From positions 1 through 52,314 of IMG/VR virus record IMGVR_UViG_3300047472_000248: a stretch of 52,314 nt of DNA; one strand, written 5' to 3'. Under the pieces are notes generated by a model. It was not told where the DNA came from and made no database searches. It was given only the letters and a program-made list of their open reading frames with translations. Origin of the DNA: a virus. A program made the translations under genes and the position numbers. Shown here piece by piece: positions 1 through 52,314 of this stretch (its first letter is position 1; the number at the start of each line of letters is the position of its first letter).

Positions 1-119
1 CGCGAGAGCACCCGGAGCGCAAGGCAACGGGCCCACGTGCACCGCTGGAATCCTGGCGGCCGCGCACCAGACCCTCTGCCTTATACAGACCCCTAGTTTC
101 GTGCCTCGCCTACCGGCGC

Positions 120-141
120 GGGGCGGGCTTGCGCCCGCCCC
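120..141. terminator. GC-rich hairpin, possible terminator
   Basis: A perfect 9-bp stem (GGGGCGGGC at 120-128, GCCCGCCCC at 133-141) closes on a TTGC tetraloop. It lies before the small gene at 179 and probably ends transcription from genes outside the window. There is no T-tract, so intrinsic termination is not certain. Confidence 0.4.
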
Positions 142-178
142 AGTGCGGTAAGCTCGCCACGTCGAGGGAACACAATTG

Positions 179-403
179 GTGACGACTATGACGACCTGGA
201 ACAAGGCCGACTGGGAGATGAAGTTCGTCGCCGAGCTCGAGCGGCTCCGCCCCCACCTGGCCAACACCCGCGTCTCGTTTCGCTATGCCAACGGCGCCTG
301 GCACCGCCAGGGCGTGAAGGGGGTCGAGCCGGCGATCGCCGCGCGCAACCTGAACACCGAGCTGTGCGCCGCCGACGCGAAGATCAAGCGACCGGGGAGC
401 TGA
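179..403 (+). CDS. Small hypothetical phage protein (74 aa)
   Basis: No family is recognised. The protein is soluble and charged, with a Trp-rich start (WNKADWEMKF), a helical stretch (FVAELERLRPHL) and a basic C-terminus. The GTG start at 179 is preferred because GAGGGA (164-169) sits 9 bases upstream; TTG at 176 and ATG at 188 are alternatives. It is a lone + gene that converges on the leftward unit and is flanked by two hairpins with TTGC loops (120-141 and 420-437). Codon use matches the phage. It could belong to the end of a rightward unit whose other genes lie outside the window. Confidence 0.6.
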   Translation: MTTMTTWNKADWEMKFVAELERLRPHLANTRVSFRYANGAWHRQGVKGVEPAIAARNLNTELCAADAKIKRPGS

Positions 404-419
404 CCGCCAGAAACGACGA

Positions 420-437
420 AGCCCGCTTGCGCGGGCT
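420..437. terminator. Hairpin between convergent genes, probable terminator
   Basis: AGCCCGC (420-426), loop TTGC, GCGGGCT (431-437): a perfect 7-bp stem just after the stop of the gene at 179-403 and facing the leftward unit that ends at 586. The position suits a bidirectional terminator. T-runs are poor on both sides. Confidence 0.45.
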
Positions 438-447
438 CCGAAGGGCC

Positions 448-581
448 GCCCCACACCACTGGGGCACTGTCTAAGTGGTCCGGGGACCACCGTCAGGGAC
501 TCGAACCCTGTCCTTCCATCGATCTCGGCCAACGAGCGGGAGTCGCACCCGCCTGATCTTTACGCGCCCTCCCTGAGCGCG
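448..581 (-). other. Hairpin-rich, tRNA-like stretch
   Basis: Read on the minus strand this gap holds several stems: CGCGC/GCGCG (563-581), a T-arm look-alike GCGGG-TGCGACT-CCCGC (536-552), a canonical-looking T-arm CAGGG-TTCGAGT-CCCTG (494-510), GTGGTCC/GGACCAC (475-490) and GCCCCA/TGGGGC (448-465). No matching acceptor 5' strand or proper anticodon arm could be found for either T-arm, so these are not called as tRNAs. They may be decayed tRNAs or part of a structured 3' RNA of the leftward unit. Confidence 0.35.
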
Positions 582-585
582 GTGA

Positions 586-1077
586 TCATAGTTCCTTCAG
601 GTGCTCGAGCTGCCGCGGGTCTGCCACGATGAACTCGGGCTTCGACGGCACGTCTGCCATGCGGACGAGCGCTTCCAACAAGCCCTCGATCGTCAGGGGA
701 GGGGTGTGGCGACGCCGGCGCATCTTCGCGTAGAACGCGGCCCGCCGGGCACGCTTGCCCTTCGGGCCGCGGGTGTGCCAGCGGACTGAATTCGTCCAGG
801 TGATCACGTCTCGCGGCTCGGTCACCAGGAAGTCGTCGGCATTGAAGGGCGCGTAGGGCGGGATGGACTTCGAAAAGAGCTCTACGGCCGCATCCGTGAA
901 GCCGATGGCACCATTCACCTTCCAATCACCCGGGGCGAGGGTGATCGTCGACCCGTTGGCCAGCTTGACGATCTCGTCGTCGGGCGTGACCAGCACGCGC
1001 GGGTCCCAGGTCGACTCGGTAGCCGGCCGCACCAGGCCGTCCATGACGCTGTCGCAGCGGTTGATCAGCGAGTCCAT
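586..1077 (-). CDS. Hypothetical protein (163 aa), last gene of leftward unit
   Basis: The family is not recognised. The protein has a mixed N-terminal half (residues 1-90), then a strongly basic patch around 104-122 (RGPKGKRARR, KMRRRR), which could bind nucleic acid. The ATG at 1077 is chosen over upstream in-frame starts because it leaves a short 13-bp overlap with the preceding membrane-protein gene and has AAGGTG upstream. It is the last gene in the leftward helicase unit. Role unknown. Confidence 0.6.
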   Translation of the reverse strand: MDSLINRCDSVMDGLVRPATESTWDPRVLVTPDDEIVKLANGSTITLAPGDWKVNGAIGFTDAAVELFSKSIPPYAPFNADDFLVTEPRDVITWTNSVRWHTRGPKGKRARRAAFYAKMRRRRHTPPLTIEGLLEALVRMADVPSKPEFIVADPRQLEHLKEL

Positions 1078-1340
1078 ATGGGGTGCACCTTGGCGAGCAA
1101 GCAGGTCAGAAACCACCACCCCAAGAGACCGCACGCGGTGCCCCACGCCGTGCCGATCACCGAAGAGAGTAGAAGGGGGAAGACGAACCATCCAATCGCG
1201 ACCGAAGCCCACCAGCCAATGACCAGCACGACCCAAAGTGGCGCGAAAAACAGGTCGAGGAAGTCGGATATGGCCGCGAAGGACTTGTCGTCCAGCCAGG
1301 CGATCATGTCGTCGTCGCGGTAGTAGTTCTCTTCACTCAC
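1065..1340 (-). CDS. Small membrane protein (91 aa)
   Basis: An acidic N-terminus (about 30 residues) is followed by an almost continuous hydrophobic region (about residues 29-84, rich in Trp, Leu and Val), enough for two or three membrane spans, and a short basic tail. The start is GTG at 1340, in a GTGA overlap with the stop of the upstream 265-aa gene, which suggests translational coupling. It is not recognised as a known holin: it lies in the early-type leftward unit, far from the lysis genes, so superinfection exclusion or another membrane role is equally possible (inference). Confidence 0.65.
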   Translation of the reverse strand: MSEENYYRDDDMIAWLDDKSFAAISDFLDLFFAPLWVVLVIGWWASVAIGWFVFPLLLSSVIGTAWGTACGLLGWWFLTCLLAKVHPIWTR

Positions 1341-2134
1341 CAGGACCCCCAGTTGTTGTTGGCCGTGCGCTCCGCATCGGCGATGACCTCCTCGAGGTCG
1401 GCCTGCGCCTTGGCGATCGCCGCCTGGCGCTCCTCCTCGATCTGCTCGCTGTCGTCGATGCCCATCACGGCCCGGGTGAGCTTGTCGATGTTCAGCGTGG
1501 TGCCCGCCAGCACGTCTTCGAGGGTCGTGAGGGTGTCCATCGAGCGCACGAGTGCGTCGTGGTGCACGTCGCCCCAGCCGCGCACCAGGTCGCGCACCCG
1601 ACCAACGTATGCGCCTTGCGACTCGGTGCGCCGCTTCTCGAACTGGCTGCCAGCCAGCAAGGCGCTGGTCAAGACCTCTTCCTGCTGGGTGTGGTTCAGC
1701 CTATCGAAGTTGACGGCACGCTCTCCGCCGGTGAGTAGCCAGCCGGTGCGCGTCTTGATCAGGTCAAGCGATCGCTGGACCGTCGATACCGCGACTGGAA
1801 GCGTGAATGTGCCCATCATCTCCCTCTCAAAGTCTCTTTTGGTGAGGGACTTCAGCCCGTCCCATACCTTGGGATCGATATTGGCAATTTCGTCCAGCCA
1901 GACCTTGCTGGGTTCGAACTTAGGTTCGGCCTTCGGTGCGGGCGCGCTCCCATGCGTGCGCACGTAGTCGTGCCACGAGGCGGCGAACGTCGACTTGCCA
2001 AACCTCCTCGCCGCGACCACCGCCGGCGCCCCTGCTCCGGAGCACATCGTGGAAGTCAACGCCCGACGCATCTCCTCGAGCCGATCGAGCGCTTGCCTTT
2101 CATCCGCTGAGATCTTCAGCGGGATGGTAGCCAT
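1337..2134 (-). CDS. Hypothetical protein with P-loop-like motif (265 aa)
   Basis: No family is recognised. Residues around 41-48 (AARRFGKS) look like a Walker A loop whose first Gly is replaced, close to the GRRWGKT loop of the terminase in this phage, but no convincing Walker B follows. The C-terminal third (about 215-258) is a long Glu/Ala/Gln-rich helix, probably a coiled coil. It begins 40 bases downstream, on its own strand, of an AGTCAG-type operator (2174-2187). It is cotranscribed with the membrane protein that follows it. Nucleotide binding is a guess only. Confidence 0.6.
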   Translation of the reverse strand: MATIPLKISADERQALDRLEEMRRALTSTMCSGAGAPAVVAARRFGKSTFAASWHDYVRTHGSAPAPKAEPKFEPSKVWLDEIANIDPKVWDGLKSLTKRDFEREMMGTFTLPVAVSTVQRSLDLIKTRTGWLLTGGERAVNFDRLNHTQQEEVLTSALLAGSQFEKRRTESQGAYVGRVRDLVRGWGDVHHDALVRSMDTLTTLEDVLAGTTLNIDKLTRAVMGIDDSEQIEEERQAAIAKAQADLEEVIADAERTANNNWGSW

Positions 2135-2173
2135 GAGGGTGCGCCCTTATACATGGGCGCATTATAGTAAAGC

Positions 2174-2187
2174 GGTCAGTGCTGACT
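2174..2187. promoter_or_regulatory. Palindromic operator, 13/14 match
   Basis: GGTCAGTGCTGACT; one mismatch at the first base of AGTCAG-NN-CTGACT. It lies upstream of the leftward 265-aa gene (start 2134) in the gap after the 68-aa gene. The wider context keeps the symmetry (GGTCAG...CTGACTGACC). Confidence 0.75.
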
Positions 2188-2198
2188 GACCTTTCGAC

Positions 2199-2405
2199 CT
2201 AGTCGCGTTCGACGTGAAAGCCGATGGGCGAGCCCGGCGGGTCTTCGTCGTCATCGTTTCCGAACCGGCCGACCATGTGCTGCAGGGTGGCCAGCGCCAG
2301 CACGAACACGACGACGTTGCCGCTCACGAAGGTGATGGCAGCCGCTATCAGCAGGACCAGGACGTTGAAGATCAGCGAGTAGTGGATCGGTTGCACGGGT
2401 GCCAT
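2199..2405 (-). CDS. Small membrane protein (68 aa)
   Basis: Two hydrophobic stretches (about residues 10-28 and 30-45) suggest a membrane hairpin. They are followed by a hydrophilic, acidic tail (GNDDDEDPPG) that would be cytoplasmic. The ATG at 2405 follows the helicase stop (2437) with a short gap that carries a wide-spaced variant of the phage operator. Function unknown; the size would allow a small inner-membrane accessory protein. Confidence 0.6.
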   Translation of the reverse strand: MAPVQPIHYSLIFNVLVLLIAAAITFVSGNVVVFVLALATLQHMVGRFGNDDDEDPPGSPIGFHVERD

Positions 2406-2412
2406 CCTGGAA

Positions 2413-2430
2413 AGTCAGTGATGGCTGATT
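2413..2430. promoter_or_regulatory. Wide-spaced variant of the palindromic operator
   Basis: AGTCAG (2413-2418) and CTGATT (2425-2430) are separated by six bases rather than two, 8 bases upstream of the leftward 68-aa gene. One arm is perfect and the other has one mismatch. It may be a degenerate or differently regulated site. Confidence 0.35.
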
Positions 2431-2436
2431 GTCCGG

Positions 2437-3960
2437 CTACGCAGCGAGCCGCGTCAAACCCAGGCCGGCATAGTCGAAGTCGTTCACGATGCCCTCGACG
2501 AAGCCCGGCGTCGCCCGGATGATGGCCTGACGCTCGCGGGCGTGCGTCACCAGGTGCGTGTTGAAGTCGTCGTCGACGTCCACGATGAACGCGACGTTGG
2601 GCAGGCCGTTCTTCTTCTCGCGCAGCCCGCGGCCGATGCGCTGGCGCAGCCCCGTCTCGTCCTTCCCGCCGCCGGCGATCGCGATCATCCCGACGGCCGG
2701 GCAGTCGACGCCGACGTCCATGATGGTGGAGCCGATCAGCACGTCCAGCTCACCGGTGCCGAGCCGGGCGATCTCGCGGTCGCGCTCCTTCTGGTTGCTC
2801 TCGCCCCAGACGAACGCGGCCCGGACACCCACGCGCGTGAGCATGTCCCTCAGGATCTTCCCGTGGTCCTTCTGCTTCACCAGGGCCATGCCCGTCAGGC
2901 CGTAGCGCACCGCGCGTGCCAGCTCGGCGACGAGCAGCTTGTTCCGATACTCGTTCTCGACGATGCCGTAGCGGTAGGCGCCCTGCCAGGGCGTGGAGCG
3001 GTAGAGCCGCTTCGGGCGGTGCTGCTCGGGCACCTTCAAGAACTTGAAGTAGGGCCGCGCCAGGATGCCGCTGTCGATCAGCTGCTTTTCGGTGACGCGA
3101 ATGCCGATCGGGCCGCCGCAGGCCATCAACCGCATGTTCGCTTCGGCATCGTCCTTCATGAAGGACGTCGCGGTCAGCGCCAGGCGGTAGGCGGCGTTCT
3201 TGCACGCATCCATCACCTCGAAGTAGCTGTCGCCGCTGGCCTCGTGCGCCTCTTCTGCGACGACGAACTCGAACATCTCGAGAACCTGGCGGGTCTTGGC
3301 GGCCGTCTCGGGATCGCGCAGCCGAGCGGCCAGCGTCTGCACCATGCCGACGCTGAATTGGGTAATGCGACGGCGCTTTTCGCCGTCCAGGGTGTATTCG
3401 ATTCCCCATTCGCCGTCACCGAGCACCGCGACCGGGGCGCCCGTCAGCGCTTCCATCGCGCGGTGCATCTGATACATCAGAATGCCCCGCGTCGTCAGGA
3501 AGAGCGTGCGCCGGCCGATGCGGGTGTAGGCGAGCCGGGCGATGCGGCTCTTGCCGCCGCCGGTCGCGATCTGCGCGGTGATCTGCCCGTGGCGCACCAG
3601 CTGATCGACGGTGCGCATATGGAAGGCATAGCGCTCCGTCTCGGGGAAGTCGTCGACCTTGGGGCGCTCCGGGCCCAGCGGGGGCGGTAGGGGCTTTTTC
3701 ACCAGCTGGATCTCGTAGCCCGCAGCGCGCAGCCCCTTGGTGACGTGCTGGACGAAGCCCGCGTGAAAGCGCGCGCTGTCGTAGTCGAAGAAGCTCGCGC
3801 GGCCATCCCAGCCCGACCCCGACGCCGAGTAGCCCGGCATGTGCTCGGCGCCCTCGACGCGGTAGCTCAGCAGGCGGTGTGCCTCGAGCAGCGCCGGCTT
3901 GTCGGCATCAAAGATTCGCGCGGTTGTCGCGTTCGCCGCTATTCGGAGGATCTTGGCCAT
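2437..3960 (-). CDS. SF2 DNA helicase (DEAD/DEAH-like, UvsW/SSL2 type)
   Basis: This is a complete superfamily 2 helicase of 507 aa. The Walker A loop is ATGGGKS (132-138), motif II is EEAH (236-239) in place of DEAH, motif III is TATS (263-266), and motif VI is QRIGRGLR (440-447) in the second RecA-like domain. The first ~110 residues form an N-terminal domain of the kind seen before the helicase core in UvsW-like phage helicases. The expected role is ATP-dependent remodelling of branched DNA in replication or recombination. It is the first gene of the leftward unit; a sigma70-like promoter and an operator lie in the divergent gap upstream. Confidence 0.9.
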   Translation of the reverse strand: MAKILRIAANATTARIFDADKPALLEAHRLLSYRVEGAEHMPGYSASGSGWDGRASFFDYDSARFHAGFVQHVTKGLRAAGYEIQLVKKPLPPPLGPERPKVDDFPETERYAFHMRTVDQLVRHGQITAQIATGGGKSRIARLAYTRIGRRTLFLTTRGILMYQMHRAMEALTGAPVAVLGDGEWGIEYTLDGEKRRRITQFSVGMVQTLAARLRDPETAAKTRQVLEMFEFVVAEEAHEASGDSYFEVMDACKNAAYRLALTATSFMKDDAEANMRLMACGGPIGIRVTEKQLIDSGILARPYFKFLKVPEQHRPKRLYRSTPWQGAYRYGIVENEYRNKLLVAELARAVRYGLTGMALVKQKDHGKILRDMLTRVGVRAAFVWGESNQKERDREIARLGTGELDVLIGSTIMDVGVDCPAVGMIAIAGGGKDETGLRQRIGRGLREKKNGLPNVAFIVDVDDDFNTHLVTHARERQAIIRATPGFVEGIVNDFDYAGLGLTRLAA

Positions 3961-4000
3961 TCGGTGTGCAAATTTGCCTTATGGATGGTTCGTCGGATAC

Positions 4001-4014
4001 AGTCAGCCCTGACT
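4001..4014. promoter_or_regulatory. Palindromic operator in the divergent promoter region
   Basis: Perfect AGTCAGCCCTGACT between the leftward helicase (start 3960) and the rightward ParB-like gene (start 4039). The leftward -10 box GATAAT (4021-4016) ends just before it, so the predicted start point falls inside the palindrome. A TATTAT at 4015-4020 abuts it on the + strand. Confidence 0.85.
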
Positions 4015-4015
4015 T

Positions 4016-4045
4016 ATTATCGCCTTACACGTAGCCCGATGACAA
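4016..4045 (-). promoter_or_regulatory. Sigma70-like promoter for the leftward unit
   Basis: On the minus strand: -35 TTGTCA (4045-4040), 18-base spacer, -10 GATAAT (4021-4016). Transcription would start around 4009, within the operator, and read into the helicase gene. The boxes are 5/6 matches to consensus. Confidence 0.5.
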
Positions 4046-4701
4046 CCCTTCGCGTGGTCGACATGCCCCCGGGCAGCTTGAGCCCCAACCCTTGGAACAG
4101 CAACGTGCTGTCGCCCGAGGCGGAAATCAAGCTCGAGAACAGCATCAAGAAGTTCGGCATCTATCGCCCGATCACGTGTCGTGAGCTGGCGGACGGCACG
4201 CTGCAGATCCTCGGTGGCGAGCACACCGCGCAGGCCGCGGTGCGTCTCGGAATTGAACTGGTGCCGGTCGCCAACCTCGGGCGCGTGCCCGACAAGAAGG
4301 CCAAGGCGCTCGGGCTGGCCGACAACGGCCGCTACGGCGAAGAAGACGTGCTCCGCCTGTCGGAGATCTTGAAGGACCTGGCGGGCGAGGACCTCGCCTC
4401 GTTCCTGCCCATGACCGACGAAGACGTCGCGTCGATGTTCGCAATCAGCAATATAGGTCTCGACGACCTCGACTTGCCCGCGGACGACGAAAGATCCGAG
4501 GATCTGCCTGACCTCTCGCGTGGCGCGCCCGAGACGCACACCCTGATGCGCTTCAAGGTGCCGCTCGAGTCGGCCGCCGCCATCAAGCGCGTCATCGACC
4601 ACTTCATGAAGCGGTCGGGCTACGACCGCGACAAGGACGCGCTGGCCGGCGCCGGCATGGCGCTCGCCGACCTCTGCACCCAGATGGAGGCCGGCAAGTG
4701 A
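4039..4701 (+). CDS. ParB/sulfiredoxin-fold domain protein (220 aa)
   Basis: The N-terminal ~110 residues match the ParB N-terminal (ParB/Srx) pattern: PGSLSPNPWNSN, then KFGIYRPITCREL, then the nucleotide/phosphate-binding region LGGEHTAQAAVRLG, where the usual GERR/GHGR reads GEHT, followed by KALGLADNGRYGE. There is no obvious central HTH of plasmid ParB, so this is a phage ParB-like nuclease or regulator rather than a partition protein. The ATG at 4039 lies 25 bases after the operator; further upstream starts would put the operator inside the gene. It overlaps the next gene by GTGA and begins the accessory cluster. Confidence 0.75.
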   Translation: MTTLRVVDMPPGSLSPNPWNSNVLSPEAEIKLENSIKKFGIYRPITCRELADGTLQILGGEHTAQAAVRLGIELVPVANLGRVPDKKAKALGLADNGRYGEEDVLRLSEILKDLAGEDLASFLPMTDEDVASMFAISNIGLDDLDLPADDERSEDLPDLSRGAPETHTLMRFKVPLESAAAIKRVIDHFMKRSGYDRDKDALAGAGMALADLCTQMEAGK

Positions 4702-4901
4702 GCTTCAGCCTCTACGACGAAGGCGACGACTGGAAGTTCGGCTGCTGCAGCGTCTGCAACTACCGCGGCGCGGTGGACTGCGACCGCTGCGAGGACGCCG
4801 ACTGCTTCGAGCTCGATCCGGAGGTCCTCGAGAACATGGACCCGGACCAGCAGCGCCAGATCAAGCGCCACATCCCGATTCGCGCCCTGGAGCCCGCATG
4901 A
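4698..4901 (+). CDS. Cys-rich mini-protein, probable metal binder (67 aa)
   Basis: Cysteines are concentrated in residues 16-36 (GCCSVCNYRGAVDCDRCEDADCF), with two CxxC pairs, the pattern of a small zinc ribbon. The remainder is acidic with a short helix. The start is GTG at 4698, inside a GTGA overlap with the ParB-like gene, so translation is probably coupled. It may act with one of the two adjacent ParB-like proteins (inference). No specific family is assigned. Confidence 0.65.
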   Translation: MSFSLYDEGDDWKFGCCSVCNYRGAVDCDRCEDADCFELDPEVLENMDPDQQRQIKRHIPIRALEPA

Positions 4902-5101
4902 GCGACTTCACGCATGAATCGGTGCACCCCGATGCGTTCAAGCGCCTGGTCGGCGCGACCGTGACGGGGCTGGGTGCGCGCATCACCGAAGACAACCACG
5001 TCGAGATCCTGCTGATGACCGACCGCGGCAGGTGGCTCATCGCTGCCGACGAATCGGGCGAGCCCGACATCTACGAAATCACGGAGCACAAGCCCGAATG
5101 A
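4898..5101 (+). CDS. Hypothetical protein (67 aa)
   Basis: A small beta-rich protein (HVEILLMTDRGRWLIAADESG) of unrecognised family. It starts with ATG at 4898, in an ATGA overlap with the preceding Cys-rich gene, and ends in an ATGA overlap with the second ParB-like gene. The tight packing and ordinary codon use support it as a real gene of the accessory operon. Confidence 0.6.
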   Translation: MSDFTHESVHPDAFKRLVGATVTGLGARITEDNHVEILLMTDRGRWLIAADESGEPDIYEITEHKPE

Positions 5102-5748
5102 AGCCGCTGAAGATCGAACTCTGGGACCCGAAGGACCTGATCCCCTACGAGCACAACTCGAAGAAGCACCCCGACGAGCAGATCGCCAAGATCGCCGAGT
5201 CGACGCAGAAGTTCGGCTGGGACCAGCCGATCGTCGTCGACAAGCACGGGGTCATCATCAAGGGCCACGGCCGGCGCCTGGCCGCGCTGAAGCTGGGCCT
5301 GGCCAAGGTGCCCGTGCTGATCCGTGCGGACCTCACGCCCGACCAGGTGAAGGCCGCGCGCCTGGCCGACAACCGTGCCGCGCTCTCCGACATCGACGCG
5401 AACATGCTGCGCATCGAGATGGCCGAGATCACGGGCATCGACGAGCTGCTGGGCGGCATCTTCGACGACAAGGAACTCGACTTCCTGACGGCCGACCTGG
5501 GCGAGATGAACTCCGGCGCGTTCGTCACCGACATGGACCTCGTGGTCTCCGAGCAGAAGGCAGACCTCGACGGCCGAATCGCCGAAGCAACCCAGAAGCG
5601 CGTCCCGGTGGCCAAGGCCATGGGCGTGAAGGACGTGCCGGCCACTGCCAGCCTGGCGCTTGCCGCCTTCATGGTGCGCATCGAAGCCGAGACCGGCCTG
5701 AAGGGCGGCGACGCGCTCGCGAAGTGGGCCGAGAAGGAAATCGCATGA
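5098..5748 (+). CDS. ParB/sulfiredoxin-fold domain protein (216 aa), second copy
   Basis: This is a clear ParB N-terminal domain in residues 1-110: LIPYEHNSKKHPDEQIAKIA, KFGWDQPIVVDKHG, then IIKGHGRRLAALKLG, the signature of phage ParB-like nucleases and of the ParB domain fused to many phage DNA methylases, then ARLADNRAALSD. The C-terminal half has no methylase motifs. It shares family and architecture with the protein at 4039 but retains the canonical GHGRR loop that copy lacks, so the two probably have different activities. The start is an ATGA overlap at 5098. Confidence 0.8.
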   Translation: MKPLKIELWDPKDLIPYEHNSKKHPDEQIAKIAESTQKFGWDQPIVVDKHGVIIKGHGRRLAALKLGLAKVPVLIRADLTPDQVKAARLADNRAALSDIDANMLRIEMAEITGIDELLGGIFDDKELDFLTADLGEMNSGAFVTDMDLVVSEQKADLDGRIAEATQKRVPVAKAMGVKDVPATASLALAAFMVRIEAETGLKGGDALAKWAEKEIA

Positions 5749-6137
5749 GCGATTTGGCAGGTCCGGAGGCGCCCGTCAGTGCTGACTTTCGCGGTCTGCC
5801 GCGGCGCATCCACATCGGGCACTTCACGTTCCGGATCTACCTCCGGGACGAGACGGGCAACGCAATCCTGGCCGATGCCTGGGGCAACTGCGACTGCCAG
5901 AAGGCCGTCATCGACATCCACAAGGAAACGCCGGCCTGGCTGGCTGCCAACACGGTCCAGCACGAGATCACGCACGCGATCAACTTCGTCTACGGCATCA
6001 CTGACGAGACGACCGAAGAGCAGTTCACCACGCAGCACACGAACGGCCTGATCGAAGTCCTGCTGAAGAACCCGCGCTACGCGACCTGGCTGGCCCGCCA
6101 GCTGCGCGCAATGCGAAAGGAAGCCTCCCATGACTGA
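5745..6137 (+). CDS. HExxH metalloprotease-like protein (130 aa)
   Basis: Residues around 73-77 form HEITH in TVQHEITHAINFVYG, a zincin motif, followed by a downstream Glu pair (TTEEQF) that could give the third ligand. This places it with SprT-like or ImmA/IrrE-like small phage peptidases; the exact family cannot be told. It probably acts on a host or phage protein in the cytoplasm. The start ATGA overlaps the ParB-like gene. A one-mismatch copy of the phage operator (5774-5787) lies inside its first codons, which is unusual for this genome. Confidence 0.7.
   Translation: MSDLAGPEAPVSADFRGLPRRIHIGHFTFRIYLRDETGNAILADAWGNCDCQKAVIDIHKETPAWLAANTVQHEITHAINFVYGITDETTEEQFTTQHTNGLIEVLLKNPRYATWLARQLRAMRKEASHD
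5774..5787. promoter_or_regulatory. Palindromic operator inside a coding region, 13/14 match
   Basis: CGTCAGTGCTGACT lies about ten codons into the metalloprotease gene; one mismatch at the first base. If bound it could block or start transcription in mid-operon. Confidence 0.55.
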
Positions 6138-6312
6138 CCTCCTGCTCAAGGCCCGTCTCGGGCTCGCGCTGCTCATGCCCAAGTGGCTGATCCGCCTGTG
6201 CCTGATCAAGGCCATCGCGATCGCCTCGACCGGCCGCTGGAAGGGCGAGCTCACCGACATCCTCCAACCCCTCACTGCCGACGAGCTGCTCGCTCGCGTC
6301 ATCGCATCATGA
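6130..6312 (+). CDS. Small amphipathic or membrane protein (60 aa)
   Basis: A short protein with a hydrophobic, positively charged N-terminal half (LLLKARLGLALLMPKWLIRLCLIKAIAIA) that could be a membrane anchor or amphipathic helix. The start overlaps the stop of the metalloprotease by 8 bases, and its own stop overlaps the next start (ATGA). Family not recognised; the coding call rests on packing and codon use. Confidence 0.5.
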   Translation: MTDLLLKARLGLALLMPKWLIRLCLIKAIAIASTGRWKGELTDILQPLTADELLARVIAS

Positions 6313-6665
6313 ACCATCGAATCACCTCTAGCCCCTATTGGAACAACGAGACCGACACTCTCGTGTTGCCTTCGGCCGCGCAGGACCCAACGAAGCTGAA
6401 GCACCCCCTCCCTGACACGATCGGAGGCAGTATCGCGGCGATCCACACAGCACTGGCCACCTACGATGCCTCGAAGCTGAAGCACCCGGAGCGCTCGCGG
6501 ACCTACATCTATGCCGATGGCACGACGTTCCGCGTCGACAACGTCACGCACGTCAAGGTCAGTGCCGGCGGTAACCACCGCCTGAAGACTGCTGGCGGCC
6601 ACCTGCACATCGTCGTGCCTGGCTGGCGCGCGATCACGATCGACGCGGACGACTGGTCGTTCTGA
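6309..6665 (+). CDS. Hypothetical protein (118 aa)
   Basis: No family is recognised. The C-terminal half is beta-rich (TYIYADGTTFRVDNVTHVKVSAGGNHRLKT), as in small beta-barrel or Ig-like domains. A short motif is repeated: KLKHPL at about residues 29-34 and KLKHPE at 56-61. The ATG at 6309 overlaps the previous stop and its stop overlaps the ABC-ATPase start, so it is translated within the same operon. Confidence 0.55.
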   Translation: MNHRITSSPYWNNETDTLVLPSAAQDPTKLKHPLPDTIGGSIAAIHTALATYDASKLKHPERSRTYIYADGTTFRVDNVTHVKVSAGGNHRLKTAGGHLHIVVPGWRAITIDADDWSF

Positions 6666-7375
6666 TGACCACCTACACCATCAGCAAGCGGTTCAAGACC
6701 CGCGTGCAGCGCTCCGACCGCGTGCTCGAGATCGCCGAGGCCTTCGGGATCGGGCTCGAGGACAAGGAATTCGTCGTCTTCGACGACCTGAAGCTCGAAG
6801 TCGAGAAGGGCGATGTCGTCTACATCACCGGCCAGTCGGGCGGGGGCAAGTCCGTGCTGCTGCGCGAGCTTTCCTCGCAGATGGCCGCTGAGGGCAAGTC
6901 GGTCGTGAACCTGGATCATGTCGAACTGCTCGACAAGCCGCTCATCGACCAGATCGGCACCGACACGAACGACGCGATCCGCATCCTGTCGATCGCCGGC
7001 ATCAACGACGCCTACCTCTACGTGCGCCGGCCGAGCGAGCTGTCGGACGGCCAGCGCTACCGCTTCCGCCTGGCCAAGGCCATCGAGACCAAGGCCGACG
7101 TCTGGGTCGCCGACGAGTTCCTGGCCGTGCTGGACCGCACCGCGGCGCGCGTCATCGCCTTCAGCCTGCAGAAGACGGCACGGCGCGCCGGCGCGACTGT
7201 GATCGTCGCTACCACCCACACCGACATGGTAGACGACCTGGCGCCCACCATCTACATCGAGAAGCGCTTCCGCGAGAAGGTGCGCATCGAAGCGGGCGGC
7301 GAGCTGCGGAAGCTCCTGGACGCGGGCCCCGTGACGCGCGACCAGGCTTACAGCCTGATCCTGGCGAGCGTCTGA
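6665..7375 (+). CDS. ABC-class ATPase, COG2401-like, without transporter
   Basis: This soluble ABC ATPase has 236 aa. Walker A is GQSGGGKS (56-63), the signature is LSDGQ (126-130, for LSGGQ), Walker B ends in D150-E151, and the switch His is H185 (ATTHTD). There are no membrane segments and no permease gene nearby. The N-terminus (FKTRVQRSDRVLEIAEAFG) resembles, from memory, the ATPase part of COG2401 proteins, in which an ABC ATPase is fused to a predicted acetyltransferase. A matching acetyltransferase-like gene lies 1.6 kb downstream (8957-9880), so this looks like the split form. The ATPase may power or gate acylation of a nucleic acid; this is inference. Confidence 0.85.
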   Translation: MTTYTISKRFKTRVQRSDRVLEIAEAFGIGLEDKEFVVFDDLKLEVEKGDVVYITGQSGGGKSVLLRELSSQMAAEGKSVVNLDHVELLDKPLIDQIGTDTNDAIRILSIAGINDAYLYVRRPSELSDGQRYRFRLAKAIETKADVWVADEFLAVLDRTAARVIAFSLQKTARRAGATVIVATTHTDMVDDLAPTIYIEKRFREKVRIEAGGELRKLLDAGPVTRDQAYSLILASV

Positions 7376-7587
7376 TGATGAAAGCCTTCTTCATTGCCGC
7401 GGTGCTGGCCCTTGCCGGTTGTGCCGTCGAGCCCACGCGGCCGAACGGCATGCCGGCGCACCACGTCGACCCGCGCTACCTGGTCGGCTGCAAGGACCAA
7501 AAGATCACCGTGCTGATCGATGCCGATATGGCCGGCCGGCTCGAGCTTGCCATCGACCCTGACTTCTGCAGCGAGAAGGACATCTGA
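7375..7587 (+). CDS. Small lipoprotein (70 aa)
   Basis: An N-terminal signal peptide with a lipobox (AVLALAGC, Cys16) predicts lipidation and an envelope location. The mature part is about 55 residues with two further Cys (39 and 65), possibly a disulphide. The start ATG at 7375 overlaps the ABC-ATPase stop (ATG at 7378 is an alternative). It is unusual among cytoplasmic enzymes; it could act in superinfection exclusion or simply be a moron gene. It is not Rz1, which is found in the lysis region. Confidence 0.7.
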   Translation: MMKAFFIAAVLALAGCAVEPTRPNGMPAHHVDPRYLVGCKDQKITVLIDADMAGRLELAIDPDFCSEKDI

Positions 7588-7808
7588 TGATGAAGGTCTA
7601 CCTCGCGGCCTGTCTGGTCATCCTACTGCTGGTGGTCTTCCTGGCCACTCTCGATGTCCCGCCGCTGCCCGCCGGCCCGACCGAGCAGGTGCCGGCTATC
7701 TCCATGCCCGAGATCGAGCAGCACCTGCGCCGGCGCGTCAACTGCGGCCCCGATATCGGCTCCCTCTTCAACGCAGACCTCTGCATTCAACAAGGACACC
7801 TCCGATGA
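7587..7808 (+). CDS. Small membrane-anchored or secreted protein (73 aa)
   Basis: A hydrophobic N-terminal segment (residues 4-22, VYLAACLVILLLVVFLATL) is followed by a Pro-rich stretch and a short periplasmic-type domain with two Cys. Without a clear cleavage site it may stay anchored in the inner membrane. It overlaps the lipoprotein gene stop and the start of the Ntn-hydrolase gene, and may partner the lipoprotein across the envelope (inference). Confidence 0.6.
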   Translation: MMKVYLAACLVILLLVVFLATLDVPPLPAGPTEQVPAISMPEIEQHLRRRVNCGPDIGSLFNADLCIQQGHLR

Positions 7809-8260
7809 CTGTCGTCGCGTGGGATGGCAAGACCCTGGCGGCCGATCGCCAGCTGACGTGCGGCACGCGCCGCCAGACGACCCTGAAGGTCTTCAAGCTA
7901 CCTGGGGCTGCCCTGATCGGCTGCAGCGGCTCTGGGCCGCTGATTGCGCTCTTCATGGCATGGTTCAACAACGGGGCTCTGCTCGACCAGTGGCCGAGCC
8001 AGCTGAAGGACGACGATGGTGGGTTTGCAGCCGTCGTGATCAAGCCGAACGACCCCGTCGTCTACACCTACTTCAACACGCCCGTTCCGAGCCAGTGCCG
8101 GGATCGCTACTACGTCATCGGCAGCGGTTCGGACTTCGCCTATGCGGCGATGCTGATGGGCAAGACGGCGGCCGAAGCGGTGGCGTTCACCAACGAGATC
8201 GACGTCTACTGCGGCGGCGGCGTGGACACGGTGAGCTTCGAGGACGAGGTGCCGGCATGA
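7805..8260 (+). CDS. Proteasome/HslV-like Ntn hydrolase (151 aa)
   Basis: The N-terminus MTVVAWDGKTLAADRQLT follows the proteasome beta/HslV pattern: removal of Met would expose Thr2 as nucleophile, Asp14 matches the conserved Asp17, and Lys28 in TTLKVFKL matches the Lys33 region. Further beta strands (GAALIGCSGS, YYVIGSGSDFAYAAMLMG) fit the alpha-beta-beta-alpha Ntn fold. At 151 aa it is shorter than HslV (about 175). No HslU-type unfoldase is nearby. The start ATG at 7805 has AAGGA upstream. It could be a peptidase or an amidase; the substrate is unknown. Confidence 0.75.
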   Translation: MTVVAWDGKTLAADRQLTCGTRRQTTLKVFKLPGAALIGCSGSGPLIALFMAWFNNGALLDQWPSQLKDDDGGFAAVVIKPNDPVVYTYFNTPVPSQCRDRYYVIGSGSDFAYAAMLMGKTAAEAVAFTNEIDVYCGGGVDTVSFEDEVPA

Positions 8261-8550
8261 CCTACGACGAGATCGTCGCGGCGTCGAAGGCCGAACCCCA
8301 GCTGATCCTCTTCTACGGCCAGGACTGCGCGCCCTGCGACCAGCTGAAGGCCTCGATGGCGGTGCTGCGCGTCGAGCGCCACATGGACGTGCACGAGCTG
8401 GCCGTTGCCGACCACCTGGCGGAGGCCCGCGCGCTCGGCCTGCGCTCGGTTCCCACGCTCGTGCTGCACGACGCCGGCGTGACCCGCCAGTCGAGCGGCG
8501 CAAAGTCCGTCTGGGAACTCGACGCGCTGCTGAAGAGCTGGGGCGTCTGA
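8257..8550 (+). CDS. Thioredoxin/glutaredoxin-like protein (97 aa)
   Basis: A thioredoxin fold with active-site CAPC in LILFYGQDCAPCDQLK and the cis-Pro region RSVPTLVLHD. No signal peptide is seen, so it acts in the cytoplasm as a thiol-disulphide oxidoreductase. Phages use such proteins to support ribonucleotide reduction or as polymerase cofactors, but no reductase or polymerase is in this window. It overlaps both neighbours by ATGA or TGATG and belongs to the accessory operon. Confidence 0.85.
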   Translation: MTYDEIVAASKAEPQLILFYGQDCAPCDQLKASMAVLRVERHMDVHELAVADHLAEARALGLRSVPTLVLHDAGVTRQSSGAKSVWELDALLKSWGV

Positions 8551-8960
8551 TGGACTACGACCGCATCCAGGCCAGCATGCTTGCCATGATCGAAGAGGCA
8601 GAGCGACGCGAACCGCCTCTGGCGAAAAGCGCACTGCCGGGCCACATCTTCGCGCTCACCTTTCAAACGGTCGCGATCAACCCTGGCCGGCGCACCGGCA
8701 AGACCGAGTTCATTCAGCGCTGCCTGCAGAGCGATGCGAATGCGATCGCGGTCGTGCCGCTCTCGAGCTGGCGCTCGCAGGTCTATCGCTATCGTCGCAA
8801 CGTCTTCACGCCCAACGAGCTGTCGAATCTGCGCGGCCGCAGGCTGAGCCGGGTGTTCATCGACGAGCCGAGCGCGGTGTTCAAGGCAATGTCCTGGCAC
8901 AAGGTCCATGACGCGCTCTGGACGACCCGTCCGAGCCTCTACGTGCTCCTGGGGGAATGA
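8550..8960 (+). CDS. Small P-loop ATPase-like protein (136 aa)
   Basis: It holds a Walker A-like loop (GRRTGKTEF, about residues 46-54) and a Walker B-like strand (VFIDEPSAV), the two halves of a RecA-like core, but nothing of the C-terminal parts of a helicase or terminase. The P-loop resembles GRRWGKT of the terminase at 11189. It is therefore a minimal ATPase core: perhaps a domain that works with a partner, or a truncated relative of a packaging ATPase. It is packed between the thioredoxin-like and acetyltransferase-like genes. Confidence 0.65.
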   Translation: MDYDRIQASMLAMIEEAERREPPLAKSALPGHIFALTFQTVAINPGRRTGKTEFIQRCLQSDANAIAVVPLSSWRSQVYRYRRNVFTPNELSNLRGRRLSRVFIDEPSAVFKAMSWHKVHDALWTTRPSLYVLLGE

Positions 8961-9880
8961 TGAACGAAGACCTCGTCATCGAGCGCCGCCAGGTGCCCAA
9001 GAACCACACGCTGAGCCTGCTGCAGGACATCCGCGTGGAGTGGGGCACCAAGGCCGACTGGGGCGCGCTGTGCGAGCTGCACTACAAGGGCCACACCCTG
9101 GCGGCTGGATCGCGCTTCATGCGCTGCGTGCTCGACACGGGCACCGGCGCGCCGCAGCTGATCGGCGTGATGGTCTTCGCCAACCCGCAGATCCTCGACA
9201 GCGGGCGCAACGAGGTCTTCCCGCGCCTGAAGCCCAACGTCAATGGCCGGGACAACCGCACGATCAACCAGTCGCGCGTGGCATGGATCAACAAGAACAT
9301 GACCTGGAACAACCGCACGGTGCTCGACACCATGTATCGGTCGGCCGGGATCGCGTATCGCTTCAAGAATCTGGCTTACCGCCTCTACTGCTGCCGGCAC
9401 AAGCTGCGCTATGTCGAGAGTCGCAGCTCGATGGGCCGCTTCAACCCCTTCAGTTCGCGCTCGGGCATGCGGTTCATCAAGCCCAAGGCCGCCAATGCGC
9501 TGGGCAAGGGCGTGCAATTCATGACCGCGAACTTCAAATCCGCGCCCTACGACGTGGTTGCGATCCGCGACGAGATCGAATCGACGCCACCCGAGCAGCA
9601 AGCGCTGCTGGTGCAGCGGCTTCGCGAGTTCTACTGGAAGAACTCGAGCATGGAGAAGAGCGGCGACAAGATGGACCTGGGCATGAGCCGGGTCAACGAG
9701 CTGCCGCTCGACTACATCCTCAAGCAGACCATGCAGCTGGTCTTCTCCGCGACGATCTACTGGATCTGGGAGAACCCCGACCGCGGCCGCACGCTGCCCG
9801 AGACGCTGCCAATCCTGGCCTTCGATCGCCAGGGCCTCTACGAACCCCTGAACCTGGAGGGTCTGGCATGCGCCGACTGA
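8957..9880 (+). CDS. GNAT-like acyltransferase, partner of the ABC ATPase
   Basis: The order of motifs fits the acetyltransferase part of COG2401-type proteins: VEWGTKADWGALCELHYKG (28-45), a strand LIGVMVFANP (68-77), a substrate or CoA-binding stretch SRVAWINKNMTWNNRT (106-121), and ESRSSMGRFNPFSSRSGMRF (154-173), matching the NPF-AGM end motif. LHY next to a GV-F strand also recalls Mom, the Mu DNA-modification enzyme. It has 307 aa with an extra C-terminal region of ~130 residues. The expected role is acyl transfer to a nucleic acid, driven or gated by the ABC ATPase at 6665. The assignment is by remembered motifs and needs a profile search. Confidence 0.6.
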   Translation: MMNEDLVIERRQVPKNHTLSLLQDIRVEWGTKADWGALCELHYKGHTLAAGSRFMRCVLDTGTGAPQLIGVMVFANPQILDSGRNEVFPRLKPNVNGRDNRTINQSRVAWINKNMTWNNRTVLDTMYRSAGIAYRFKNLAYRLYCCRHKLRYVESRSSMGRFNPFSSRSGMRFIKPKAANALGKGVQFMTANFKSAPYDVVAIRDEIESTPPEQQALLVQRLREFYWKNSSMEKSGDKMDLGMSRVNELPLDYILKQTMQLVFSATIYWIWENPDRGRTLPETLPILAFDRQGLYEPLNLEGLACAD

Positions 9881-10227
9881 CCGCCAACCAGGTCGAGCTG
9901 CTGAGCTTCGTGCGCGCGCCCGCGCCGGCCACGGCCGCCGACCACGGGCACATCGACTTCGACCAGATGCTGGACGCCATGTCCTGGCAGCCGTCGAAGC
10001 AGGCCGCCCACTTCTCGATCCGGGCGCTGCAGAAGCGCGGGCTGCTGGAAAAGCTCCCAGGCCTGCAGCTTCGACGTGGACGTCACCGGGTCTGCTTCCG
10101 GGTCACCGAGGCCGGCCTGAAGGCTCTGAACGGTTCCGTTCCGGAGCCCTCCGAACCGTCTCTGGTGGACCAAAGTCAGCCGGAACTTCCCGACCCGGGT
10201 GTCTCCCTGGAGGTGTTCGAAGACTGA
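9868..10227 (+). CDS. Winged-helix DNA-binding protein (119 aa)
   Basis: Residues about 32-90 look like a MarR- or replication-initiator-like winged helix: MLDAMSWQPSKQAAHFSIRALQKRGLLEKL is a helix-turn-helix, and the basic hairpin RRGRHRVCFRVTEAGLKAL is the wing. The C-terminal ~30 residues are Pro/Glu/Ser-rich and probably disordered. A good Shine-Dalgarno (GGAGG, 9856-9860) precedes ATG 9868. As one of the few free DNA-binding proteins in the window, and the last gene before the late control region, it is a candidate reader of the phage palindromes. The gene contains one half-site near its end. Confidence 0.65.
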   Translation: MRRLTANQVELLSFVRAPAPATAADHGHIDFDQMLDAMSWQPSKQAAHFSIRALQKRGLLEKLPGLQLRRGRHRVCFRVTEAGLKALNGSVPEPSEPSLVDQSQPELPDPGVSLEVFED

Positions 10228-10306
10228 AAAACACCCGCTTTTGGGGCTTTTTCTCGTCCCGGGGCTTCCTCTCGCTAACTCGTTGATTTCATTGAGAAAA
10301 ACACGA

Positions 10307-10333
10307 AGTTAATGAAAAGTGGGTTTTCACAGT
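10307..10333 (+). repeat. 27-bp direct repeat, copy 1
   Basis: Begins AGTTAATGAAAAGTGG and ends TTTTCACAGT; identical over all 27 bases to 49103-49129. It contains an inverted pair TGAAAA...TTTTCA. Both copies lie just after a stop codon and ahead of AT-rich DNA, which suggests a promoter or activator site. Confidence 0.85.
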
Positions 10334-10379
10334 ATTAAGACACTTTTAAAGACTAAGAACTAACAACCAATTAAGGCAA

Positions 10380-10395
10380 GTTAGTGATCACTAAC
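10380..10395. promoter_or_regulatory. Perfect 16-bp palindrome GTTAGTGATCACTAAC
   Basis: Fully self-complementary and distinct from the AGTCAG-type operator that begins 17 bases later. Probably a binding site for a second dimeric regulator in the terminase control region. Confidence 0.55.
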
Positions 10396-10411
10396 ATCGT
10401 TCGCAATCGTA

Positions 10412-10425
10412 AGTCAGCGCTGATT
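10412..10425. promoter_or_regulatory. Palindromic operator, 13/14 match
   Basis: AGTCAGCGCTGATT, one mismatch in the right arm. It lies 105 bases upstream of the terminase small subunit gene. Confidence 0.7.
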
Positions 10426-10529
10426 GACGATCTGGCAGTCCGGATCGACAATCGAGCCTGCTCTGCACCGATCTCCTCCGACCGGCCGCACCCGTTCGCG
10501 GGGCGGCCACTTTTTTGTCTGGAGGCCGC

Positions 10530-11192
10530 ATGAGCGAGACCACCGACAAGAAGCCCGCGTCGAAGTCCCGGGTCGGCCAGAAGGGCTACGGCGGTCGCAA
10601 GAAAGGCTCCCGCTCCCTGACCCCGGCAGAGAAGGCCGCAGCAGCCGCTGCATGGCGCGCCGGCGAGGTCACCCTGGCCCAGCTCTCGGAGAAATACAAA
10701 AAGCGCCCTGAGACCTTCTCGCGGCTCTTCGGGAAGATGGGCATCAAGAAGGGCGAGGCTGCCGAAGAGGTCGGTCGCAAGGTGACCGCCCAGATCGAAG
10801 CGCGCGCAGTCACGGACGTCGAGCAAACGCTGCAGCAGATAGCCGAGACGAAGAAGACGTTCGTGGGCATGCACAACGCCCTGGCGCGTCTCGCGTTCAC
10901 CGAGATCAAGAAGGCGGTCGAGGCCAAGGTGCCCCTGTCGCAGCTGCGCTTGGCCATGCAGACGCTCCAATCGGCCAGCGCGGTCATCAGCAAGTCCCGG
11001 GAGGAGATCTACACCCTCCTGCAGATCGAGAAGCACGACGACAACCTTGGCGATGACGACCTGCCGGAGCTGCTCGTGCGCGAGCTGACCGCCGGCGAGG
11101 TGAAGCAGCTGGCAGAGCAGGACGACGAAGAGAAGGCCCTCACCGACGAGCTCAATGCCGATGGCATGAACCTGGACGAGGCGCCGGAGTGA
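10530..11192 (+). CDS. terS: Terminase small subunit
   Basis: The small packaging subunit recognises phage DNA and hands it to the large subunit. The 220-aa protein has a basic, disordered N-terminus, a helix-turn-helix-like region (residues about 30-65, with VTLAQLSEKYKKRPETFSRLF), long helices in the middle for oligomerisation, and an acidic C-terminus typical of a large-subunit contact. ATG 10530 has GGAGG 9 bases upstream. It overlaps the large subunit gene by GTGA. Identification rests on HTH content and position. Confidence 0.8.
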   Translation: MSETTDKKPASKSRVGQKGYGGRKKGSRSLTPAEKAAAAAAWRAGEVTLAQLSEKYKKRPETFSRLFGKMGIKKGEAAEEVGRKVTAQIEARAVTDVEQTLQQIAETKKTFVGMHNALARLAFTEIKKAVEAKVPLSQLRLAMQTLQSASAVISKSREEIYTLLQIEKHDDNLGDDDLPELLVRELTAGEVKQLAEQDDEEKALTDELNADGMNLDEAPE

Positions 11193-12514
11193 AGGTTCGG
11201 CCCCCAGAGGAGCTGGTCGGCACCGAGCTGGCCAGTTCGATCGCCGCTGCCACGGACGAGATCCGGGAGCAGTTTCGCGCGCCGAAGAACACGCTCTTCC
11301 TGCACCAGAAGCAGATGGAGGTCTACCAGACCCCGAAGCGCTTCCGGGTGGTGTGCGCCGGCCGCCGGTGGGGGAAGACGCAGCTCGCGAAGGTTTCGAT
11401 CATCCGCTTCGCCCGGGTGAAGAAGCGGCTGATCTGGTATGTGGCGCCGAGCTACCGCATGGCGCGCCAGATCATGTGGCCGGAGCTGCTCGAGGCGATC
11501 CCCAAGCGCTGGATCTACAAGGTCAACGAGACCATGTTGACGATCCGGCTGATCAACGGCACGCGGATCGAGCTCAAGGGCGCCGACAACCCCGACGCGC
11601 TGCGCGGGGTGGGCATCCACTTCCTGGTGATGGACGAGGTCCAGGACATCCACCCCGAGGCCTGGACGAAGGTGCTGCGCCCGACGCTGGCATCGACCGG
11701 CGGCCACGCGCTCTTCATTGGCTCGCCGAAGTCCTACAACTTCCTCTACGACCTCTACCAGCTCGGCCAGCGCGACGACATGCCGGCGTGGGAGTCGTGG
11801 CAGTTTCCGACCATCACCTCGCCCTTCATCCCGAAGCACGAGATCGACGCCGCGCGCGGCGACATGGACGAGAAGAGCTTCCGGCAGGAGTTCGAGGCCT
11901 CGTTCGAGTCGATGTCCGGGCGCGTCTACTATCCCTTCGACCGGCACATCCACGCGGCCAAGCCGCGGCCGTTCAACCCGAACCTGCCGCTGCTCATCGG
12001 GCAAGACTTCAACATCGACCCGATGTCGGCCTGCGTCTTCCAGAGACAGGACAACGGCGAGATCTGGGCGGTCGACGAGATCAGCCTGCCGGCGTCGAAC
12101 ACCGACGAGATGTGCGACGAGCTGGAGCGCCGCTACTGGCGCTTCATCGACCGCATCACGAACTACCCCGACCCGGCCGGCGCGACGCGCGGGCACCAGC
12201 GGGGCGAGTCCGACATCGACATCATGCGGGAGCGCGGTTTCAAGCGGAACGTGTATCACAGGAAGCACCCGCCGGTGGCTGACCGCGTGAATGCCGTCAA
12301 CCGCATGCTGAAGACTGCGGACGGCCAGATCCGCCTCTACGTCGACCCGCGCTGCAAGAAGCTGATCGAGTCCTTCGAGCAAACGCTCTACGTGCCCGGC
12401 GGCCGCGAGGTCGACAAGAGCGCCAGCATCGAGCACATGGCCGATGCTGCCGGCTACTTCATCCAATACGCATACCCGACCCGCAAGTTGGAGCTGTTGG
12501 GCGTCTCCCTGTGA
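11189..12514 (+). CDS. terL: Terminase large subunit
   Basis: The packaging motor: ATPase plus nuclease. The 441-aa protein has Walker A GRRWGKT (58-64), Walker B FLVMDE (145-150), a coupling-type TGS-equivalent IGSPKS (178-182), and an RNase H-like nuclease domain starting at LIGQDFNID (269-277, metal ligand D273) with further acidic residues (WAVDEIS; MADAAGY near the C-terminus). The length is normal. The start is GTG 11189, overlapping the small-subunit stop. It drives DNA into the prohead through the portal encoded next. Confidence 0.93.
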   Translation: MKVRPPEELVGTELASSIAAATDEIREQFRAPKNTLFLHQKQMEVYQTPKRFRVVCAGRRWGKTQLAKVSIIRFARVKKRLIWYVAPSYRMARQIMWPELLEAIPKRWIYKVNETMLTIRLINGTRIELKGADNPDALRGVGIHFLVMDEVQDIHPEAWTKVLRPTLASTGGHALFIGSPKSYNFLYDLYQLGQRDDMPAWESWQFPTITSPFIPKHEIDAARGDMDEKSFRQEFEASFESMSGRVYYPFDRHIHAAKPRPFNPNLPLLIGQDFNIDPMSACVFQRQDNGEIWAVDEISLPASNTDEMCDELERRYWRFIDRITNYPDPAGATRGHQRGESDIDIMRERGFKRNVYHRKHPPVADRVNAVNRMLKTADGQIRLYVDPRCKKLIESFEQTLYVPGGREVDKSASIEHMADAAGYFIQYAYPTRKLELLGVSL

Positions 12515-12520
12515 GCGTTT

Positions 12521-12550
12521 TTGACAGTCAGGACTGACTTACCACATACT
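12521..12550 (+). promoter_or_regulatory. Sigma70-like promoter ahead of the portal gene
   Basis: A perfect -35 TTGACA (12521-12526), 18-base spacer, then CATACT (12545-12550, 4/6). The operator occupies the spacer, so a bound protein would exclude RNA polymerase. Confidence 0.45.
12526..12539. promoter_or_regulatory. Palindromic operator upstream of the portal gene
   Basis: Perfect AGTCAGGACTGACT in the gap between terminase and portal, overlapping a putative -35 box. Confidence 0.85.
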
Positions 12551-12562
12551 CCACGGACTTAT

Positions 12563-14122
12563 ATGGACGATCCACTCAAGCGGCTGATCGAACGGCGACA
12601 TCCCGAATACGCGGCGATGAAGCCGCACTGGGACTTCGTGGGCGCGACCTACGAGGGCGGGCGCGCCTGGTTTGACGGCAACATCTTCCGCTACTTCAAG
12701 GAAGGCGACGAGGAATACGCCGACCGCGTGCTGCGCGCGCACCGGTTCAACCACACCCGCGAGGTCGTGGACCTGGTCGACAAATACCTCTTCAAGGTCG
12801 ACATCACGCGGCGCGAAGACGACGCCCCGTCGTCGGTGAAGAACTTCTGGAAGAAGGCGACCCGCAACGGCCTGGACATGCAGGCCTACGTGCGCCGAAT
12901 CTCGAACAAGACCTCGACCTACGGCCGGGTCTGGATCGTCGTCGATTCGAACGCACCGGCAGTGTCGGAGGGTGGCGCGAAGAAGGCCGACCTGCCGACC
13001 GTGGCTGACGAGAAGGCCGGCGCGGTGCAGATCTACTCCTACATCGTGCTGCCGCAGCAGGTGCTGGACATGAGCTATGCCGACGATGGCTCGCTCAACT
13101 GGATTCTGATCCACGAAGTCGCACGGGACGACCAGGACCCGATGGCCTCCAGCGGCACGCAGCTCAACCGCTTCCGTCTCTGGACGCGCGACGAGTGGAA
13201 GCTCTACGAGGTCAAGAAGGAAGGGCGCAAGCTCAAGGTCATGTTGCTCAACCAGGGCGTCCACGGCCTGGGCGAGGTTCCGGTCTTCCCCGCCGACCAC
13301 ACGACCAGCGACGAGCTCTACTGCTCCGAGGGGCTGATCGACGACATCGCCTACATGGACCGGGCGATCGCGAACTACCTCTCCAACCTCGACGCGATCA
13401 TCCAGGACCAGACCTTCAGCCAGCTCGCGATGCCGGCACAGGGCCTGATGCCGGGCGACGAGGGCGAAGCGAAGATGAAGGAGGTCGGCACCAAGCGGAT
13501 CTTCACCTACGACGGCTCGACCACGCACGCGCCGGAGTTCATCAGCCCGGACCCGAAACAGGCACAGCTCATTCTCTCGGCGATCGCCAAGATCACCTCG
13601 GGCATCTACCAGTCGGTGGGTCTTTCGGCCGAACGCAACAACAACGACGGCGGCACCTCGCAGGGCGACAGCGCGGCCTCGGGCGTCGCCAAGGCCTACG
13701 ACTTCGAGCGCGTCAACTCGCTGCTCTCCAGCAAGGCCGCGAGCCTGCGCAAGACCGAAGAGCGCGTCGCGCGCCTGGTCGCGCTCTGGGCCGGCCAGTT
13801 GAACGAGTTCCTGCAGCACGAGGAGCACGTCGAATACCCCGACAACTTCGACGTGCGCGGCCTCTACGACGAGTTCGAGATCGCCGCCCGTCTGACCCTG
13901 CTGAACGCACCGGAAGCGGTGCGCCGGGCGCAGATGAAGCTGGTGATCAACAAGCTCTTCCCGCTCCTGCCCGAAGACGAGCTGAACGAGATGCTCGCTG
14001 ACCTCAAAGACTGGCCGCCCGAGGACCTTCTGGCCCTCGGCGCGTCCGGCAAACCGACAGGCGCCGGCGGCCCCATCAAGGCTGCCAGCGCCCAGAAGAC
14101 CGCCAAGGAATTGACGGCCTGA
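12563..14122 (+). CDS. Portal protein (DUF4055-like)
   Basis: This 519-aa protein follows terminase directly, as portals do. The N-terminal pattern (HPEYAAMKPHWDFVGATYEGG) and the later alpha-beta core (VVDLVDKYLFKVDITRR, then EVPVFPADH) fit the phage portal family formerly called DUF4055. The C-terminus (FPLLPEDELNEMLADL) is helical and Ala/Gly/Lys-rich at the end. The start ATG 12563 is chosen because upstream in-frame starts would place the operator inside the gene. It forms the dodecameric DNA gate at the head vertex. Confidence 0.82.
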   Translation: MDDPLKRLIERRHPEYAAMKPHWDFVGATYEGGRAWFDGNIFRYFKEGDEEYADRVLRAHRFNHTREVVDLVDKYLFKVDITRREDDAPSSVKNFWKKATRNGLDMQAYVRRISNKTSTYGRVWIVVDSNAPAVSEGGAKKADLPTVADEKAGAVQIYSYIVLPQQVLDMSYADDGSLNWILIHEVARDDQDPMASSGTQLNRFRLWTRDEWKLYEVKKEGRKLKVMLLNQGVHGLGEVPVFPADHTTSDELYCSEGLIDDIAYMDRAIANYLSNLDAIIQDQTFSQLAMPAQGLMPGDEGEAKMKEVGTKRIFTYDGSTTHAPEFISPDPKQAQLILSAIAKITSGIYQSVGLSAERNNNDGGTSQGDSAASGVAKAYDFERVNSLLSSKAASLRKTEERVARLVALWAGQLNEFLQHEEHVEYPDNFDVRGLYDEFEIAARLTLLNAPEAVRRAQMKLVINKLFPLLPEDELNEMLADLKDWPPEDLLALGASGKPTGAGGPIKAASAQKTAKELTA

Positions 14123-14195
14123 CCCAGAGCGCGCCCAAGAGACCGCGGCGCATCAAGACCAACCACGGCCGAGCGACTGGCCACATAGGTGAGAA

Positions 14196-15119
14196 ATGAA
14201 CGGAAACCTCTCGATCTTCAAGCTCCTGCAATCGCTGCTGTTCTCGAACTTCCTGCGCACGCACATCGACGACCCCGAAGGTGGCGGCGGTGGCAACGTG
14301 GACGATCCGGACGCGCCGAGCGCTGAAGAGCTGGAAGCCACGCGCCTGGAACAGGAAGCTGCCGCTGCAAAGACGGCCGCCGACGAAGCCAAGGCACGGG
14401 CTGCTGCAGCCAAGAGCGGCGTCAAGCCGACCGATGGCGAGGCCAAGCTGCTTAAGGAGCAGATGAAGACCAAGGACGCGCTGAAGGCAGCGCAGGCGGC
14501 ACTCGAGCAAGCGAACGCTCGGCTGGCCGACTATGACGGACTCGACGCCGCCACCGCGAAGAAGCTGAAGGCCGACGCTGCCGAGAAGGAGCGCAAGGAA
14601 GCCGAAGCGCGGGGCGAATACGACCGCATCCTGAAGCAGATGGCCGATCAGCACCAGGCTGAAAAGGACCGCCTGCAGAAGGAGCGGGACGACGAATCCA
14701 GCGAGAAGGCAGCGCTGCGCCAGCAGATCGCCGACCTGACGGTGGGCACGTCGTTCACGGGCTCCGAGTTCCTGAAGAAGGAAACCAACCTCACCCCGAC
14801 CAAGGCACGTGTCATCTATGGCGCGCACTTCGAGTTCAAGGATGGGCATGTCGTCGGCTACGACAAGCCGGCGGGCGCGGCAGACCGCACCCCGCTGGTG
14901 GACTCGGCCGGCAACCCCCGCTCGTTCGAAGACGCGATGAAGGCAATCATCGAGGCAGATCCGGACCGCGACGCGATCCTGCTGTCGAAGGTGAAGCCCG
15001 GCGCCGGCAGTGGCTCGCAAGGTCGCCCGCCCAAGGAAATCGTGCAGGACCCGAGCACGATGTCCTCGATCCAGAAGATCTCCGCCGGACTGGCCAAGCT
15101 CAAGCAGTCCAAACCCTGA
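14196..15119 (+). CDS. Capsid scaffold protein
   Basis: At 307 aa it lies between portal and major capsid. Residues about 45-180 are a long Ala/Glu/Lys-rich coiled coil (EELEATRLEQEAAAAKTAADEAK onwards), with a conserved-looking end of the coiled coil (AALRQQIADLTVG). The C-terminal part has a globular segment that includes FKDGHVVGYD and a Lys-rich tail that could contact the capsid shell. This is the layout of phage scaffolds (DUF6651-like). A GGTGAG sequence precedes the ATG. No protease domain is visible. Confidence 0.75.
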   Translation: MNGNLSIFKLLQSLLFSNFLRTHIDDPEGGGGGNVDDPDAPSAEELEATRLEQEAAAAKTAADEAKARAAAAKSGVKPTDGEAKLLKEQMKTKDALKAAQAALEQANARLADYDGLDAATAKKLKADAAEKERKEAEARGEYDRILKQMADQHQAEKDRLQKERDDESSEKAALRQQIADLTVGTSFTGSEFLKKETNLTPTKARVIYGAHFEFKDGHVVGYDKPAGAADRTPLVDSAGNPRSFEDAMKAIIEADPDRDAILLSKVKPGAGSGSQGRPPKEIVQDPSTMSSIQKISAGLAKLKQSKP

Positions 15120-15154
15120 CCCGCGCGCCGCGCTGCATCGACCGATAGCGGAAT

Positions 15155-15183
15155 TTGCAGTGCAGAGGCGCGCCAAATAGAAT
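15155..15183 (+). promoter_or_regulatory. Sigma70-like promoter for the major capsid gene
   Basis: TTGCAG (15155-15160), 17-base spacer, TAGAAT (15178-15183, 5/6). The operator starts one base after the -10 end, so the transcription start should lie within it. Confidence 0.45.
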
Positions 15184-15184
15184 C

Positions 15185-15198
15185 AGTCAGTCCTGACT
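15185..15198. promoter_or_regulatory. Palindromic operator upstream of the major capsid gene
   Basis: Perfect AGTCAGTCCTGACT, 40 bases before the capsid ATG and immediately after a -10-like TAGAAT. Confidence 0.85.
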
Positions 15199-15237
15199 TA
15201 CGTCTGGCTGGTTCCCACCCTCTCAAGGAAGCATTCA

Positions 15238-16140
15238 ATGGCATTGCTCAAGTCCGAAGCCCAGAAGCTGTCGCAAGACGACGTGGTGACTGGCATCATC
15301 GAAGAAATCATCACCGTCAACGAGATGTTCGAGACGCTGCCGTTCACGGGCGTCAACGGCAAGTCGTATCTCTACAAGCGCGAGAACACGCTCGCGTCGG
15401 CGACCTACCTCGATCCGAACGACACCGTCACGGAAGAGGCGTCGACCTTCACCCAGGTCACGACCTATCTGCGCATCCTCGCGGGTGACGTGGACGTGGA
15501 CAAGTTCCTCGAAGAGACGATGTCCGACACCGAGGACCAGCTGGCCACCCAGATCGCCCTGAAGGCGAAGGGCATGGCTCGCGTGTTCCAGAACTCGGTC
15601 GTGAACGGCAACAACGGCACGAACGCCAAGGAATTCGACGGCATGACCGCAATGGTCACCGGCGGCCAGACCATCGTCGCCGGCACCAACGGCGCCGCGA
15701 TGACCCTGACGATGCTCGACCAGCTCGTCGACCAGGTGCCGAACAAGCCCGACTTCCTCGTGATGCGCTCCGGCACCCGCCGGGCCTACATGAGCCTCGT
15801 GCGCGCGACCGGCGGCACGAACGCGGTGATGGTCCAGCTGCCGAACTTCGGCAAGCCGGTCCTGACCCACAACGGCGTGCCGATCCTGATCAACGACTTC
15901 CTGCCGGGCACGGAAACCACGGGTTCGAGCTCGGCGACGTGCTCGGTCTACGCGGTGCGCGCGAACGAGCTGGACGGTCTGCACGGCCTCTACGGCGGCA
16001 GCAAGGCCGGTATCCGCGTCGAGAACATCGGCACGGTCCAGAACAAGGACGCAACCCGCACCCGCCTGAAGTGGTATTGCGGCATGGCCCTGAAGAGCAC
16101 GAAGTCGCTGGCTCGCCTGTCGGGTATCACCAACATTTAA
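15238..16140 (+). CDS. Major capsid protein, HK97-fold
   Basis: At 300 aa, with no N-terminal delta domain (the scaffold is separate). The sequence follows the HK97-like order: an N-terminal arm (LSQDDVVTGIIEEIITVNEMFETLPF), an E-loop-like segment (YLYKRENTLASATYL), a spine helix, and P/A-domain strands (FLVMRSGTRRAYMSLVRATGG, PILINDFLPG). It forms the icosahedral shell. AAGGA precedes ATG 15238. It stands alone between an upstream operator/promoter and a downstream operator and terminator, fitting a highly expressed single-gene unit. Confidence 0.88.
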   Translation: MALLKSEAQKLSQDDVVTGIIEEIITVNEMFETLPFTGVNGKSYLYKRENTLASATYLDPNDTVTEEASTFTQVTTYLRILAGDVDVDKFLEETMSDTEDQLATQIALKAKGMARVFQNSVVNGNNGTNAKEFDGMTAMVTGGQTIVAGTNGAAMTLTMLDQLVDQVPNKPDFLVMRSGTRRAYMSLVRATGGTNAVMVQLPNFGKPVLTHNGVPILINDFLPGTETTGSSSATCSVYAVRANELDGLHGLYGGSKAGIRVENIGTVQNKDATRTRLKWYCGMALKSTKSLARLSGITNI

Positions 16141-16151
16141 CCGTGTTGGTA

Positions 16152-16165
16152 AGTCAGACCTGACT
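16152..16165. promoter_or_regulatory. Palindromic operator after the major capsid gene
   Basis: Perfect AGTCAGACCTGACT, with symmetry extending to 9-bp arms (16149-16168). A terminator begins 13 bases downstream, so any rightward promoter here would be cut off at once. Confidence 0.85.
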
Positions 16166-16178
16166 TACGGTATAAGGG

Positions 16179-16204
16179 CGGGGGCACTTGTTGCCCCCGT
16201 TTTT
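16179..16204 (+). terminator. Rho-independent terminator after the major capsid gene
   Basis: An 8-bp stem (CGGGGGCA 16179-16186, TGCCCCCG 16192-16199), a 5-base loop, then TTTTT (16200-16204). This is the clearest intrinsic terminator in the window. Confidence 0.85.
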
Positions 16205-16230
16205 CATCTTCATCCACACAGAGGACCCTC

Positions 16231-16836
16231 ATGCCGAAAATCCGCATGATCCAGCCGGGCTACGAAGGCTTCAACGGCCAGTTCGGTATCCATGAATTCG
16301 TCGACGGCGTGTCCGTCGAGACCATCAGCCCGCTCGAAGCCACGGTGCTCGCCGGCCTGATCCAGTTCGAAACCGTGCCCGAGGTCGAGGGCGAAGTCCC
16401 CGTCAATCCGAGCTACGCGCAGAAGGTGCTCGACGAGCGCGACACGCAGCTCGCGGCCGGGTCGTTCCCGACGGCCGACGAGCAAGAAGTGGCGGTGGCC
16501 GAGTTCGGGCCGGCCGACACGAAGGTCTACACCGAAGCCGAGCTCGAAGCCATCGCCGACGCCGGCGGCATCAAGGCCGTGCGCAAGATCAGCGACCCGC
16601 TGGGCCTGAAGGCGACCTCGATCGCCGCGCTGATCGCCGGCATCCTGAAGCTGCAGCCGAAGCCCGAAGTGGCCGAGTCGGGCGCCGAGATCCTGTCCGA
16701 AGCCGAGCCGGAGCAGCCGAAGCCGCTCGACGTGCCGGTCGACACCTCGGAAGTCGAAGCACCGCCGGTGCCGGAAGACACCCCGGCCGAGACGCCGGCG
16801 CCCGAAGCACCCGCCGAAGGCGACGCGCAGGAGTAG
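16231..16836 (+). CDS. Head-associated hypothetical protein (201 aa)
   Basis: The gene follows the capsid terminator and opens the connector genes. The N-terminal ~70 residues look folded (IRMIQPGYEGFNGQFGIHEFVDGVSV), a central part is short and helical, and the last ~60 residues are a Pro/Glu/Ala-rich, disordered tail. It may be a head decoration or connector protein; placement between capsid and connector genes is the only support. No family recognised. Confidence 0.6.
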   Translation: MPKIRMIQPGYEGFNGQFGIHEFVDGVSVETISPLEATVLAGLIQFETVPEVEGEVPVNPSYAQKVLDERDTQLAAGSFPTADEQEVAVAEFGPADTKVYTEAELEAIADAGGIKAVRKISDPLGLKATSIAALIAGILKLQPKPEVAESGAEILSEAEPEQPKPLDVPVDTSEVEAPPVPEDTPAETPAPEAPAEGDAQE

Positions 16837-16839
16837 GCC

Positions 16840-17634
16840 ATGCTGATGGCGTTCTCGCCCGGCTCTGCCATCGGCGTCGACATCCCCCTCATCGACACAA
16901 CGGGCAATCCGCTGGTGCCGGTGGGGTTGCGGTGGCGGCTGGTCGACGAGAGCGAAACCGAGCTGCAGGCCTGGACCGACATCGAGATCGACGCTGTGCC
17001 GCCGGTCTTGGTCTCGGTCACGGTCGATTCGACCCTCAACCTGCTGCCGGCCGGCGCCGCCCGCGGCATCCGCACCGTCTACCTGGAGGTCTCGACCGAG
17101 AACGGCGTCGTCGATCTCAGCTACTCGTTCATGCTGCAGGCGGTCACGACGCTGATCGTGCCGAGCAACAGCTTCGTGACCTACAACGAGGCCCTCCTGA
17201 TCGGGGCGGACTTCTCGAACCTGACGGCCTGGGCCGCGGCGACGCGCCCGGCAGCCGAGACGGCGCTGATCGAAGCCCGCCGCCGGCTGGTGCGTCTGAA
17301 CATCGACCCGAACATCCTCGACGCCCAGGACCGGCTGACGTCGGACGTGGTGGTCTCGATCACCTACCGGCTCGAAGACCTGACGCTCGACCAATTTCGC
17401 GGCCTCGAGTCGCACCTGGCGGTGCGTCTGAAGCGCGCGCAGATCATCGAGGCCAACGAGATCCTGAAGGGCGACCCGCTGCGCTCGGGCAACAGCGACG
17501 GCCTGTCCTCGCTCACCGTGGGCGAGAGCACGCAGTTCTATCGTGAGAGCCGCCCGGTGAACATGGGCCTCTGTCGCGATGCCTACATCGAGATCGCGCG
17601 CTTCGTGCGCGGCGTGAGGCTCGGCCGGCGATGA
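16840..17634 (+). CDS. Structural protein of the head-tail region (264 aa)
   Basis: The N-terminal ~100 residues are beta-rich and Ig-like (GVDIPLIDTTGNPLVPVGLRW, a pattern of phage proteins that take polar polymer-like inputs). The C-terminal ~150 residues are helical with ALIGADFSNL-like and FRGLESHLAVRLKRAQIIEANEIL stretches, resembling head-tail adaptor helices. ATG 16840 is used; ATG 16846 is an alternative. It overlaps the next gene by ATGA. A role as a head-tail connector is inferred from position. Confidence 0.6.
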   Translation: MLMAFSPGSAIGVDIPLIDTTGNPLVPVGLRWRLVDESETELQAWTDIEIDAVPPVLVSVTVDSTLNLLPAGAARGIRTVYLEVSTENGVVDLSYSFMLQAVTTLIVPSNSFVTYNEALLIGADFSNLTAWAAATRPAAETALIEARRRLVRLNIDPNILDAQDRLTSDVVVSITYRLEDLTLDQFRGLESHLAVRLKRAQIIEANEILKGDPLRSGNSDGLSSLTVGESTQFYRESRPVNMGLCRDAYIEIARFVRGVRLGRR

Positions 17635-18335
17635 ACGCGCCCGACCTCTTCGACCGCCTGGCCGACGAGACGGCCACGCACTACGAGGCCTACGTCGGGA
17701 TGCTGGCTGGCAGCTACCACGCGGCCGTCGAGGGCCTGGCCGGCGGCGCGCTGCATGCGACCCATGTGGGTGCTGCCGTGGCATCGCGCGCCATCCGCGC
17801 GGTCTTCACGGCCATCGTGCTGCCTGGCGTGCATGCCGGCGTCGCCCGGGCTGCGAAGGAGGGCGCGATCGCCGCCGGCGCAGTCGACGTTCCGTCCGAG
17901 ACCCGCCAGGTCTACCAGGAGGCGGCCACTGCCGCGCTCGGGCACTTTGCCCGGCACGACGCCAACACCGCCCAGCGGAAGATCCGCGAGCTTTCGATGC
18001 GCTACGAGCTGGCACGCCGCACGATGGCGCCGCCGGCGGCGCAGCTCGCCGCCACCGGCCAGCTGAAGACCGACGCCTTCTCGCTGCTCGACCGCGCCGG
18101 CCGCGCCTACAAGTCGGTCGACTTCGTCCGCCAGGCCATGCGTGGCTGGATGGTGCTCGCCTACGCCGACGGCTTCGTCGAGACGCTGATGCAAGACCAC
18201 TTCCAGATCGTCGATGGTGACGAGACCACCGAGGTGTCGGTGCTGGGCGACGGCGAGCACAGCTGGGGAGCCCTGCGCGATTCCCTGCACCCGAACACCC
18301 GCGCGACGCTGCGCCCGGTCCCGAAGGAGGACTGA
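17631..18335 (+). CDS. Minor head or connector protein (234 aa)
   Basis: An Ala-rich, helical protein. No motif allows a firm family call. Its position after the adaptor-like gene and before the short head-closure candidate suggests a minor head protein (Mu F/SPP1 gp7-like role) or a connector. The C-terminus (EVSVLGDGEHSWGALRDSLHPNTRATLRPVPKED) is polar. It is translationally coupled to both neighbours (ATGA, TGATG). Confidence 0.5.
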   Translation: MNAPDLFDRLADETATHYEAYVGMLAGSYHAAVEGLAGGALHATHVGAAVASRAIRAVFTAIVLPGVHAGVARAAKEGAIAAGAVDVPSETRQVYQEAATAALGHFARHDANTAQRKIRELSMRYELARRTMAPPAAQLAATGQLKTDAFSLLDRAGRAYKSVDFVRQAMRGWMVLAYADGFVETLMQDHFQIVDGDETTEVSVLGDGEHSWGALRDSLHPNTRATLRPVPKED

Positions 18336-18676
18336 TGCTGCGCCCGACGCTTTCGATGAGCATTCTGCGCAAGGTCGGCAACGACTTGCGCGGCCAGCCC
18401 AGGCTGTGCCCGATCGGCAGCGAGCTGTTCGCGCCGGTGAAGCTCGAGTTCAGCTCGACCCATTCCACGGTGCGCACCGACTCCTCCGGGTCGCGCGGCG
18501 CGGCCGACGAGGCAATGGGCAACGTCATCATTCTGTGCGTGCCGGCGACCAAGGTCCGCCTGGACGACCAGCTCGTGATCGATGGCCACCAGCTGCGCGT
18601 CACGAAGACCCACAAGCGCTACACGCCCACCGGCGTTCTCGACCACGTCCAGGTCTGGTGCGAACTATGGGCATGA
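18335..18676 (+). CDS. Head closure/head-tail joining protein candidate (113 aa)
   Basis: A short, beta-rich protein with the size and position of lambda FII or HK97 gp7-type joining proteins. The second half (VRLDDQLVIDGHQLRVTKTHKRYTPTGVLDHVQVWCELWA) is a run of strands ending in an aromatic C-terminus, typical of head-closure proteins, which carry loops into the tail tube. Family identity is not proven by motif. Confidence 0.6.
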   Translation: MLRPTLSMSILRKVGNDLRGQPRLCPIGSELFAPVKLEFSSTHSTVRTDSSGSRGAADEAMGNVIILCVPATKVRLDDQLVIDGHQLRVTKTHKRYTPTGVLDHVQVWCELWA

Positions 18677-19182
18677 CCTGGAACTTCAATCCGGGCGCGC
18701 TCGAGGCATCGATCAGCCAGACCGGAGACCGCGCCGTCAAGGGCATGAGCGAGCGCATGCAGAGGGTGGCACTGAAGGTGCGCGACCTGGCACGTGCCTA
18801 CGCCCCGCGCAAGACCGGCGCCCTCGAAGACGCGATCGACTACGAGAAGTTGCGCGACGGCGCGAACCGCAACTCCTTCGTCGTCTACGTCGACACCTCG
18901 CACCCCTCGGGCGACCACCTGGTGGGCGACTACGCCTTCATCATGGAAGAGGAGCTGCACCCCTTCGGCCGCAAAGCCCCGGGCGGCCGCTACTACAACC
19001 TCGGGCCGGGCTCGCGCGCCAAGGGCGGCGCCGTGGGTGGCAAGTTCCTCGAGCGGGCGGTCGCCGAGGGCATCGCCGGCCTGGGCGCGGGTCTCCTAGA
19101 CGACGTGCGCCGGGCCGTGCGCGGCTCGAGCCTCATCAACACCGTGCTGCGGCCAACCCCGATCGGCGGAGCTGACGAATGA
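18673..19182 (+). CDS. HK97 gp10-like tail completion protein
   Basis: The 169-aa protein matches the gp10/Z-like pattern: an early helix with RVALKVRDLARAYAPRKTGALEDAI, where the APRKTG motif is the hallmark, then a strand region, then YAFIMEEELHPFG and a Gly-rich segment leading to a C-terminal helix. Such proteins finish the tail end that docks to the head. ATG 18673 (ATGA overlap) is preferred over ATG 18667. It overlaps the next gene by ATGA. Confidence 0.78.
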   Translation: MTWNFNPGALEASISQTGDRAVKGMSERMQRVALKVRDLARAYAPRKTGALEDAIDYEKLRDGANRNSFVVYVDTSHPSGDHLVGDYAFIMEEELHPFGRKAPGGRYYNLGPGSRAKGGAVGGKFLERAVAEGIAGLGAGLLDDVRRAVRGSSLINTVLRPTPIGGADE

Positions 19183-19565
19183 AACTCGACCCCCTGGTTG
19201 ACCTTCTCGAGGCAGCCGACTGCGGCACCTCCGGCGAAACGATCTTCACCTACAAGATGCCGGTTGAATGCGTCGAAGGCATCCTGCTGCAGGACAGCTA
19301 CTTCGGCACACCCATCGACTGGGATCTGCCGGGCTACCGGCGCGGCCAGTTCCGTCTCGTCACGCGCTCGCGCGACTGGGACGCCGGCAACGCGCTGGCG
19401 CAGGCCGCGAGCGATGCCTTGACGATGCAGCAGCCCGTTCAGCTGGACGGCATGCTGATGAAGCAGTGCCTGCCGCAGAACGACCCGCGCAGCTATCACC
19501 GCAGCGCCGGCAACTACTGGGAATTCGAGGTGGACTTCAACGCCACCCACGTGCTGACGCCCTGA
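19179..19565 (+). CDS. Tail terminator/minor capsid-type protein (128 aa)
   Basis: Position after the gp10-like gene and size fit the lambda U-like tail terminator or the phage minor capsid (min_cap3-like) fold. The pattern is helix (PLVDLLEAADCG), strands (ETIFTYKMPVECVEGILLQD, QFRLVTRSRDWD), helix (AGNALAQAASDALTM), strands (GNYWEFEVDFNATHVL), which matches the terminator fold. It would cap the tail tube and join it to the head. Confidence 0.65.
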   Translation: MKLDPLVDLLEAADCGTSGETIFTYKMPVECVEGILLQDSYFGTPIDWDLPGYRRGQFRLVTRSRDWDAGNALAQAASDALTMQQPVQLDGMLMKQCLPQNDPRSYHRSAGNYWEFEVDFNATHVLTP

Positions 19566-19598
19566 ATTTGGTCCTTTCCCTGGGCGGATAGTAGACTC

Positions 19599-19612
19599 AG
19601 TCAGTCCTGACT
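19599..19612. promoter_or_regulatory. Palindromic operator upstream of the major tail gene
   Basis: Perfect AGTCAGTCCTGACT, the same centre as the capsid operator. TAGACT (19592-19597) lies one base upstream at the -10 position, as in the capsid promoter, with TTGGTC (19568-19573) as a weak -35. Confidence 0.85.
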
Positions 19613-19637
19613 TACTAATCCGCTCACAGGAGAACAG

Positions 19638-20498
19638 ATGACCTCTAGCACCAAGAACGTGAAGCTCGGCGTCTGCCAGGTCTTTTACGACAACCGCGAC
19701 CAGGGCTACACCCAGGGTGGCGTGGAGGTCACCGTTTCGACGGACACCTACCAGGTCGTGATCGACCAGTTCGGCAAGACCCCGATCAACGAATACATCC
19801 AAGGCCGTCAGGTGTCCGTCAAGGTCCCGCTGGCCGAAACCACGCTGCGCACCCTGATCCAGACGATGCCGGGCGCCACGCTCGTGACCGACGGCGTCCA
19901 AGCCAGCGGCACGGTGACCGCGGCGTCGAACCCGACGGCTGCGAACAAGGTGACGGTCGCCGGCCAGGACTTCTCGTTCCAGGCGGGCAACCCGACCACG
20001 GTCTACCAGGTGAAGCTCGGCGCGACCACGGCCCTGTCCATGCAGGCGATGTGCGACGCGATCAACCTGTCGCCGGTGGCGAATACGCAGGGCGGCGTCT
20101 CGGCCTCGCTGAACACGGCCGGCACGGTCCTGACGATCGCCTGCGACGACCCGGGCACGGGTGGCAACACGATCACCCTGGGCGTGACCGGCTCCGGCCT
20201 GACGGCTTCGGGCGCGAACCTCGCGGGTGGCGTTGTCGAGACGAAGGCGCGCGTCGACGTGCCGACCGGCGTGGGCATCGACATGCTGACGATCGCCAAG
20301 CAGCTTCGTCTGCACCCGATCGCCAACGCCCCGACCGACTACTCCGAGGACTTCATCGTCTACAAGACGGCGACCCCGGGCGCGCTCAGCTTCGCCTACA
20401 AGACCGATGCCGAGCGGATCTACAACTGCGAGTTCAAGGCCTACCCGGACCCGACGAGCTCGAAGCTGTTCTCGATCGGCGATCCGCTCGCCGCCTGA
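19638..20498 (+). CDS. Major tail tube protein with an inserted surface domain
   Basis: The N-terminal ~90 residues and the C-terminal ~70 residues form the tail-tube fold (VTVSTDTYQVVIDQFGKTPINEYIQGRQVSVKV ... LRLHPI). Between them an insert of about 105 residues (about 95-200) has the pattern KVTVAGQDFSF ... VYQVKLGAT ... MCDAIN ... GGNTITLGVTGSG, found in decoration domains of tail tubes and flagellins and probably exposed on the outside. The AGGAGA before ATG 19638 is strong. The gene stands alone between two operators, with a hairpin downstream. Confidence 0.85.
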   Translation: MTSSTKNVKLGVCQVFYDNRDQGYTQGGVEVTVSTDTYQVVIDQFGKTPINEYIQGRQVSVKVPLAETTLRTLIQTMPGATLVTDGVQASGTVTAASNPTAANKVTVAGQDFSFQAGNPTTVYQVKLGATTALSMQAMCDAINLSPVANTQGGVSASLNTAGTVLTIACDDPGTGGNTITLGVTGSGLTASGANLAGGVVETKARVDVPTGVGIDMLTIAKQLRLHPIANAPTDYSEDFIVYKTATPGALSFAYKTDAERIYNCEFKAYPDPTSSKLFSIGDPLAA

Positions 20499-20502
20499 CG
20501 TA

Positions 20503-20516
20503 AGTCAGCTCTGACT
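20503..20516. promoter_or_regulatory. Palindromic operator after the major tail gene
   Basis: Perfect AGTCAGCTCTGACT, 4 bases after the tail-tube stop codon, followed 2 bases later by a strong hairpin. Confidence 0.85.
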
Positions 20517-20518
20517 CT

Positions 20519-20542
20519 GCGCCGGCCCTGTGTGGCCGGCGC
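20519..20542. terminator. Strong hairpin after the major tail gene
   Basis: A perfect 9-bp stem (GCGCCGGCC 20519-20527, GGCCGGCGC 20534-20542) with a 6-base loop. It lacks a T-tract, so it may attenuate transcription or protect the 3' end of the tail mRNA rather than be a classic terminator. Confidence 0.6.
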
Positions 20543-20587
20543 ACGTCCCACAACTCGCACCCCATTTATCGGCCTGGAGGCACCCCC

Positions 20588-20944
20588 ATGAAGATCCTGA
20601 ATCTCGACGCATTCGCTGCGCCCAAGCGCTCGTTCACCTTCGGTGGCAAGGACTACCTGATCCGCGACATCAGCGTCGACGACTTCATCCAGAACATGAA
20701 CCTCGTCGAAGAGATCGAGGCCGCCGGCAAGACCGACCACGCCAAGGCGAAGGTCGAGCTGGCCAAGCAGATGGTCAAGAGCGCCGTGCCCGACCTGTCG
20801 GACGCAGTCCTGGCGACGATGGGCATCGAGCAGATCGGCGTGCTGATGCGCTTCATTCGTGGCGAGTTCGACCCCCAAGCGATTGCTGACGGCATTGCCG
20901 AAGGCATGCAACCGGAGGGCGACGCCGAAAAAAAGTCAGTCTGA
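20588..20944 (+). CDS. Tail assembly chaperone (gpG-like)
   Basis: The 118-aa zero-frame product is made between the major tail protein and tape measure, as in lambda G. Residues about 15-45 (RSFTFGGKDYLIRDISVDDFIQNM) fit tail-assembly chaperones. The tail of the protein (GDAEKKSV) crosses the slippery heptamer used for the -1 shift. It helps tape measure and tail-tube subunits assemble and is not in the virion. GGAGG precedes ATG 20588. Confidence 0.82.
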   Translation: MKILNLDAFAAPKRSFTFGGKDYLIRDISVDDFIQNMNLVEEIEAAGKTDHAKAKVELAKQMVKSAVPDLSDAVLATMGIEQIGVLMRFIRGEFDPQAIADGIAEGMQPEGDAEKKSV

Positions 20945-21258
20945 TCCAGGAGATCGACCTGGGCTACCTGATCGCCCGGGTCATGAGGGTCTACCACATG
21001 CCGCTGCGCGCGGTGCTGGACACCCCCATGAAGACCTTCTGGTTCCTCTCCGGTTCGGTGCGGCGCCTGCTCGCTGAAGAGCGGCGCGACCAGCTTGAGG
21101 TGCTCGTCAGCGCGAACCACGGCGAGTCTGCCGCCGCGCTCTTCACTCGCCTGGACGAGGAAGCACCCCAGGCCGTAACGCTGACCACGGCTGCTCAGAT
21201 CGCCGCGACCAGCAAGCCTGACCCGGGAGCTGCGGACACGCTGCGCGCGCTCATGTAA
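20588..21258 (+). CDS. Tail assembly chaperone long form (gpGT-like), made by -1 frameshift
   Basis: A -1 shift at 20929-20935 joins 116 residues of the short chaperone to a 107-residue extension (from GTC at 20935 to the stop at 21256), giving about 223 aa. The extension includes VMRVYHMPLRAVLDTPMKTFWFLSGSV and a C-terminal Ala-rich tail. It has no good independent start and sits just before the tape-measure gene, the position of lambda T. The extended form would bind the tape measure during tail assembly. Confidence 0.78.
20929..20935 (+). other. Programmed -1 frameshift slippery site, A AAA AAG
   Basis: In frame the codons are GAA AAA AAG, giving the efficient bacterial heptamer A AAA AAG just before the short chaperone stop (20942). 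The -1 frame stays open for another 107 codons, to 21258. Confidence 0.85.
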
Positions 21259-21281
21259 CCCATCACGACCACGACACCAGC

Positions 21282-24200
21282 ATGAGCGGCCAAAACGACA
21301 TCGTCATCAACCTGACCCTCGACAACAAGGACTTCGCGGTCCGGGTCAAGGATTCGTCGGGGTTGCTCAAGCAGATGGGGTCCGACCTGCAGAAGACCGC
21401 AGCGTCTGCCAAGTCGCTCGACAACAACTCGGTCTCGCTCGGGAAGCGCTTCCGGGACATGGTCGTCACCGCCGGCGGCCTGCGCTTCGCGTTGATGGAC
21501 ATCAACGATGTCTTCCTGCGGCTGCCGGCGTCGATCCTGAAGACCGCCGGTGAGCTGGAGCAGACGCAGGTGCTGCTCGCGGGTCTCTCGACCCAGGCCA
21601 CGAAGTCTGCCCGCGAGATCGAGGCGGCCACCAACTTCAAGTTCATCACCGACCTGGCCAAGCGCGCGCCGTTCGAGGTCAGCGCGCTCAGCGATGCCTT
21701 CGTCAAGCTGAAGTCGGCCGGCATCGACCCGACGAAGGGCTCGCTGCAGACGCTCGTCAATTCGGTTGCGCAGTTCGGGGGCGACTCCGAGACGCTCAAG
21801 CGCGCGACCGTCGCGATTCAGCAGATGGCGGGCAAGGGCGTCGTCTCGATGGAAGAGCTTCGCCAGCAGCTCGGCGAGGCGGTGCCCACGGCAATGCAGG
21901 CCATGGCCACCGGCATGGGCCTCTCGATGGCCGACCTCACCAAGGCGGTCAGCAAGGGCACGGTCGAAGCGCAGGACGCCATCAACAAGATGTTCGTCGT
22001 GCTGGACCTGCAGAGCCGCGGCAGCGCCGACGAGCTGATGGGGACCTGGAAGGGCACGCTCGCTCAGCTGAAGACGGACTGGGACCTGGCCGCGCTCGAC
22101 ATCGGCAAGGCAGGCTTCTCCGACGCGGTGAAGGACGTCGCCAAGCAGCTGGGCGCGCTGCTCAACAACAACGAATTCAAGCGCTTCGCCGTCGACCTCG
22201 GACAAGACCTAGCATCGGTCGTGCGCGCCGGCGCCGATGTCGTGAAGTTCATGAGCGACTATGCCGACATCCTGAAGGTCGTCGCGACCGGGGTGTTGAT
22301 CTACAAGGCATCGTCCAACTTCCTCGCCCCCTCGCTGGTTGCGCTGAAGCAGGGCGTCGGCGATCTGGTCGCGGTCTACAAGACGCAATCGGCCGCCGCA
22401 ACCTCTGCGGCACTGGAAACCCAGCAGGCCGCGATCACCACCGTGCGCGCCAACCAGACGCGCCTGGAGTCCGAGCGCACGACCGCTGCCGGCATCGTTG
22501 CGAGCAAGCAGCAGGAGCTCGAGTTCCTTCGCGCGATCGGCGCGCAACAGATCGCCCAGGCCAATGCAATGGCGGCGGCCTACCAGGAAGCGGTGAACCG
22601 CGGGCAGGGCGTCAAGGGTGCCGCCTTCGGTGAGAAGGGCGTCATCAGCCAGGCCGCAGCGCGCGATCAGCTTGCCGCCATCGAGCAGGTCTCTGCTGCG
22701 AACACCCGGGCGCGCCTGCAAGTGCAAGCCGACATGGCCGCGGCCGCTGCTGCCCAGAAGGCTGCGGGGGCTGCAGCGGCCGAGCATGCCGCCCAGATCG
22801 TCAAGATCGAGGCCGCCGGCGTGAGTGCCGGCCGCGGCATCTCGGCGATGAAGACGGCCGCCGCCGGCGCCGCGCTCGCGTTCAACGCGCTGGGCGGCTG
22901 GCTGACCGTGCTGAACCTGGCGATCACCGCGGGCATCTACCTGTGGTCGACCTGGACATCCGAAGCCGACAAGGCAACGGCGGCGACTGAGCGTGCGAAG
23001 CGTGCCAAGCAGGGGCTCAGCAACGCAGCGGACGAAGCAGACGCGCAGAACACCGCTGACCAGGCGCGGGCTCGCAAGGCGGCCTCTCAGGCGGCGTTCG
23101 ACCGCGAACAGGCACTGCTCGATGCCTCCAACGGCAAGAACCCCGGTATCGACGACAAGCGCCGGCAGCGCCTGGCAGCGATCAAGCAGTCGATGGACGA
23201 AGACCAGGCCACGATCGACAAGTTCCAGGCCGAGGCGCTCAGCCACAAGAAGGTCATCGCCGACCGGTCTGCGAAGGAAGAGGCCGACATCTACCTGCGC
23301 CAGGCCGACGACGAGGTCAAGGCCATCGAGAACGCCGCGGCCGTCAAGCGCTTCGCGCTGGACAAGACGTTCAAGGACGAGGATGCTGCCGCAGGCAACG
23401 ACGACGCCAAGCGCAAGGCTGCCGCGCTCAAGCACGGCAACGCGATCAAGGGCCTCAGTTCCGACACATCGAAGCAGACGAAGGACCTTCTGCAGTCCAA
23501 GCTCGACGCGCTGGACCTGTCCGGCACGGGCGACAAGGCCAACGTTGCCGCTGCCGAGGCCGCCGGCCTGCAGCAGCGCTTCGACGACGTCCAGAACCGC
23601 CTGGACAACGTCGCGAAGGCCTTCGAGCCGAACAAGGTCCTGAACACCAAGGGCAACAAGGGCGACAAGACGCCGGTCGAGAGCAAGATCGATGCCTTCA
23701 TCGGCAACCTGAAAGAGCAGCAGGCCAAGATGGAGGCCGAGCTCCCGAGCCTGCTCAGCACGTTCGGGAAGATCGATGCGGCCGCCGGCGCGATCGCCGA
23801 GGTGCAGGCCAAGTTCGAGAGCGGCGACTTCACCGAGCGCGTGAAGGGCGCCGACGGCTCGACGTCCAAGGTCAAGCCGTCTTCCGGCCAGCTCGACATC
23901 GCGAAGAAGCAGGCCGCCTACAACGCCCAGCTCTCTGAGGTTTTCACTGGCATCAAAGCGCTGTCGGACCGCGCGAATGACCTGGAGCCCGACTACCAGC
24001 ACGCGCTCGCGGTGCTCGCCAATCCGCTCACGGCCGACCAGGACAAGCGTTCGAACCAGTTCGACGAGTTCATCGCCAAGCTGAAGCAGACGCCCGAAGC
24101 GCTGCAGGACGTCGCGAACAAGGTCGGGATTTCGTCCGATGCAGTGCTCAGCAAGCTGCAGGCCGGCTCGCGCAAGGCCGCGACGATCGACTATGCCGCA

Positions 24201-25052
24201 GGCTACAAGGACCTGGCAGACCAGGTTGACAAATACGGCACGCAGATCCTCGACACCGAGCGCGACCGCACGGCCGCGTCGATCGCGCTCGACAACAAGC
24301 TCTTCCAGATCCGGATGGATCACCTGCGGCAGCTCGCGATCGCGGCCGGCGCGTCGCCCGAGCAGCAACAGCAGCTCGAGGACCTGATCGCCAAGGCACA
24401 GTCCGATAAGGCCGTGCTCGACGCGCGCCAGCTCGAGACGCCGATGCAGAAGATGCTGCGCGACTGGCAGGACACCACCAAGCAGATGCAGGATGCCTCT
24501 GCCCAGTGGGGCCAGGAGACGATCGACACCTTCGTGAATGCGGCCAAGACCGGCAAGTTTGAATGGAAGAGCCTGATCGAGGACATCCTGGCGGGCTACC
24601 TGAAGATCCAGGCACAGAAGGCACTGGGGCCCGCGCTCGACTCGGGCTTCAGCGCGGCCGGCAGCTTCTTCACCAACCTCATGAGCAGCTTCGCCGGCGG
24701 CTTTGCCACGGGCGGCGTGCTGTCGTCGATGGGGTCTGTGCCGCTGAAGAAGTATGCGGCCGGCGGCATCGCCAACAGCCCGCAGATGGCGCTGATCGGG
24801 GAGGGCGACGACAACGAGGCCTACGTGCCGCTGCCCGACGGCCGGCGCATCCCGGTCGCGCTGCAGGGGGCGGGCGCCGCTGCTGCGCCCAACGTGCAGG
24901 TCAACGTCATCAACCAGTCTGGCACGCCCGTCTCGGCCCAGCAGAGCCAGCCGCGGTTCGACGGCAAGCAAATGATCCTCGACGTCGTGCTGTCGGCTGC
25001 GTCGACGCCCGGCACGTTCCGTGATCAGCTCCGACAAGTCAGTAAGTCCTAA
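21282..25052 (+). CDS. Tape measure protein
   Basis: The longest helical gene in the tail module, 1256 aa, sets tail length and lies between the chaperones and the M-like gene. The N-terminal ~250 residues fit the tape-measure domain (LEQTQVLLAGLSTQATKSAREIEAATNFKF, MAGKGVVSMEELRQQLGEAVPTAMQAMA). Coiled-coil stretches rich in Ala, Lys, Gln and Asp follow, with a hydrophobic segment near 535-560 (LNLAITAGIYLWSTW). The C-terminus has the Gly-rich FATGGVLSS ... YAAGGIANSPQMALIGEGDDNEAYVPLPDGRRIPV pattern seen in lambda-type tape measures. Confidence 0.92.
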   Translation: MSGQNDIVINLTLDNKDFAVRVKDSSGLLKQMGSDLQKTAASAKSLDNNSVSLGKRFRDMVVTAGGLRFALMDINDVFLRLPASILKTAGELEQTQVLLAGLSTQATKSAREIEAATNFKFITDLAKRAPFEVSALSDAFVKLKSAGIDPTKGSLQTLVNSVAQFGGDSETLKRATVAIQQMAGKGVVSMEELRQQLGEAVPTAMQAMATGMGLSMADLTKAVSKGTVEAQDAINKMFVVLDLQSRGSADELMGTWKGTLAQLKTDWDLAALDIGKAGFSDAVKDVAKQLGALLNNNEFKRFAVDLGQDLASVVRAGADVVKFMSDYADILKVVATGVLIYKASSNFLAPSLVALKQGVGDLVAVYKTQSAAATSAALETQQAAITTVRANQTRLESERTTAAGIVASKQQELEFLRAIGAQQIAQANAMAAAYQEAVNRGQGVKGAAFGEKGVISQAAARDQLAAIEQVSAANTRARLQVQADMAAAAAAQKAAGAAAAEHAAQIVKIEAAGVSAGRGISAMKTAAAGAALAFNALGGWLTVLNLAITAGIYLWSTWTSEADKATAATERAKRAKQGLSNAADEADAQNTADQARARKAASQAAFDREQALLDASNGKNPGIDDKRRQRLAAIKQSMDEDQATIDKFQAEALSHKKVIADRSAKEEADIYLRQADDEVKAIENAAAVKRFALDKTFKDEDAAAGNDDAKRKAAALKHGNAIKGLSSDTSKQTKDLLQSKLDALDLSGTGDKANVAAAEAAGLQQRFDDVQNRLDNVAKAFEPNKVLNTKGNKGDKTPVESKIDAFIGNLKEQQAKMEAELPSLLSTFGKIDAAAGAIAEVQAKFESGDFTERVKGADGSTSKVKPSSGQLDIAKKQAAYNAQLSEVFTGIKALSDRANDLEPDYQHALAVLANPLTADQDKRSNQFDEFIAKLKQTPEALQDVANKVGISSDAVLSKLQAGSRKAATIDYAAGYKDLADQVDKYGTQILDTERDRTAASIALDNKLFQIRMDHLRQLAIAAGASPEQQQQLEDLIAKAQSDKAVLDARQLETPMQKMLRDWQDTTKQMQDASAQWGQETIDTFVNAAKTGKFEWKSLIEDILAGYLKIQAQKALGPALDSGFSAAGSFFTNLMSSFAGGFATGGVLSSMGSVPLKKYAAGGIANSPQMALIGEGDDNEAYVPLPDGRRIPVALQGAGAAAAPNVQVNVINQSGTPVSAQQSQPRFDGKQMILDVVLSAASTPGTFRDQLRQVSKS

Positions 25053-25055
25053 CCT

Positions 25056-25421
25056 ATGTCCGATCCCAACTTTCCCATCCTGCATGACAACTGGCTGCCC
25101 GACAGCGCGCAGCACGGCGAGACCCCTGAGGACCCGACGCTGCGCTCCGACATCGAGGGTGGCTACGTCATCACGCGCCCCAAGCACACGCGCAAGCCGC
25201 GGCGCACCTGGAAGGGCGGCTACAAGGACCTCATCAGCCAGGACAAGACGCTGCTGGACGACTTCTGGGACGCGGTGACCGGCGCGGTCATCTTCAACTG
25301 GACGAACCCTGAGAGCAGCGTCGTCTACCAGGTTCGTTTCACCAAGCCGATCGAGTGGTCCTACACCGGCATCGGGCCGACGCGGCGCTGGAGTTGCTCG
25401 TTCGAAGTCATGCAAGCATAA
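25056..25421 (+). CDS. Minor tail protein (gpM-like)
   Basis: The 121-aa protein sits in the lambda M position between tape measure and the L-like gene. It is strand-rich, with a Trp/Tyr-rich end (WSYTGIGPTRRWSCSFEVMQA) and ARG-rich centre (KHTRKPRRTWKGGYKDL). It probably closes the tail tube at the tip. The assignment is by order and size, as the family is divergent. The ATG at 25056 follows the tape-measure stop by 3 bases. Confidence 0.65.
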   Translation: MSDPNFPILHDNWLPDSAQHGETPEDPTLRSDIEGGYVITRPKHTRKPRRTWKGGYKDLISQDKTLLDDFWDAVTGAVIFNWTNPESSVVYQVRFTKPIEWSYTGIGPTRRWSCSFEVMQA

Positions 25422-25432
25422 TCGGCGCCATA

Positions 25433-25446
25433 AGTCAGAGCTGACT
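25433..25446. promoter_or_regulatory. Palindromic operator, first of a tandem pair
   Basis: Perfect AGTCAGAGCTGACT; here the symmetry runs to 10-bp arms (25429-25450), the most symmetric copy in the window. Confidence 0.85.
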
Positions 25447-25472
25447 TATGCCTTTATCCGTCGGAGATCGTA

Positions 25473-25486
25473 AGTCAGGACTGACT
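25473..25486. promoter_or_regulatory. Palindromic operator, second of a tandem pair, overlapping the ribosome binding site
   Basis: Perfect AGTCAGGACTGACT, ending 2 bases before the ATG at 25489. The only Shine-Dalgarno-like sequence, AGGA, is part of the palindrome. Spacing between the two cores is 40 bases start to start, near four helical turns. Confidence 0.85.
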
Positions 25487-25488
25487 GA

Positions 25489-26121
25489 ATGCCTCAATCC
25501 CTCTCCCTCGCCACTGCCATCGAGAAGAACCGGCTGTCTTCGGACGTGCCGTTCCTGCTCTTGGTGGACATCGAGGTGGTGGACCCCGCGACCGGTGTGA
25601 TCGTGCAAGTGCTCCACGTCGCGCGAAACCCCGAGCAGGTTGTCTTCGGCGGGAACACCTACGAGGCGGGCACCTTCGACGTGTCGGTCACGACCTCGTC
25701 GGGCGAGCAGCCGGATGTGTCGCTCTCGGTCAACGACTACACCCAGACGCTGCAGTTCTACATGCAGGCCTATGGCGGCGGCGTGGGCTCTAACGTCACG
25801 CTCTACGTCGTCAACGGCAGCGCGCTCGACGACCCGCCCGAGGTGATGGAGTTCTTCCAGATCACCGGGGCCACGTCGCAGAACTACGTCTCGCAGTTCA
25901 CGCTCGGCGCCGAGAACACGCTGATGCGCACCTTCCCGGCGCGCGCCCAGAACCGCGACTTCTGCAGCTGGCGCTACAAGAGCGCCGAGTGTGGCTACAC
26001 GGGGTCGATGACCTCGTGCGACCTGACGCTGCAGGGCGACAACGGCTGCGCGGCACACGCCAACTCGATCAACTTCGGCGGCTTCCCCGGGCTGAACGCC
26101 AATGACGTTCGCTACGGCTGA
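25489..26121 (+). CDS. Minor tail protein L-like, with four-Cys cluster
   Basis: The 210-aa protein fits the lambda L/BR0599-like tail-tip family: an N-terminal beta domain (VPFLLLVDIEVVDPATG; FGGNTYEAGTFDVSV) and a C-terminal domain with Cys at about 159, 168, 177 and 187 (DFCSWRYKSAECGYTG, SCDLTLQGDNGC). In lambda L these Cys bind a 4Fe-4S cluster, so a cluster is likely here. It belongs to the tail-tip complex. It overlaps the K-like gene by 20 bases. Confidence 0.82.
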   Translation: MPQSLSLATAIEKNRLSSDVPFLLLVDIEVVDPATGVIVQVLHVARNPEQVVFGGNTYEAGTFDVSVTTSSGEQPDVSLSVNDYTQTLQFYMQAYGGGVGSNVTLYVVNGSALDDPPEVMEFFQITGATSQNYVSQFTLGAENTLMRTFPARAQNRDFCSWRYKSAECGYTGSMTSCDLTLQGDNGCAAHANSINFGGFPGLNANDVRYG

Positions 26122-26530
26122 TCTACCGCCGTCGCACGGCGTCTGCCCGCCCTGGGCAGACCTGATCGGCGTTCCCTTCGAGAAGAAGGCACGCGGTCCG
26201 AAGTCGTTCGACTGCTTCGGCCTGGTCGCAGAGATGCGCCGGCGCGCTGGGCTCGTCACGCCCGACTACATCCATCCGGCCGACCTGCAGGTGATCGCTG
26301 ACGCCATGGAGGCCGCCGAGCCCATGTGGACGCGGTGCAAGCCAGGGAAGGGCGCGCTCATCGCCATCCGCCTGCCGCTGGTGGGCGGCGGCCGCGTGAC
26401 GCACGTCGCCTTTCAGGTCTCGCCCCACGACTTCATTCACACCTGGGAGGGCACACGCAGCGTCGTGAAGGAACGCCTCTCCGATTGGACCCACCGCATC
26501 GCGGGCTTCTACCGCTACGACCCGCAATGA
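26102..26530 (+). CDS. Tail-tip peptidase, NlpC/P60-like (gpK-like)
   Basis: The 142-aa protein has the NlpC/P60 catalytic pattern: Cys38 in KSFDCFGLV and His101 in RVTHVAFQV, with a polar residue further on (His109). Lambda K has a similar domain; here the JAMM half is absent. It probably trims peptidoglycan during DNA entry or processes tail-tip proteins. It lies in the canonical order L-K-J with overlapping ends. Confidence 0.82.
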   Translation: MTFATADLPPSHGVCPPWADLIGVPFEKKARGPKSFDCFGLVAEMRRRAGLVTPDYIHPADLQVIADAMEAAEPMWTRCKPGKGALIAIRLPLVGGGRVTHVAFQVSPHDFIHTWEGTRSVVKERLSDWTHRIAGFYRYDPQ

Positions 26531-29500
26531 CCGCCCAGTTCACCCGCGTCGAGATCCTCGACAGCTTCAATCCGCAGGACCGTCGCATCAGCCAAGAGTC
26601 CTGGCGGGCCGGCCTATCCGTCGCTGACGTAGTCCCCATGCCGATGGGCATGACCTACGAGCTGATGGTCGCGGTCAACGGCAAGGTGCTCGAGCGCGAG
26701 GACCATGCGCTGACGATCATCGAGGCGGGCGACTTTGTGACCTCGACCCCGATCCCGCAGGGCGGCGGTGGGGGCGGTGCCAAGTCGATCCTGCGCATCG
26801 CCGCGATGATCGCGCTGGTGGTCGTTGCGCCGGAGCTGGGTGCTTTCTTGGGCCCGGGCATGTTCGGCGCCGGCGTGCTGGGGCTGAGCGCGGCCACCTG
26901 GACGGCCGGAATCATGATTGCCGGGACGATGGTGATCAATGCGTTGCTGCCGCCGGCCAAGCCGACGCAGGCCGCATCGAACAGCGATTCGTCCCCCACC
27001 TACGGCATCGACGGCGCCAAAAACACCTCGCTCGAGGGCGTGCCGACGCCGCTCTGCTACGGGCAGTTCCGCACCGGCGGCAACCTGATCGACAACTACG
27101 TCGTCAACGACGGCGACACGCAGTGGTTCTACGTCCTGATCAATGCCGGCGAGGGCCCGATCGCGGGCATCTCCGACATCCAGATCAACGACCAGCCGAT
27201 CGAGAACTTCAAGGACTACGAAGTCCAGACACGGCTTGGCACGAGCGATCAGCAGCCGATCGACTGGTTTGCCACGACGATCACGCCCGAGTCGGTGCAG
27301 TCGCAGCTCACGACCGACTGGACGACCTTCACCACGACGAGCGAGGTCGACGCAGTTCGCCTCGATCTGGTTGCGCCCCAGTTCTTCAAGGCCAACGACG
27401 ACGGCAGCTACAGCGATGTCTCGGTCACGCTGAAGGTGCAATACCGGCGCGCGGGCAGCACCGATGCGTTCGTCGACATGCCGATGCAGGGCACCGTCGC
27501 GGGCTACACCGAGCAGACCACCTGGATCACGATCCCGCAGCTCGACGAAAACGGCAACTTCGTCAGCAATGCCGTCTACGTGCCGGACGGCAGCGAGACG
27601 CGCATCGGGGACATCTGGCATGACCCCGAGGGCAACGTCGTCGGGACCGTGCATCAGGTTGCCATACCGAGCACTGGCGGCAGCGTCGTCATCAATGGCA
27701 ACACCCGCAGCGCGCTGCGCCGCTCGCTCACCAGCGCCCCGCTGGCCGAGAGCGCCTACGACATCCGGATGTCGCGCACGACGCCCGCCTCGACGGACGA
27801 CAAGACCTTCGACCAGATCGTCTGGACGGACTGCAACCAGATCATCAACGAGGCAGTTGCCTACCGCAACACCGCGCTGCTCGGCATCAAGATCCGCCTG
27901 TCGGACCAGCTGAGCTCGCAGCCGACGATCACCTACCTGCACGGCGGCAAGCTCGTGCCGGTCTACAACGCCGACACGCAGTCCTGGCTGTCGCAGGCTT
28001 CGAACAGCCCGGCCTGGATCTCGCTCGACATCCTGACGAACACCCGCTACGGCGGCGGCGCGGCGCGCTCGCGCTTCGACATCCCGCGCTGGAGCGACTG
28101 GGCGGACTACTGCGCGACCAGCGGACTGACCTTCGACGGCGTCTTCGATGTCCAGACCAACGTCTGGGATGCCAACCAGACCGTCATGCGCTGCGGCCAC
28201 GCGCAGATCGTGCCAATGGGCACGCGCTACACCGTCACGGTCGAGAAGGCATCCGACCCGGTGATGATGTTCTCGGTCGCCAACATGGTCGACGGCTCGT
28301 TCAAGCAGAACTGGCTTTCGATGGGCGACCGCGCGAACCAGGTCGAAGTCACCTTCTTCGACAAGAACGACAGCTACAAGCCGCGAAAGCTGAAGGCGGT
28401 CGACACCTCGCCGGGCGCCCTTGCGCAGAGCGTGCGCGGCGCAGCGGTGACGCTGACCGGCGTGACCGACCTCGACCAGGCCTGGAAAGAGGCCTGGATT
28501 CTGCTGAACATCAACAAGTATCTCCAGCAGAGCGTCGAGTTCTCGGCCCCGATCGAAGCGCTTGCCTGCACGGTGGGCGATGTCGTCCTGGTGCAGCACG
28601 ACATGCCGCAGTGGGGCTATGCCGGCCGGACCGATGCGGGTAGCACGACGAGCGTCATCCAGCTCGACCGCCCGATCACGATGGAGTTCGGGAAGACCTA
28701 CCAGGCGATGATCAACGTGGATACGCTGCAGCGCTACCACGGCAGCGTCACCTCGGTGGTTGGGGGCATCCTCTTCCTGCAGGGCTACGACGGCGGCACG
28801 AAGATCCGCCGTATCCAGGTCGCTGGCAAGGATCTCGAGGTCGCCTCGATTCAGGAATCGGGCGGCACCTGGGGCGTCCAGGTCTACGACACCGTGGGCA
28901 TCAACGCGGGCGCGGCCTACACGCTCTGGGACACGGACGTTCTCGAGCTCCACGACGTGGTGAACCCAACGGTCTCGAGCGCCGCGGACTACACCGGCAC
29001 GGCCATCACCTTCGTGACGCCCACGGGCGCTGCGCCGGCGCAGTTCACGAAGTGGCTCTTCGGGCCGACCAGCAAGGTTGCCAAGCCGTTCCGGATCAAG
29101 AAGATCACCGGCACGCATGAGCTGACGCGCGACATCACCGCGCTCGAATACAACCAGTCCGTCTACGACGAGCTGCACCCGGCACCGCCGATCAACTATT
29201 CGGACCTGCCGCAGAACGAGGTCAACCACGTCACGATCGACGGCGTCGACGAAGAGCTGCAGCTGGTCGGCACCGTCTACCAGTCGCGCGTGACGGTCAA
29301 CTACCACAGCAACCAGTCGACCTACAAGGACGCAGAGGTCTTCCTATCGCGTAATGGCGCCGGCTGGGCGTCCCTCGGCTTCGCGCGCTCCGCGATGAGC
29401 ACCACGTCCGTGCGCGGGGAAGTGCTCGTCTTCAAGATCGTCGCGCGCAACACCAAGCTGGTGTCGGCGCCGGATTCGAGCGCGCCGGTCGTCAGCTACA

Positions 29501-31596
29501 CCACGCAGGGCAACACCAACGCCCCGGGCGCGGTCTCGAACCTGGCGATCGCCTACATCCAGACGGGCATCCAGGTCACCTGGGACAAGCCGCCCGAGCC
29601 GGACTGGGTCGACACCACGATCAAGAAGGCGACGTCGCCCACGGGCTGGGATGCGGGCCTCTTCGAGTTCGAGGGCAAGCTCACCCTCTGCAACATCCCG
29701 CCACAGGTCGCGGGCACCTTCTACCTGCTCGCGCGACACAACATCCCGCACCTGGCATCGACCACGAGCGCGCTGTCGGTCACGGTGCACCCGCCGAAGC
29801 AAGCGGCCACGCTGAGCGCTCAGCTGCAGCTCGGCGGCGTCGCGCAGGTCTTCTGGGAGGATCTGCGGACCGACCAATACCTGTCGAACTACTTCCTGCG
29901 CGTGGGCCCGTCGGGCGGCACCTTCGCGGCCGCGACGCCCTACAGCCAGATCGCCGGCGACCAGCTGACCGCGACCATCAAGTTCGACACGCCCGGGCTG
30001 CACACGATCTGGCTCCAGGCGGTCGACATCGGGGGCAACGCCGGCGCGCCGGCCTCGCTCACGGTCGACGTGCCGGCCGATGCGTCGCTGATCATCTCGA
30101 CGCTCACCAACCAGATCACCCGCAGCCAGCTCTTCGTCGATCTCGGCACGAGCATCGACCGCATCCAGTCGCTGTTCGACGACCAGGCCAGCGCCGCCGG
30201 CAGCGCGCTGAAGGCCATGATCGCGGCCCACGAAGCGCGCAAGACGGGCGGCCAGCAGTTGGCGATCGCCAAGCGTGACCTGACCACGACGATCGTTGAC
30301 GGCCTCTCGTCCGAGGCGAGCGAGCGGCTGTCCCTCGAGGCGGCCCTCACGTTGCAGGACCAGCAGCTGGCCGCCAGCATCGAGCAGGAAAGCACCGCTC
30401 GGGTCGATGCGGACGGCGCGCTTGCGACGCAGATTTCCGCCATCGTCGCGTCGTCGGGCGACAACGAGGCGGCGATCACGGCAGAAGCCACCGCCCGCGC
30501 GAATGCCGACAGTGCCCTGGCGTCGCAGATCACGAATCTGCAGGCGACGGTCAACACCAACAACACGAACGTCTTCGCGGCCATCCACACCGAGCAGACG
30601 GCGCGCGCCGATGCCGACAGCGCGATGGCCACCGACATCACGACCTTGCAGTCGTCCTACGGTGGGTTCTCGGCCCTGGTGTCGACCGAGGCATCGACGC
30701 GGGCGAGCGCCGACGGCGCGCTGCAGGCGCAATACACCGTCAAGGTCGACGTCAACAACTTCGTGAGTGGCTTCGGGCTGGCCAGCACCGCCAAGAACGC
30801 GACCCCGTTCAGCGAGTTCGCGGTGCGTGCGGACAGCTTCTACATCGCGAGCCCGACCGGGCCGGGCATCACCCCGGTCGTGCCCTTCATCGTGCGCACG
30901 ACCCCGACCACCGTCAACGGCGTGGCGATCCCGATCGGGATCTACATGACCAACGCGATGATCGAGACCGTCTCGGTGGACAAGCTGACCGCCGGTTCGA
31001 TCGTCACGTCGAGCTACATCCAGAGCGCGAACTTCTCTGCCGGCACGACGGGATGGCAGATCAAGGGCGACGGCACGGCCGAGCTGAACAACGTGGTCGT
31101 TCGGGGCGACCTGAAGGCGGGCCGCATCTCGGTCGGCTCCGGTTCGGCCGGCACGGCGTTCTACGACGCATCGCAGCCGTCCATCACGCTGCAGTCGACG
31201 GCACAGGGCGTCATGGCCTATGACGGCACGCCTGGCACCGCGGTCGTCACGTCGAGCAACGTCCTGTTCAAAAACAACGACGCGACTGTGGCGATCGCGA
31301 ACCGTATCGGCACGGGTTCGACCTTCTTCACCGCGACCGCGACGGCCACAGTCGATGACCAGATCTCCATCTGGTATCGGGTCAACGGCGGCAGCTGGAT
31401 CTGGCTGTCTGGCACACAAGAGCCAGGCGATGGGGATGGCGTGGGCGCGACGGCATCGGGCATCACCTTGACGATTGCCGCCGGCAACACCGTGCAGTTT
31501 GGCGTGACCTGCACCGACGCATCGCTCAACTCGGCCGACCCCCACAAGCTCTATCTGCACTTTCTGACGCTGATCGTGACCGCGAGGAATTTCTGA
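26527..31596 (+). CDS. Tail tip/host specificity protein J-like (1689 aa)
   Basis: The giant central tip protein of lambda-like tails. The N-terminus (residues about 80-150) has two hydrophobic stretches (LRIAAMIALVVVAPELGAFLG, MIAGTMVINALLPP) of the gpI type, so I and J appear fused. The long beta-rich middle holds fibronectin-type parts (APGAVSNLAIAYIQTGIQVTWDKPPEPDW). A repeated heptad-like region follows (TARVDADGALATQISAIV, TARANADSALASQI, ARADADSAMATDI), then a DUF1983-like fibre and a C-terminal beta tip that likely contacts the receptor. ATG 26527 overlaps the K-like stop (ATGA). Confidence 0.9.
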   Translation: MTAQFTRVEILDSFNPQDRRISQESWRAGLSVADVVPMPMGMTYELMVAVNGKVLEREDHALTIIEAGDFVTSTPIPQGGGGGGAKSILRIAAMIALVVVAPELGAFLGPGMFGAGVLGLSAATWTAGIMIAGTMVINALLPPAKPTQAASNSDSSPTYGIDGAKNTSLEGVPTPLCYGQFRTGGNLIDNYVVNDGDTQWFYVLINAGEGPIAGISDIQINDQPIENFKDYEVQTRLGTSDQQPIDWFATTITPESVQSQLTTDWTTFTTTSEVDAVRLDLVAPQFFKANDDGSYSDVSVTLKVQYRRAGSTDAFVDMPMQGTVAGYTEQTTWITIPQLDENGNFVSNAVYVPDGSETRIGDIWHDPEGNVVGTVHQVAIPSTGGSVVINGNTRSALRRSLTSAPLAESAYDIRMSRTTPASTDDKTFDQIVWTDCNQIINEAVAYRNTALLGIKIRLSDQLSSQPTITYLHGGKLVPVYNADTQSWLSQASNSPAWISLDILTNTRYGGGAARSRFDIPRWSDWADYCATSGLTFDGVFDVQTNVWDANQTVMRCGHAQIVPMGTRYTVTVEKASDPVMMFSVANMVDGSFKQNWLSMGDRANQVEVTFFDKNDSYKPRKLKAVDTSPGALAQSVRGAAVTLTGVTDLDQAWKEAWILLNINKYLQQSVEFSAPIEALACTVGDVVLVQHDMPQWGYAGRTDAGSTTSVIQLDRPITMEFGKTYQAMINVDTLQRYHGSVTSVVGGILFLQGYDGGTKIRRIQVAGKDLEVASIQESGGTWGVQVYDTVGINAGAAYTLWDTDVLELHDVVNPTVSSAADYTGTAITFVTPTGAAPAQFTKWLFGPTSKVAKPFRIKKITGTHELTRDITALEYNQSVYDELHPAPPINYSDLPQNEVNHVTIDGVDEELQLVGTVYQSRVTVNYHSNQSTYKDAEVFLSRNGAGWASLGFARSAMSTTSVRGEVLVFKIVARNTKLVSAPDSSAPVVSYTTQGNTNAPGAVSNLAIAYIQTGIQVTWDKPPEPDWVDTTIKKATSPTGWDAGLFEFEGKLTLCNIPPQVAGTFYLLARHNIPHLASTTSALSVTVHPPKQAATLSAQLQLGGVAQVFWEDLRTDQYLSNYFLRVGPSGGTFAAATPYSQIAGDQLTATIKFDTPGLHTIWLQAVDIGGNAGAPASLTVDVPADASLIISTLTNQITRSQLFVDLGTSIDRIQSLFDDQASAAGSALKAMIAAHEARKTGGQQLAIAKRDLTTTIVDGLSSEASERLSLEAALTLQDQQLAASIEQESTARVDADGALATQISAIVASSGDNEAAITAEATARANADSALASQITNLQATVNTNNTNVFAAIHTEQTARADADSAMATDITTLQSSYGGFSALVSTEASTRASADGALQAQYTVKVDVNNFVSGFGLASTAKNATPFSEFAVRADSFYIASPTGPGITPVVPFIVRTTPTTVNGVAIPIGIYMTNAMIETVSVDKLTAGSIVTSSYIQSANFSAGTTGWQIKGDGTAELNNVVVRGDLKAGRISVGSGSAGTAFYDASQPSITLQSTAQGVMAYDGTPGTAVVTSSNVLFKNNDATVAIANRIGTGSTFFTATATATVDDQISIWYRVNGGSWIWLSGTQEPGDGDGVGATASGITLTIAAGNTVQFGVTCTDASLNSADPHKLYLHFLTLIVTARNF

Positions 31597-32108
31597 TGCC
31601 TACGCCCGCCACCCTCATCGTTCAGGCAGACGGCACTGCCATCATCGAATCGACCGGCCTTCCCATGCCGGCGCAGCCCGACGACAAGCACGTCTTCGAC
31701 TGGACGAGCCACACCTGGGTCGACCCGCGCACCCTCGACGACCTGAAGTCCGATCAGTGGGAGCTGATGAAGGCAGCGCGCGAGACGGCTGAGTTTGGCG
31801 GCTTCACCTGGGATGGGTCCGACTTCGACAGCGACAGCGAGTCGCAGCGAAAGATCCAGGGTGCCGTGCAGATGGCACTCATTGCCGCGGCCGCCAGCCA
31901 GCCTTTCAGCATCGACTGGACGCTGGCGGACAACACGGTGCGCACGCTCAGCGGCGCCGACATGATCAACGTCGGCCTGGCCATGGGCACCTTCGTCAGC
32001 GGCATCTACGAACAGGGCAGGGCGCTGCGCGAGCAGATCGACGCGGCCACCACCCCCGAACAAGTCCAGGCGATTGCCTGGTCGTCCATCAGCGTAAGTC
32101 AGTCCTGA
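31596..32108 (+). CDS. Tail fibre-associated protein, DUF4376-like (170 aa)
   Basis: The C-terminal ~110 residues match the DUF4376 pattern: WELMKAARETAEFGGFTWDGSDFDSD, IDWTLADNTVRTLSGADMINVG, LREQIDAATTPEQVQAIAW. Such proteins follow J or fibres and are thought to help attach or fold them. The end is odd: the last codons (V-S-Q-S-stop) are formed by the palindromic operator at 32097. The start overlaps the J-like stop (TGATG). Confidence 0.75.
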   Translation: MPTPATLIVQADGTAIIESTGLPMPAQPDDKHVFDWTSHTWVDPRTLDDLKSDQWELMKAARETAEFGGFTWDGSDFDSDSESQRKIQGAVQMALIAAAASQPFSIDWTLADNTVRTLSGADMINVGLAMGTFVSGIYEQGRALREQIDAATTPEQVQAIAWSSISVSQS

Positions 32109-32110
32109 CT
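32097..32110. promoter_or_regulatory. Palindromic operator overlapping a stop codon
   Basis: Perfect AGTCAGTCCTGACT; the TGA of the DUF4376-like gene lies in its right arm. It is 17 bases upstream of the first fibre/hydrolase cassette. Confidence 0.85.
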
Positions 32111-32127
32111 CTCACATAGGAACCCTC

Positions 32128-33072
32128 ATGGCTTGGTATAAGGAAGGCACCTGCAGCGTCGTCAACGGCAGCCCGATCGTCACCGGCGTCATCACCCCGA
32201 TGGGTGACGACGAGTCGGTGCAGCCCTACTGGGTGGCCAACGCAAGCGCCGGCTCGATCTTCCGCGGGCCCGACCGCCAGATCTACGAGATCTTGAGCGT
32301 CAACTCGGACCTGCAGCTCACGCTGGCCGAGCCCTACCTCGGCACGACCGCGAACGATCAGCTCTACGCAATCGCGCCCACGCAGAGCTTCGTGAAGGAG
32401 CTTGCCGACCAGGTGACGAACATGGTCAGCGACTACGCCGGCCTGCTGCCCTACGACCCCGATGGCGTCTACCCCGACGGCTCGATTCAGGACACGATCC
32501 AGCAGCTGCAGGAAGACGACCGCGAGTCCCTCCCGACGGCCAACCAGATCGCGATCGCGGCGAACGATGACGACACCGGCCTGATCTACTCGCTCCCCGC
32601 AGTCCTGATCGCGCCGGGCAGCGTGCAGGCCACGGGCAAGCTGAGCGGCCTGGGCACTGCCACCAATGACAACGCGACCGCCGGCCAGATCGGCGAGTTC
32701 ATGATCGACACGGTGGCCGCGCCAGGCGTTGCGCTGACGACGGTCACCAACACCGATGTCAGCGTGGCGATCACCCTGACCCCGGGCGACTGGATGGTGG
32801 GCGGTGGCATTGCCTTCACGGGGAACGCCACCGCGGTGGTCTACGCCGGCGGCTGGGTGGGCAACTCGAGTGCCAGTGTGACCGCGAACCGGGCAGTCAA
32901 CTGGCTCGGGCGCAGTGCGAACCTTCCGGTCGATATCGGCTTCGCGGTCCCGACGCGGCGCTTCCAGGTCGCGGCTGGCCAGACCGCCGTGCTGCACCTC
33001 GTTGCGAAGGCGAGCTTCAGCGGCGGCACGCTGAGCGCCTATGGCGAGGTCTGGGCCCGGAGGATGCGCTGA
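32128..33072 (+). CDS. Tail fibre-type protein, cassette 1 (314 aa)
   Basis: Virion-type beta-rich protein. The C-terminal ~190 residues are homologous to the protein at 46429: shared order YPDGS, IAPGSVQATGKLSGLGTATND, GQIGEF, GDWMVGGGIAFT, PTRRF and a closing RRMR. This C-terminal domain looks like a trimeric fibre head or carrier. The N-terminus is specific to this copy (MAWYKEGTCSVVNGSPIVTGV), a pattern common in tail proteins. It is coupled to an alpha/beta hydrolase (TGATG at 33070). Confidence 0.75.
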   Translation: MAWYKEGTCSVVNGSPIVTGVITPMGDDESVQPYWVANASAGSIFRGPDRQIYEILSVNSDLQLTLAEPYLGTTANDQLYAIAPTQSFVKELADQVTNMVSDYAGLLPYDPDGVYPDGSIQDTIQQLQEDDRESLPTANQIAIAANDDDTGLIYSLPAVLIAPGSVQATGKLSGLGTATNDNATAGQIGEFMIDTVAAPGVALTTVTNTDVSVAITLTPGDWMVGGGIAFTGNATAVVYAGGWVGNSSASVTANRAVNWLGRSANLPVDIGFAVPTRRFQVAAGQTAVLHLVAKASFSGGTLSAYGEVWARRMR

Positions 33073-34148
33073 TGCCCGCAATGCACCGCCTACAGCGCGT
33101 GCCGCCGGGCACCGTGATCTATGACCTCCAGGTCCCCGACACGTCCGGCCTGGCCGAGCCGCTGCATCGCCACAAGATGGACGTCTACATCCCGTCGGGC
33201 ACGGTCACCCGCTGCCTGGTCGGGCTGGGCGGGGCAGGATCGGACAAGTGGCGATTCGCACGCAAGCTGAAGATCGGCCTCGACAAGCCGAAGACCCCGC
33301 AGCGCATTCCCGTGCGCAGCGTGAACTGGAGCCTTCTCACGAAGATGAAGGCGATGATCATCATCCCCCAGGCGCAGGCGCCCATCGGCGTCGATCCGTT
33401 CTGGGGCGCCGGCAACAACCCCTACAACCCCGACGACGTCGACACGCGGAGCACGAAGAATCCGAACGGTGTCACGACCTGGCGCAACCAATACATGATC
33501 TCGGGGGTCGATGACCTCCAGATGCTGAAGAACCTCAGCTCCTACATCGATGACCATTGGGACGTCCAGAAGGTCCTCTTCGGCCATTCCAACGGCGCGA
33601 TGATGACCAATCGCGTCTGGTGGGAGGCACCCAATGCCTTTGCCGCCTACGCGGCCGCCGCGGGCAATCTTGCGGCGCACTATGACGACCCGGGCGTCGT
33701 CGCGAACGCGGCCTGGAAGCCGATGTTCACCCGCACCGGCCGGAAGGACACCATCATCGACGTGCTGGGCGGCCCGCAGGCCAACAGCCCGATGACGGAC
33801 CACACCTTCGACGCGAACTACCTTCAGAACCAGACCCAGCTTTCGAAGGCACACGTCAGCTTCCCGACCTTGAGCTACATCTGGGGCTCGTGCCGCGAAT
33901 ACCAGTTCCGACGCGCGGGCATCGGCGCGCCGCTCTCGGCACCGATCACGTCGACCAGCTCCGCCGGCGGCGTCACGACCGCGGTGCACGTCGGCACGCA
34001 GACCCGCTGGGACAGCCCGAACAAGCAGCAGCGTCTCGAGTTCCTGTCGGACGCGGACCACAACACCGTGAAGGATCGCTCGGTGTCCGGCCGCTTCTAC
34101 ATCGCCGATGTCGTGCAGTGGTGCCAGGACTGGCAGCAAATGCTCTGA
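33072..34148 (+). CDS. Alpha/beta hydrolase, esterase/depolymerase type, cassette 1
   Basis: A 358-aa hydrolase related to the PHB-depolymerase/LpqC esterase group. The nucleophile elbow is GHSNGAM (Ser173), the acid is Asp226 (GRKDTIID) and the base is His330 (SDADHNT). No signal peptide is seen, so it may ride on the virion with the preceding fibre protein, to which it is translationally coupled. Likely substrates are esters on host surface polysaccharides (for example O-acetyl groups). A second copy of the same pair lies at 46429-48305 with the same triad order. Confidence 0.82.
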   Translation: MPAMHRLQRVPPGTVIYDLQVPDTSGLAEPLHRHKMDVYIPSGTVTRCLVGLGGAGSDKWRFARKLKIGLDKPKTPQRIPVRSVNWSLLTKMKAMIIIPQAQAPIGVDPFWGAGNNPYNPDDVDTRSTKNPNGVTTWRNQYMISGVDDLQMLKNLSSYIDDHWDVQKVLFGHSNGAMMTNRVWWEAPNAFAAYAAAAGNLAAHYDDPGVVANAAWKPMFTRTGRKDTIIDVLGGPQANSPMTDHTFDANYLQNQTQLSKAHVSFPTLSYIWGSCREYQFRRAGIGAPLSAPITSTSSAGGVTTAVHVGTQTRWDSPNKQQRLEFLSDADHNTVKDRSVSGRFYIADVVQWCQDWQQML

Positions 34149-34155
34149 TTTGGTA

Positions 34156-34169
34156 AGTCAGGCCTGACT
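34156..34169. promoter_or_regulatory. Palindromic operator after hydrolase 1
   Basis: Perfect AGTCAGGCCTGACT, 7 bases after the hydrolase stop and 16 bases before the next start (34186). Confidence 0.85.
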
Positions 34170-34185
34170 ATGGGAAACTCGCGCC

Positions 34186-34542
34186 ATGTCCGCAATGAAG
34201 TTCAACTTCTCCATCGAGCAGGCCGCGACCTTTCTGCTTGTCGTCTACTGGAAGGAGAAGACTGGCCGGGGTGTTGACACCCGCGGCTACAGCTTCCGCC
34301 TACAGGCGCGCTCGACGCCCGACGACTCGGTAGCGCTGCTCGACCTCTCCACGGCGAACGGCCACATCACGACCGACCTGGCGCAGGGCGCGATCAACAT
34401 CACGGTCCCTGACGACGAGGATGCCAGCTACGCCTGGCGGACTGCCGTCTACGACCTCTACGCCTACGCCCCCGATGGCACGTCCGAACGGATGCTGCAG
34501 GGGGTCGTTCGGGTTTCACCGGCGGTCACGCGCCCCTCTTAG
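34186..34542 (+). CDS. BppU-like receptor-binding/adapter protein candidate (118 aa)
   Basis: The pattern (FNFSIEQAATFLLVVYWK, then GYSFRLQARS, LLDLSTANGHITTDLAQGAINITVP, YDLYAYAPDGTSERMLQGVVRVSPAVTR) matches small phage proteins that hold an Ig-like BppU N-terminal domain and act as tail adapters. It stands alone between two operators, so it can be controlled independently. GGGA lies upstream of ATG 34186; ATG 34195 is an alternative. Function by similarity of pattern only. Confidence 0.6.
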   Translation: MSAMKFNFSIEQAATFLLVVYWKEKTGRGVDTRGYSFRLQARSTPDDSVALLDLSTANGHITTDLAQGAINITVPDDEDASYAWRTAVYDLYAYAPDGTSERMLQGVVRVSPAVTRPS

Positions 34543-34544
34543 TT

Positions 34545-34558
34545 AGTCAGTGCTGACT
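34545..34558. promoter_or_regulatory. Palindromic operator
   Basis: Perfect AGTCAGTGCTGACT, 2 bases after the stop of the 118-aa gene and upstream of the 157-aa fibre gene (34584). Confidence 0.85.
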
Positions 34559-34583
34559 TTCACCAACTGCAAAAGGAACTGAA

Positions 34584-35057
34584 ATGACCGCAGGCGCATG
34601 GATCGTCCCCGACAAGGCCTTCCTCAACTTCTTCAATGCCACCGACTTGCTCGGCCAGGCATCCGGCTACAAGGCGGCACTCGTGGGCTCGGGCTGGACG
34701 CCGGCCAAGACCACCGACGAAGTCTGGGCCGACGTATCGGCCAACGAGATCGCCAACGGCAACGGCTATACGACCGGCGGCCTGGCACTGTCGAGCGTCG
34801 CCCTCTCGGTTTCGGGCAACACCCTCAAGTGGACCTCCGGTGCGATGGTCTGGACGGCCAGCGGCTCGGGAATCCCGGCCTGGCGGCGCATCGTCATCTA
34901 CTACAACGGCACGCTCAACGGCAAGGTCAACCCGATCGTCTGCCACATGCTGGGTGACAGCACCGGGATCGATGTCCCGCTGGTGACGTCGCCGAACACG
35001 ATCACGAACACGCCGGACGCGACCGACGGGATCGTCAAAGCCACGAAGCCGGCGTAA
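34584..35057 (+). CDS. Tail fibre/decorating protein (157 aa)
   Basis: A small beta-rich protein with a common tail-decoration pattern (VGSGWTPAKTTDEVWADVSANEIANGNGYTTGG, LKWTSGAMVWTASGSGIPAWRRIVIYYNG). Such proteins appear near fibres in many siphoviruses. AAAGGA lies upstream of ATG 34584. The stop overlaps the start of the large spike gene (TAATG). It may form a connector or base for that spike (inference). Confidence 0.6.
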   Translation: MTAGAWIVPDKAFLNFFNATDLLGQASGYKAALVGSGWTPAKTTDEVWADVSANEIANGNGYTTGGLALSSVALSVSGNTLKWTSGAMVWTASGSGIPAWRRIVIYYNGTLNGKVNPIVCHMLGDSTGIDVPLVTSPNTITNTPDATDGIVKATKPA

Positions 35058-38000
35058 TGGCCTCGCCGGTCAACAAGCGCTACAGCGTCGCAAGCGGCCA
35101 GCCGATTTACGCCGGCCGCTTCGTCCTGCCTGCCTCGAACTCGGGGCTTGCGATGTTGACCATCTCCTCGTCGACGAGCGGCACCAAGCCGTTCAGCGTC
35201 GGCCACGCCTTCAAGCAGGGCGATGTCCCAGCCGGGCTGGATGTGGTGCTCTCGGGCGTCACCTCCGGCCAGGTCACGGTGAAGAACCGCTGGCCGGACG
35301 GCTCGGTCAAGTTCGCGATCGCTGCCGGCCGCGTGGCACTTTCCGCCGGCGTTCCGCTCCTGGTCGCCGTCGGTAGCGGCACGGCCCCCTCCGGCACGCC
35401 GCTGTCGACCTCCGCGCTGCAGCTCGTGATGACGAGCCCGGCTGTGATCGATGTCGGCAGCTACGGCACGGTCAGCTGGTCCGGCACCGATTGGGCAAGC
35501 CCCTTCATGACGGTGTGCACCGGCCCCGTGATGTCGCAATGGGTCTATCGCAAGCCCGTGGGCAGCGACCCGCACCTCGTGGCCTGGTTGCGCGTGCGCC
35601 TCTACTCGTCGGGCGAAGTCGATGCGCTCCCGTGGGTGGAGAACAGCAAGCTGCTCGTCGCATCACCCACCAGCAAGGCCGGCACCTACGCCTTCACGAT
35701 GGGCGGCACGGTCCGCTACACCGGCACGATTGACCTGCCGGCGCAGTGCCGCACACCGCTTCTGAGTGGCACGGGTCTGTCTCACTGGCTCGGCACCGAC
35801 CCGGACGTCGACGTCCTCCACGACACCGACTACCTGCAGGCCACCGGGCTCTTCTCGCAGTATTTCGCACGCACGCCTTCGAATGCAGCCGTCGTCACCA
35901 GCCTGCCGTCGAGCTGGGCGCCGCTGCAGCAGGGGAAGTTCCCGAGCGCGCTCGGTGGCGTGGGCGGCAATGGCTACGTCGGCCTGCTGCCGGACTGGGA
36001 CGTGGTCTACCTGACCTGCCCGCAGGCATCGACCTTCAAGGGCGTCGTGCGCCAGGCATACAGCGCTGGCCGCTACCCGATCCATTACCGCGACGAGACC
36101 GACAGCAACCGCTGGGCGCGCGTCTCGCAACATCCGACCCTCGACTATCAGACGATCCCGGGGGTCTCGCCCGGCGGCACCGCCGCGCCTCCGTGGTCGG
36201 GCGATCACCCGCCGAGCGTGGGCTACATGGCCCACCTCATCACCGGGGATGCCTACCACCTCGACACGGTGCTCGCGGCAACCTCCTTCGACTCGTTCAT
36301 CGCGATCTCGGCCGGCAACCGTCAGAACGGCAGCGGCATTACCTGCGCGTCGCAGTTCGCCGGCAGCACCCGGCGTGCTGCCTGGGTCTGGCGCAACCTC
36401 GCGCATGCACTGACGCTCGCGCCGGACACGACCTATGCGACCGAATATCGGACGCAGCTGACAAACAACGTCAACTACTACTGGACGCGCTACGTCGGCG
36501 CCGGCGGTTGGCAGAACCCGGTCGGGAACAAGCAGGGCTTCGTGCAGCCCTTCGGCTCCTACAACCTCAACGTCAACGGGGCGGTCACGGCATCCACGAC
36601 GACCACCGCGTCTTCGGCAGATCCCGCGTTCACCTACTACCACAACGTGCAGGACGGCCAGTATGTGGGCCTAACGCTGCATGCCATCGGGGTCGGCGAA
36701 TCGCGCACGATCACCGCCTTCGATGCGGCATCGTGCATGTTCACGGTGTCGCCTGCCTTCTCGAGCGCTCCGGCCATCGGCTCGCCCATCGAGGTCATCT
36801 ACGGGACGCTCTTCGACGCGCCCTGGATGCACGACTACCTCACCGGCACGATGGGCTGGACCCTCGACCTGGGCTGCGGCTTCGACTCGACCACCCAAGC
36901 GCGGATGGAAGAGCTCTTCAAGTGGAAGGCGCAGTCGATCATTGGCCGTCTGGGCTTCACGGGCTCGACCGAATTCCTCTACCGGGACTTCGCGCCCTAC
37001 GCCCTGCCGATTGCCAAGTTCGACTACCCGAACGACAACGCCTGGGCGACGGGCGCCGGCCCGTGGTTCGACGACTGGGGCCAGATCTACGACAAGACCT
37101 ACAGCGGCACCGCGGTCAACGACAACCTCTCCTACTGGCCGTGGGCTTCGCGCGGTGCGAGGGCCGAGGGCGACCTGCGCAACGATGGCTTGATGGACCC
37201 GCAGGGCTCGCCGGCAGCAGCACTGCCCGCGATCGCGTATGCGGTCAAGCACGGTGTGCCGGGCGCAGAAGACGCGCTGATGCGCATGCAGTCGGCCGGC
37301 AACTACTCAGCCTTCGCAGCGCTGTTTGATACCAGCCCGACCTGGGGTGTCTCGCACATGGCTCTGCCGGCCTGGCGCCGCAACCAAGCCATCGGCGAGA
37401 TCCGCGAGATCTCGGGCACGAAGATGAATCCGTCGTTGCCCAACGTCAACATCGTCGAAGACCTTGTCGGCTGGGACCACGACATCGCCAACCCGATCGG
37501 CGGCCGCTACTCGAACCGCCTCGACGGTTACTGCGGCTGGACGTTCGACGAGCGGCGCTCGACCGGCTGGACGGCTGCAGCTGGCGGGCACGGCGACTAC
37601 TGGGGCAACGAGATGGCCAACATCGACTTGCGCAAGGACCGGCCGACCTGGTTTCTGTATCACCCGGGCAGCAACGGCCCGGTGCTCGACTACGCATCGT
37701 CGAACGAACCCGCTCCGGCCTGGCGCACGCGATATGCCGATGGCTTGCCGGCCTCGCGTCACACCTATGCCATGACGCAGTTTCTGGGGCGTCACAACCG
37801 CGCGGTCACGACCGGCGGCTCGATCTCCTCGCCGGGGACGCCGTTCCAAGACACGGATGGCTTCGACGTTGATGCCGGCGTCGGCGTCAATGGCTGGTCA
37901 GAGCTCTACGCCTATCCGGGCGGGCAGGGCGGTGTAGGTCCGGCAACATGGTCGGGTGGCGGCGCCATCATTGCCGCGACCTGCGTGAAAGACCCGCGCA

Positions 38001-38575
38001 CCGAGAAGATCTACACCTTCTCGCACACCCGGCTGCACATCTTGACGCCGTCGGTGACAGGGCCGATCCCTGGCGTGGCTGGCTCGGGCGCGACCTACAG
38101 CTACCTGCCGCTTTCCTGGGATAGCGCCTACAGCTACGCCGAAGGCGCCGCTGCCGTCGACACCAAGCGGAACAAGATCCTCTGGACGCACGGTTACGGC
38201 CTCAATTCCAAGTCCAAGCCCTACACCTTCGACCTCACGTCGGGCACGCTGGACGCGCAGCACACCTACACGGGTTCGGCCGCCGCGGCACTGGCGACCG
38301 TGCCTTCGTCTTGCGGGGTCGTCTACGAGCCATTCCTGGACCGATATCTGCTGCGTGGGCCTGACGCTGGCGCTGCGATCTACGTGATCCATCCGGAGAC
38401 GTTCGACGTCAGCCTTCTGACCACGTCGGGCGCAACCGACATCCCGGCGCAGGCTGGGTCCGGTGCCGAGGGCTACACGGGCGTCTACAACAAGTGGGCC
38501 TATGTGCCGCACCTGCGGGGTGTGGTCTATGTGGTCGGCGCTGGCTTCAACCTGCGCTTCATTCGGACGCACTGA
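35057..38575 (+). CDS. Large tailspike-like protein: lyase-like and beta-propeller parts (1172 aa)
   Basis: The N-terminal half recalls PcRGLX/YetA-type exo-rhamnogalacturonan lyases: an opening domain with VKNRWPDGSVKFAIAAG (about residues 74-90), then an (alpha/alpha) barrel-like region with RYPIHYRDETDSNRWAR and HPPSVGYMAHLITGD. The C-terminal part (from about 800) has repeated blades of a Kelch/galactose-oxidase-like propeller (GGHGDYWGNEM, PASRHTYAM, GVVYEPFLDRYLLRG, GVVYVVGAG). It probably degrades a host polysaccharide. Assignment is by remembered motifs and needs a structural search. Confidence 0.65.
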   Translation: MASPVNKRYSVASGQPIYAGRFVLPASNSGLAMLTISSSTSGTKPFSVGHAFKQGDVPAGLDVVLSGVTSGQVTVKNRWPDGSVKFAIAAGRVALSAGVPLLVAVGSGTAPSGTPLSTSALQLVMTSPAVIDVGSYGTVSWSGTDWASPFMTVCTGPVMSQWVYRKPVGSDPHLVAWLRVRLYSSGEVDALPWVENSKLLVASPTSKAGTYAFTMGGTVRYTGTIDLPAQCRTPLLSGTGLSHWLGTDPDVDVLHDTDYLQATGLFSQYFARTPSNAAVVTSLPSSWAPLQQGKFPSALGGVGGNGYVGLLPDWDVVYLTCPQASTFKGVVRQAYSAGRYPIHYRDETDSNRWARVSQHPTLDYQTIPGVSPGGTAAPPWSGDHPPSVGYMAHLITGDAYHLDTVLAATSFDSFIAISAGNRQNGSGITCASQFAGSTRRAAWVWRNLAHALTLAPDTTYATEYRTQLTNNVNYYWTRYVGAGGWQNPVGNKQGFVQPFGSYNLNVNGAVTASTTTTASSADPAFTYYHNVQDGQYVGLTLHAIGVGESRTITAFDAASCMFTVSPAFSSAPAIGSPIEVIYGTLFDAPWMHDYLTGTMGWTLDLGCGFDSTTQARMEELFKWKAQSIIGRLGFTGSTEFLYRDFAPYALPIAKFDYPNDNAWATGAGPWFDDWGQIYDKTYSGTAVNDNLSYWPWASRGARAEGDLRNDGLMDPQGSPAAALPAIAYAVKHGVPGAEDALMRMQSAGNYSAFAALFDTSPTWGVSHMALPAWRRNQAIGEIREISGTKMNPSLPNVNIVEDLVGWDHDIANPIGGRYSNRLDGYCGWTFDERRSTGWTAAAGGHGDYWGNEMANIDLRKDRPTWFLYHPGSNGPVLDYASSNEPAPAWRTRYADGLPASRHTYAMTQFLGRHNRAVTTGGSISSPGTPFQDTDGFDVDAGVGVNGWSELYAYPGGQGGVGPATWSGGGAIIAATCVKDPRTEKIYTFSHTRLHILTPSVTGPIPGVAGSGATYSYLPLSWDSAYSYAEGAAAVDTKRNKILWTHGYGLNSKSKPYTFDLTSGTLDAQHTYTGSAAAALATVPSSCGVVYEPFLDRYLLRGPDAGAAIYVIHPETFDVSLLTTSGATDIPAQAGSGAEGYTGVYNKWAYVPHLRGVVYVVGAGFNLRFIRTH

Positions 38576-38922
38576 TGAGCACGCTCGAGCCCAACAGCGT
38601 GCCATGCGGGACGTGTCGCGCCTGCTGCAAGAAGGACGTGATCGTTCTCGGCCCGAACGACGACCTGAATGCCTTCAAGTGGCACAGCGAGTTCGGCCGG
38701 GCAGTGCTCGATCGCAAACCCAACGGCGAATGCACCTACCTCGGCCCGCAAGGCTGCACGGTGCACGGCGCTGCGCCAGAGATCTGCCGTGCGTTTGATT
38801 GCCGAGTCCTCTTTCTGAAGACCCCGAAGGACCAGCGTCGCATCCGCATCACCACGAACCCCTCGATGCGCGCCGTCTATGACGCCGGCCGCAGCCGTCT
38901 GAAGACCTTGGAAAAAGCATGA
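38575..38922 (+). CDS. YkgJ-like CxxCxxCC protein (115 aa)
   Basis: It has the hallmark metal-binding cluster C11-GTC-RACC18 followed by CTYLGPQGCTVHG and PEICRAFDC, as in YkgJ/Fe-S-flavin type zinc/iron chelating proteins (PF03692). Probably a cytoplasmic metal-binding protein. Its location between the large spike and other fibre genes is odd for an enzyme-like protein. The start TGATG at 38573 couples it to the spike gene. Role unknown. Confidence 0.82.
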   Translation: MSTLEPNSVPCGTCRACCKKDVIVLGPNDDLNAFKWHSEFGRAVLDRKPNGECTYLGPQGCTVHGAAPEICRAFDCRVLFLKTPKDQRRIRITTNPSMRAVYDAGRSRLKTLEKA

Positions 38923-39890
38923 CCATCGCCCTCGTAGCCTCTGCGGCCGGCTCCGGCATCACCGCCGGTATGAACGACGCCGGTGCCAATCTCATCGTCG
39001 GCGGCATCGGCACGGCCGGCGGTTCGATTGCGCCCAGCAGTCCGACCGACAGCAAGGGCAACACCTGGACGAACGGCAACGAGCTGATCGACAACGTTGC
39101 CCCGTTTCACGCGGGCATGTTCTGGTGCGCGGCACCGACGACCGACAGCTCGCACACCGTCAGCGCGTCGGTCTTTTACGAAGGCATCGTCGCGATGGCC
39201 TTCTCGGGCCTGGCATCGTCCCCCTTTGACCAGCAAAACGGAGCGATCTCGGGCAGCAGCTCGTCGACGAGCCTAGCACCCGGCAGCATCACGCCGAGCG
39301 TCGACGGCTGCCTGATCGTCACCTACATCTCGTGGGACTCGAACGCCCCGCTGCCGACCGTGACCGTGCCGAGCGGCTTCACGGCCGGCCCGGAGACCGT
39401 GAGCATCTCGGGTGCGATTCGCACTGCAATGGCATGGAAGATCCAGACCACTGCCGCGCCGATCAATCCGACCTGGAACTACACTCCGGCCGGCCGCACT
39501 GGTGCCATGATCATGTCGTTCAAGCCGGCCAGTGGCGGTGGCGGAGGTGGCGGCAGTTCGATCTCTCTGGCGCCGGCCGCGGGCACGATCACGATCGCGA
39601 GCGTTTCGCCGATCCTGTCGATCTCGTCGACCAGCACGCCGGGCGCGATCACGATCCCGGCACTTGCAAACGACACCGCGACCCTCGTGGCCTCGCGCGG
39701 CAGCTTGCAGGTGAAGATCTACAACGCTGCCACCGGCGCGTCGGTCCTGAACGTCACGGCCGCGACCGCGACTGACGGCACGATCTCGATCACGAACGCG
39801 GCCCTGGTGCAGGGCAGCAGCTACGTCGGCTTCATCTACGACCAGACGACGGGCGAGGTCGGCGCCTTCACTCCGGTGCAGGCGGTGTAA
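38919..39890 (+). CDS. Tail fibre-like protein (323 aa)
   Basis: A beta-rich extracellular-type protein: Ser/Thr/Gly/Ala-rich, with an N-terminal lectin-like jelly-roll pattern (LIVGGIGTAGGSIAP; GFTAGPETVSIS; WNYTPAGRTGAMIMSFKP), a seven-Gly linker near residue 207, and a C-terminal domain beginning ISLAPAAGTITIASVSPILSIS, which resembles one unit of the repeats in the next protein. It probably belongs to a side fibre. No enzyme motif seen. Confidence 0.6.
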   Translation: MTIALVASAAGSGITAGMNDAGANLIVGGIGTAGGSIAPSSPTDSKGNTWTNGNELIDNVAPFHAGMFWCAAPTTDSSHTVSASVFYEGIVAMAFSGLASSPFDQQNGAISGSSSSTSLAPGSITPSVDGCLIVTYISWDSNAPLPTVTVPSGFTAGPETVSISGAIRTAMAWKIQTTAAPINPTWNYTPAGRTGAMIMSFKPASGGGGGGGSSISLAPAAGTITIASVSPILSISSTSTPGAITIPALANDTATLVASRGSLQVKIYNAATGASVLNVTAATATDGTISITNAALVQGSSYVGFIYDQTTGEVGAFTPVQAV

Positions 39891-39891
39891 G

Positions 39892-40776
39892 GTGGCACAT
39901 ACCCGCTTCGGACACGGCGGTTGGCTCTCCGGCAAGACCCTGTTCGGGAATGCCGGGTTCGGCGTGCGCGGCGATGCACTGGCTGCCTCGGGCGATGCCG
40001 GCGCCGGCTACCTCTTCGATGACATCAGCCTGCCGGCCGATGCGGCGAAGGAAATTGCCGGCCGCATCCTGACCTGGCCGAGCGCCGGCACGCTTGCAGC
40101 CAACGAAGACGGCTCGTTCTCGTTCCTGGGCGCGCCCGACGGCATCTACACCTTCACCTACCAGCTCTACGTCGACGGCATCGCGACGGGCTCGCCGGCC
40201 ACGGTGACGCTGCAGATTGGCATCGTCGACACGACCTTGACGCCGGCGGCGGCCATCCTGACCTTCGCAAACCCGACGGCCAGTCTCACGCGCACCGGGC
40301 ACCTAGCGCTCGCGCCCGCCGCGGCAAACCTGGTGGTGACGACGACGGCCGCAGTGCTGACTCGTTCGGGTGCCTTGATCCTCACGCCGGCGGCAGCGGT
40401 GCTCACGATTGCCACGACCACCGCCGCGCTGTCGCGCTCGGGGGTTGTCGACCTGGCGCCCGCAGCAGCCGTGCTGACGCTCACGAGCACGCCGGCAGTC
40501 CTCTCGATCTCGGCCATTCAGCCGCAGAACGTCGTGCTGACTCCGGCGGCCTCGGTGCTGACATTCGTGAGCACGCCGGCCGCTCTCCGGGTCGACGGGC
40601 CTGTCTCGCTGTCGCCGGCGGCCGCCGTCCTGACTGTCACGACGCATGCCTCGGTCGTGACGATCTTCACGCCGCTCGTCATCCCGTCGGTCACTTTGGC
40701 CGTGCAGTTGACCCGGCAGGGTCCGCTCGAGGTCACTGTTGTGCGATTGCCACGCTTGACCGTGCTTCGGGGATAG
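39892..40776 (+). CDS. Repeat-containing fibre protein (294 aa)
   Basis: After an N-terminal ~115-residue part that ends in an Ig-like domain (PDGIYTFTYQLYVDGIATGSPATVTLQIG), there are six tandem units of about 24 residues with the core LTPAAAVLT, forming a likely beta-rod. GTG 39892 follows the previous stop by 1 base. Regular repeats like these can expand or contract. The C-terminus (PRLTVLRG) is short and basic. A structural rod role is inferred. Confidence 0.65.
   Translation: MAHTRFGHGGWLSGKTLFGNAGFGVRGDALAASGDAGAGYLFDDISLPADAAKEIAGRILTWPSAGTLAANEDGSFSFLGAPDGIYTFTYQLYVDGIATGSPATVTLQIGIVDTTLTPAAAILTFANPTASLTRTGHLALAPAAANLVVTTTAAVLTRSGALILTPAAAVLTIATTTAALSRSGVVDLAPAAAVLTLTSTPAVLSISAIQPQNVVLTPAASVLTFVSTPAALRVDGPVSLSPAAAVLTVTTHASVVTIFTPLVIPSVTLAVQLTRQGPLEVTVVRLPRLTVLRG
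40237..40680 (+). repeat. Tandem coding repeats, six units of about 72 bp
   Basis: Six diverged copies encode the LTPAAAVLT-type unit; five are 24 codons and the fourth has 4 extra codons. The DNA has diverged more than the protein. Confidence 0.75.
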
Positions 40777-40809
40777 ACGGTCGATTCGCGGCAGCGCTAG
40801 GGCCGTCGC

Positions 40810-40815
40810 TATAAT
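40810..40815 (+). promoter_or_regulatory. Perfect -10 box TATAAT ahead of the lysis genes
   Basis: TATAAT lies 10 bases before an operator, so transcription would start at its left edge. No good -35 box is visible at 16-18 bases upstream, so it may need an activator. Confidence 0.45.
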
Positions 40816-40825
40816 GCAGAAAGTA

Positions 40826-40839
40826 AGTCAGTGCTGACT
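40826..40839. promoter_or_regulatory. Palindromic operator ahead of the lysis genes
   Basis: Perfect AGTCAGTGCTGACT, followed by an extra half site (CTGACT at 40844, then TGATGAGG). 22 bases upstream of ATG 40862. Confidence 0.85.
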
Positions 40840-40861
40840 GAAACTGACTGATGAGGATTGC

Positions 40862-41260
40862 ATGGCCGAGGATCAAGTTTCCCCTGGAGAGTTTCAAGGA
40901 CTGCGCCGCGATGTGGGGGAGGTGAAGGACACCATGAAGGCGCTGGTGCAGGCCTTCAACCGACTCGATCTGCTGGCGCAAAGCCTCGAGACCCATGCCA
41001 GCCAGGTCACCAAGCACGACAACCGCCTGGACTCCATCGAGCATCTGCTGCACCAGAGCGAACTCCGGGAGGCCCAGCGTGCCAGCTTCGAGCAGCGTAT
41101 CCAGGCGCTCGAAGAGGCCGCCAAGGAAGACCACCTGAAGATGGCCACTGCCGAAGCCCGCTTTCACACCCTGATGTGGGGCGTTCGCTCGATCTGGAGC
41201 GTGCTCGGCATCGGTGGGATCGCCGCCGTGCTGCGCTACCTGTCGCACGGCGCCCTGTAA
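40862..41260 (+). CDS. Coiled-coil plus C-terminal membrane segment protein (132 aa), XhlA-like
   Basis: Residues about 12-95 form a coiled coil (LRRDVGEVKDTMKALVQAFNRL ... RIQALEEAA), and residues about 106-126 (LMWGVRSIWSVLGIGGIAAVL) form one C-terminal membrane span. This layout is seen in XhlA-like or haemolysin-type phage lysis accessory proteins that sit beside holins. It is the first gene of the lysis group, directly upstream of the endolysin. The exact lysis role is inferred. Confidence 0.65.
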   Translation: MAEDQVSPGEFQGLRRDVGEVKDTMKALVQAFNRLDLLAQSLETHASQVTKHDNRLDSIEHLLHQSELREAQRASFEQRIQALEEAAKEDHLKMATAEARFHTLMWGVRSIWSVLGIGGIAAVLRYLSHGAL

Positions 41261-41283
41261 GCCAACCCACCGGAGGAGACCGG

Positions 41284-41739
41284 ATGAGTTCCATCCAACT
41301 GTCGAAGAACTTCTTCCTCGACGAGTTCATCAAGAGCGACACCGCGGTCCGCAAGGGCATCCCGAACAACCCGGACCCGATCGTCATCCAGGCCCTCACG
41401 AAGCAGGCCACGATGATGGAGACGATCCGAAAGCTCCTCGGGAACAACAAGATCACCGTCCTCTCGGGCTACCGCTGCCCGCAGCTCAACAAGGCCGTCG
41501 GCGGCGCCGCGAACAGCGAGCACATCACCGGTGAGGCCTGCGACTTCATCGTGCCGGCCTACGGCAACCCCGTCGAAGTGGCCCACGCAATCGCCAAGTC
41601 CGAGCTCGACTTCGGCCAGCTGATCTACGAGGGCACCTGGGTGCACATCAGCCAGCCTGGCCGCTTCAAGCGCCAGATTCTCACGGCCACCTTCATCCCG
41701 GGCGAGAAGGTTCGATACACGCCCGGCCTGCCCACCTGA
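41284..41739 (+). CDS. Endolysin, M15-type D,D/L,D-carboxypeptidase
   Basis: The 151-aa enzyme has the M15 zinc-peptidase signature: SEHITGEACDF (His80, Asp87) and WVHIS (His121), with SGYRCPQLNKAVGG upstream. It cleaves peptide bridges in host peptidoglycan to release progeny. No signal peptide or membrane anchor is visible, so it needs a holin. GGAGGAG precedes ATG 41284. It lies in the order coiled-coil/TM protein, endolysin, short gene, holin candidate, Rz/Rz1. Confidence 0.9.
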   Translation: MSSIQLSKNFFLDEFIKSDTAVRKGIPNNPDPIVIQALTKQATMMETIRKLLGNNKITVLSGYRCPQLNKAVGGAANSEHITGEACDFIVPAYGNPVEVAHAIAKSELDFGQLIYEGTWVHISQPGRFKRQILTATFIPGEKVRYTPGLPT

Positions 41740-41755
41740 CCAAACGGAGATCTCC

Positions 41756-42007
41756 ATGAGCACCAAGCAACTCGCCGAAGTCCAAGCCGAGCGCGACTAC
41801 CAGACCGGCAAGTGGGGCACGTCTTTCGACGACCAGAACACGCCGCACCAGTGGATGGCCTACATCTCCAGCTACGGCAGCCGCCACCTTGCCGGCAACC
41901 CGGCGCTCGTCGACCGTGCTGCCTTCCGTGAGGACATGAAGAAGGTTGCCGCCCTGGCCGTCGCCGCCATGGAAGCCTTCGACCGCGCGAACACCGTCCC
42001 GGCGTGA
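41756..42007 (+). CDS. Small protein of the ER-x2-Q-x2-KWG type (83 aa)
   Basis: The N-terminal pattern ERDYQTGKWGTSFDDQNTPHQWMAYISSY resembles short phage proteins related to MazG-like pyrophosphohydrolases or conserved unknowns, but the metal-binding EExxE motif is not present. The C-terminus (DMKKVAALAVAAMEAFDRA) is helical, as in that family. Position inside the lysis group gives no clue. The stop overlaps the holin candidate start (TGATG). Confidence 0.6.
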   Translation: MSTKQLAEVQAERDYQTGKWGTSFDDQNTPHQWMAYISSYGSRHLAGNPALVDRAAFREDMKKVAALAVAAMEAFDRANTVPA

Positions 42008-42225
42008 TGGCCTTCATCGACAAGCTGCTCGCGCTGATCGACCGCGCGCAGCGCTCCTTCATCCTATGCCTGGGCGCCGGCATCGTCTGCTCCGCGCTGC
42101 TGCTGCTGGGCAAGCTCGACTCGGGTGCCTACACCGCGATCATCATGGGCACCGTCGCCACCTTCGTTGCCGGCGAGACCACGCACCGCGTGAAGTCGAT
42201 CGGGCAGGGCGGGGAAGGCCAGTGA
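42007..42225 (+). CDS. Holin candidate, two membrane segments (72 aa)
   Basis: The protein has two hydrophobic segments (about residues 18-35, FILCLGAGIVCSALLLLG, and about 41-60, YTAIIMGTVATFVAGET) with a charged C-terminal tail (HRVKSIGQGGEGQ). This is the layout of a class II holin and fits the place between endolysin and spanins. ATG 42007 is chosen (TGATG coupling), with GTG 42004 as an alternative. The 40862 protein may cooperate. Confidence 0.7.
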   Translation: MAFIDKLLALIDRAQRSFILCLGAGIVCSALLLLGKLDSGAYTAIIMGTVATFVAGETTHRVKSIGQGGEGQ

Positions 42226-42794
42226 TCGCCGTATTGCTGTCGCTTCTGCAGCGCTTCGCCGGCCCCCTGGTGATCTTCGCGTCGATCGCGCTGTCACTCT
42301 GGATGGGCTACGAGTTTTCCTACGAGCGTGGGTATCACGCACGGGACCAGCTCGTGCAGCAGCAGGTCGCCGCCCAGCGCGAAGCCGACGCTGCAGCTGC
42401 CGTCGCCGCGGCCGCCGAAGACCAGCGCCTGGTCGCCCGGGTCGCCGCCAACGACGTGCATGCCCGAGACGTCCAGACCCAGCTGAAGGCCCATCTCGCG
42501 GTCCAGGCCACTTTTACCTGTTCGGAGACCACCGATGCTCTATCGAAACGTCCTTCTCTTGGCGCTGCTCTTCTCGATGCTGACACTGTGCGCCTGCTCA
42601 ACGACGCCCGCGGTCTGCCCGTCGTTCCAGCCGCCAGCCAGCAGCCTGATCAAGTCGGAGCCGCTACCCCGGTTGGGGGCGCCGACCTCGCTCTGAGCGA
42701 CGCAGATCTCGCCAAGCGCTACCAGGACCTGGCCACACGCCACGACGCCCTGGTGGACTACGTCAACGCATACAAGAAGCGGCTGCCGCAATGA
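42222..42794 (+). CDS. Rz: Inner-membrane spanin Rz
   Basis: The 190-aa protein has an N-terminal membrane anchor (residues about 3-27) followed by a long Ala/Gln/Arg-rich coiled coil (QQQVAAQREADAAAAVAAAAEDQRL) in the periplasm, as in i-spanins. The start is GTG 42222, in a GTGA overlap with the holin candidate. An Rz1-type lipoprotein is encoded wholly inside it in another frame (42535-42696). Together they fuse the inner and outer membranes in the last step of lysis. Confidence 0.85.
   Translation: MIAVLLSLLQRFAGPLVIFASIALSLWMGYEFSYERGYHARDQLVQQQVAAQREADAAAAVAAAAEDQRLVARVAANDVHARDVQTQLKAHLAVQATFTCSETTDALSKRPSLGAALLDADTVRLLNDARGLPVVPAASQQPDQVGAATPVGGADLALSDADLAKRYQDLATRHDALVDYVNAYKKRLPQ
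42535..42696 (+). CDS. Rz1: Outer-membrane spanin Rz1, nested in Rz (53 aa)
   Basis: A 53-aa lipoprotein lies in the +1 frame inside Rz: MLYRNVLLLALLFSMLTLCA then Cys21, giving a lipobox LCA-C, with a Pro-rich mature part (PSFQPPASSL). GGAG (42524-42527) lies 7 bases before ATG 42535. Full nesting is one of the known Rz/Rz1 arrangements. The mature protein would be about 33 residues, which is short but within range for Rz1. Confidence 0.85.
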   Translation: MLYRNVLLLALLFSMLTLCACSTTPAVCPSFQPPASSLIKSEPLPRLGAPTSL

Positions 42795-44101
42795 CCCTGA
42801 ACAAAGACGAGAAGGCCTTCCTGAAGGTCTACAACGACCGCACCACCTTCCCGACGACCGAAGCCGTCGCGGCCCATTTCGGGGTGGCACTGCAGACCGT
42901 CAAGAACAAGGCCGTGCAGCTGCGCAAGAAGGCGCCGGACGCCGTCATCAGCCGCGTGCACTACTCGGTGCCCATGAGCGAGGATGCCAGTCGCTTCCGT
43001 GAAGACTGGACGGCCGAGGACTGCATCGAAGAACTGCGCCGCGTGGCCTCGCTCGACGAGGACCAGGTGGTCAGCCGGAACTACTTCCGCGTCCACAGCG
43101 AGATCTCCGAGTCGACCTGGAACCGCTACTTCGGCACCTTCGAGGAGTTCAAGCGCCAGGCCGGCCTGAAGCTGACCCGCCAGCAGCACGCCCTCGAGCG
43201 ACACATCGCCAAGCACGCCTCGGTCGACCACTACCGGGCGCTGAACCGCGAGCGTCAGGACTATGCCGGCCGCTACGTGCGCACCAAGCCCGGCCGCTTC
43301 AAGACCGTCATCATCGCGAGCGACCTGCACGACGAAGAGATGGACCCCTTCTTCCGCCGCGTGCTGATCGACACCATCAAGCGCGTGCAGCCCGACGCTT
43401 TCTGCATCGGCGGCGACGGCCTGGACCTGCCCGAGTTCGGCAAGTATTCGGTCGACCCGCGCGAGTGGGGCCCGACCCGCCGCATCCGTCACATGCACGC
43501 CTTCTGCAACGAGGTGCGCAACGTCGCGCCCGACGCGCAGTTCGACTGGCTCGAGGGCAACCACGAATTCCGCCTGCTGCGTCACCTGGGCGACGAGACG
43601 CCGGCCCTGAAGGCAGTGCTGGCCGAGCTGCACGGCATGACGATCCGCCAGCTGCTCGGGCTCGACCGGTTCGAGGTCAACTACATCGCCAAGGCCGACC
43701 TGGCGGCCTACCGCGAGCGCGACATCCAGAAGGAGCTGGGGCGCAACTACCACATCTACTTCGACAGCCTCCTGGTGCACCACTTCCCCGAAGGCCGCCA
43801 GATGGGCATGCCGGGCGTGAACGGCCACCACCACAAGCACATCAGCTGGCCGAGCTTCAGCCCGGTCTACGGCGCCTTCGAATGGCACCAGCTCGGCTGT
43901 GGCCACAAGCGCGACGCCAGCTACTGCGCCGGCGAGAAGTGGCACATGGGCTTCATGATCGCGAACATCGACACGCAGACGCGCCAGGTCAACTTCGACT
44001 ACGTGCCCGTGACCGACTTTGCCGTCTCGGGCGGCACGTTCTACCACCGTCAGGGCAACGAAGTCGTCGCGCCCGAAACGCGCATTCTGCTCGGGGCGTG
44101 A
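42791..44101 (+). CDS. HTH and calcineurin-like metallophosphoesterase fusion (436 aa)
   Basis: Three parts: an HTH-like N-terminus (residues 20-46, PTTEAVAAHFGVALQTVKNKAVQL); a region like the HNH-associated repeat found beside homing endonucleases (about 74-126, AEDCIEELRRVA ... YFGTFEEFKRQAGL); and a metallophosphoesterase core with DLHD (178-181), GGDGLD (207-212), GNHE (256-259), VHH and GHHHKH. The core has a full set of metal ligands, so it is probably active on a nucleic acid or nucleotide. It is coupled to Rz (ATGA). Confidence 0.82.
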   Translation: MTLNKDEKAFLKVYNDRTTFPTTEAVAAHFGVALQTVKNKAVQLRKKAPDAVISRVHYSVPMSEDASRFREDWTAEDCIEELRRVASLDEDQVVSRNYFRVHSEISESTWNRYFGTFEEFKRQAGLKLTRQQHALERHIAKHASVDHYRALNRERQDYAGRYVRTKPGRFKTVIIASDLHDEEMDPFFRRVLIDTIKRVQPDAFCIGGDGLDLPEFGKYSVDPREWGPTRRIRHMHAFCNEVRNVAPDAQFDWLEGNHEFRLLRHLGDETPALKAVLAELHGMTIRQLLGLDRFEVNYIAKADLAAYRERDIQKELGRNYHIYFDSLLVHHFPEGRQMGMPGVNGHHHKHISWPSFSPVYGAFEWHQLGCGHKRDASYCAGEKWHMGFMIANIDTQTRQVNFDYVPVTDFAVSGGTFYHRQGNEVVAPETRILLGA

Positions 44102-44102
44102 G

Positions 44103-44291
44103 ATGGCTGGGCCGGTCCCGCTGCTCGATGCCGACGAGCTCCTGATCGTGGCCCGCGACTACTTCGCGGGCCCTGGACTGGTGCGAGCGGACGCCGTTGC
44201 CATCCTGATCGACGAGCTGACCAGGCTGCAGCAGAAGGTCGCGGACCTGATCCGGCGTGTGGACGACCTCGAGGTAGAGCGTGTGATTTGA
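44103..44291 (+). CDS. Hypothetical protein (62 aa)
   Basis: A small protein with a helix (LLDADELLIVARDYF) and a C-terminal coiled coil (ELTRLQQKVADLIRRVDDLEVERVI), so probably oligomeric. ATG 44103 follows the phosphoesterase stop by 1 base. The 3' end overlaps the -35 box of a promoter for the next unit. Function unknown. Confidence 0.55.
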   Translation: MAGPVPLLDADELLIVARDYFAGPGLVRADAVAILIDELTRLQQKVADLIRRVDDLEVERVI

Positions 44292-44316
44292 CGCACCATC
44301 GCCTTCACTGGAGAAT
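44288..44316 (+). promoter_or_regulatory. Sigma70-like promoter for the second fibre unit
   Basis: TTGACG (44288-44293, 5/6), 17-base spacer, GAGAAT (44311-44316, 4/6), followed one base later by the operator. The best spaced promoter in the window. Confidence 0.55.
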
Positions 44317-44317
44317 T

Positions 44318-44331
44318 AGTCAGTTCTGACT
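44318..44331. promoter_or_regulatory. Palindromic operator
   Basis: Perfect AGTCAGTTCTGACT directly after the -10 box of the promoter above, 20 bases before ATG 44351. Confidence 0.85.
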
Positions 44332-44350
44332 TATTTTCTATAAGGTAGCC

Positions 44351-44761
44351 ATGCGTCACACCACCCACCAGAAGACCACTGTCGCCCTGACGTCGACGCT
44401 GGCACAGATCCGGTCGATCGACGTTGCGACTCATTCGGTCCTGTCGCTGGTGATCGTCAACACCGGCGCAAATCCGGTGACTGCCTTTGCACTCGAAGGC
44501 AAGGTGACGCGCTACGAACAGGCCGGCACGACGACCGAGGGCTTGCCGGACGAATACGTCACGCTCAAGAACTCGTCCTTCTCCACGGCTGACTTCAACG
44601 TCGTTGCTTCCACCGGTGAGCTGACCAACCTGGCCGCCGGCGCGTCCGTGATGGTCCACCTGAACGTCGCGCTGCTCGACCACATTCACCTGAAGGCCGC
44701 GTCGACTCTGGGCACCACGCTCTCGATCCACGCTGTCGGTTCGCAAGGCCCGGAGCAGTAA
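44351..44761 (+). CDS. Structural protein, beta-sandwich type (136 aa)
   Basis: A beta-rich protein (VLSLVIVNTGANPVTAFALEGKV ... VMVHLNVALLDHIHLKAAS) with the alternating pattern of an Ig-like or carbohydrate-binding sandwich. It opens the second fibre unit and is followed 3 bases later by the spike gene. A virion decoration or fibre-base role is likely but not shown by motif. It shares only the first five residues (MRHTT) with the protein at 49177. Confidence 0.55.
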   Translation: MRHTTHQKTTVALTSTLAQIRSIDVATHSVLSLVIVNTGANPVTAFALEGKVTRYEQAGTTTEGLPDEYVTLKNSSFSTADFNVVASTGELTNLAAGASVMVHLNVALLDHIHLKAASTLGTTLSIHAVGSQGPEQ

Positions 44762-44764
44762 TCC

Positions 44765-46426
44765 ATGCGCCAAGCACTGAACCTTGGAGGGGGCATCGTC
44801 GTCGACACGACGACCGCAACGGCATCTGGCGGTGGCCTGCTGGATTTCGCGCTGAACTACGTCGCGCGAATTGCCAACTTCGGCTCGTCGGCCGCCGACT
44901 CGCGCGTCGGCACGGCTCGCATGTTCTGGCGTGCCAGCACGCTCTACAAGCTCAATGCCATTCGCAGCAATGGCGGCAACCTCTACCAGGCAACGCAGGC
45001 GGGGACTTCTGCTGTCTCTGGCGGCCCGACGGGCACGACCACTGCGAACGATGGCACGGTGGTGTGGACCTACATCGGCGCGGACCCCGATCGGTGGCAG
45101 GCAAGCCACGACTATTCGGCAGCAGCTGCCGGCACGGTGGTCACCAACCTGGGCGCCCAGTATCGCCTAGTGACGCCCGGCACGAGTGCCGCAAGTGGCG
45201 GACCGAACGCGAACAACACGAACATCACGGATAACACCTGTGTCTGGGCGCGCATCAGCCAGTATTTCGTCGACACGGTCAACGGCAGCGATGCGAATGC
45301 CGGCACAGACAGCATGCTGTCCAAGAAGACGCTGCCGACGGCGCCAACCCAACTGACGCCCAATGTCAAATACTGGATTGCCGCAGGTTCCGAGCTGCCC
45401 CTTAGCTCGCTGAATCGCACCGGTGGGCTTTACTACGCCCAGCCGTGGAGCATCGTCACCGTCTACGACACCGCGACTGGAAACGAGGTGCGCACGCACC
45501 CAAACTACTACCTGCGCCACCTCAACTCGGGCACCGCCGGTGGGCCGACGGCTGCAGAGTTGAAGTCGAAATACTTCACGATCAGGGGTGACGCGAACAG
45601 CACACTCGGTTCGGCAATTGCCGCTGCGGGCACGCCGACGGCCGGCGCGGGTGGCACTGCTGGTGGTGGGTCTGCGCTGCTGCGCGGCGCTTACATCACG
45701 GGCTGCCCGATCGGTGTGAACTGCCAGGGCACCACGAATGCCATCTGGCGTGTCGAGGACTGCGTGCTGGTGAACAACGGGTCGCAGCACGAGGCTTTCA
45801 CTGGGGCGCCCGCTGGCGGCTCTAACTTGCGTCTGGAGGGTGCAGGCATCGGCAGCTCGTTCGCTCGTCTCTACATCCAGGCAGACGGCTACGGAGAAGA
45901 CAGTATCTGGATGTCCGTCGCGACCCAGCCAAAGAACTGGACCTTTACGGACGTCGTGATCCGTCACCGGCCAGCCCAGGTCATGAACTCGGCACACAGC
46001 GACGGCATCCAGTTTGGCCGCTACCCTGGTAATGCGACGCTGCGCCGGGTGATCATCGAGCACGTCATGCCTGAAACCGACCTGTTTGATTCAGGTCTCG
46101 GCGTCGACCCTGTTGGCGCAGCACTGATCATGGATGGCTCTGGCACTGCCGGAACCAATGGACTCGTCATCGAGGACTGCATCTTCGCGAGCAACCTGCT
46201 CGCGCTCAACATGCAGGACACATTCACGATGCGCCGCAGTCTGAACTACGTGCGCAAGCTCGCTCGTGATCAGACCGCTCGGGTCGGAGCTCTTAACAAT
46301 GCCAATCCGACGATGGATGGCTGTCTGAACGTTCTGGTGAATGCGAACAGCGATGCCGACGCGCTCTATCTTGGCGCGGGCCCCACAGCGACCGGAGCTG
46401 GTTTCATCGAAGCGCTGACGAGCTGA
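44765..46426 (+). CDS. Tailspike-like protein with beta-helix (553 aa)
   Basis: Residues 1-20 (MRQALNLGGGIVVDTTTATA) match the start of the protein at 46429, so this is a likely common attachment leader. Residues about 74-160 hold two copies of a carbohydrate-binding-like unit (LYQATQAGTSAVSGGPTG ... DGTVVWTYIG). From about 170 the sequence takes the pattern FVDTVNGSDANAGTDS, typical of right-handed beta-helix polysaccharide lyases and hydrolases, followed by repeated short strands. The likely role is binding and degrading a host surface glycan. Catalytic residues cannot be named. Confidence 0.72.
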   Translation: MRQALNLGGGIVVDTTTATASGGGLLDFALNYVARIANFGSSAADSRVGTARMFWRASTLYKLNAIRSNGGNLYQATQAGTSAVSGGPTGTTTANDGTVVWTYIGADPDRWQASHDYSAAAAGTVVTNLGAQYRLVTPGTSAASGGPNANNTNITDNTCVWARISQYFVDTVNGSDANAGTDSMLSKKTLPTAPTQLTPNVKYWIAAGSELPLSSLNRTGGLYYAQPWSIVTVYDTATGNEVRTHPNYYLRHLNSGTAGGPTAAELKSKYFTIRGDANSTLGSAIAAAGTPTAGAGGTAGGGSALLRGAYITGCPIGVNCQGTTNAIWRVEDCVLVNNGSQHEAFTGAPAGGSNLRLEGAGIGSSFARLYIQADGYGEDSIWMSVATQPKNWTFTDVVIRHRPAQVMNSAHSDGIQFGRYPGNATLRRVIIEHVMPETDLFDSGLGVDPVGAALIMDGSGTAGTNGLVIEDCIFASNLLALNMQDTFTMRRSLNYVRKLARDQTARVGALNNANPTMDGCLNVLVNANSDADALYLGAGPTATGAGFIEALTS

Positions 46427-46428
46427 CT

Positions 46429-47202
46429 ATGCGCCAAACAATCGATCTCGGCGCAGGTGTGAGCGTCGCTGTAAGCACCACCGAAACGGGCGGGGGTTCT
46501 GCACCTGCCAACACGGTGACCTATGCCGGCGGCCAGCTGCAGGCCAATGGTGCCGCGATCGACCTCGCCGGCACCATTGCCTTCGATGAAGACGGCACCT
46601 ACCCGGCGGGCTCGCTGCCGGACAAGGTGCAAGACCTCGACAGCTTCGCGCACGACGCCGTCGGGGCGAGCGGCCAGATCATGGTCTCGGACCCCGACGT
46701 CAATGGCGTGGTCACGCTCAGCCTATCGCCCACGATGGTCGCGCCCGGCAGCCTGAACGTCACCGGACAGCTGAGGGGCAAGGGCACTTCGACCAACGAC
46801 GATGCCGCTACCGGTGAGATCGGCGAATACTGGGAGCAAACCCTCGGGTCGGCTTCAGCGGTCGCCCTGACGACCGGCACGGCCGCCACGGTGGTCAGCA
46901 AGCTGCTGCCGGCAGGCGACTGGGACGTCTCCGGGATGATCGGCTTCTTTCCGGCCGGCACAACGACCGTGACGGCGGTCGCCGGCGGCATCAGCACCAA
47001 CGCAGCCCAGCTTCCGAACGAGCTCTACCAGACCCTGCAGTCGCGTCCGTCTGGCGTCGTGACGGGCAAGCCTTCGATGGCGGCCCCGACCCGCCGCGTC
47101 ACCTCGGACGGCACGGTCACGATCTACCTGACAGGGCAGAGCAACTTCGCCGTCAGCACCATGGGTGCCTTCGGCATTCTGCGCGGCCGCCGCGTGCGCT
47201 GA
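46429..47202 (+). CDS. Tail fibre-type protein, cassette 2 (257 aa)
   Basis: It combines the leader seen in the preceding spike (MRQTIDLGAGVSVAVS) with a C-terminal domain homologous to cassette 1: YPAGSLPDKVQDL, VAPGSLNVTGQLRGKGTSTND, GEIGEY, GDWDVSGMIGF, PTRRVT and a closing RGRRVR. So it is a mosaic of a shared anchor and a shared carrier head. It is coupled (TGATG) to the second alpha/beta hydrolase. Confidence 0.75.
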   Translation: MRQTIDLGAGVSVAVSTTETGGGSAPANTVTYAGGQLQANGAAIDLAGTIAFDEDGTYPAGSLPDKVQDLDSFAHDAVGASGQIMVSDPDVNGVVTLSLSPTMVAPGSLNVTGQLRGKGTSTNDDAATGEIGEYWEQTLGSASAVALTTGTAATVVSKLLPAGDWDVSGMIGFFPAGTTTVTAVAGGISTNAAQLPNELYQTLQSRPSGVVTGKPSMAAPTRRVTSDGTVTIYLTGQSNFAVSTMGAFGILRGRRVR

Positions 47203-48305
47203 TGGCCCGCATGCTCTGGCGGCCGAAGCCGTCCGCACTTGCCACGTTGCTGCGCAACCAGTTGCTGCCGCAGGCTGCGGCTCCTGGCTCGACCTGGAGT
47301 GCCAATCCCTACGACCTGATCGTGCCCGATGTGCCGATCCAGAACGTCATTGCGATGTTCCACGGCGCGGGCGGCACGAAGGAGATCTACTCGCACCAGT
47401 GGCTGATCTGGAACGGCGGCTCGGTGCCGACGATGAACAACATCTACTGGGCCTTGCTGCGCGCAACCGGCACGGCGGTGATCATCTTTCAGGGCAGCTA
47501 CTGCAACCCGGACAACTACGGCAACCCCAAGGTTGCCAACACCGCGAGCGACAACCTCCGGAATCCCTGGAACGTCACCGCGATCGCACAAGGTCCGCAG
47601 AACACCACGACCTGGCAGAACGGGGCGATGAACTGCGGCTCCGACACCGTGGGCATGCTGAACGACCTGGTGCCCTGGCTGCGCACGCGCTTCCCTGGCG
47701 CCAAGCTGATCCATGCCGGCCAGAGCAACGGCGGCATGCTGGGCTCGCAGCAGTATCTGCTTCAGACCGAGGCATGCCACTTCGACCTCATCGCACCCAC
47801 GAGCGGCCCGACTGCCATCTCGCACATCGACAAGACGCCCATCTACCCGGTGCCGTTCGTGTCGATGATCGGCGGCAAGGATGGCACGCTCGACGTCGCC
47901 GGCGGTCACTTCCGGGACGACCTCTGGACCGGCAACACCCGCAGCGTCGCAGATGTGGCATACGTGCCCAACAGCGGCCTCTGGCCACTGCAGCAGTGGA
48001 TCGGTGAGTGGAAGCGCTTCGGGCAGCGCGTGAACTGGTATCGCGCTGCCAAGGGCCTGTCGCCCCAGACGATTGCCTTCGAAGACGGCGTGACGAAGAA
48101 CGTCGTCACGGGCGCGCCGGCGGCATTCGACAGCACGGGTTCGTGGACGGTCTGGCAAGACAGCAGCGGCATGAACCAGCTCGTCTACTGGCCGGACTCC
48201 GACCACGGCGAGGCGGCGATGCAGACCTCGCTTGCCACAGCACCGGGGCAGCCCGCAACCCTCCTCGAATACTACACGCGGTTCGCCGCCACGCTGCCCG
48301 CCTGA
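47202..48305 (+). CDS. Alpha/beta hydrolase, esterase/depolymerase type, cassette 2
   Basis: A 367-aa homologue of the hydrolase at 33072. The triad is in the same order and spacing: Ser175 (GQSNGGM), Asp227 (GGKDGTLD), His335 (DSDHGEA). The early motif MFHGAGGTKEI probably forms the oxyanion hole. There is no signal peptide. Sequence outside the motifs has diverged a good deal, so the two enzymes may act on different esters. It follows a fibre protein of the same family as in cassette 1. Confidence 0.82.
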   Translation: MARMLWRPKPSALATLLRNQLLPQAAAPGSTWSANPYDLIVPDVPIQNVIAMFHGAGGTKEIYSHQWLIWNGGSVPTMNNIYWALLRATGTAVIIFQGSYCNPDNYGNPKVANTASDNLRNPWNVTAIAQGPQNTTTWQNGAMNCGSDTVGMLNDLVPWLRTRFPGAKLIHAGQSNGGMLGSQQYLLQTEACHFDLIAPTSGPTAISHIDKTPIYPVPFVSMIGGKDGTLDVAGGHFRDDLWTGNTRSVADVAYVPNSGLWPLQQWIGEWKRFGQRVNWYRAAKGLSPQTIAFEDGVTKNVVTGAPAAFDSTGSWTVWQDSSGMNQLVYWPDSDHGEAAMQTSLATAPGQPATLLEYYTRFAATLPA

Positions 48306-48310
48306 TGGTA

Positions 48311-48324
48311 AGTCAGCGCTGACT
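48311..48324. promoter_or_regulatory. Palindromic operator upstream of phoH-like gene
   Basis: AGTCAGCGCTGACT is fully self-complementary including the centre. It is 6 bases after the hydrolase stop and 41 bases before ATG 48366. Confidence 0.85.
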
Positions 48325-48365
48325 GTGCCAGAATGGGATGACGACCTCACAAGGACCATCCCTTC

Positions 48366-49094
48366 ATGGCAAAGCGCAAGCAAGTGGCTCCCCGTGGTAG
48401 AACTTCCCGGCACGAGGTCGACGCCGGCACCGAAGCTCTCCTGACCCCCATGTCCCGCGCACCCGCGCGACAGCCCCTCGAGGCACGCTCTGAGACCCAG
48501 AAGCGCTACATCAGCGCGATCAAGTCCCACGACGTGATCTTCGGGATCGGCCCCGCCGGCGGCGGCAAGACCTACGTGCCGACCGCCCTGGCTGCCGAAG
48601 CCCTCATGGACAAGCGCATCGAGCGCATCGTGATCACCCGCCCCGCGGTGGAGTGCGACGAGCAGTTCGGCTTCATCCCTGGCGAGATCGAGGACAAATA
48701 CGAGCCCTACCTGCAGCCGTTCCGGCAGACCTTCATCGAGCGCATGGGCAAGGGCCCGTTCGAATACGCCCTGAAGGCCGGCCGCATCGCGCCCATGCCG
48801 CTGGCCTTCATGCGCGGCATCACCTTCAACGACTGCTGGGTCCTGCTGGACGAGGCACAGAACCTGACCCACAAGCAGTTCAAGATGTTCCTCACCCGCA
48901 TCGGGGAGAACTGCAAGGTCATCATCTCTGGCGATCCGGACCAGGACGACATCGGTGGTGGGGGCCTCCCTGATGCAGTGCGTCGCACCAGCTCGATCCG
49001 GGGTTTCAAGGTGGTGGAGTTCACGGTGAAAGACGTGGTCCGCTCCGGGATCTGCATGGAGGTCTTGAAGGCCTACGAGACGCCTCGCGGGTGA
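48366..49094 (+). CDS. phoH: PhoH-like ATPase
   Basis: The 242-aa protein has Walker A GPAGGGKT (62-69), the PhoH pattern ITRPAVECDEQFGFIPGEIEDKYEPYL (90-115), Walker B VLLDEAQN (159-166) and the ISGDPDQ motif (about 197-203). The family has an ATPase core related to SF1 helicases and may act on RNA; phage copies are very common. An N-terminal ~40-residue basic tail is extra. It is preceded by an operator and followed by the second copy of the 27-bp repeat. Confidence 0.92.
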   Translation: MAKRKQVAPRGRTSRHEVDAGTEALLTPMSRAPARQPLEARSETQKRYISAIKSHDVIFGIGPAGGGKTYVPTALAAEALMDKRIERIVITRPAVECDEQFGFIPGEIEDKYEPYLQPFRQTFIERMGKGPFEYALKAGRIAPMPLAFMRGITFNDCWVLLDEAQNLTHKQFKMFLTRIGENCKVIISGDPDQDDIGGGGLPDAVRRTSSIRGFKVVEFTVKDVVRSGICMEVLKAYETPRG

Positions 49095-49102
49095 TGTGGC
49101 TG

Positions 49103-49129
49103 AGTTAATGAAAAGTGGGTTTTCACAGT
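49103..49129 (+). repeat. 27-bp direct repeat, copy 2
   Basis: Identical to 10307-10333. It lies 8 bases after the PhoH-like stop and 47 bases before ATG 49177. The AT-rich sequence that follows (CAATAAT at 49140-49146) could hold a -10 element. Confidence 0.85.
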
Positions 49130-49176
49130 TAAACCCCTTTCAATAATTCAGAACACCTAAACCCATAAACGCGCGC

Positions 49177-49851
49177 ATGAGGCACACAACCGAGGAGCTG
49201 GAGACCCTGGCGCTGCAGATCCATCCCGACCACCGGGCCGGCGAAGCAGCGCTCCTTCGAACGCGGTGGTTCGACTACCACCAGATGCACCCCGTAGAGG
49301 CCACCTACCACTACGCGGCCGCATACGTCGAGCAGACCCGGCTGTGGGTCGAGAAGACGATCGACGCCGGCGAGCCCGAGCGCCCCCGGCCGTTCACGCC
49401 AGACGACATCTTCAAGTCTCGCGACCTGACCTCGATGTGGCTCGCGCGCAGGGCTGCTGACGCGCTGGGCATCCCCTACAACTTCGTGATGCAGTTCACG
49501 GCAGACCGCGCCCTGGTGCGCTACTTCTCGCGCTTCCCGCGGCCCAACATGCTCTACGGCGAGGAGTTCGAGGGCGACCTGGCCGATGCGTGGAAGCTCC
49601 GGCTGAGCCAGAGCATGGTGTGGGGCACGCACCCCAACCTGCACGCCTCGAAGTTCGCCTTCCAGGCCGAGCAAGAGCGCCACCTCGGCTTCGTCGTCGA
49701 CCAGGTGCGCACCCGGCCGGCCCCGCAGCACCGTCTGCTGGCTCGCCTGCTGCACGAGGACGTTCTGAACGAGACCCAGGTTGCCATGCACTTCGGCGAC
49801 CGGATGCTGGACGATGCCCGGCGGTATGCAGGCACCCTTGTCGCGGCGTAA
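49177..49851 (+). CDS. Hypothetical protein (224 aa)
   Basis: Mostly helical, with several Trp, Tyr and His (RWFDYHQMHPVEATYHYAAAYVEQTRLWVEKTI; SRDLTSMWLARRAADALGIPYNFVMQFTADRALVRYF). The middle region LGIPYNFVMQF resembles short DNA-related phage proteins, but no family is recognised. It lies in the replication-type gene group behind the 27-bp repeat, and is the only gene directly driven by that region here. Confidence 0.6.
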   Translation: MRHTTEELETLALQIHPDHRAGEAALLRTRWFDYHQMHPVEATYHYAAAYVEQTRLWVEKTIDAGEPERPRPFTPDDIFKSRDLTSMWLARRAADALGIPYNFVMQFTADRALVRYFSRFPRPNMLYGEEFEGDLADAWKLRLSQSMVWGTHPNLHASKFAFQAEQERHLGFVVDQVRTRPAPQHRLLARLLHEDVLNETQVAMHFGDRMLDDARRYAGTLVAA

Positions 49852-49858
49852 TGCAGTA

Positions 49859-49872
49859 AGTCAGCCCTGACT
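49859..49872. promoter_or_regulatory. Palindromic operator upstream of the Hfq-like gene
   Basis: Perfect AGTCAGCCCTGACT. Its last base is the first base of TATAAT. Confidence 0.85.
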
Positions 49873-49877
49873 ATAAT
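49872..49877 (+). promoter_or_regulatory. Perfect -10 box TATAAT overlapping an operator
   Basis: TATAAT overlaps the operator by one base and lies 45 bases before ATG 49923. No good -35 box is visible, as the palindrome occupies the spacer. Confidence 0.45.
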
Positions 49878-49922
49878 CGACCCGAGGGCAGCGATGCCCA
49901 GTGCCACCTCCCAGGAGCTTTT

Positions 49923-50255
49923 ATGAACCGAGAAACACTCACGCTGCCCGATGCAGCCGTCCGCCAGGACCAGGCCCGATACGCGCAGCGCGCAGACGAA
50001 CGTCCGGCTGAGCGCCCCAAGAAGAAGTTCAAGGCCGTGGGCCACGACATCCAGCTGGAGCAGGCGCAATTCAACAAGTTCCCCACGACGATCTACGTCG
50101 AGGGCGAGGACTTCACCGGGGTCATCACGCGGCGTGACAAGTTCACGATCACGCTGGCCTACGAGACGATCACCGGCAGCCCGGTCGAAGAGATCTTCTA
50201 CAAGCACGCCATCGAGCGCGTGCGCATCGAACGGAACACGCAAGGGGCGAACTGA
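49923..50255 (+). CDS. Hfq-like Sm-fold RNA-binding protein (110 aa)
   Basis: Residues about 40-103 follow bacterial Hfq: an N-terminal helix with LEQAQFNKFP in place of QDxFLNxLRxxxVP, Sm1 strands TIYVEGEDFTGVITRRDKFTITL, and the Sm2 hallmark FYKHAIERV (92-100), where YKHAI matches the RNA-binding motif of Hfq. A ~38-residue Arg/Lys/Glu-rich N-terminal tail is extra. It probably forms a hexamer that binds RNA and may act on host or phage sRNAs. It is the first gene of an operator-controlled unit and runs directly into the DnaB-type helicase. Confidence 0.75.
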   Translation: MNRETLTLPDAAVRQDQARYAQRADERPAERPKKKFKAVGHDIQLEQAQFNKFPTTIYVEGEDFTGVITRRDKFTITLAYETITGSPVEEIFYKHAIERVRIERNTQGAN

Positions 50256-51628
50256 TGTCGGCAGTTGCAGCGGTGCCGGCAACCCTGCCGGCGGGCGTAG
50301 CGTTGCCGGAGGAAGAGCCAGTCGCATACGACTTCGACGAGGCCTTCCAGACGAAGATCGCGGCGCTCTTGATGCGCGACACCAAGTTCGCGCAGATGAC
50401 GGACGGACTCGTTCACGAGTCCTACTTCGAGAACACGGCAACCGGCGCCGTCGTCAAGGTGGTCAACCGCTACTTCGAGAAGTGGCGCAAGGCCCCGGGC
50501 GACAAGGTCACCATGAAGAAGGTGATGGGCGATGCGATCCGCGATCGCATGCTCCCGCCCGAGATCGCCAAGATGGCCATCGCGGTCATCCCGGGCCTCT
50601 ACGAGACGGACGTCTCCGACCGCGACTACGTGGCCGACGAGGTCGCGACCTTCGCCCGCCACCAGGCCACCGCGAAGGCCATTCTCGAGGCCGTGGAGCT
50701 GATCGAGAAGCGCGACTTCGCGTCCATCGGCACGCTGGTGCGCAAGGCCCTGGACACGGGCGTGCAGGTCAGCCACGGCGCCTACAACTACGGCGAGATG
50801 GTGGCCGCGCGGACGCTGGAGCGCAAGGAACGCGCCGCCGGCACCCTCGCGCCCACCGGGATCACGAGCGGCTATGCGGCGCTCGACGACTACCTGTATC
50901 ACAAGGGCTGGGGCCGCGGCGAGCTGGGCGTGCTGATGGGCGCCGCGAAGGCAGGCAAGTCCATGTCGCTGCTGACCTTCGGGGTCAACGCGATCGCCGC
51001 CGGCTACCGCACGCTCTACATCACGCTGGAGGTGTCGAGCAAGATCCTCGCGGACCGCCTCGACGCGAACGTCTCCGAGCGGGCCATGTTCGAGCTGGGC
51101 AGCCACCCGCACGAGGTCGAGGAGAAGGTCAGCGCCTTCATGGCGAAGGCAGCGCCCTTCATCATCCACGAGTTCCCGACGGGGACGATGAAGGCGTCGG
51201 ACCTGCGCCGGCTGATCGAGCACTACAAGTCGCAGGGCATGGTGTTCGACCTGGTCCTGGTGGACTATGCCGACCTGATGGCGCCGGAGCGGGTGACCGA
51301 CAACATCCAGGAGAACAGCAAGTCCGTCTACGTCAACCTGCGCGGCCTGGCCATGCAGGAAGGCTTCGCGATGCTGACTGCGACGCAGACGAACCGCGAG
51401 GGTGCCAAGAAGGCCGTCGCGACCATGACCGACGTGGCGGAGGACTTCAACAAGATCCGCATCGCCGACGTCGTCATCTCCATCAACAAGACCGAAGAAG
51501 AGGCCAGGCTCAAACAGGCACGCCTCTACTTCGCCGCGTGCCGCAACCAGCGGTCGGGCTTCACCGTGCGCATCGAGCAGGACATCGATCGGGCGCGCTT
51601 CATCAGCAAGATCCTCGGAGAAGAATGA
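50255..51628 (+). CDS. Replicative DNA helicase, DnaB-type
   Basis: The 457-aa protein has an N-terminal helical domain (about 30-165) and a RecA-like C-terminal domain: Walker A GAAKAGKS (229-236), TLEVSSKILADR (258-269), Walker B VLVDYADLM (334-342), and a Q-rich TATQTNREGAKKA motif (about 389-401) with an arginine-finger-type end. DnaB replicative helicases work at the fork, with a primase not seen here. The start overlaps the Hfq-like stop (TGATG). Confidence 0.9.
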   Translation: MSAVAAVPATLPAGVALPEEEPVAYDFDEAFQTKIAALLMRDTKFAQMTDGLVHESYFENTATGAVVKVVNRYFEKWRKAPGDKVTMKKVMGDAIRDRMLPPEIAKMAIAVIPGLYETDVSDRDYVADEVATFARHQATAKAILEAVELIEKRDFASIGTLVRKALDTGVQVSHGAYNYGEMVAARTLERKERAAGTLAPTGITSGYAALDDYLYHKGWGRGELGVLMGAAKAGKSMSLLTFGVNAIAAGYRTLYITLEVSSKILADRLDANVSERAMFELGSHPHEVEEKVSAFMAKAAPFIIHEFPTGTMKASDLRRLIEHYKSQGMVFDLVLVDYADLMAPERVTDNIQENSKSVYVNLRGLAMQEGFAMLTATQTNREGAKKAVATMTDVAEDFNKIRIADVVISINKTEEEARLKQARLYFAACRNQRSGFTVRIEQDIDRARFISKILGEE

Positions 51629-51967
51629 ATGTCGCAAAAACCTCACAAGGCGCTGGTGCAGTTCACCCGCGTCTATGGCACCTACGGTGGCGGTGACGAT
51701 CGTCGCGCGCCCGACGTCTTGGAAGGCTACGCGTCGACTCGTGGCGCTGCAGAGGAGGCCGGCAGGGGCCGCGGTTGGTATGGCGGCCCAGGACGGGTCA
51801 CCGAGGAAGAGGCAGTCGTCATCGATGGCAAGGTTTTCGTTCTTCGGTATGCCGACCCCATCGACCTGGACAGCACAAAGAAGGCCGCCGATGCAAAGCT
51901 GCGCGAGGAGACTATCGCGTCGCTCACAGCCGAACAGAAACGTGTTCTCGGACTATTGGAGAAGTGA
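51629..51967 (+). CDS. Hypothetical protein (112 aa)
   Basis: It has a Gly/Arg-rich N-terminal half (YGTYGGGDDRRAPDVLEGY, RGRGWYGGPG), a short strand region (AVVIDGKVFVLRYA), and a helical C-terminus. No family recognised. It starts directly after the helicase stop and overlaps the next gene (TGATG), so it is part of the same replication-type unit. Confidence 0.6.
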   Translation: MSQKPHKALVQFTRVYGTYGGGDDRRAPDVLEGYASTRGAAEEAGRGRGWYGGPGRVTEEEAVVIDGKVFVLRYADPIDLDSTKKAADAKLREETIASLTAEQKRVLGLLEK

Positions 51968-52290
51968 TGGAAGACCAGAAGCAAGACGACCAGATGGTCA
52001 ACGTTCGCGTGCCCGACGCCGGCCCAGTGATCGGCTACGTGAGCGTGCGAGGCCTGCAGGCTCTCGTCAAGGGCACGCCGTGCACCCTGGCGGCGCGCCA
52101 GGCCGGCATCAACGTCGTCCCGATCGTGGGCAAGCGCATCGCCGACCAGGTGGTGGCCAACCACTTCGCGGCCGCCATGAAGCTGGGCGAGGCCGTCGTC
52201 GCGATCCGTAAGGCCTGTGAAGAGGTCGCGCCGGGCGAAGCGATGGATGCGATCACTCGCATCCGCGAGCTGGCCAAGCTGGGGGCGTGA
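51967..52290 (+). CDS. Hypothetical protein (107 aa)
   Basis: A mixed alpha/beta protein (VNVRVPDAGPVIGYVSVRGLQALV; AARQAGINVVPIVGKRIADQVVANHF). No family recognised. It is coupled to both neighbours by TGATG overlaps and fits the codon use of the region. Possible replication-accessory role is a guess based on place. Confidence 0.55.
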   Translation: MEDQKQDDQMVNVRVPDAGPVIGYVSVRGLQALVKGTPCTLAARQAGINVVPIVGKRIADQVVANHFAAAMKLGEAVVAIRKACEEVAPGEAMDAITRIRELAKLGA

Positions 52291-52314
52291 TGCAAGTCAC
52301 CAAAAGCGAATCGA
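52290..52314 (+). CDS. Partial gene at window end
   Basis: ATG 52290 overlaps the previous stop (TGATG) and opens a frame (MQVTKSES) that runs off the end of the window. Only eight codons are visible, so product unknown. Confidence 0.5.

Follow-up and report, generated by a model that had tools for sequence, protein, structure and literature searches.

A ParB-like, ABC ATPase and GNAT-fold gene module beside the terminase of SSU5-type phage-plasmids: a candidate system for acylation of phage DNA

We found that a gene module encoding two ParB-like proteins, a soluble ABC ATPase, a putative GNAT-fold acyltransferase and a winged-helix-like protein belongs to the core gene set of a lineage of phages and phage-plasmids, ~100-120 kb in size, that includes SSU5, nickie, RHEph10 and their relatives. 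Our favoured reading, to which we give a probability of roughly 60%, is that the module uses ATP to acylate phage DNA under the guidance of its ParB-like proteins, perhaps ahead of packaging. The window, the whole stretch of DNA analysed, spans 52,314 nucleotides (positions 1 to 52,314 of IMG/VR record IMGVR_UViG_3300047472_000248).

Organization of the locus

All module genes were located on the + strand and the majority have overlapping starts and stops, in agreement with an earlier sequence-only reading that had placed the named genes in one operon; the two ParB_N domains, the soluble ABC ATPase and the GNAT-fold protein were all present. Three gene calls were corrected: ParB2 starts at 5098, the ATG of the metalloprotease-like gene is at 5745, and the last gene, extending to 10227, encodes a separate winged-helix-like protein (9868-10227). 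The features of the locus are the following.

2437-3960, - strand: UvsW-like SF2 helicase, divergent, at the module border (labelled UvsW helicase in phage Cyrano)
4039-4701, + strand: ParB1, ParB-like protein (PF02195, phrog_723, synteny)
4698-4901, + strand: Cys-rich protein of 67 aa with CCxxC and CxxC, cargo (sequence)
4898-5101, + strand: 67-aa protein with no assigned role, cargo (sequence)
5098-5748, + strand: ParB2, ParB-like protein of the type fused to phage adenine methyltransferases (PF02195, phrog_930)
5745-6137, + strand: zincin-like protein with HEITH, variable cargo (sequence, phrog_1233)
6309-6665, + strand: 118-aa protein, cargo (no family above cut-off)
6665-7375, + strand: soluble ABC ATPase, core (ABC_tran, phrog_293, motifs, fusion-profile match)
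7375-7587, + strand: small lipoprotein-like protein, cargo (lipobox-like ALAGC)
7587-7808, + strand: small membrane protein, cargo (sequence)
7805-8260, + strand: HslV-like Ntn hydrolase, variable cargo (phrog_1040)
8257-8550, + strand: thioredoxin-like protein (CAPC), variable cargo (PF13098, PF00085)
8550-8960, + strand: P-loop-like protein of 136 aa (GRRTGKT, VFIDE), cargo (phrog_2586)
8957-9880, + strand: putative GNAT-fold acyltransferase, core (phrog_886, AlphaFold2, structure comparison)
9868-10227, + strand: winged-helix-like protein, core, overlapping the end of the GNAT gene (phmmer)
10530-11192, + strand: DNA-binding protein in the small-terminase position (annotated homologues)
11189-12514, + strand: terminase large subunit (TerL), directly downstream of the module (tblastn to annotated terminases)

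Conservation of the module

The order helicase / ParB1–ParB2–ABC–GNAT–winged helix / DNA-binding gene–TerL was observed in every locus with enough flanking sequence. Among 113 GNAT loci, the ABC ATPase was found in 107, the misses being loci that start too close to the GNAT gene, and TerL in 108. The gene in the small-terminase position, for which there are homologues annotated as DNA-binding, had a counterpart in 99 of the loci. In 85 loci the helicase gene was seen upstream of ParB1, on the - strand, a count limited by flank length. For the winged-helix-like protein we obtained 89 phmmer matches (window included) among the 112 sequences examined, with the homologue in Cyrano labelled 'DNA binding domain containing protein'. 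Each of the 30 phage records whose TerL is related (at least 54% identity; the next TerL was at 44%) contained the GNAT gene. Escherichia phage PhiR41_1, which has E. coli K-12 as its host, and Pseudomonas phage nickie are among the carriers of the module. The cluster had been described as accessory, a view contradicted by this synteny and the 30 of 30 phages, which place ParB1, ParB2, the ABC ATPase, the GNAT and the winged-helix protein in the core of the lineage.

Beyond phage records, GNAT was observed in 905 plasmid records and in 241 of 5,426 complete E. coli genomes, there always on plasmids, and relatives exist as plasmids of ~110 kb. The E. coli megablast counts of 33 for the SSU5 TerL and 241 for GNAT are not comparable, as the terL of relatives may fall below the identity limit. 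A fused homologue was found in one of 299 host genomes (one phylum), and because of this rarity we do not regard the gene as a bacterial housekeeping gene. PADLOC returned weak or partial ABC matches (mad3, mad8) and a ParB-methyltransferase match, with no defence system assigned. An SSU5-like plasmid has been reported to hinder incoming DNA, in an account that does not mention the ParB, ABC or acetyltransferase genes (PMC8969562).

The zincin-like (HEITH) gene was present in 32 of the 113 loci; its product matched phrog_1233, which has no assigned function (E=1.4e-12), and reached 13.3 bits against SprT-like, below the cut-off. The thioredoxin-like gene, with PF13098 and PF00085 above gathering score, was present in 34 loci, and the Ntn/HslV-like gene (phrog_1040, E=1.3e-33) was detected by tblastn in two, one of these being the window's own record. 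No homologue was found in the 113 loci for the Cys-rich 67-aa protein (4698) or the 67-aa protein at 4898, nor in other loci for the lipoprotein-like (7375) and membrane (7587) proteins. The 118-aa protein (6309) had no Pfam or PHROG family above cut-off, and the 136-aa P-loop-like protein matched phrog_2586, also with no assigned function (E=1.4e-8). Absent from most related loci, the Ntn, zincin, thioredoxin and Cys-rich genes were rejected as parts of a mechanism, and the earlier suggestion that the proteases and thioredoxin belong to the system gives way to one of variable cargo across the 113 loci.

ParB-like proteins

Both ParB-like proteins scored above the Pfam gathering cut-off for PF02195, ParB1 (4039-4701) with 29.2 bits against 26.3 and ParB2 (5098-5748) with 27.2 bits, and they matched phrog_723 (E=9.7e-50) and phrog_930 (E=4.6e-77), respectively. 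ParB2 also matched the N-terminus of the phrog_498 DNA methyltransferase (E=2e-36) and PADLOC MTase_II (E=2.5e-25), and the N-termini of phage DNA methyltransferases were among the domain families closest to it. The same type of ParB domain is fused to phage DNA methyltransferases, precedes ABC-GNAT fusions, and was once observed before a Mom gene, in Microbacterium phage Appa, where the ParB gene directly precedes it. That ParB domains keep company with DNA-modifying enzymes, as had been proposed, is borne out by these fusions, by the phrog_498 and MTase_II matches and by Appa. The phrog_498 methyltransferases share with the module a ParB domain of the ParB2 type, and examples of this kind have other DNA methyltransferases as neighbours, with one stand-alone relative near a terminase. 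They differ in the modifier, which is a SAM methyltransferase there, whereas the module has an acyltransferase-type GNAT and an ABC ATPase.

The two proteins could instead be partition proteins of a phage-plasmid, with neighbours unrelated to them, and the ParB_N scores and the life of relatives as ~110 kb plasmids would suit such a role. We consider this highly improbable. The module proteins share the N-terminal ParB domain (PF02195) with canonical ParB partition proteins, but they are short (220 aa for ParB1 and 216 aa for ParB2) and the N-terminal domain alone was recognised by Pfam in both. ParA is not adjacent, as the operon is without one and that of the record lies at 61818-62477, about 56 kb away, and the fused ABC-GNATs of small phages retain a ParB partner.

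ABC ATPase and ABC-GNAT fusions

The ABC ATPase (6665-7375) matched ABC_tran (E=8e-13) and phrog_293 (E=5.6e-47) and retains all ABC motifs intact: Walker A (GQSGGGKS), signature (LSDGQ), Walker B (VWVADEF) and H-loop (TTHTD). None of the ORFs in the operon encodes a permease. Using hhalign, its profile matched the N-terminal half of ABC-GNAT fusions from unrelated phages (E=2.7e-29), and the GNAT profile matched the GNAT half (E=2.2e-8, probability 95%). A ParB-like gene precedes the fusion in Leptospira LE4, Pasteurella Pmp13, Gordonia Jace and Arthrobacter EastWest, and a terminase was observed just downstream in LE4, Pmp13 and AnClar; in P12024S, vB_VmeM-32 and pT24 no annotated ParB or terminase adjoins the ABC-GNAT. 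The two proteins had been taken for the separated halves of COG2401. Their match to both halves of the phage fusions upholds the pairing, while the link to COG2401 itself is the depositors' annotation of Cyrano, which names MK0520, rather than a COG search, and the paper texts searched contained no mention of COG2401.

Acylation of a DNA base by an ABC-coupled GNAT is not a new idea, having been predicted by Iyer et al. 2013 and restated in PMC7824862. The module resembles these COG2401/MK0520-like systems in its soluble ABC ATPase and GNAT, with profile homology to both halves, and its ABC ATPase matches that of pT24, given in the published work as a phage example of ABC-coupled GNATs. Unlike the fusions, the module keeps the two halves as separate genes, accompanied by two ParB-like genes and one for a winged-helix protein, at a constant place next to the terminase, and its GNAT has a long helical region (~residues 180-263) beyond the fusion-aligned stretch. 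What appears to be novel is the arrangement itself, with ABC and GNAT split and two ParB-like genes, as a constant core component of SSU5-type phage-plasmids.

The GNAT-fold protein and its likely substrate

The GNAT-like protein (8957-9880) had no match in Pfam, matched phrog_886 (E=2.7e-95), and returned nothing up to E=10 in a direct sequence search of the PDB. Its AlphaFold2 model (pLDDT 91.6) showed a clear GNAT fold when compared with PDB structures (best Z 11.8), confirming the earlier assignment. The proposed likeness to Mom of phage Mu also stands at the level of structure: Mom (8bv8) came second in the Foldseek ranking and third when matches were ordered by Z (Z 11.4, rmsd 4.2) and gave the longest aligned stretch among the matches listed, 171 residues. 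Invariant positions of the GNAT family include H42-Y43, motif A (YRSAGIA) and SSM..FNPF, with HYK observed in 112 of 112 homologues, and the H-Y pair that follows the first helix is conserved without exception in the family, in the ABC-GNAT fusions and in six aligned Mom proteins. The match to the Mom profile was weak (hhalign probability 19%, E=0.0012), and the SFAD...Y motif of Mom is not conserved in the GNAT family, which has SSM..FNPF and, in the corresponding stretch, neither an invariant D nor an invariant Y. The protein resembles Mom in structure, but it does not qualify as a Mom by sequence profile. Mom of Mu, whose modification is N6-carbamoylmethyladenine, shares with the module protein the GNAT fold, the H-Y pair and its place among phage genes, as well as a preceding ParB in the case of Appa; it differs in having no ABC partner, no confident profile match (19%) and the SFAD...Y motif that is absent here; for the module, no Com-like regulator was noticed.

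The GNAT fold, taken here from a predicted model, does not by itself reveal the substrate. NAT10, an RNA enzyme, was among the Foldseek matches, and in NAT10/TmcA an ATPase is paired with a GNAT that acetylates cytidine in RNA, an arrangement that counts for an RNA target (tRNA, rRNA or mRNA) acylated in the course of infection, the ABC ATPase being the energy-using partner. The basic GNAT (pI ~9.5) would suit any nucleic acid. We nevertheless judge RNA an unlikely target, as the constant ParB partners and the position beside the terminase point to DNA, Mom aligned over more residues than any other match listed, and DNA methyltransferases are accompanied by ParB2-type domains.

Protein N-acetyltransferases scored as high as Mom against the model (Z 10-12), and protein acetyltransferases, RimI and Nat enzymes for instance, account for many of the nearest structures (Z 10-11). 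A protein target, such as the terminase, a head protein, host RNA polymerase or a defence protein, would make the module a regulator of packaging or takeover; the terminase always adjoins it, and PMC7824862 provides a precedent in Rac of phiKMV, which acetylates RNA polymerase. This too seems doubtful, since it leaves the ParB, winged-helix and ABC partners unexplained, along with the ParB context common to DNA methyltransferases and Mom.

Proposed mechanism

In the acylation of phage DNA that we favour, the GNAT would bind acyl-CoA through its motif-A loop and move the acyl group onto an exocyclic amine of a DNA base in a Mom-like manner. The permease-less ABC ATPase may dimerise on ATP, by which the GNAT would gain access to DNA, and both ParB-like proteins, together with the winged-helix protein, would bind phage DNA and direct the modification, comparable to the ParB domains found with phage DNA methyltransferases. 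The location of the module directly before the terminase suggests late marking of the DNA, before or during packaging. The mark could confer resistance to restriction in the next host or allow phage DNA to be told from host DNA. We found no measurement of modified DNA, which counts against acylation. A more specific version, in which the ParB-guided, ABC-driven acyltransferase writes a new base modification just before packaging and the mark gates packaging or re-entry, is put forward tentatively, at somewhat less than even odds.

Significance

SSU5-type elements rank with the most frequent phage-plasmids, and antibiotic-resistance genes occur on some of them (PMC9600943). If their virion DNA contains an acylated base, this would help explain their passage through restriction barriers. 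It would also give a biochemical home to a predicted, unproven modification system, add a second acyl modification of DNA alongside Mom, and extend DNA hypermodification to phage-plasmids of ~110 kb that number in the hundreds in Klebsiella, E. coli and Acinetobacter. RefSeq and PHROG currently give the genes of the module labels ('hypothetical protein', 'ABC transporter ATP-binding subunit', 'DNA methyltransferase') that inform little or mislead, and these can already be put right.

Gene content and order of the cluster

The window represents bases 1-52,314 of a virus record of 116,314 bases. From position 4039 on, the cluster genes are all on the plus strand and tightly spaced or overlapping, with a divergent helicase gene upstream of ParB1 and, downstream, a DNA-binding gene in the small-terminase position followed by the genes for the terminase large subunit (TerL) and the portal. 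The gene content read from sequence alone (two ParB-like proteins, an ABC ATPase and a GNAT-like protein, with their named neighbors) was confirmed; both ParBs scored above the Pfam gathering score and the ABC protein contains the complete set of motifs of a working ABC ATPase.

Genes of the cluster
4039-4701 (+), ParB1
after ParB1 (+), Cys-rich 67-aa protein
between the Cys-rich protein and ParB2 (+), second 67-aa protein
5098-5748 (+), ParB2
5745-6137 (+), zincin-like protein with HEITH
between the zincin-like gene and ABC (+), two small genes, no assigned role
6665-7375 (+), ABC ATPase
between ABC and the Ntn hydrolase (+), lipoprotein-like protein, then membrane protein
7805-8260 (+), Ntn hydrolase, HslV-like
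8257-8550 (+), thioredoxin
8550-8960 (+), P-loop-like protein
8957-9880 (+), GNAT-like protein
9868-10227 (+), winged-helix-like protein, overlapping the GNAT gene end

The GNAT-like protein belongs to phrog_886 (E=2.7e-95) and had no match in a Pfam search. It contains no ABC motifs, so the family label "ABC transporter ATP-binding subunit" is inappropriate for it. RefSeq gives this label to the GNAT of phages nickie and RHEph10 (our L001 and L002) and "DNA methyltransferase" to their ParB2, both unfit.

Conservation within the phage lineage

We collected 113 loci through the GNAT, drawing on collections of phages, metagenomic viruses and bacterial genomes. Gene order (helicase on the minus strand, ParB1, ParB2, ABC, GNAT, DNA-binding gene, TerL, portal) was constant wherever the contig was long enough, the DNA-binding gene being too diverged for recognition in some loci. 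Since these loci had been found through GNAT, we also made the converse query from TerL, and the 30 phage records with TerL identity of at least 54% were exactly the 30 carrying GNAT (next TerL, 44%). The lineage takes in SSU5, nickie and RHEph10. This conservation contradicts the sequence-only description of the cluster as accessory. The zincin-like, thioredoxin and Ntn hydrolase genes, proposed as members of the system, were observed in only 32, 34 and 2 of the 113 loci, respectively (one of the two being the window's own record), and are therefore regarded as cargo between core genes. The winged-helix-like gene is a conserved and hitherto unnamed module part, observed 3' of GNAT in at least 88 other loci. 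The 136-aa protein at 8550-8960 (P-loop-like GRRTGKT and VFIDE; phrog_2586, function unassigned) was present in 2 of the 113 loci, including the window's own record.

GNAT was also observed in 905 plasmid records, mostly of ~110 kb among the matches listed and chiefly from Klebsiella, Escherichia, Acinetobacter and Enterobacter. Its SSU5 form was found in 241 of 5,426 complete E. coli genomes, every time plasmid-borne and, among the matches listed, annotated as "hypothetical protein".

Relationship of ABC and GNAT to fused phage proteins and Mom

Searching with the window's ABC protein retrieved single proteins of ~365-410 aa, ABC N-terminal and GNAT C-terminal, from unrelated phages (Leptospira LE3 and LE4, Pasteurella Pmp13, Nonlabens P12024S, Gordonia Jace and AnClar, Arthrobacter EastWest, Vibrio vB_VmeM-32). 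In profile comparisons made with these phage ABC-GNATs, the window's ABC family matched the N-terminal part of the fusions (E=2.7e-29) and its GNAT family the C-terminal part (E=2.2e-8, probability 95%); because the two families match opposite parts, the proposal that the proteins at 6665 and 8957 are a split pair holds with respect to these phage fusions. The link to COG2401 comes from phage Cyrano, whose depositors annotated its GNAT as "MK0520 protein, ABC-type ATPase fused to a predicted acetyltransferase domain". Among 299 genomes of a single phylum, just one held a fused homologue, so this is no general housekeeping enzyme of bacteria.

ABC and GNAT occupy overlapping frames in our records of Lactococcus P335 (L123, 4001-5055), Streptococcus Javan523 (L129, 4001-5070) and Oenococcus Vinitor-27 (L147, 2501-3561), where the GNAT frame, with its conserved HYL motif, is shifted by -1 and coincides with the end of the ABC frame. 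At the switch, P335 and Javan523 have in common a GGTTTTTC run as well as a CCCCCAC run, which suggests a programmed frameshift that would yield both ABC and ABC-GNAT.

An AlphaFold2 model of GNAT built from 46 homologues (mean pLDDT 91.6) supported its predicted GNAT-like nature, and its listed PDB matches were GNAT proteins in every case (best Z 11.8). Mom of phage Mu (8bv8) matched this model with Z 11.4 across 171 residues, the longest among the matches listed; Z values differing by 1 or less were counted as tied, and fold alone is therefore insufficient to call the protein a Mom. The suggested Mom likeness was thus borne out in structure, while the sequence-profile match was weak (probability 19%). 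The two proteins share an H-Y dipeptide, functionally important in Mom, which was paired in the local alignment and invariant in 6 of 6 aligned Mom proteins, the fused GNATs and 112 of 112 GNAT homologues. Homology, fold, motifs and conservation of the module are thereby on the demonstrated side, together with the locus comparison above.

Genomic context and proposed function

ParB2 matches a domain found at the N-terminus of phage DNA methyltransferases (phrog_498, E=2e-36; PADLOC MTase_II, E=2.5e-25), and its phage relatives are often annotated as part of an adenine-specific or other DNA methyltransferase. The same kind of ParB was observed immediately 5' of ABC-GNAT fusions (LE4, Pmp13, Jace, EastWest), of ABC genes (P335, Javan523, Vinitor-27) and of a Mom gene in Microbacterium phage Appa. 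One ParB type thus accompanies three kinds of enzyme, two of them known DNA-base modifiers, in agreement with the expectation that ParB-like domains neighbor DNA-modifying enzymes. The module also lies just upstream of the terminase in LE4, Pmp13, P335, Javan523 and AnClar; no annotated ParB or terminase-type neighbors were found beside the ABC-GNATs of P12024S, VmeM-32 and pT24.

The simplest reading is DNA-base acylation by a ParB-directed ABC and GNAT. The GNAT would transfer an acyl group from acyl-CoA to a DNA base, the ABC dimer would spend ATP on opening or gripping DNA, and modification would be steered to phage DNA, shortly ahead of packaging, by the ParB proteins and the winged-helix protein; substrate, acyl group, role of ATP and benefit of the module are what we infer. 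Acylation of RNA or of protein by the GNAT are rival readings, and the genomic context points to DNA. A role of ParB1 and ParB2 in plasmid partition is unlikely, because both are short, without further recognized domains, and a ParA-type ATPase is elsewhere in the record (61818-62477, minus strand), ~56 kb away. The distant ParA is consistent with a phage-plasmid that has a separate partition locus of its own.

Relation to predicted systems

According to Iyer et al. (2021), earlier work of theirs identified a GNAT paired with an ABC ATPase and predicted it to make an uncharacterized acyl modification of a DNA base, with Tenacibaculum phage pT24 as an example (PMC7824862). Our search with the window's ABC protein retrieved pT24. 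The earlier prediction, their reference 136, is reportedly Iyer et al. 2013. Literature searched short of most subscription journals contained no experimental work on the system and no paper tying it to SSU5-type phage-plasmids. The module differs in form from the predicted systems: its ABC and GNAT are encoded by separate genes, it includes a pair of ParB-like proteins as well as a winged-helix protein, and its place next to the terminase is constant. In pT24 itself (our L116, 3899-5071), one in-frame stop breaks the ABC-GNAT frame after ...TWNGVPV, and the region is annotated as two ABC genes.
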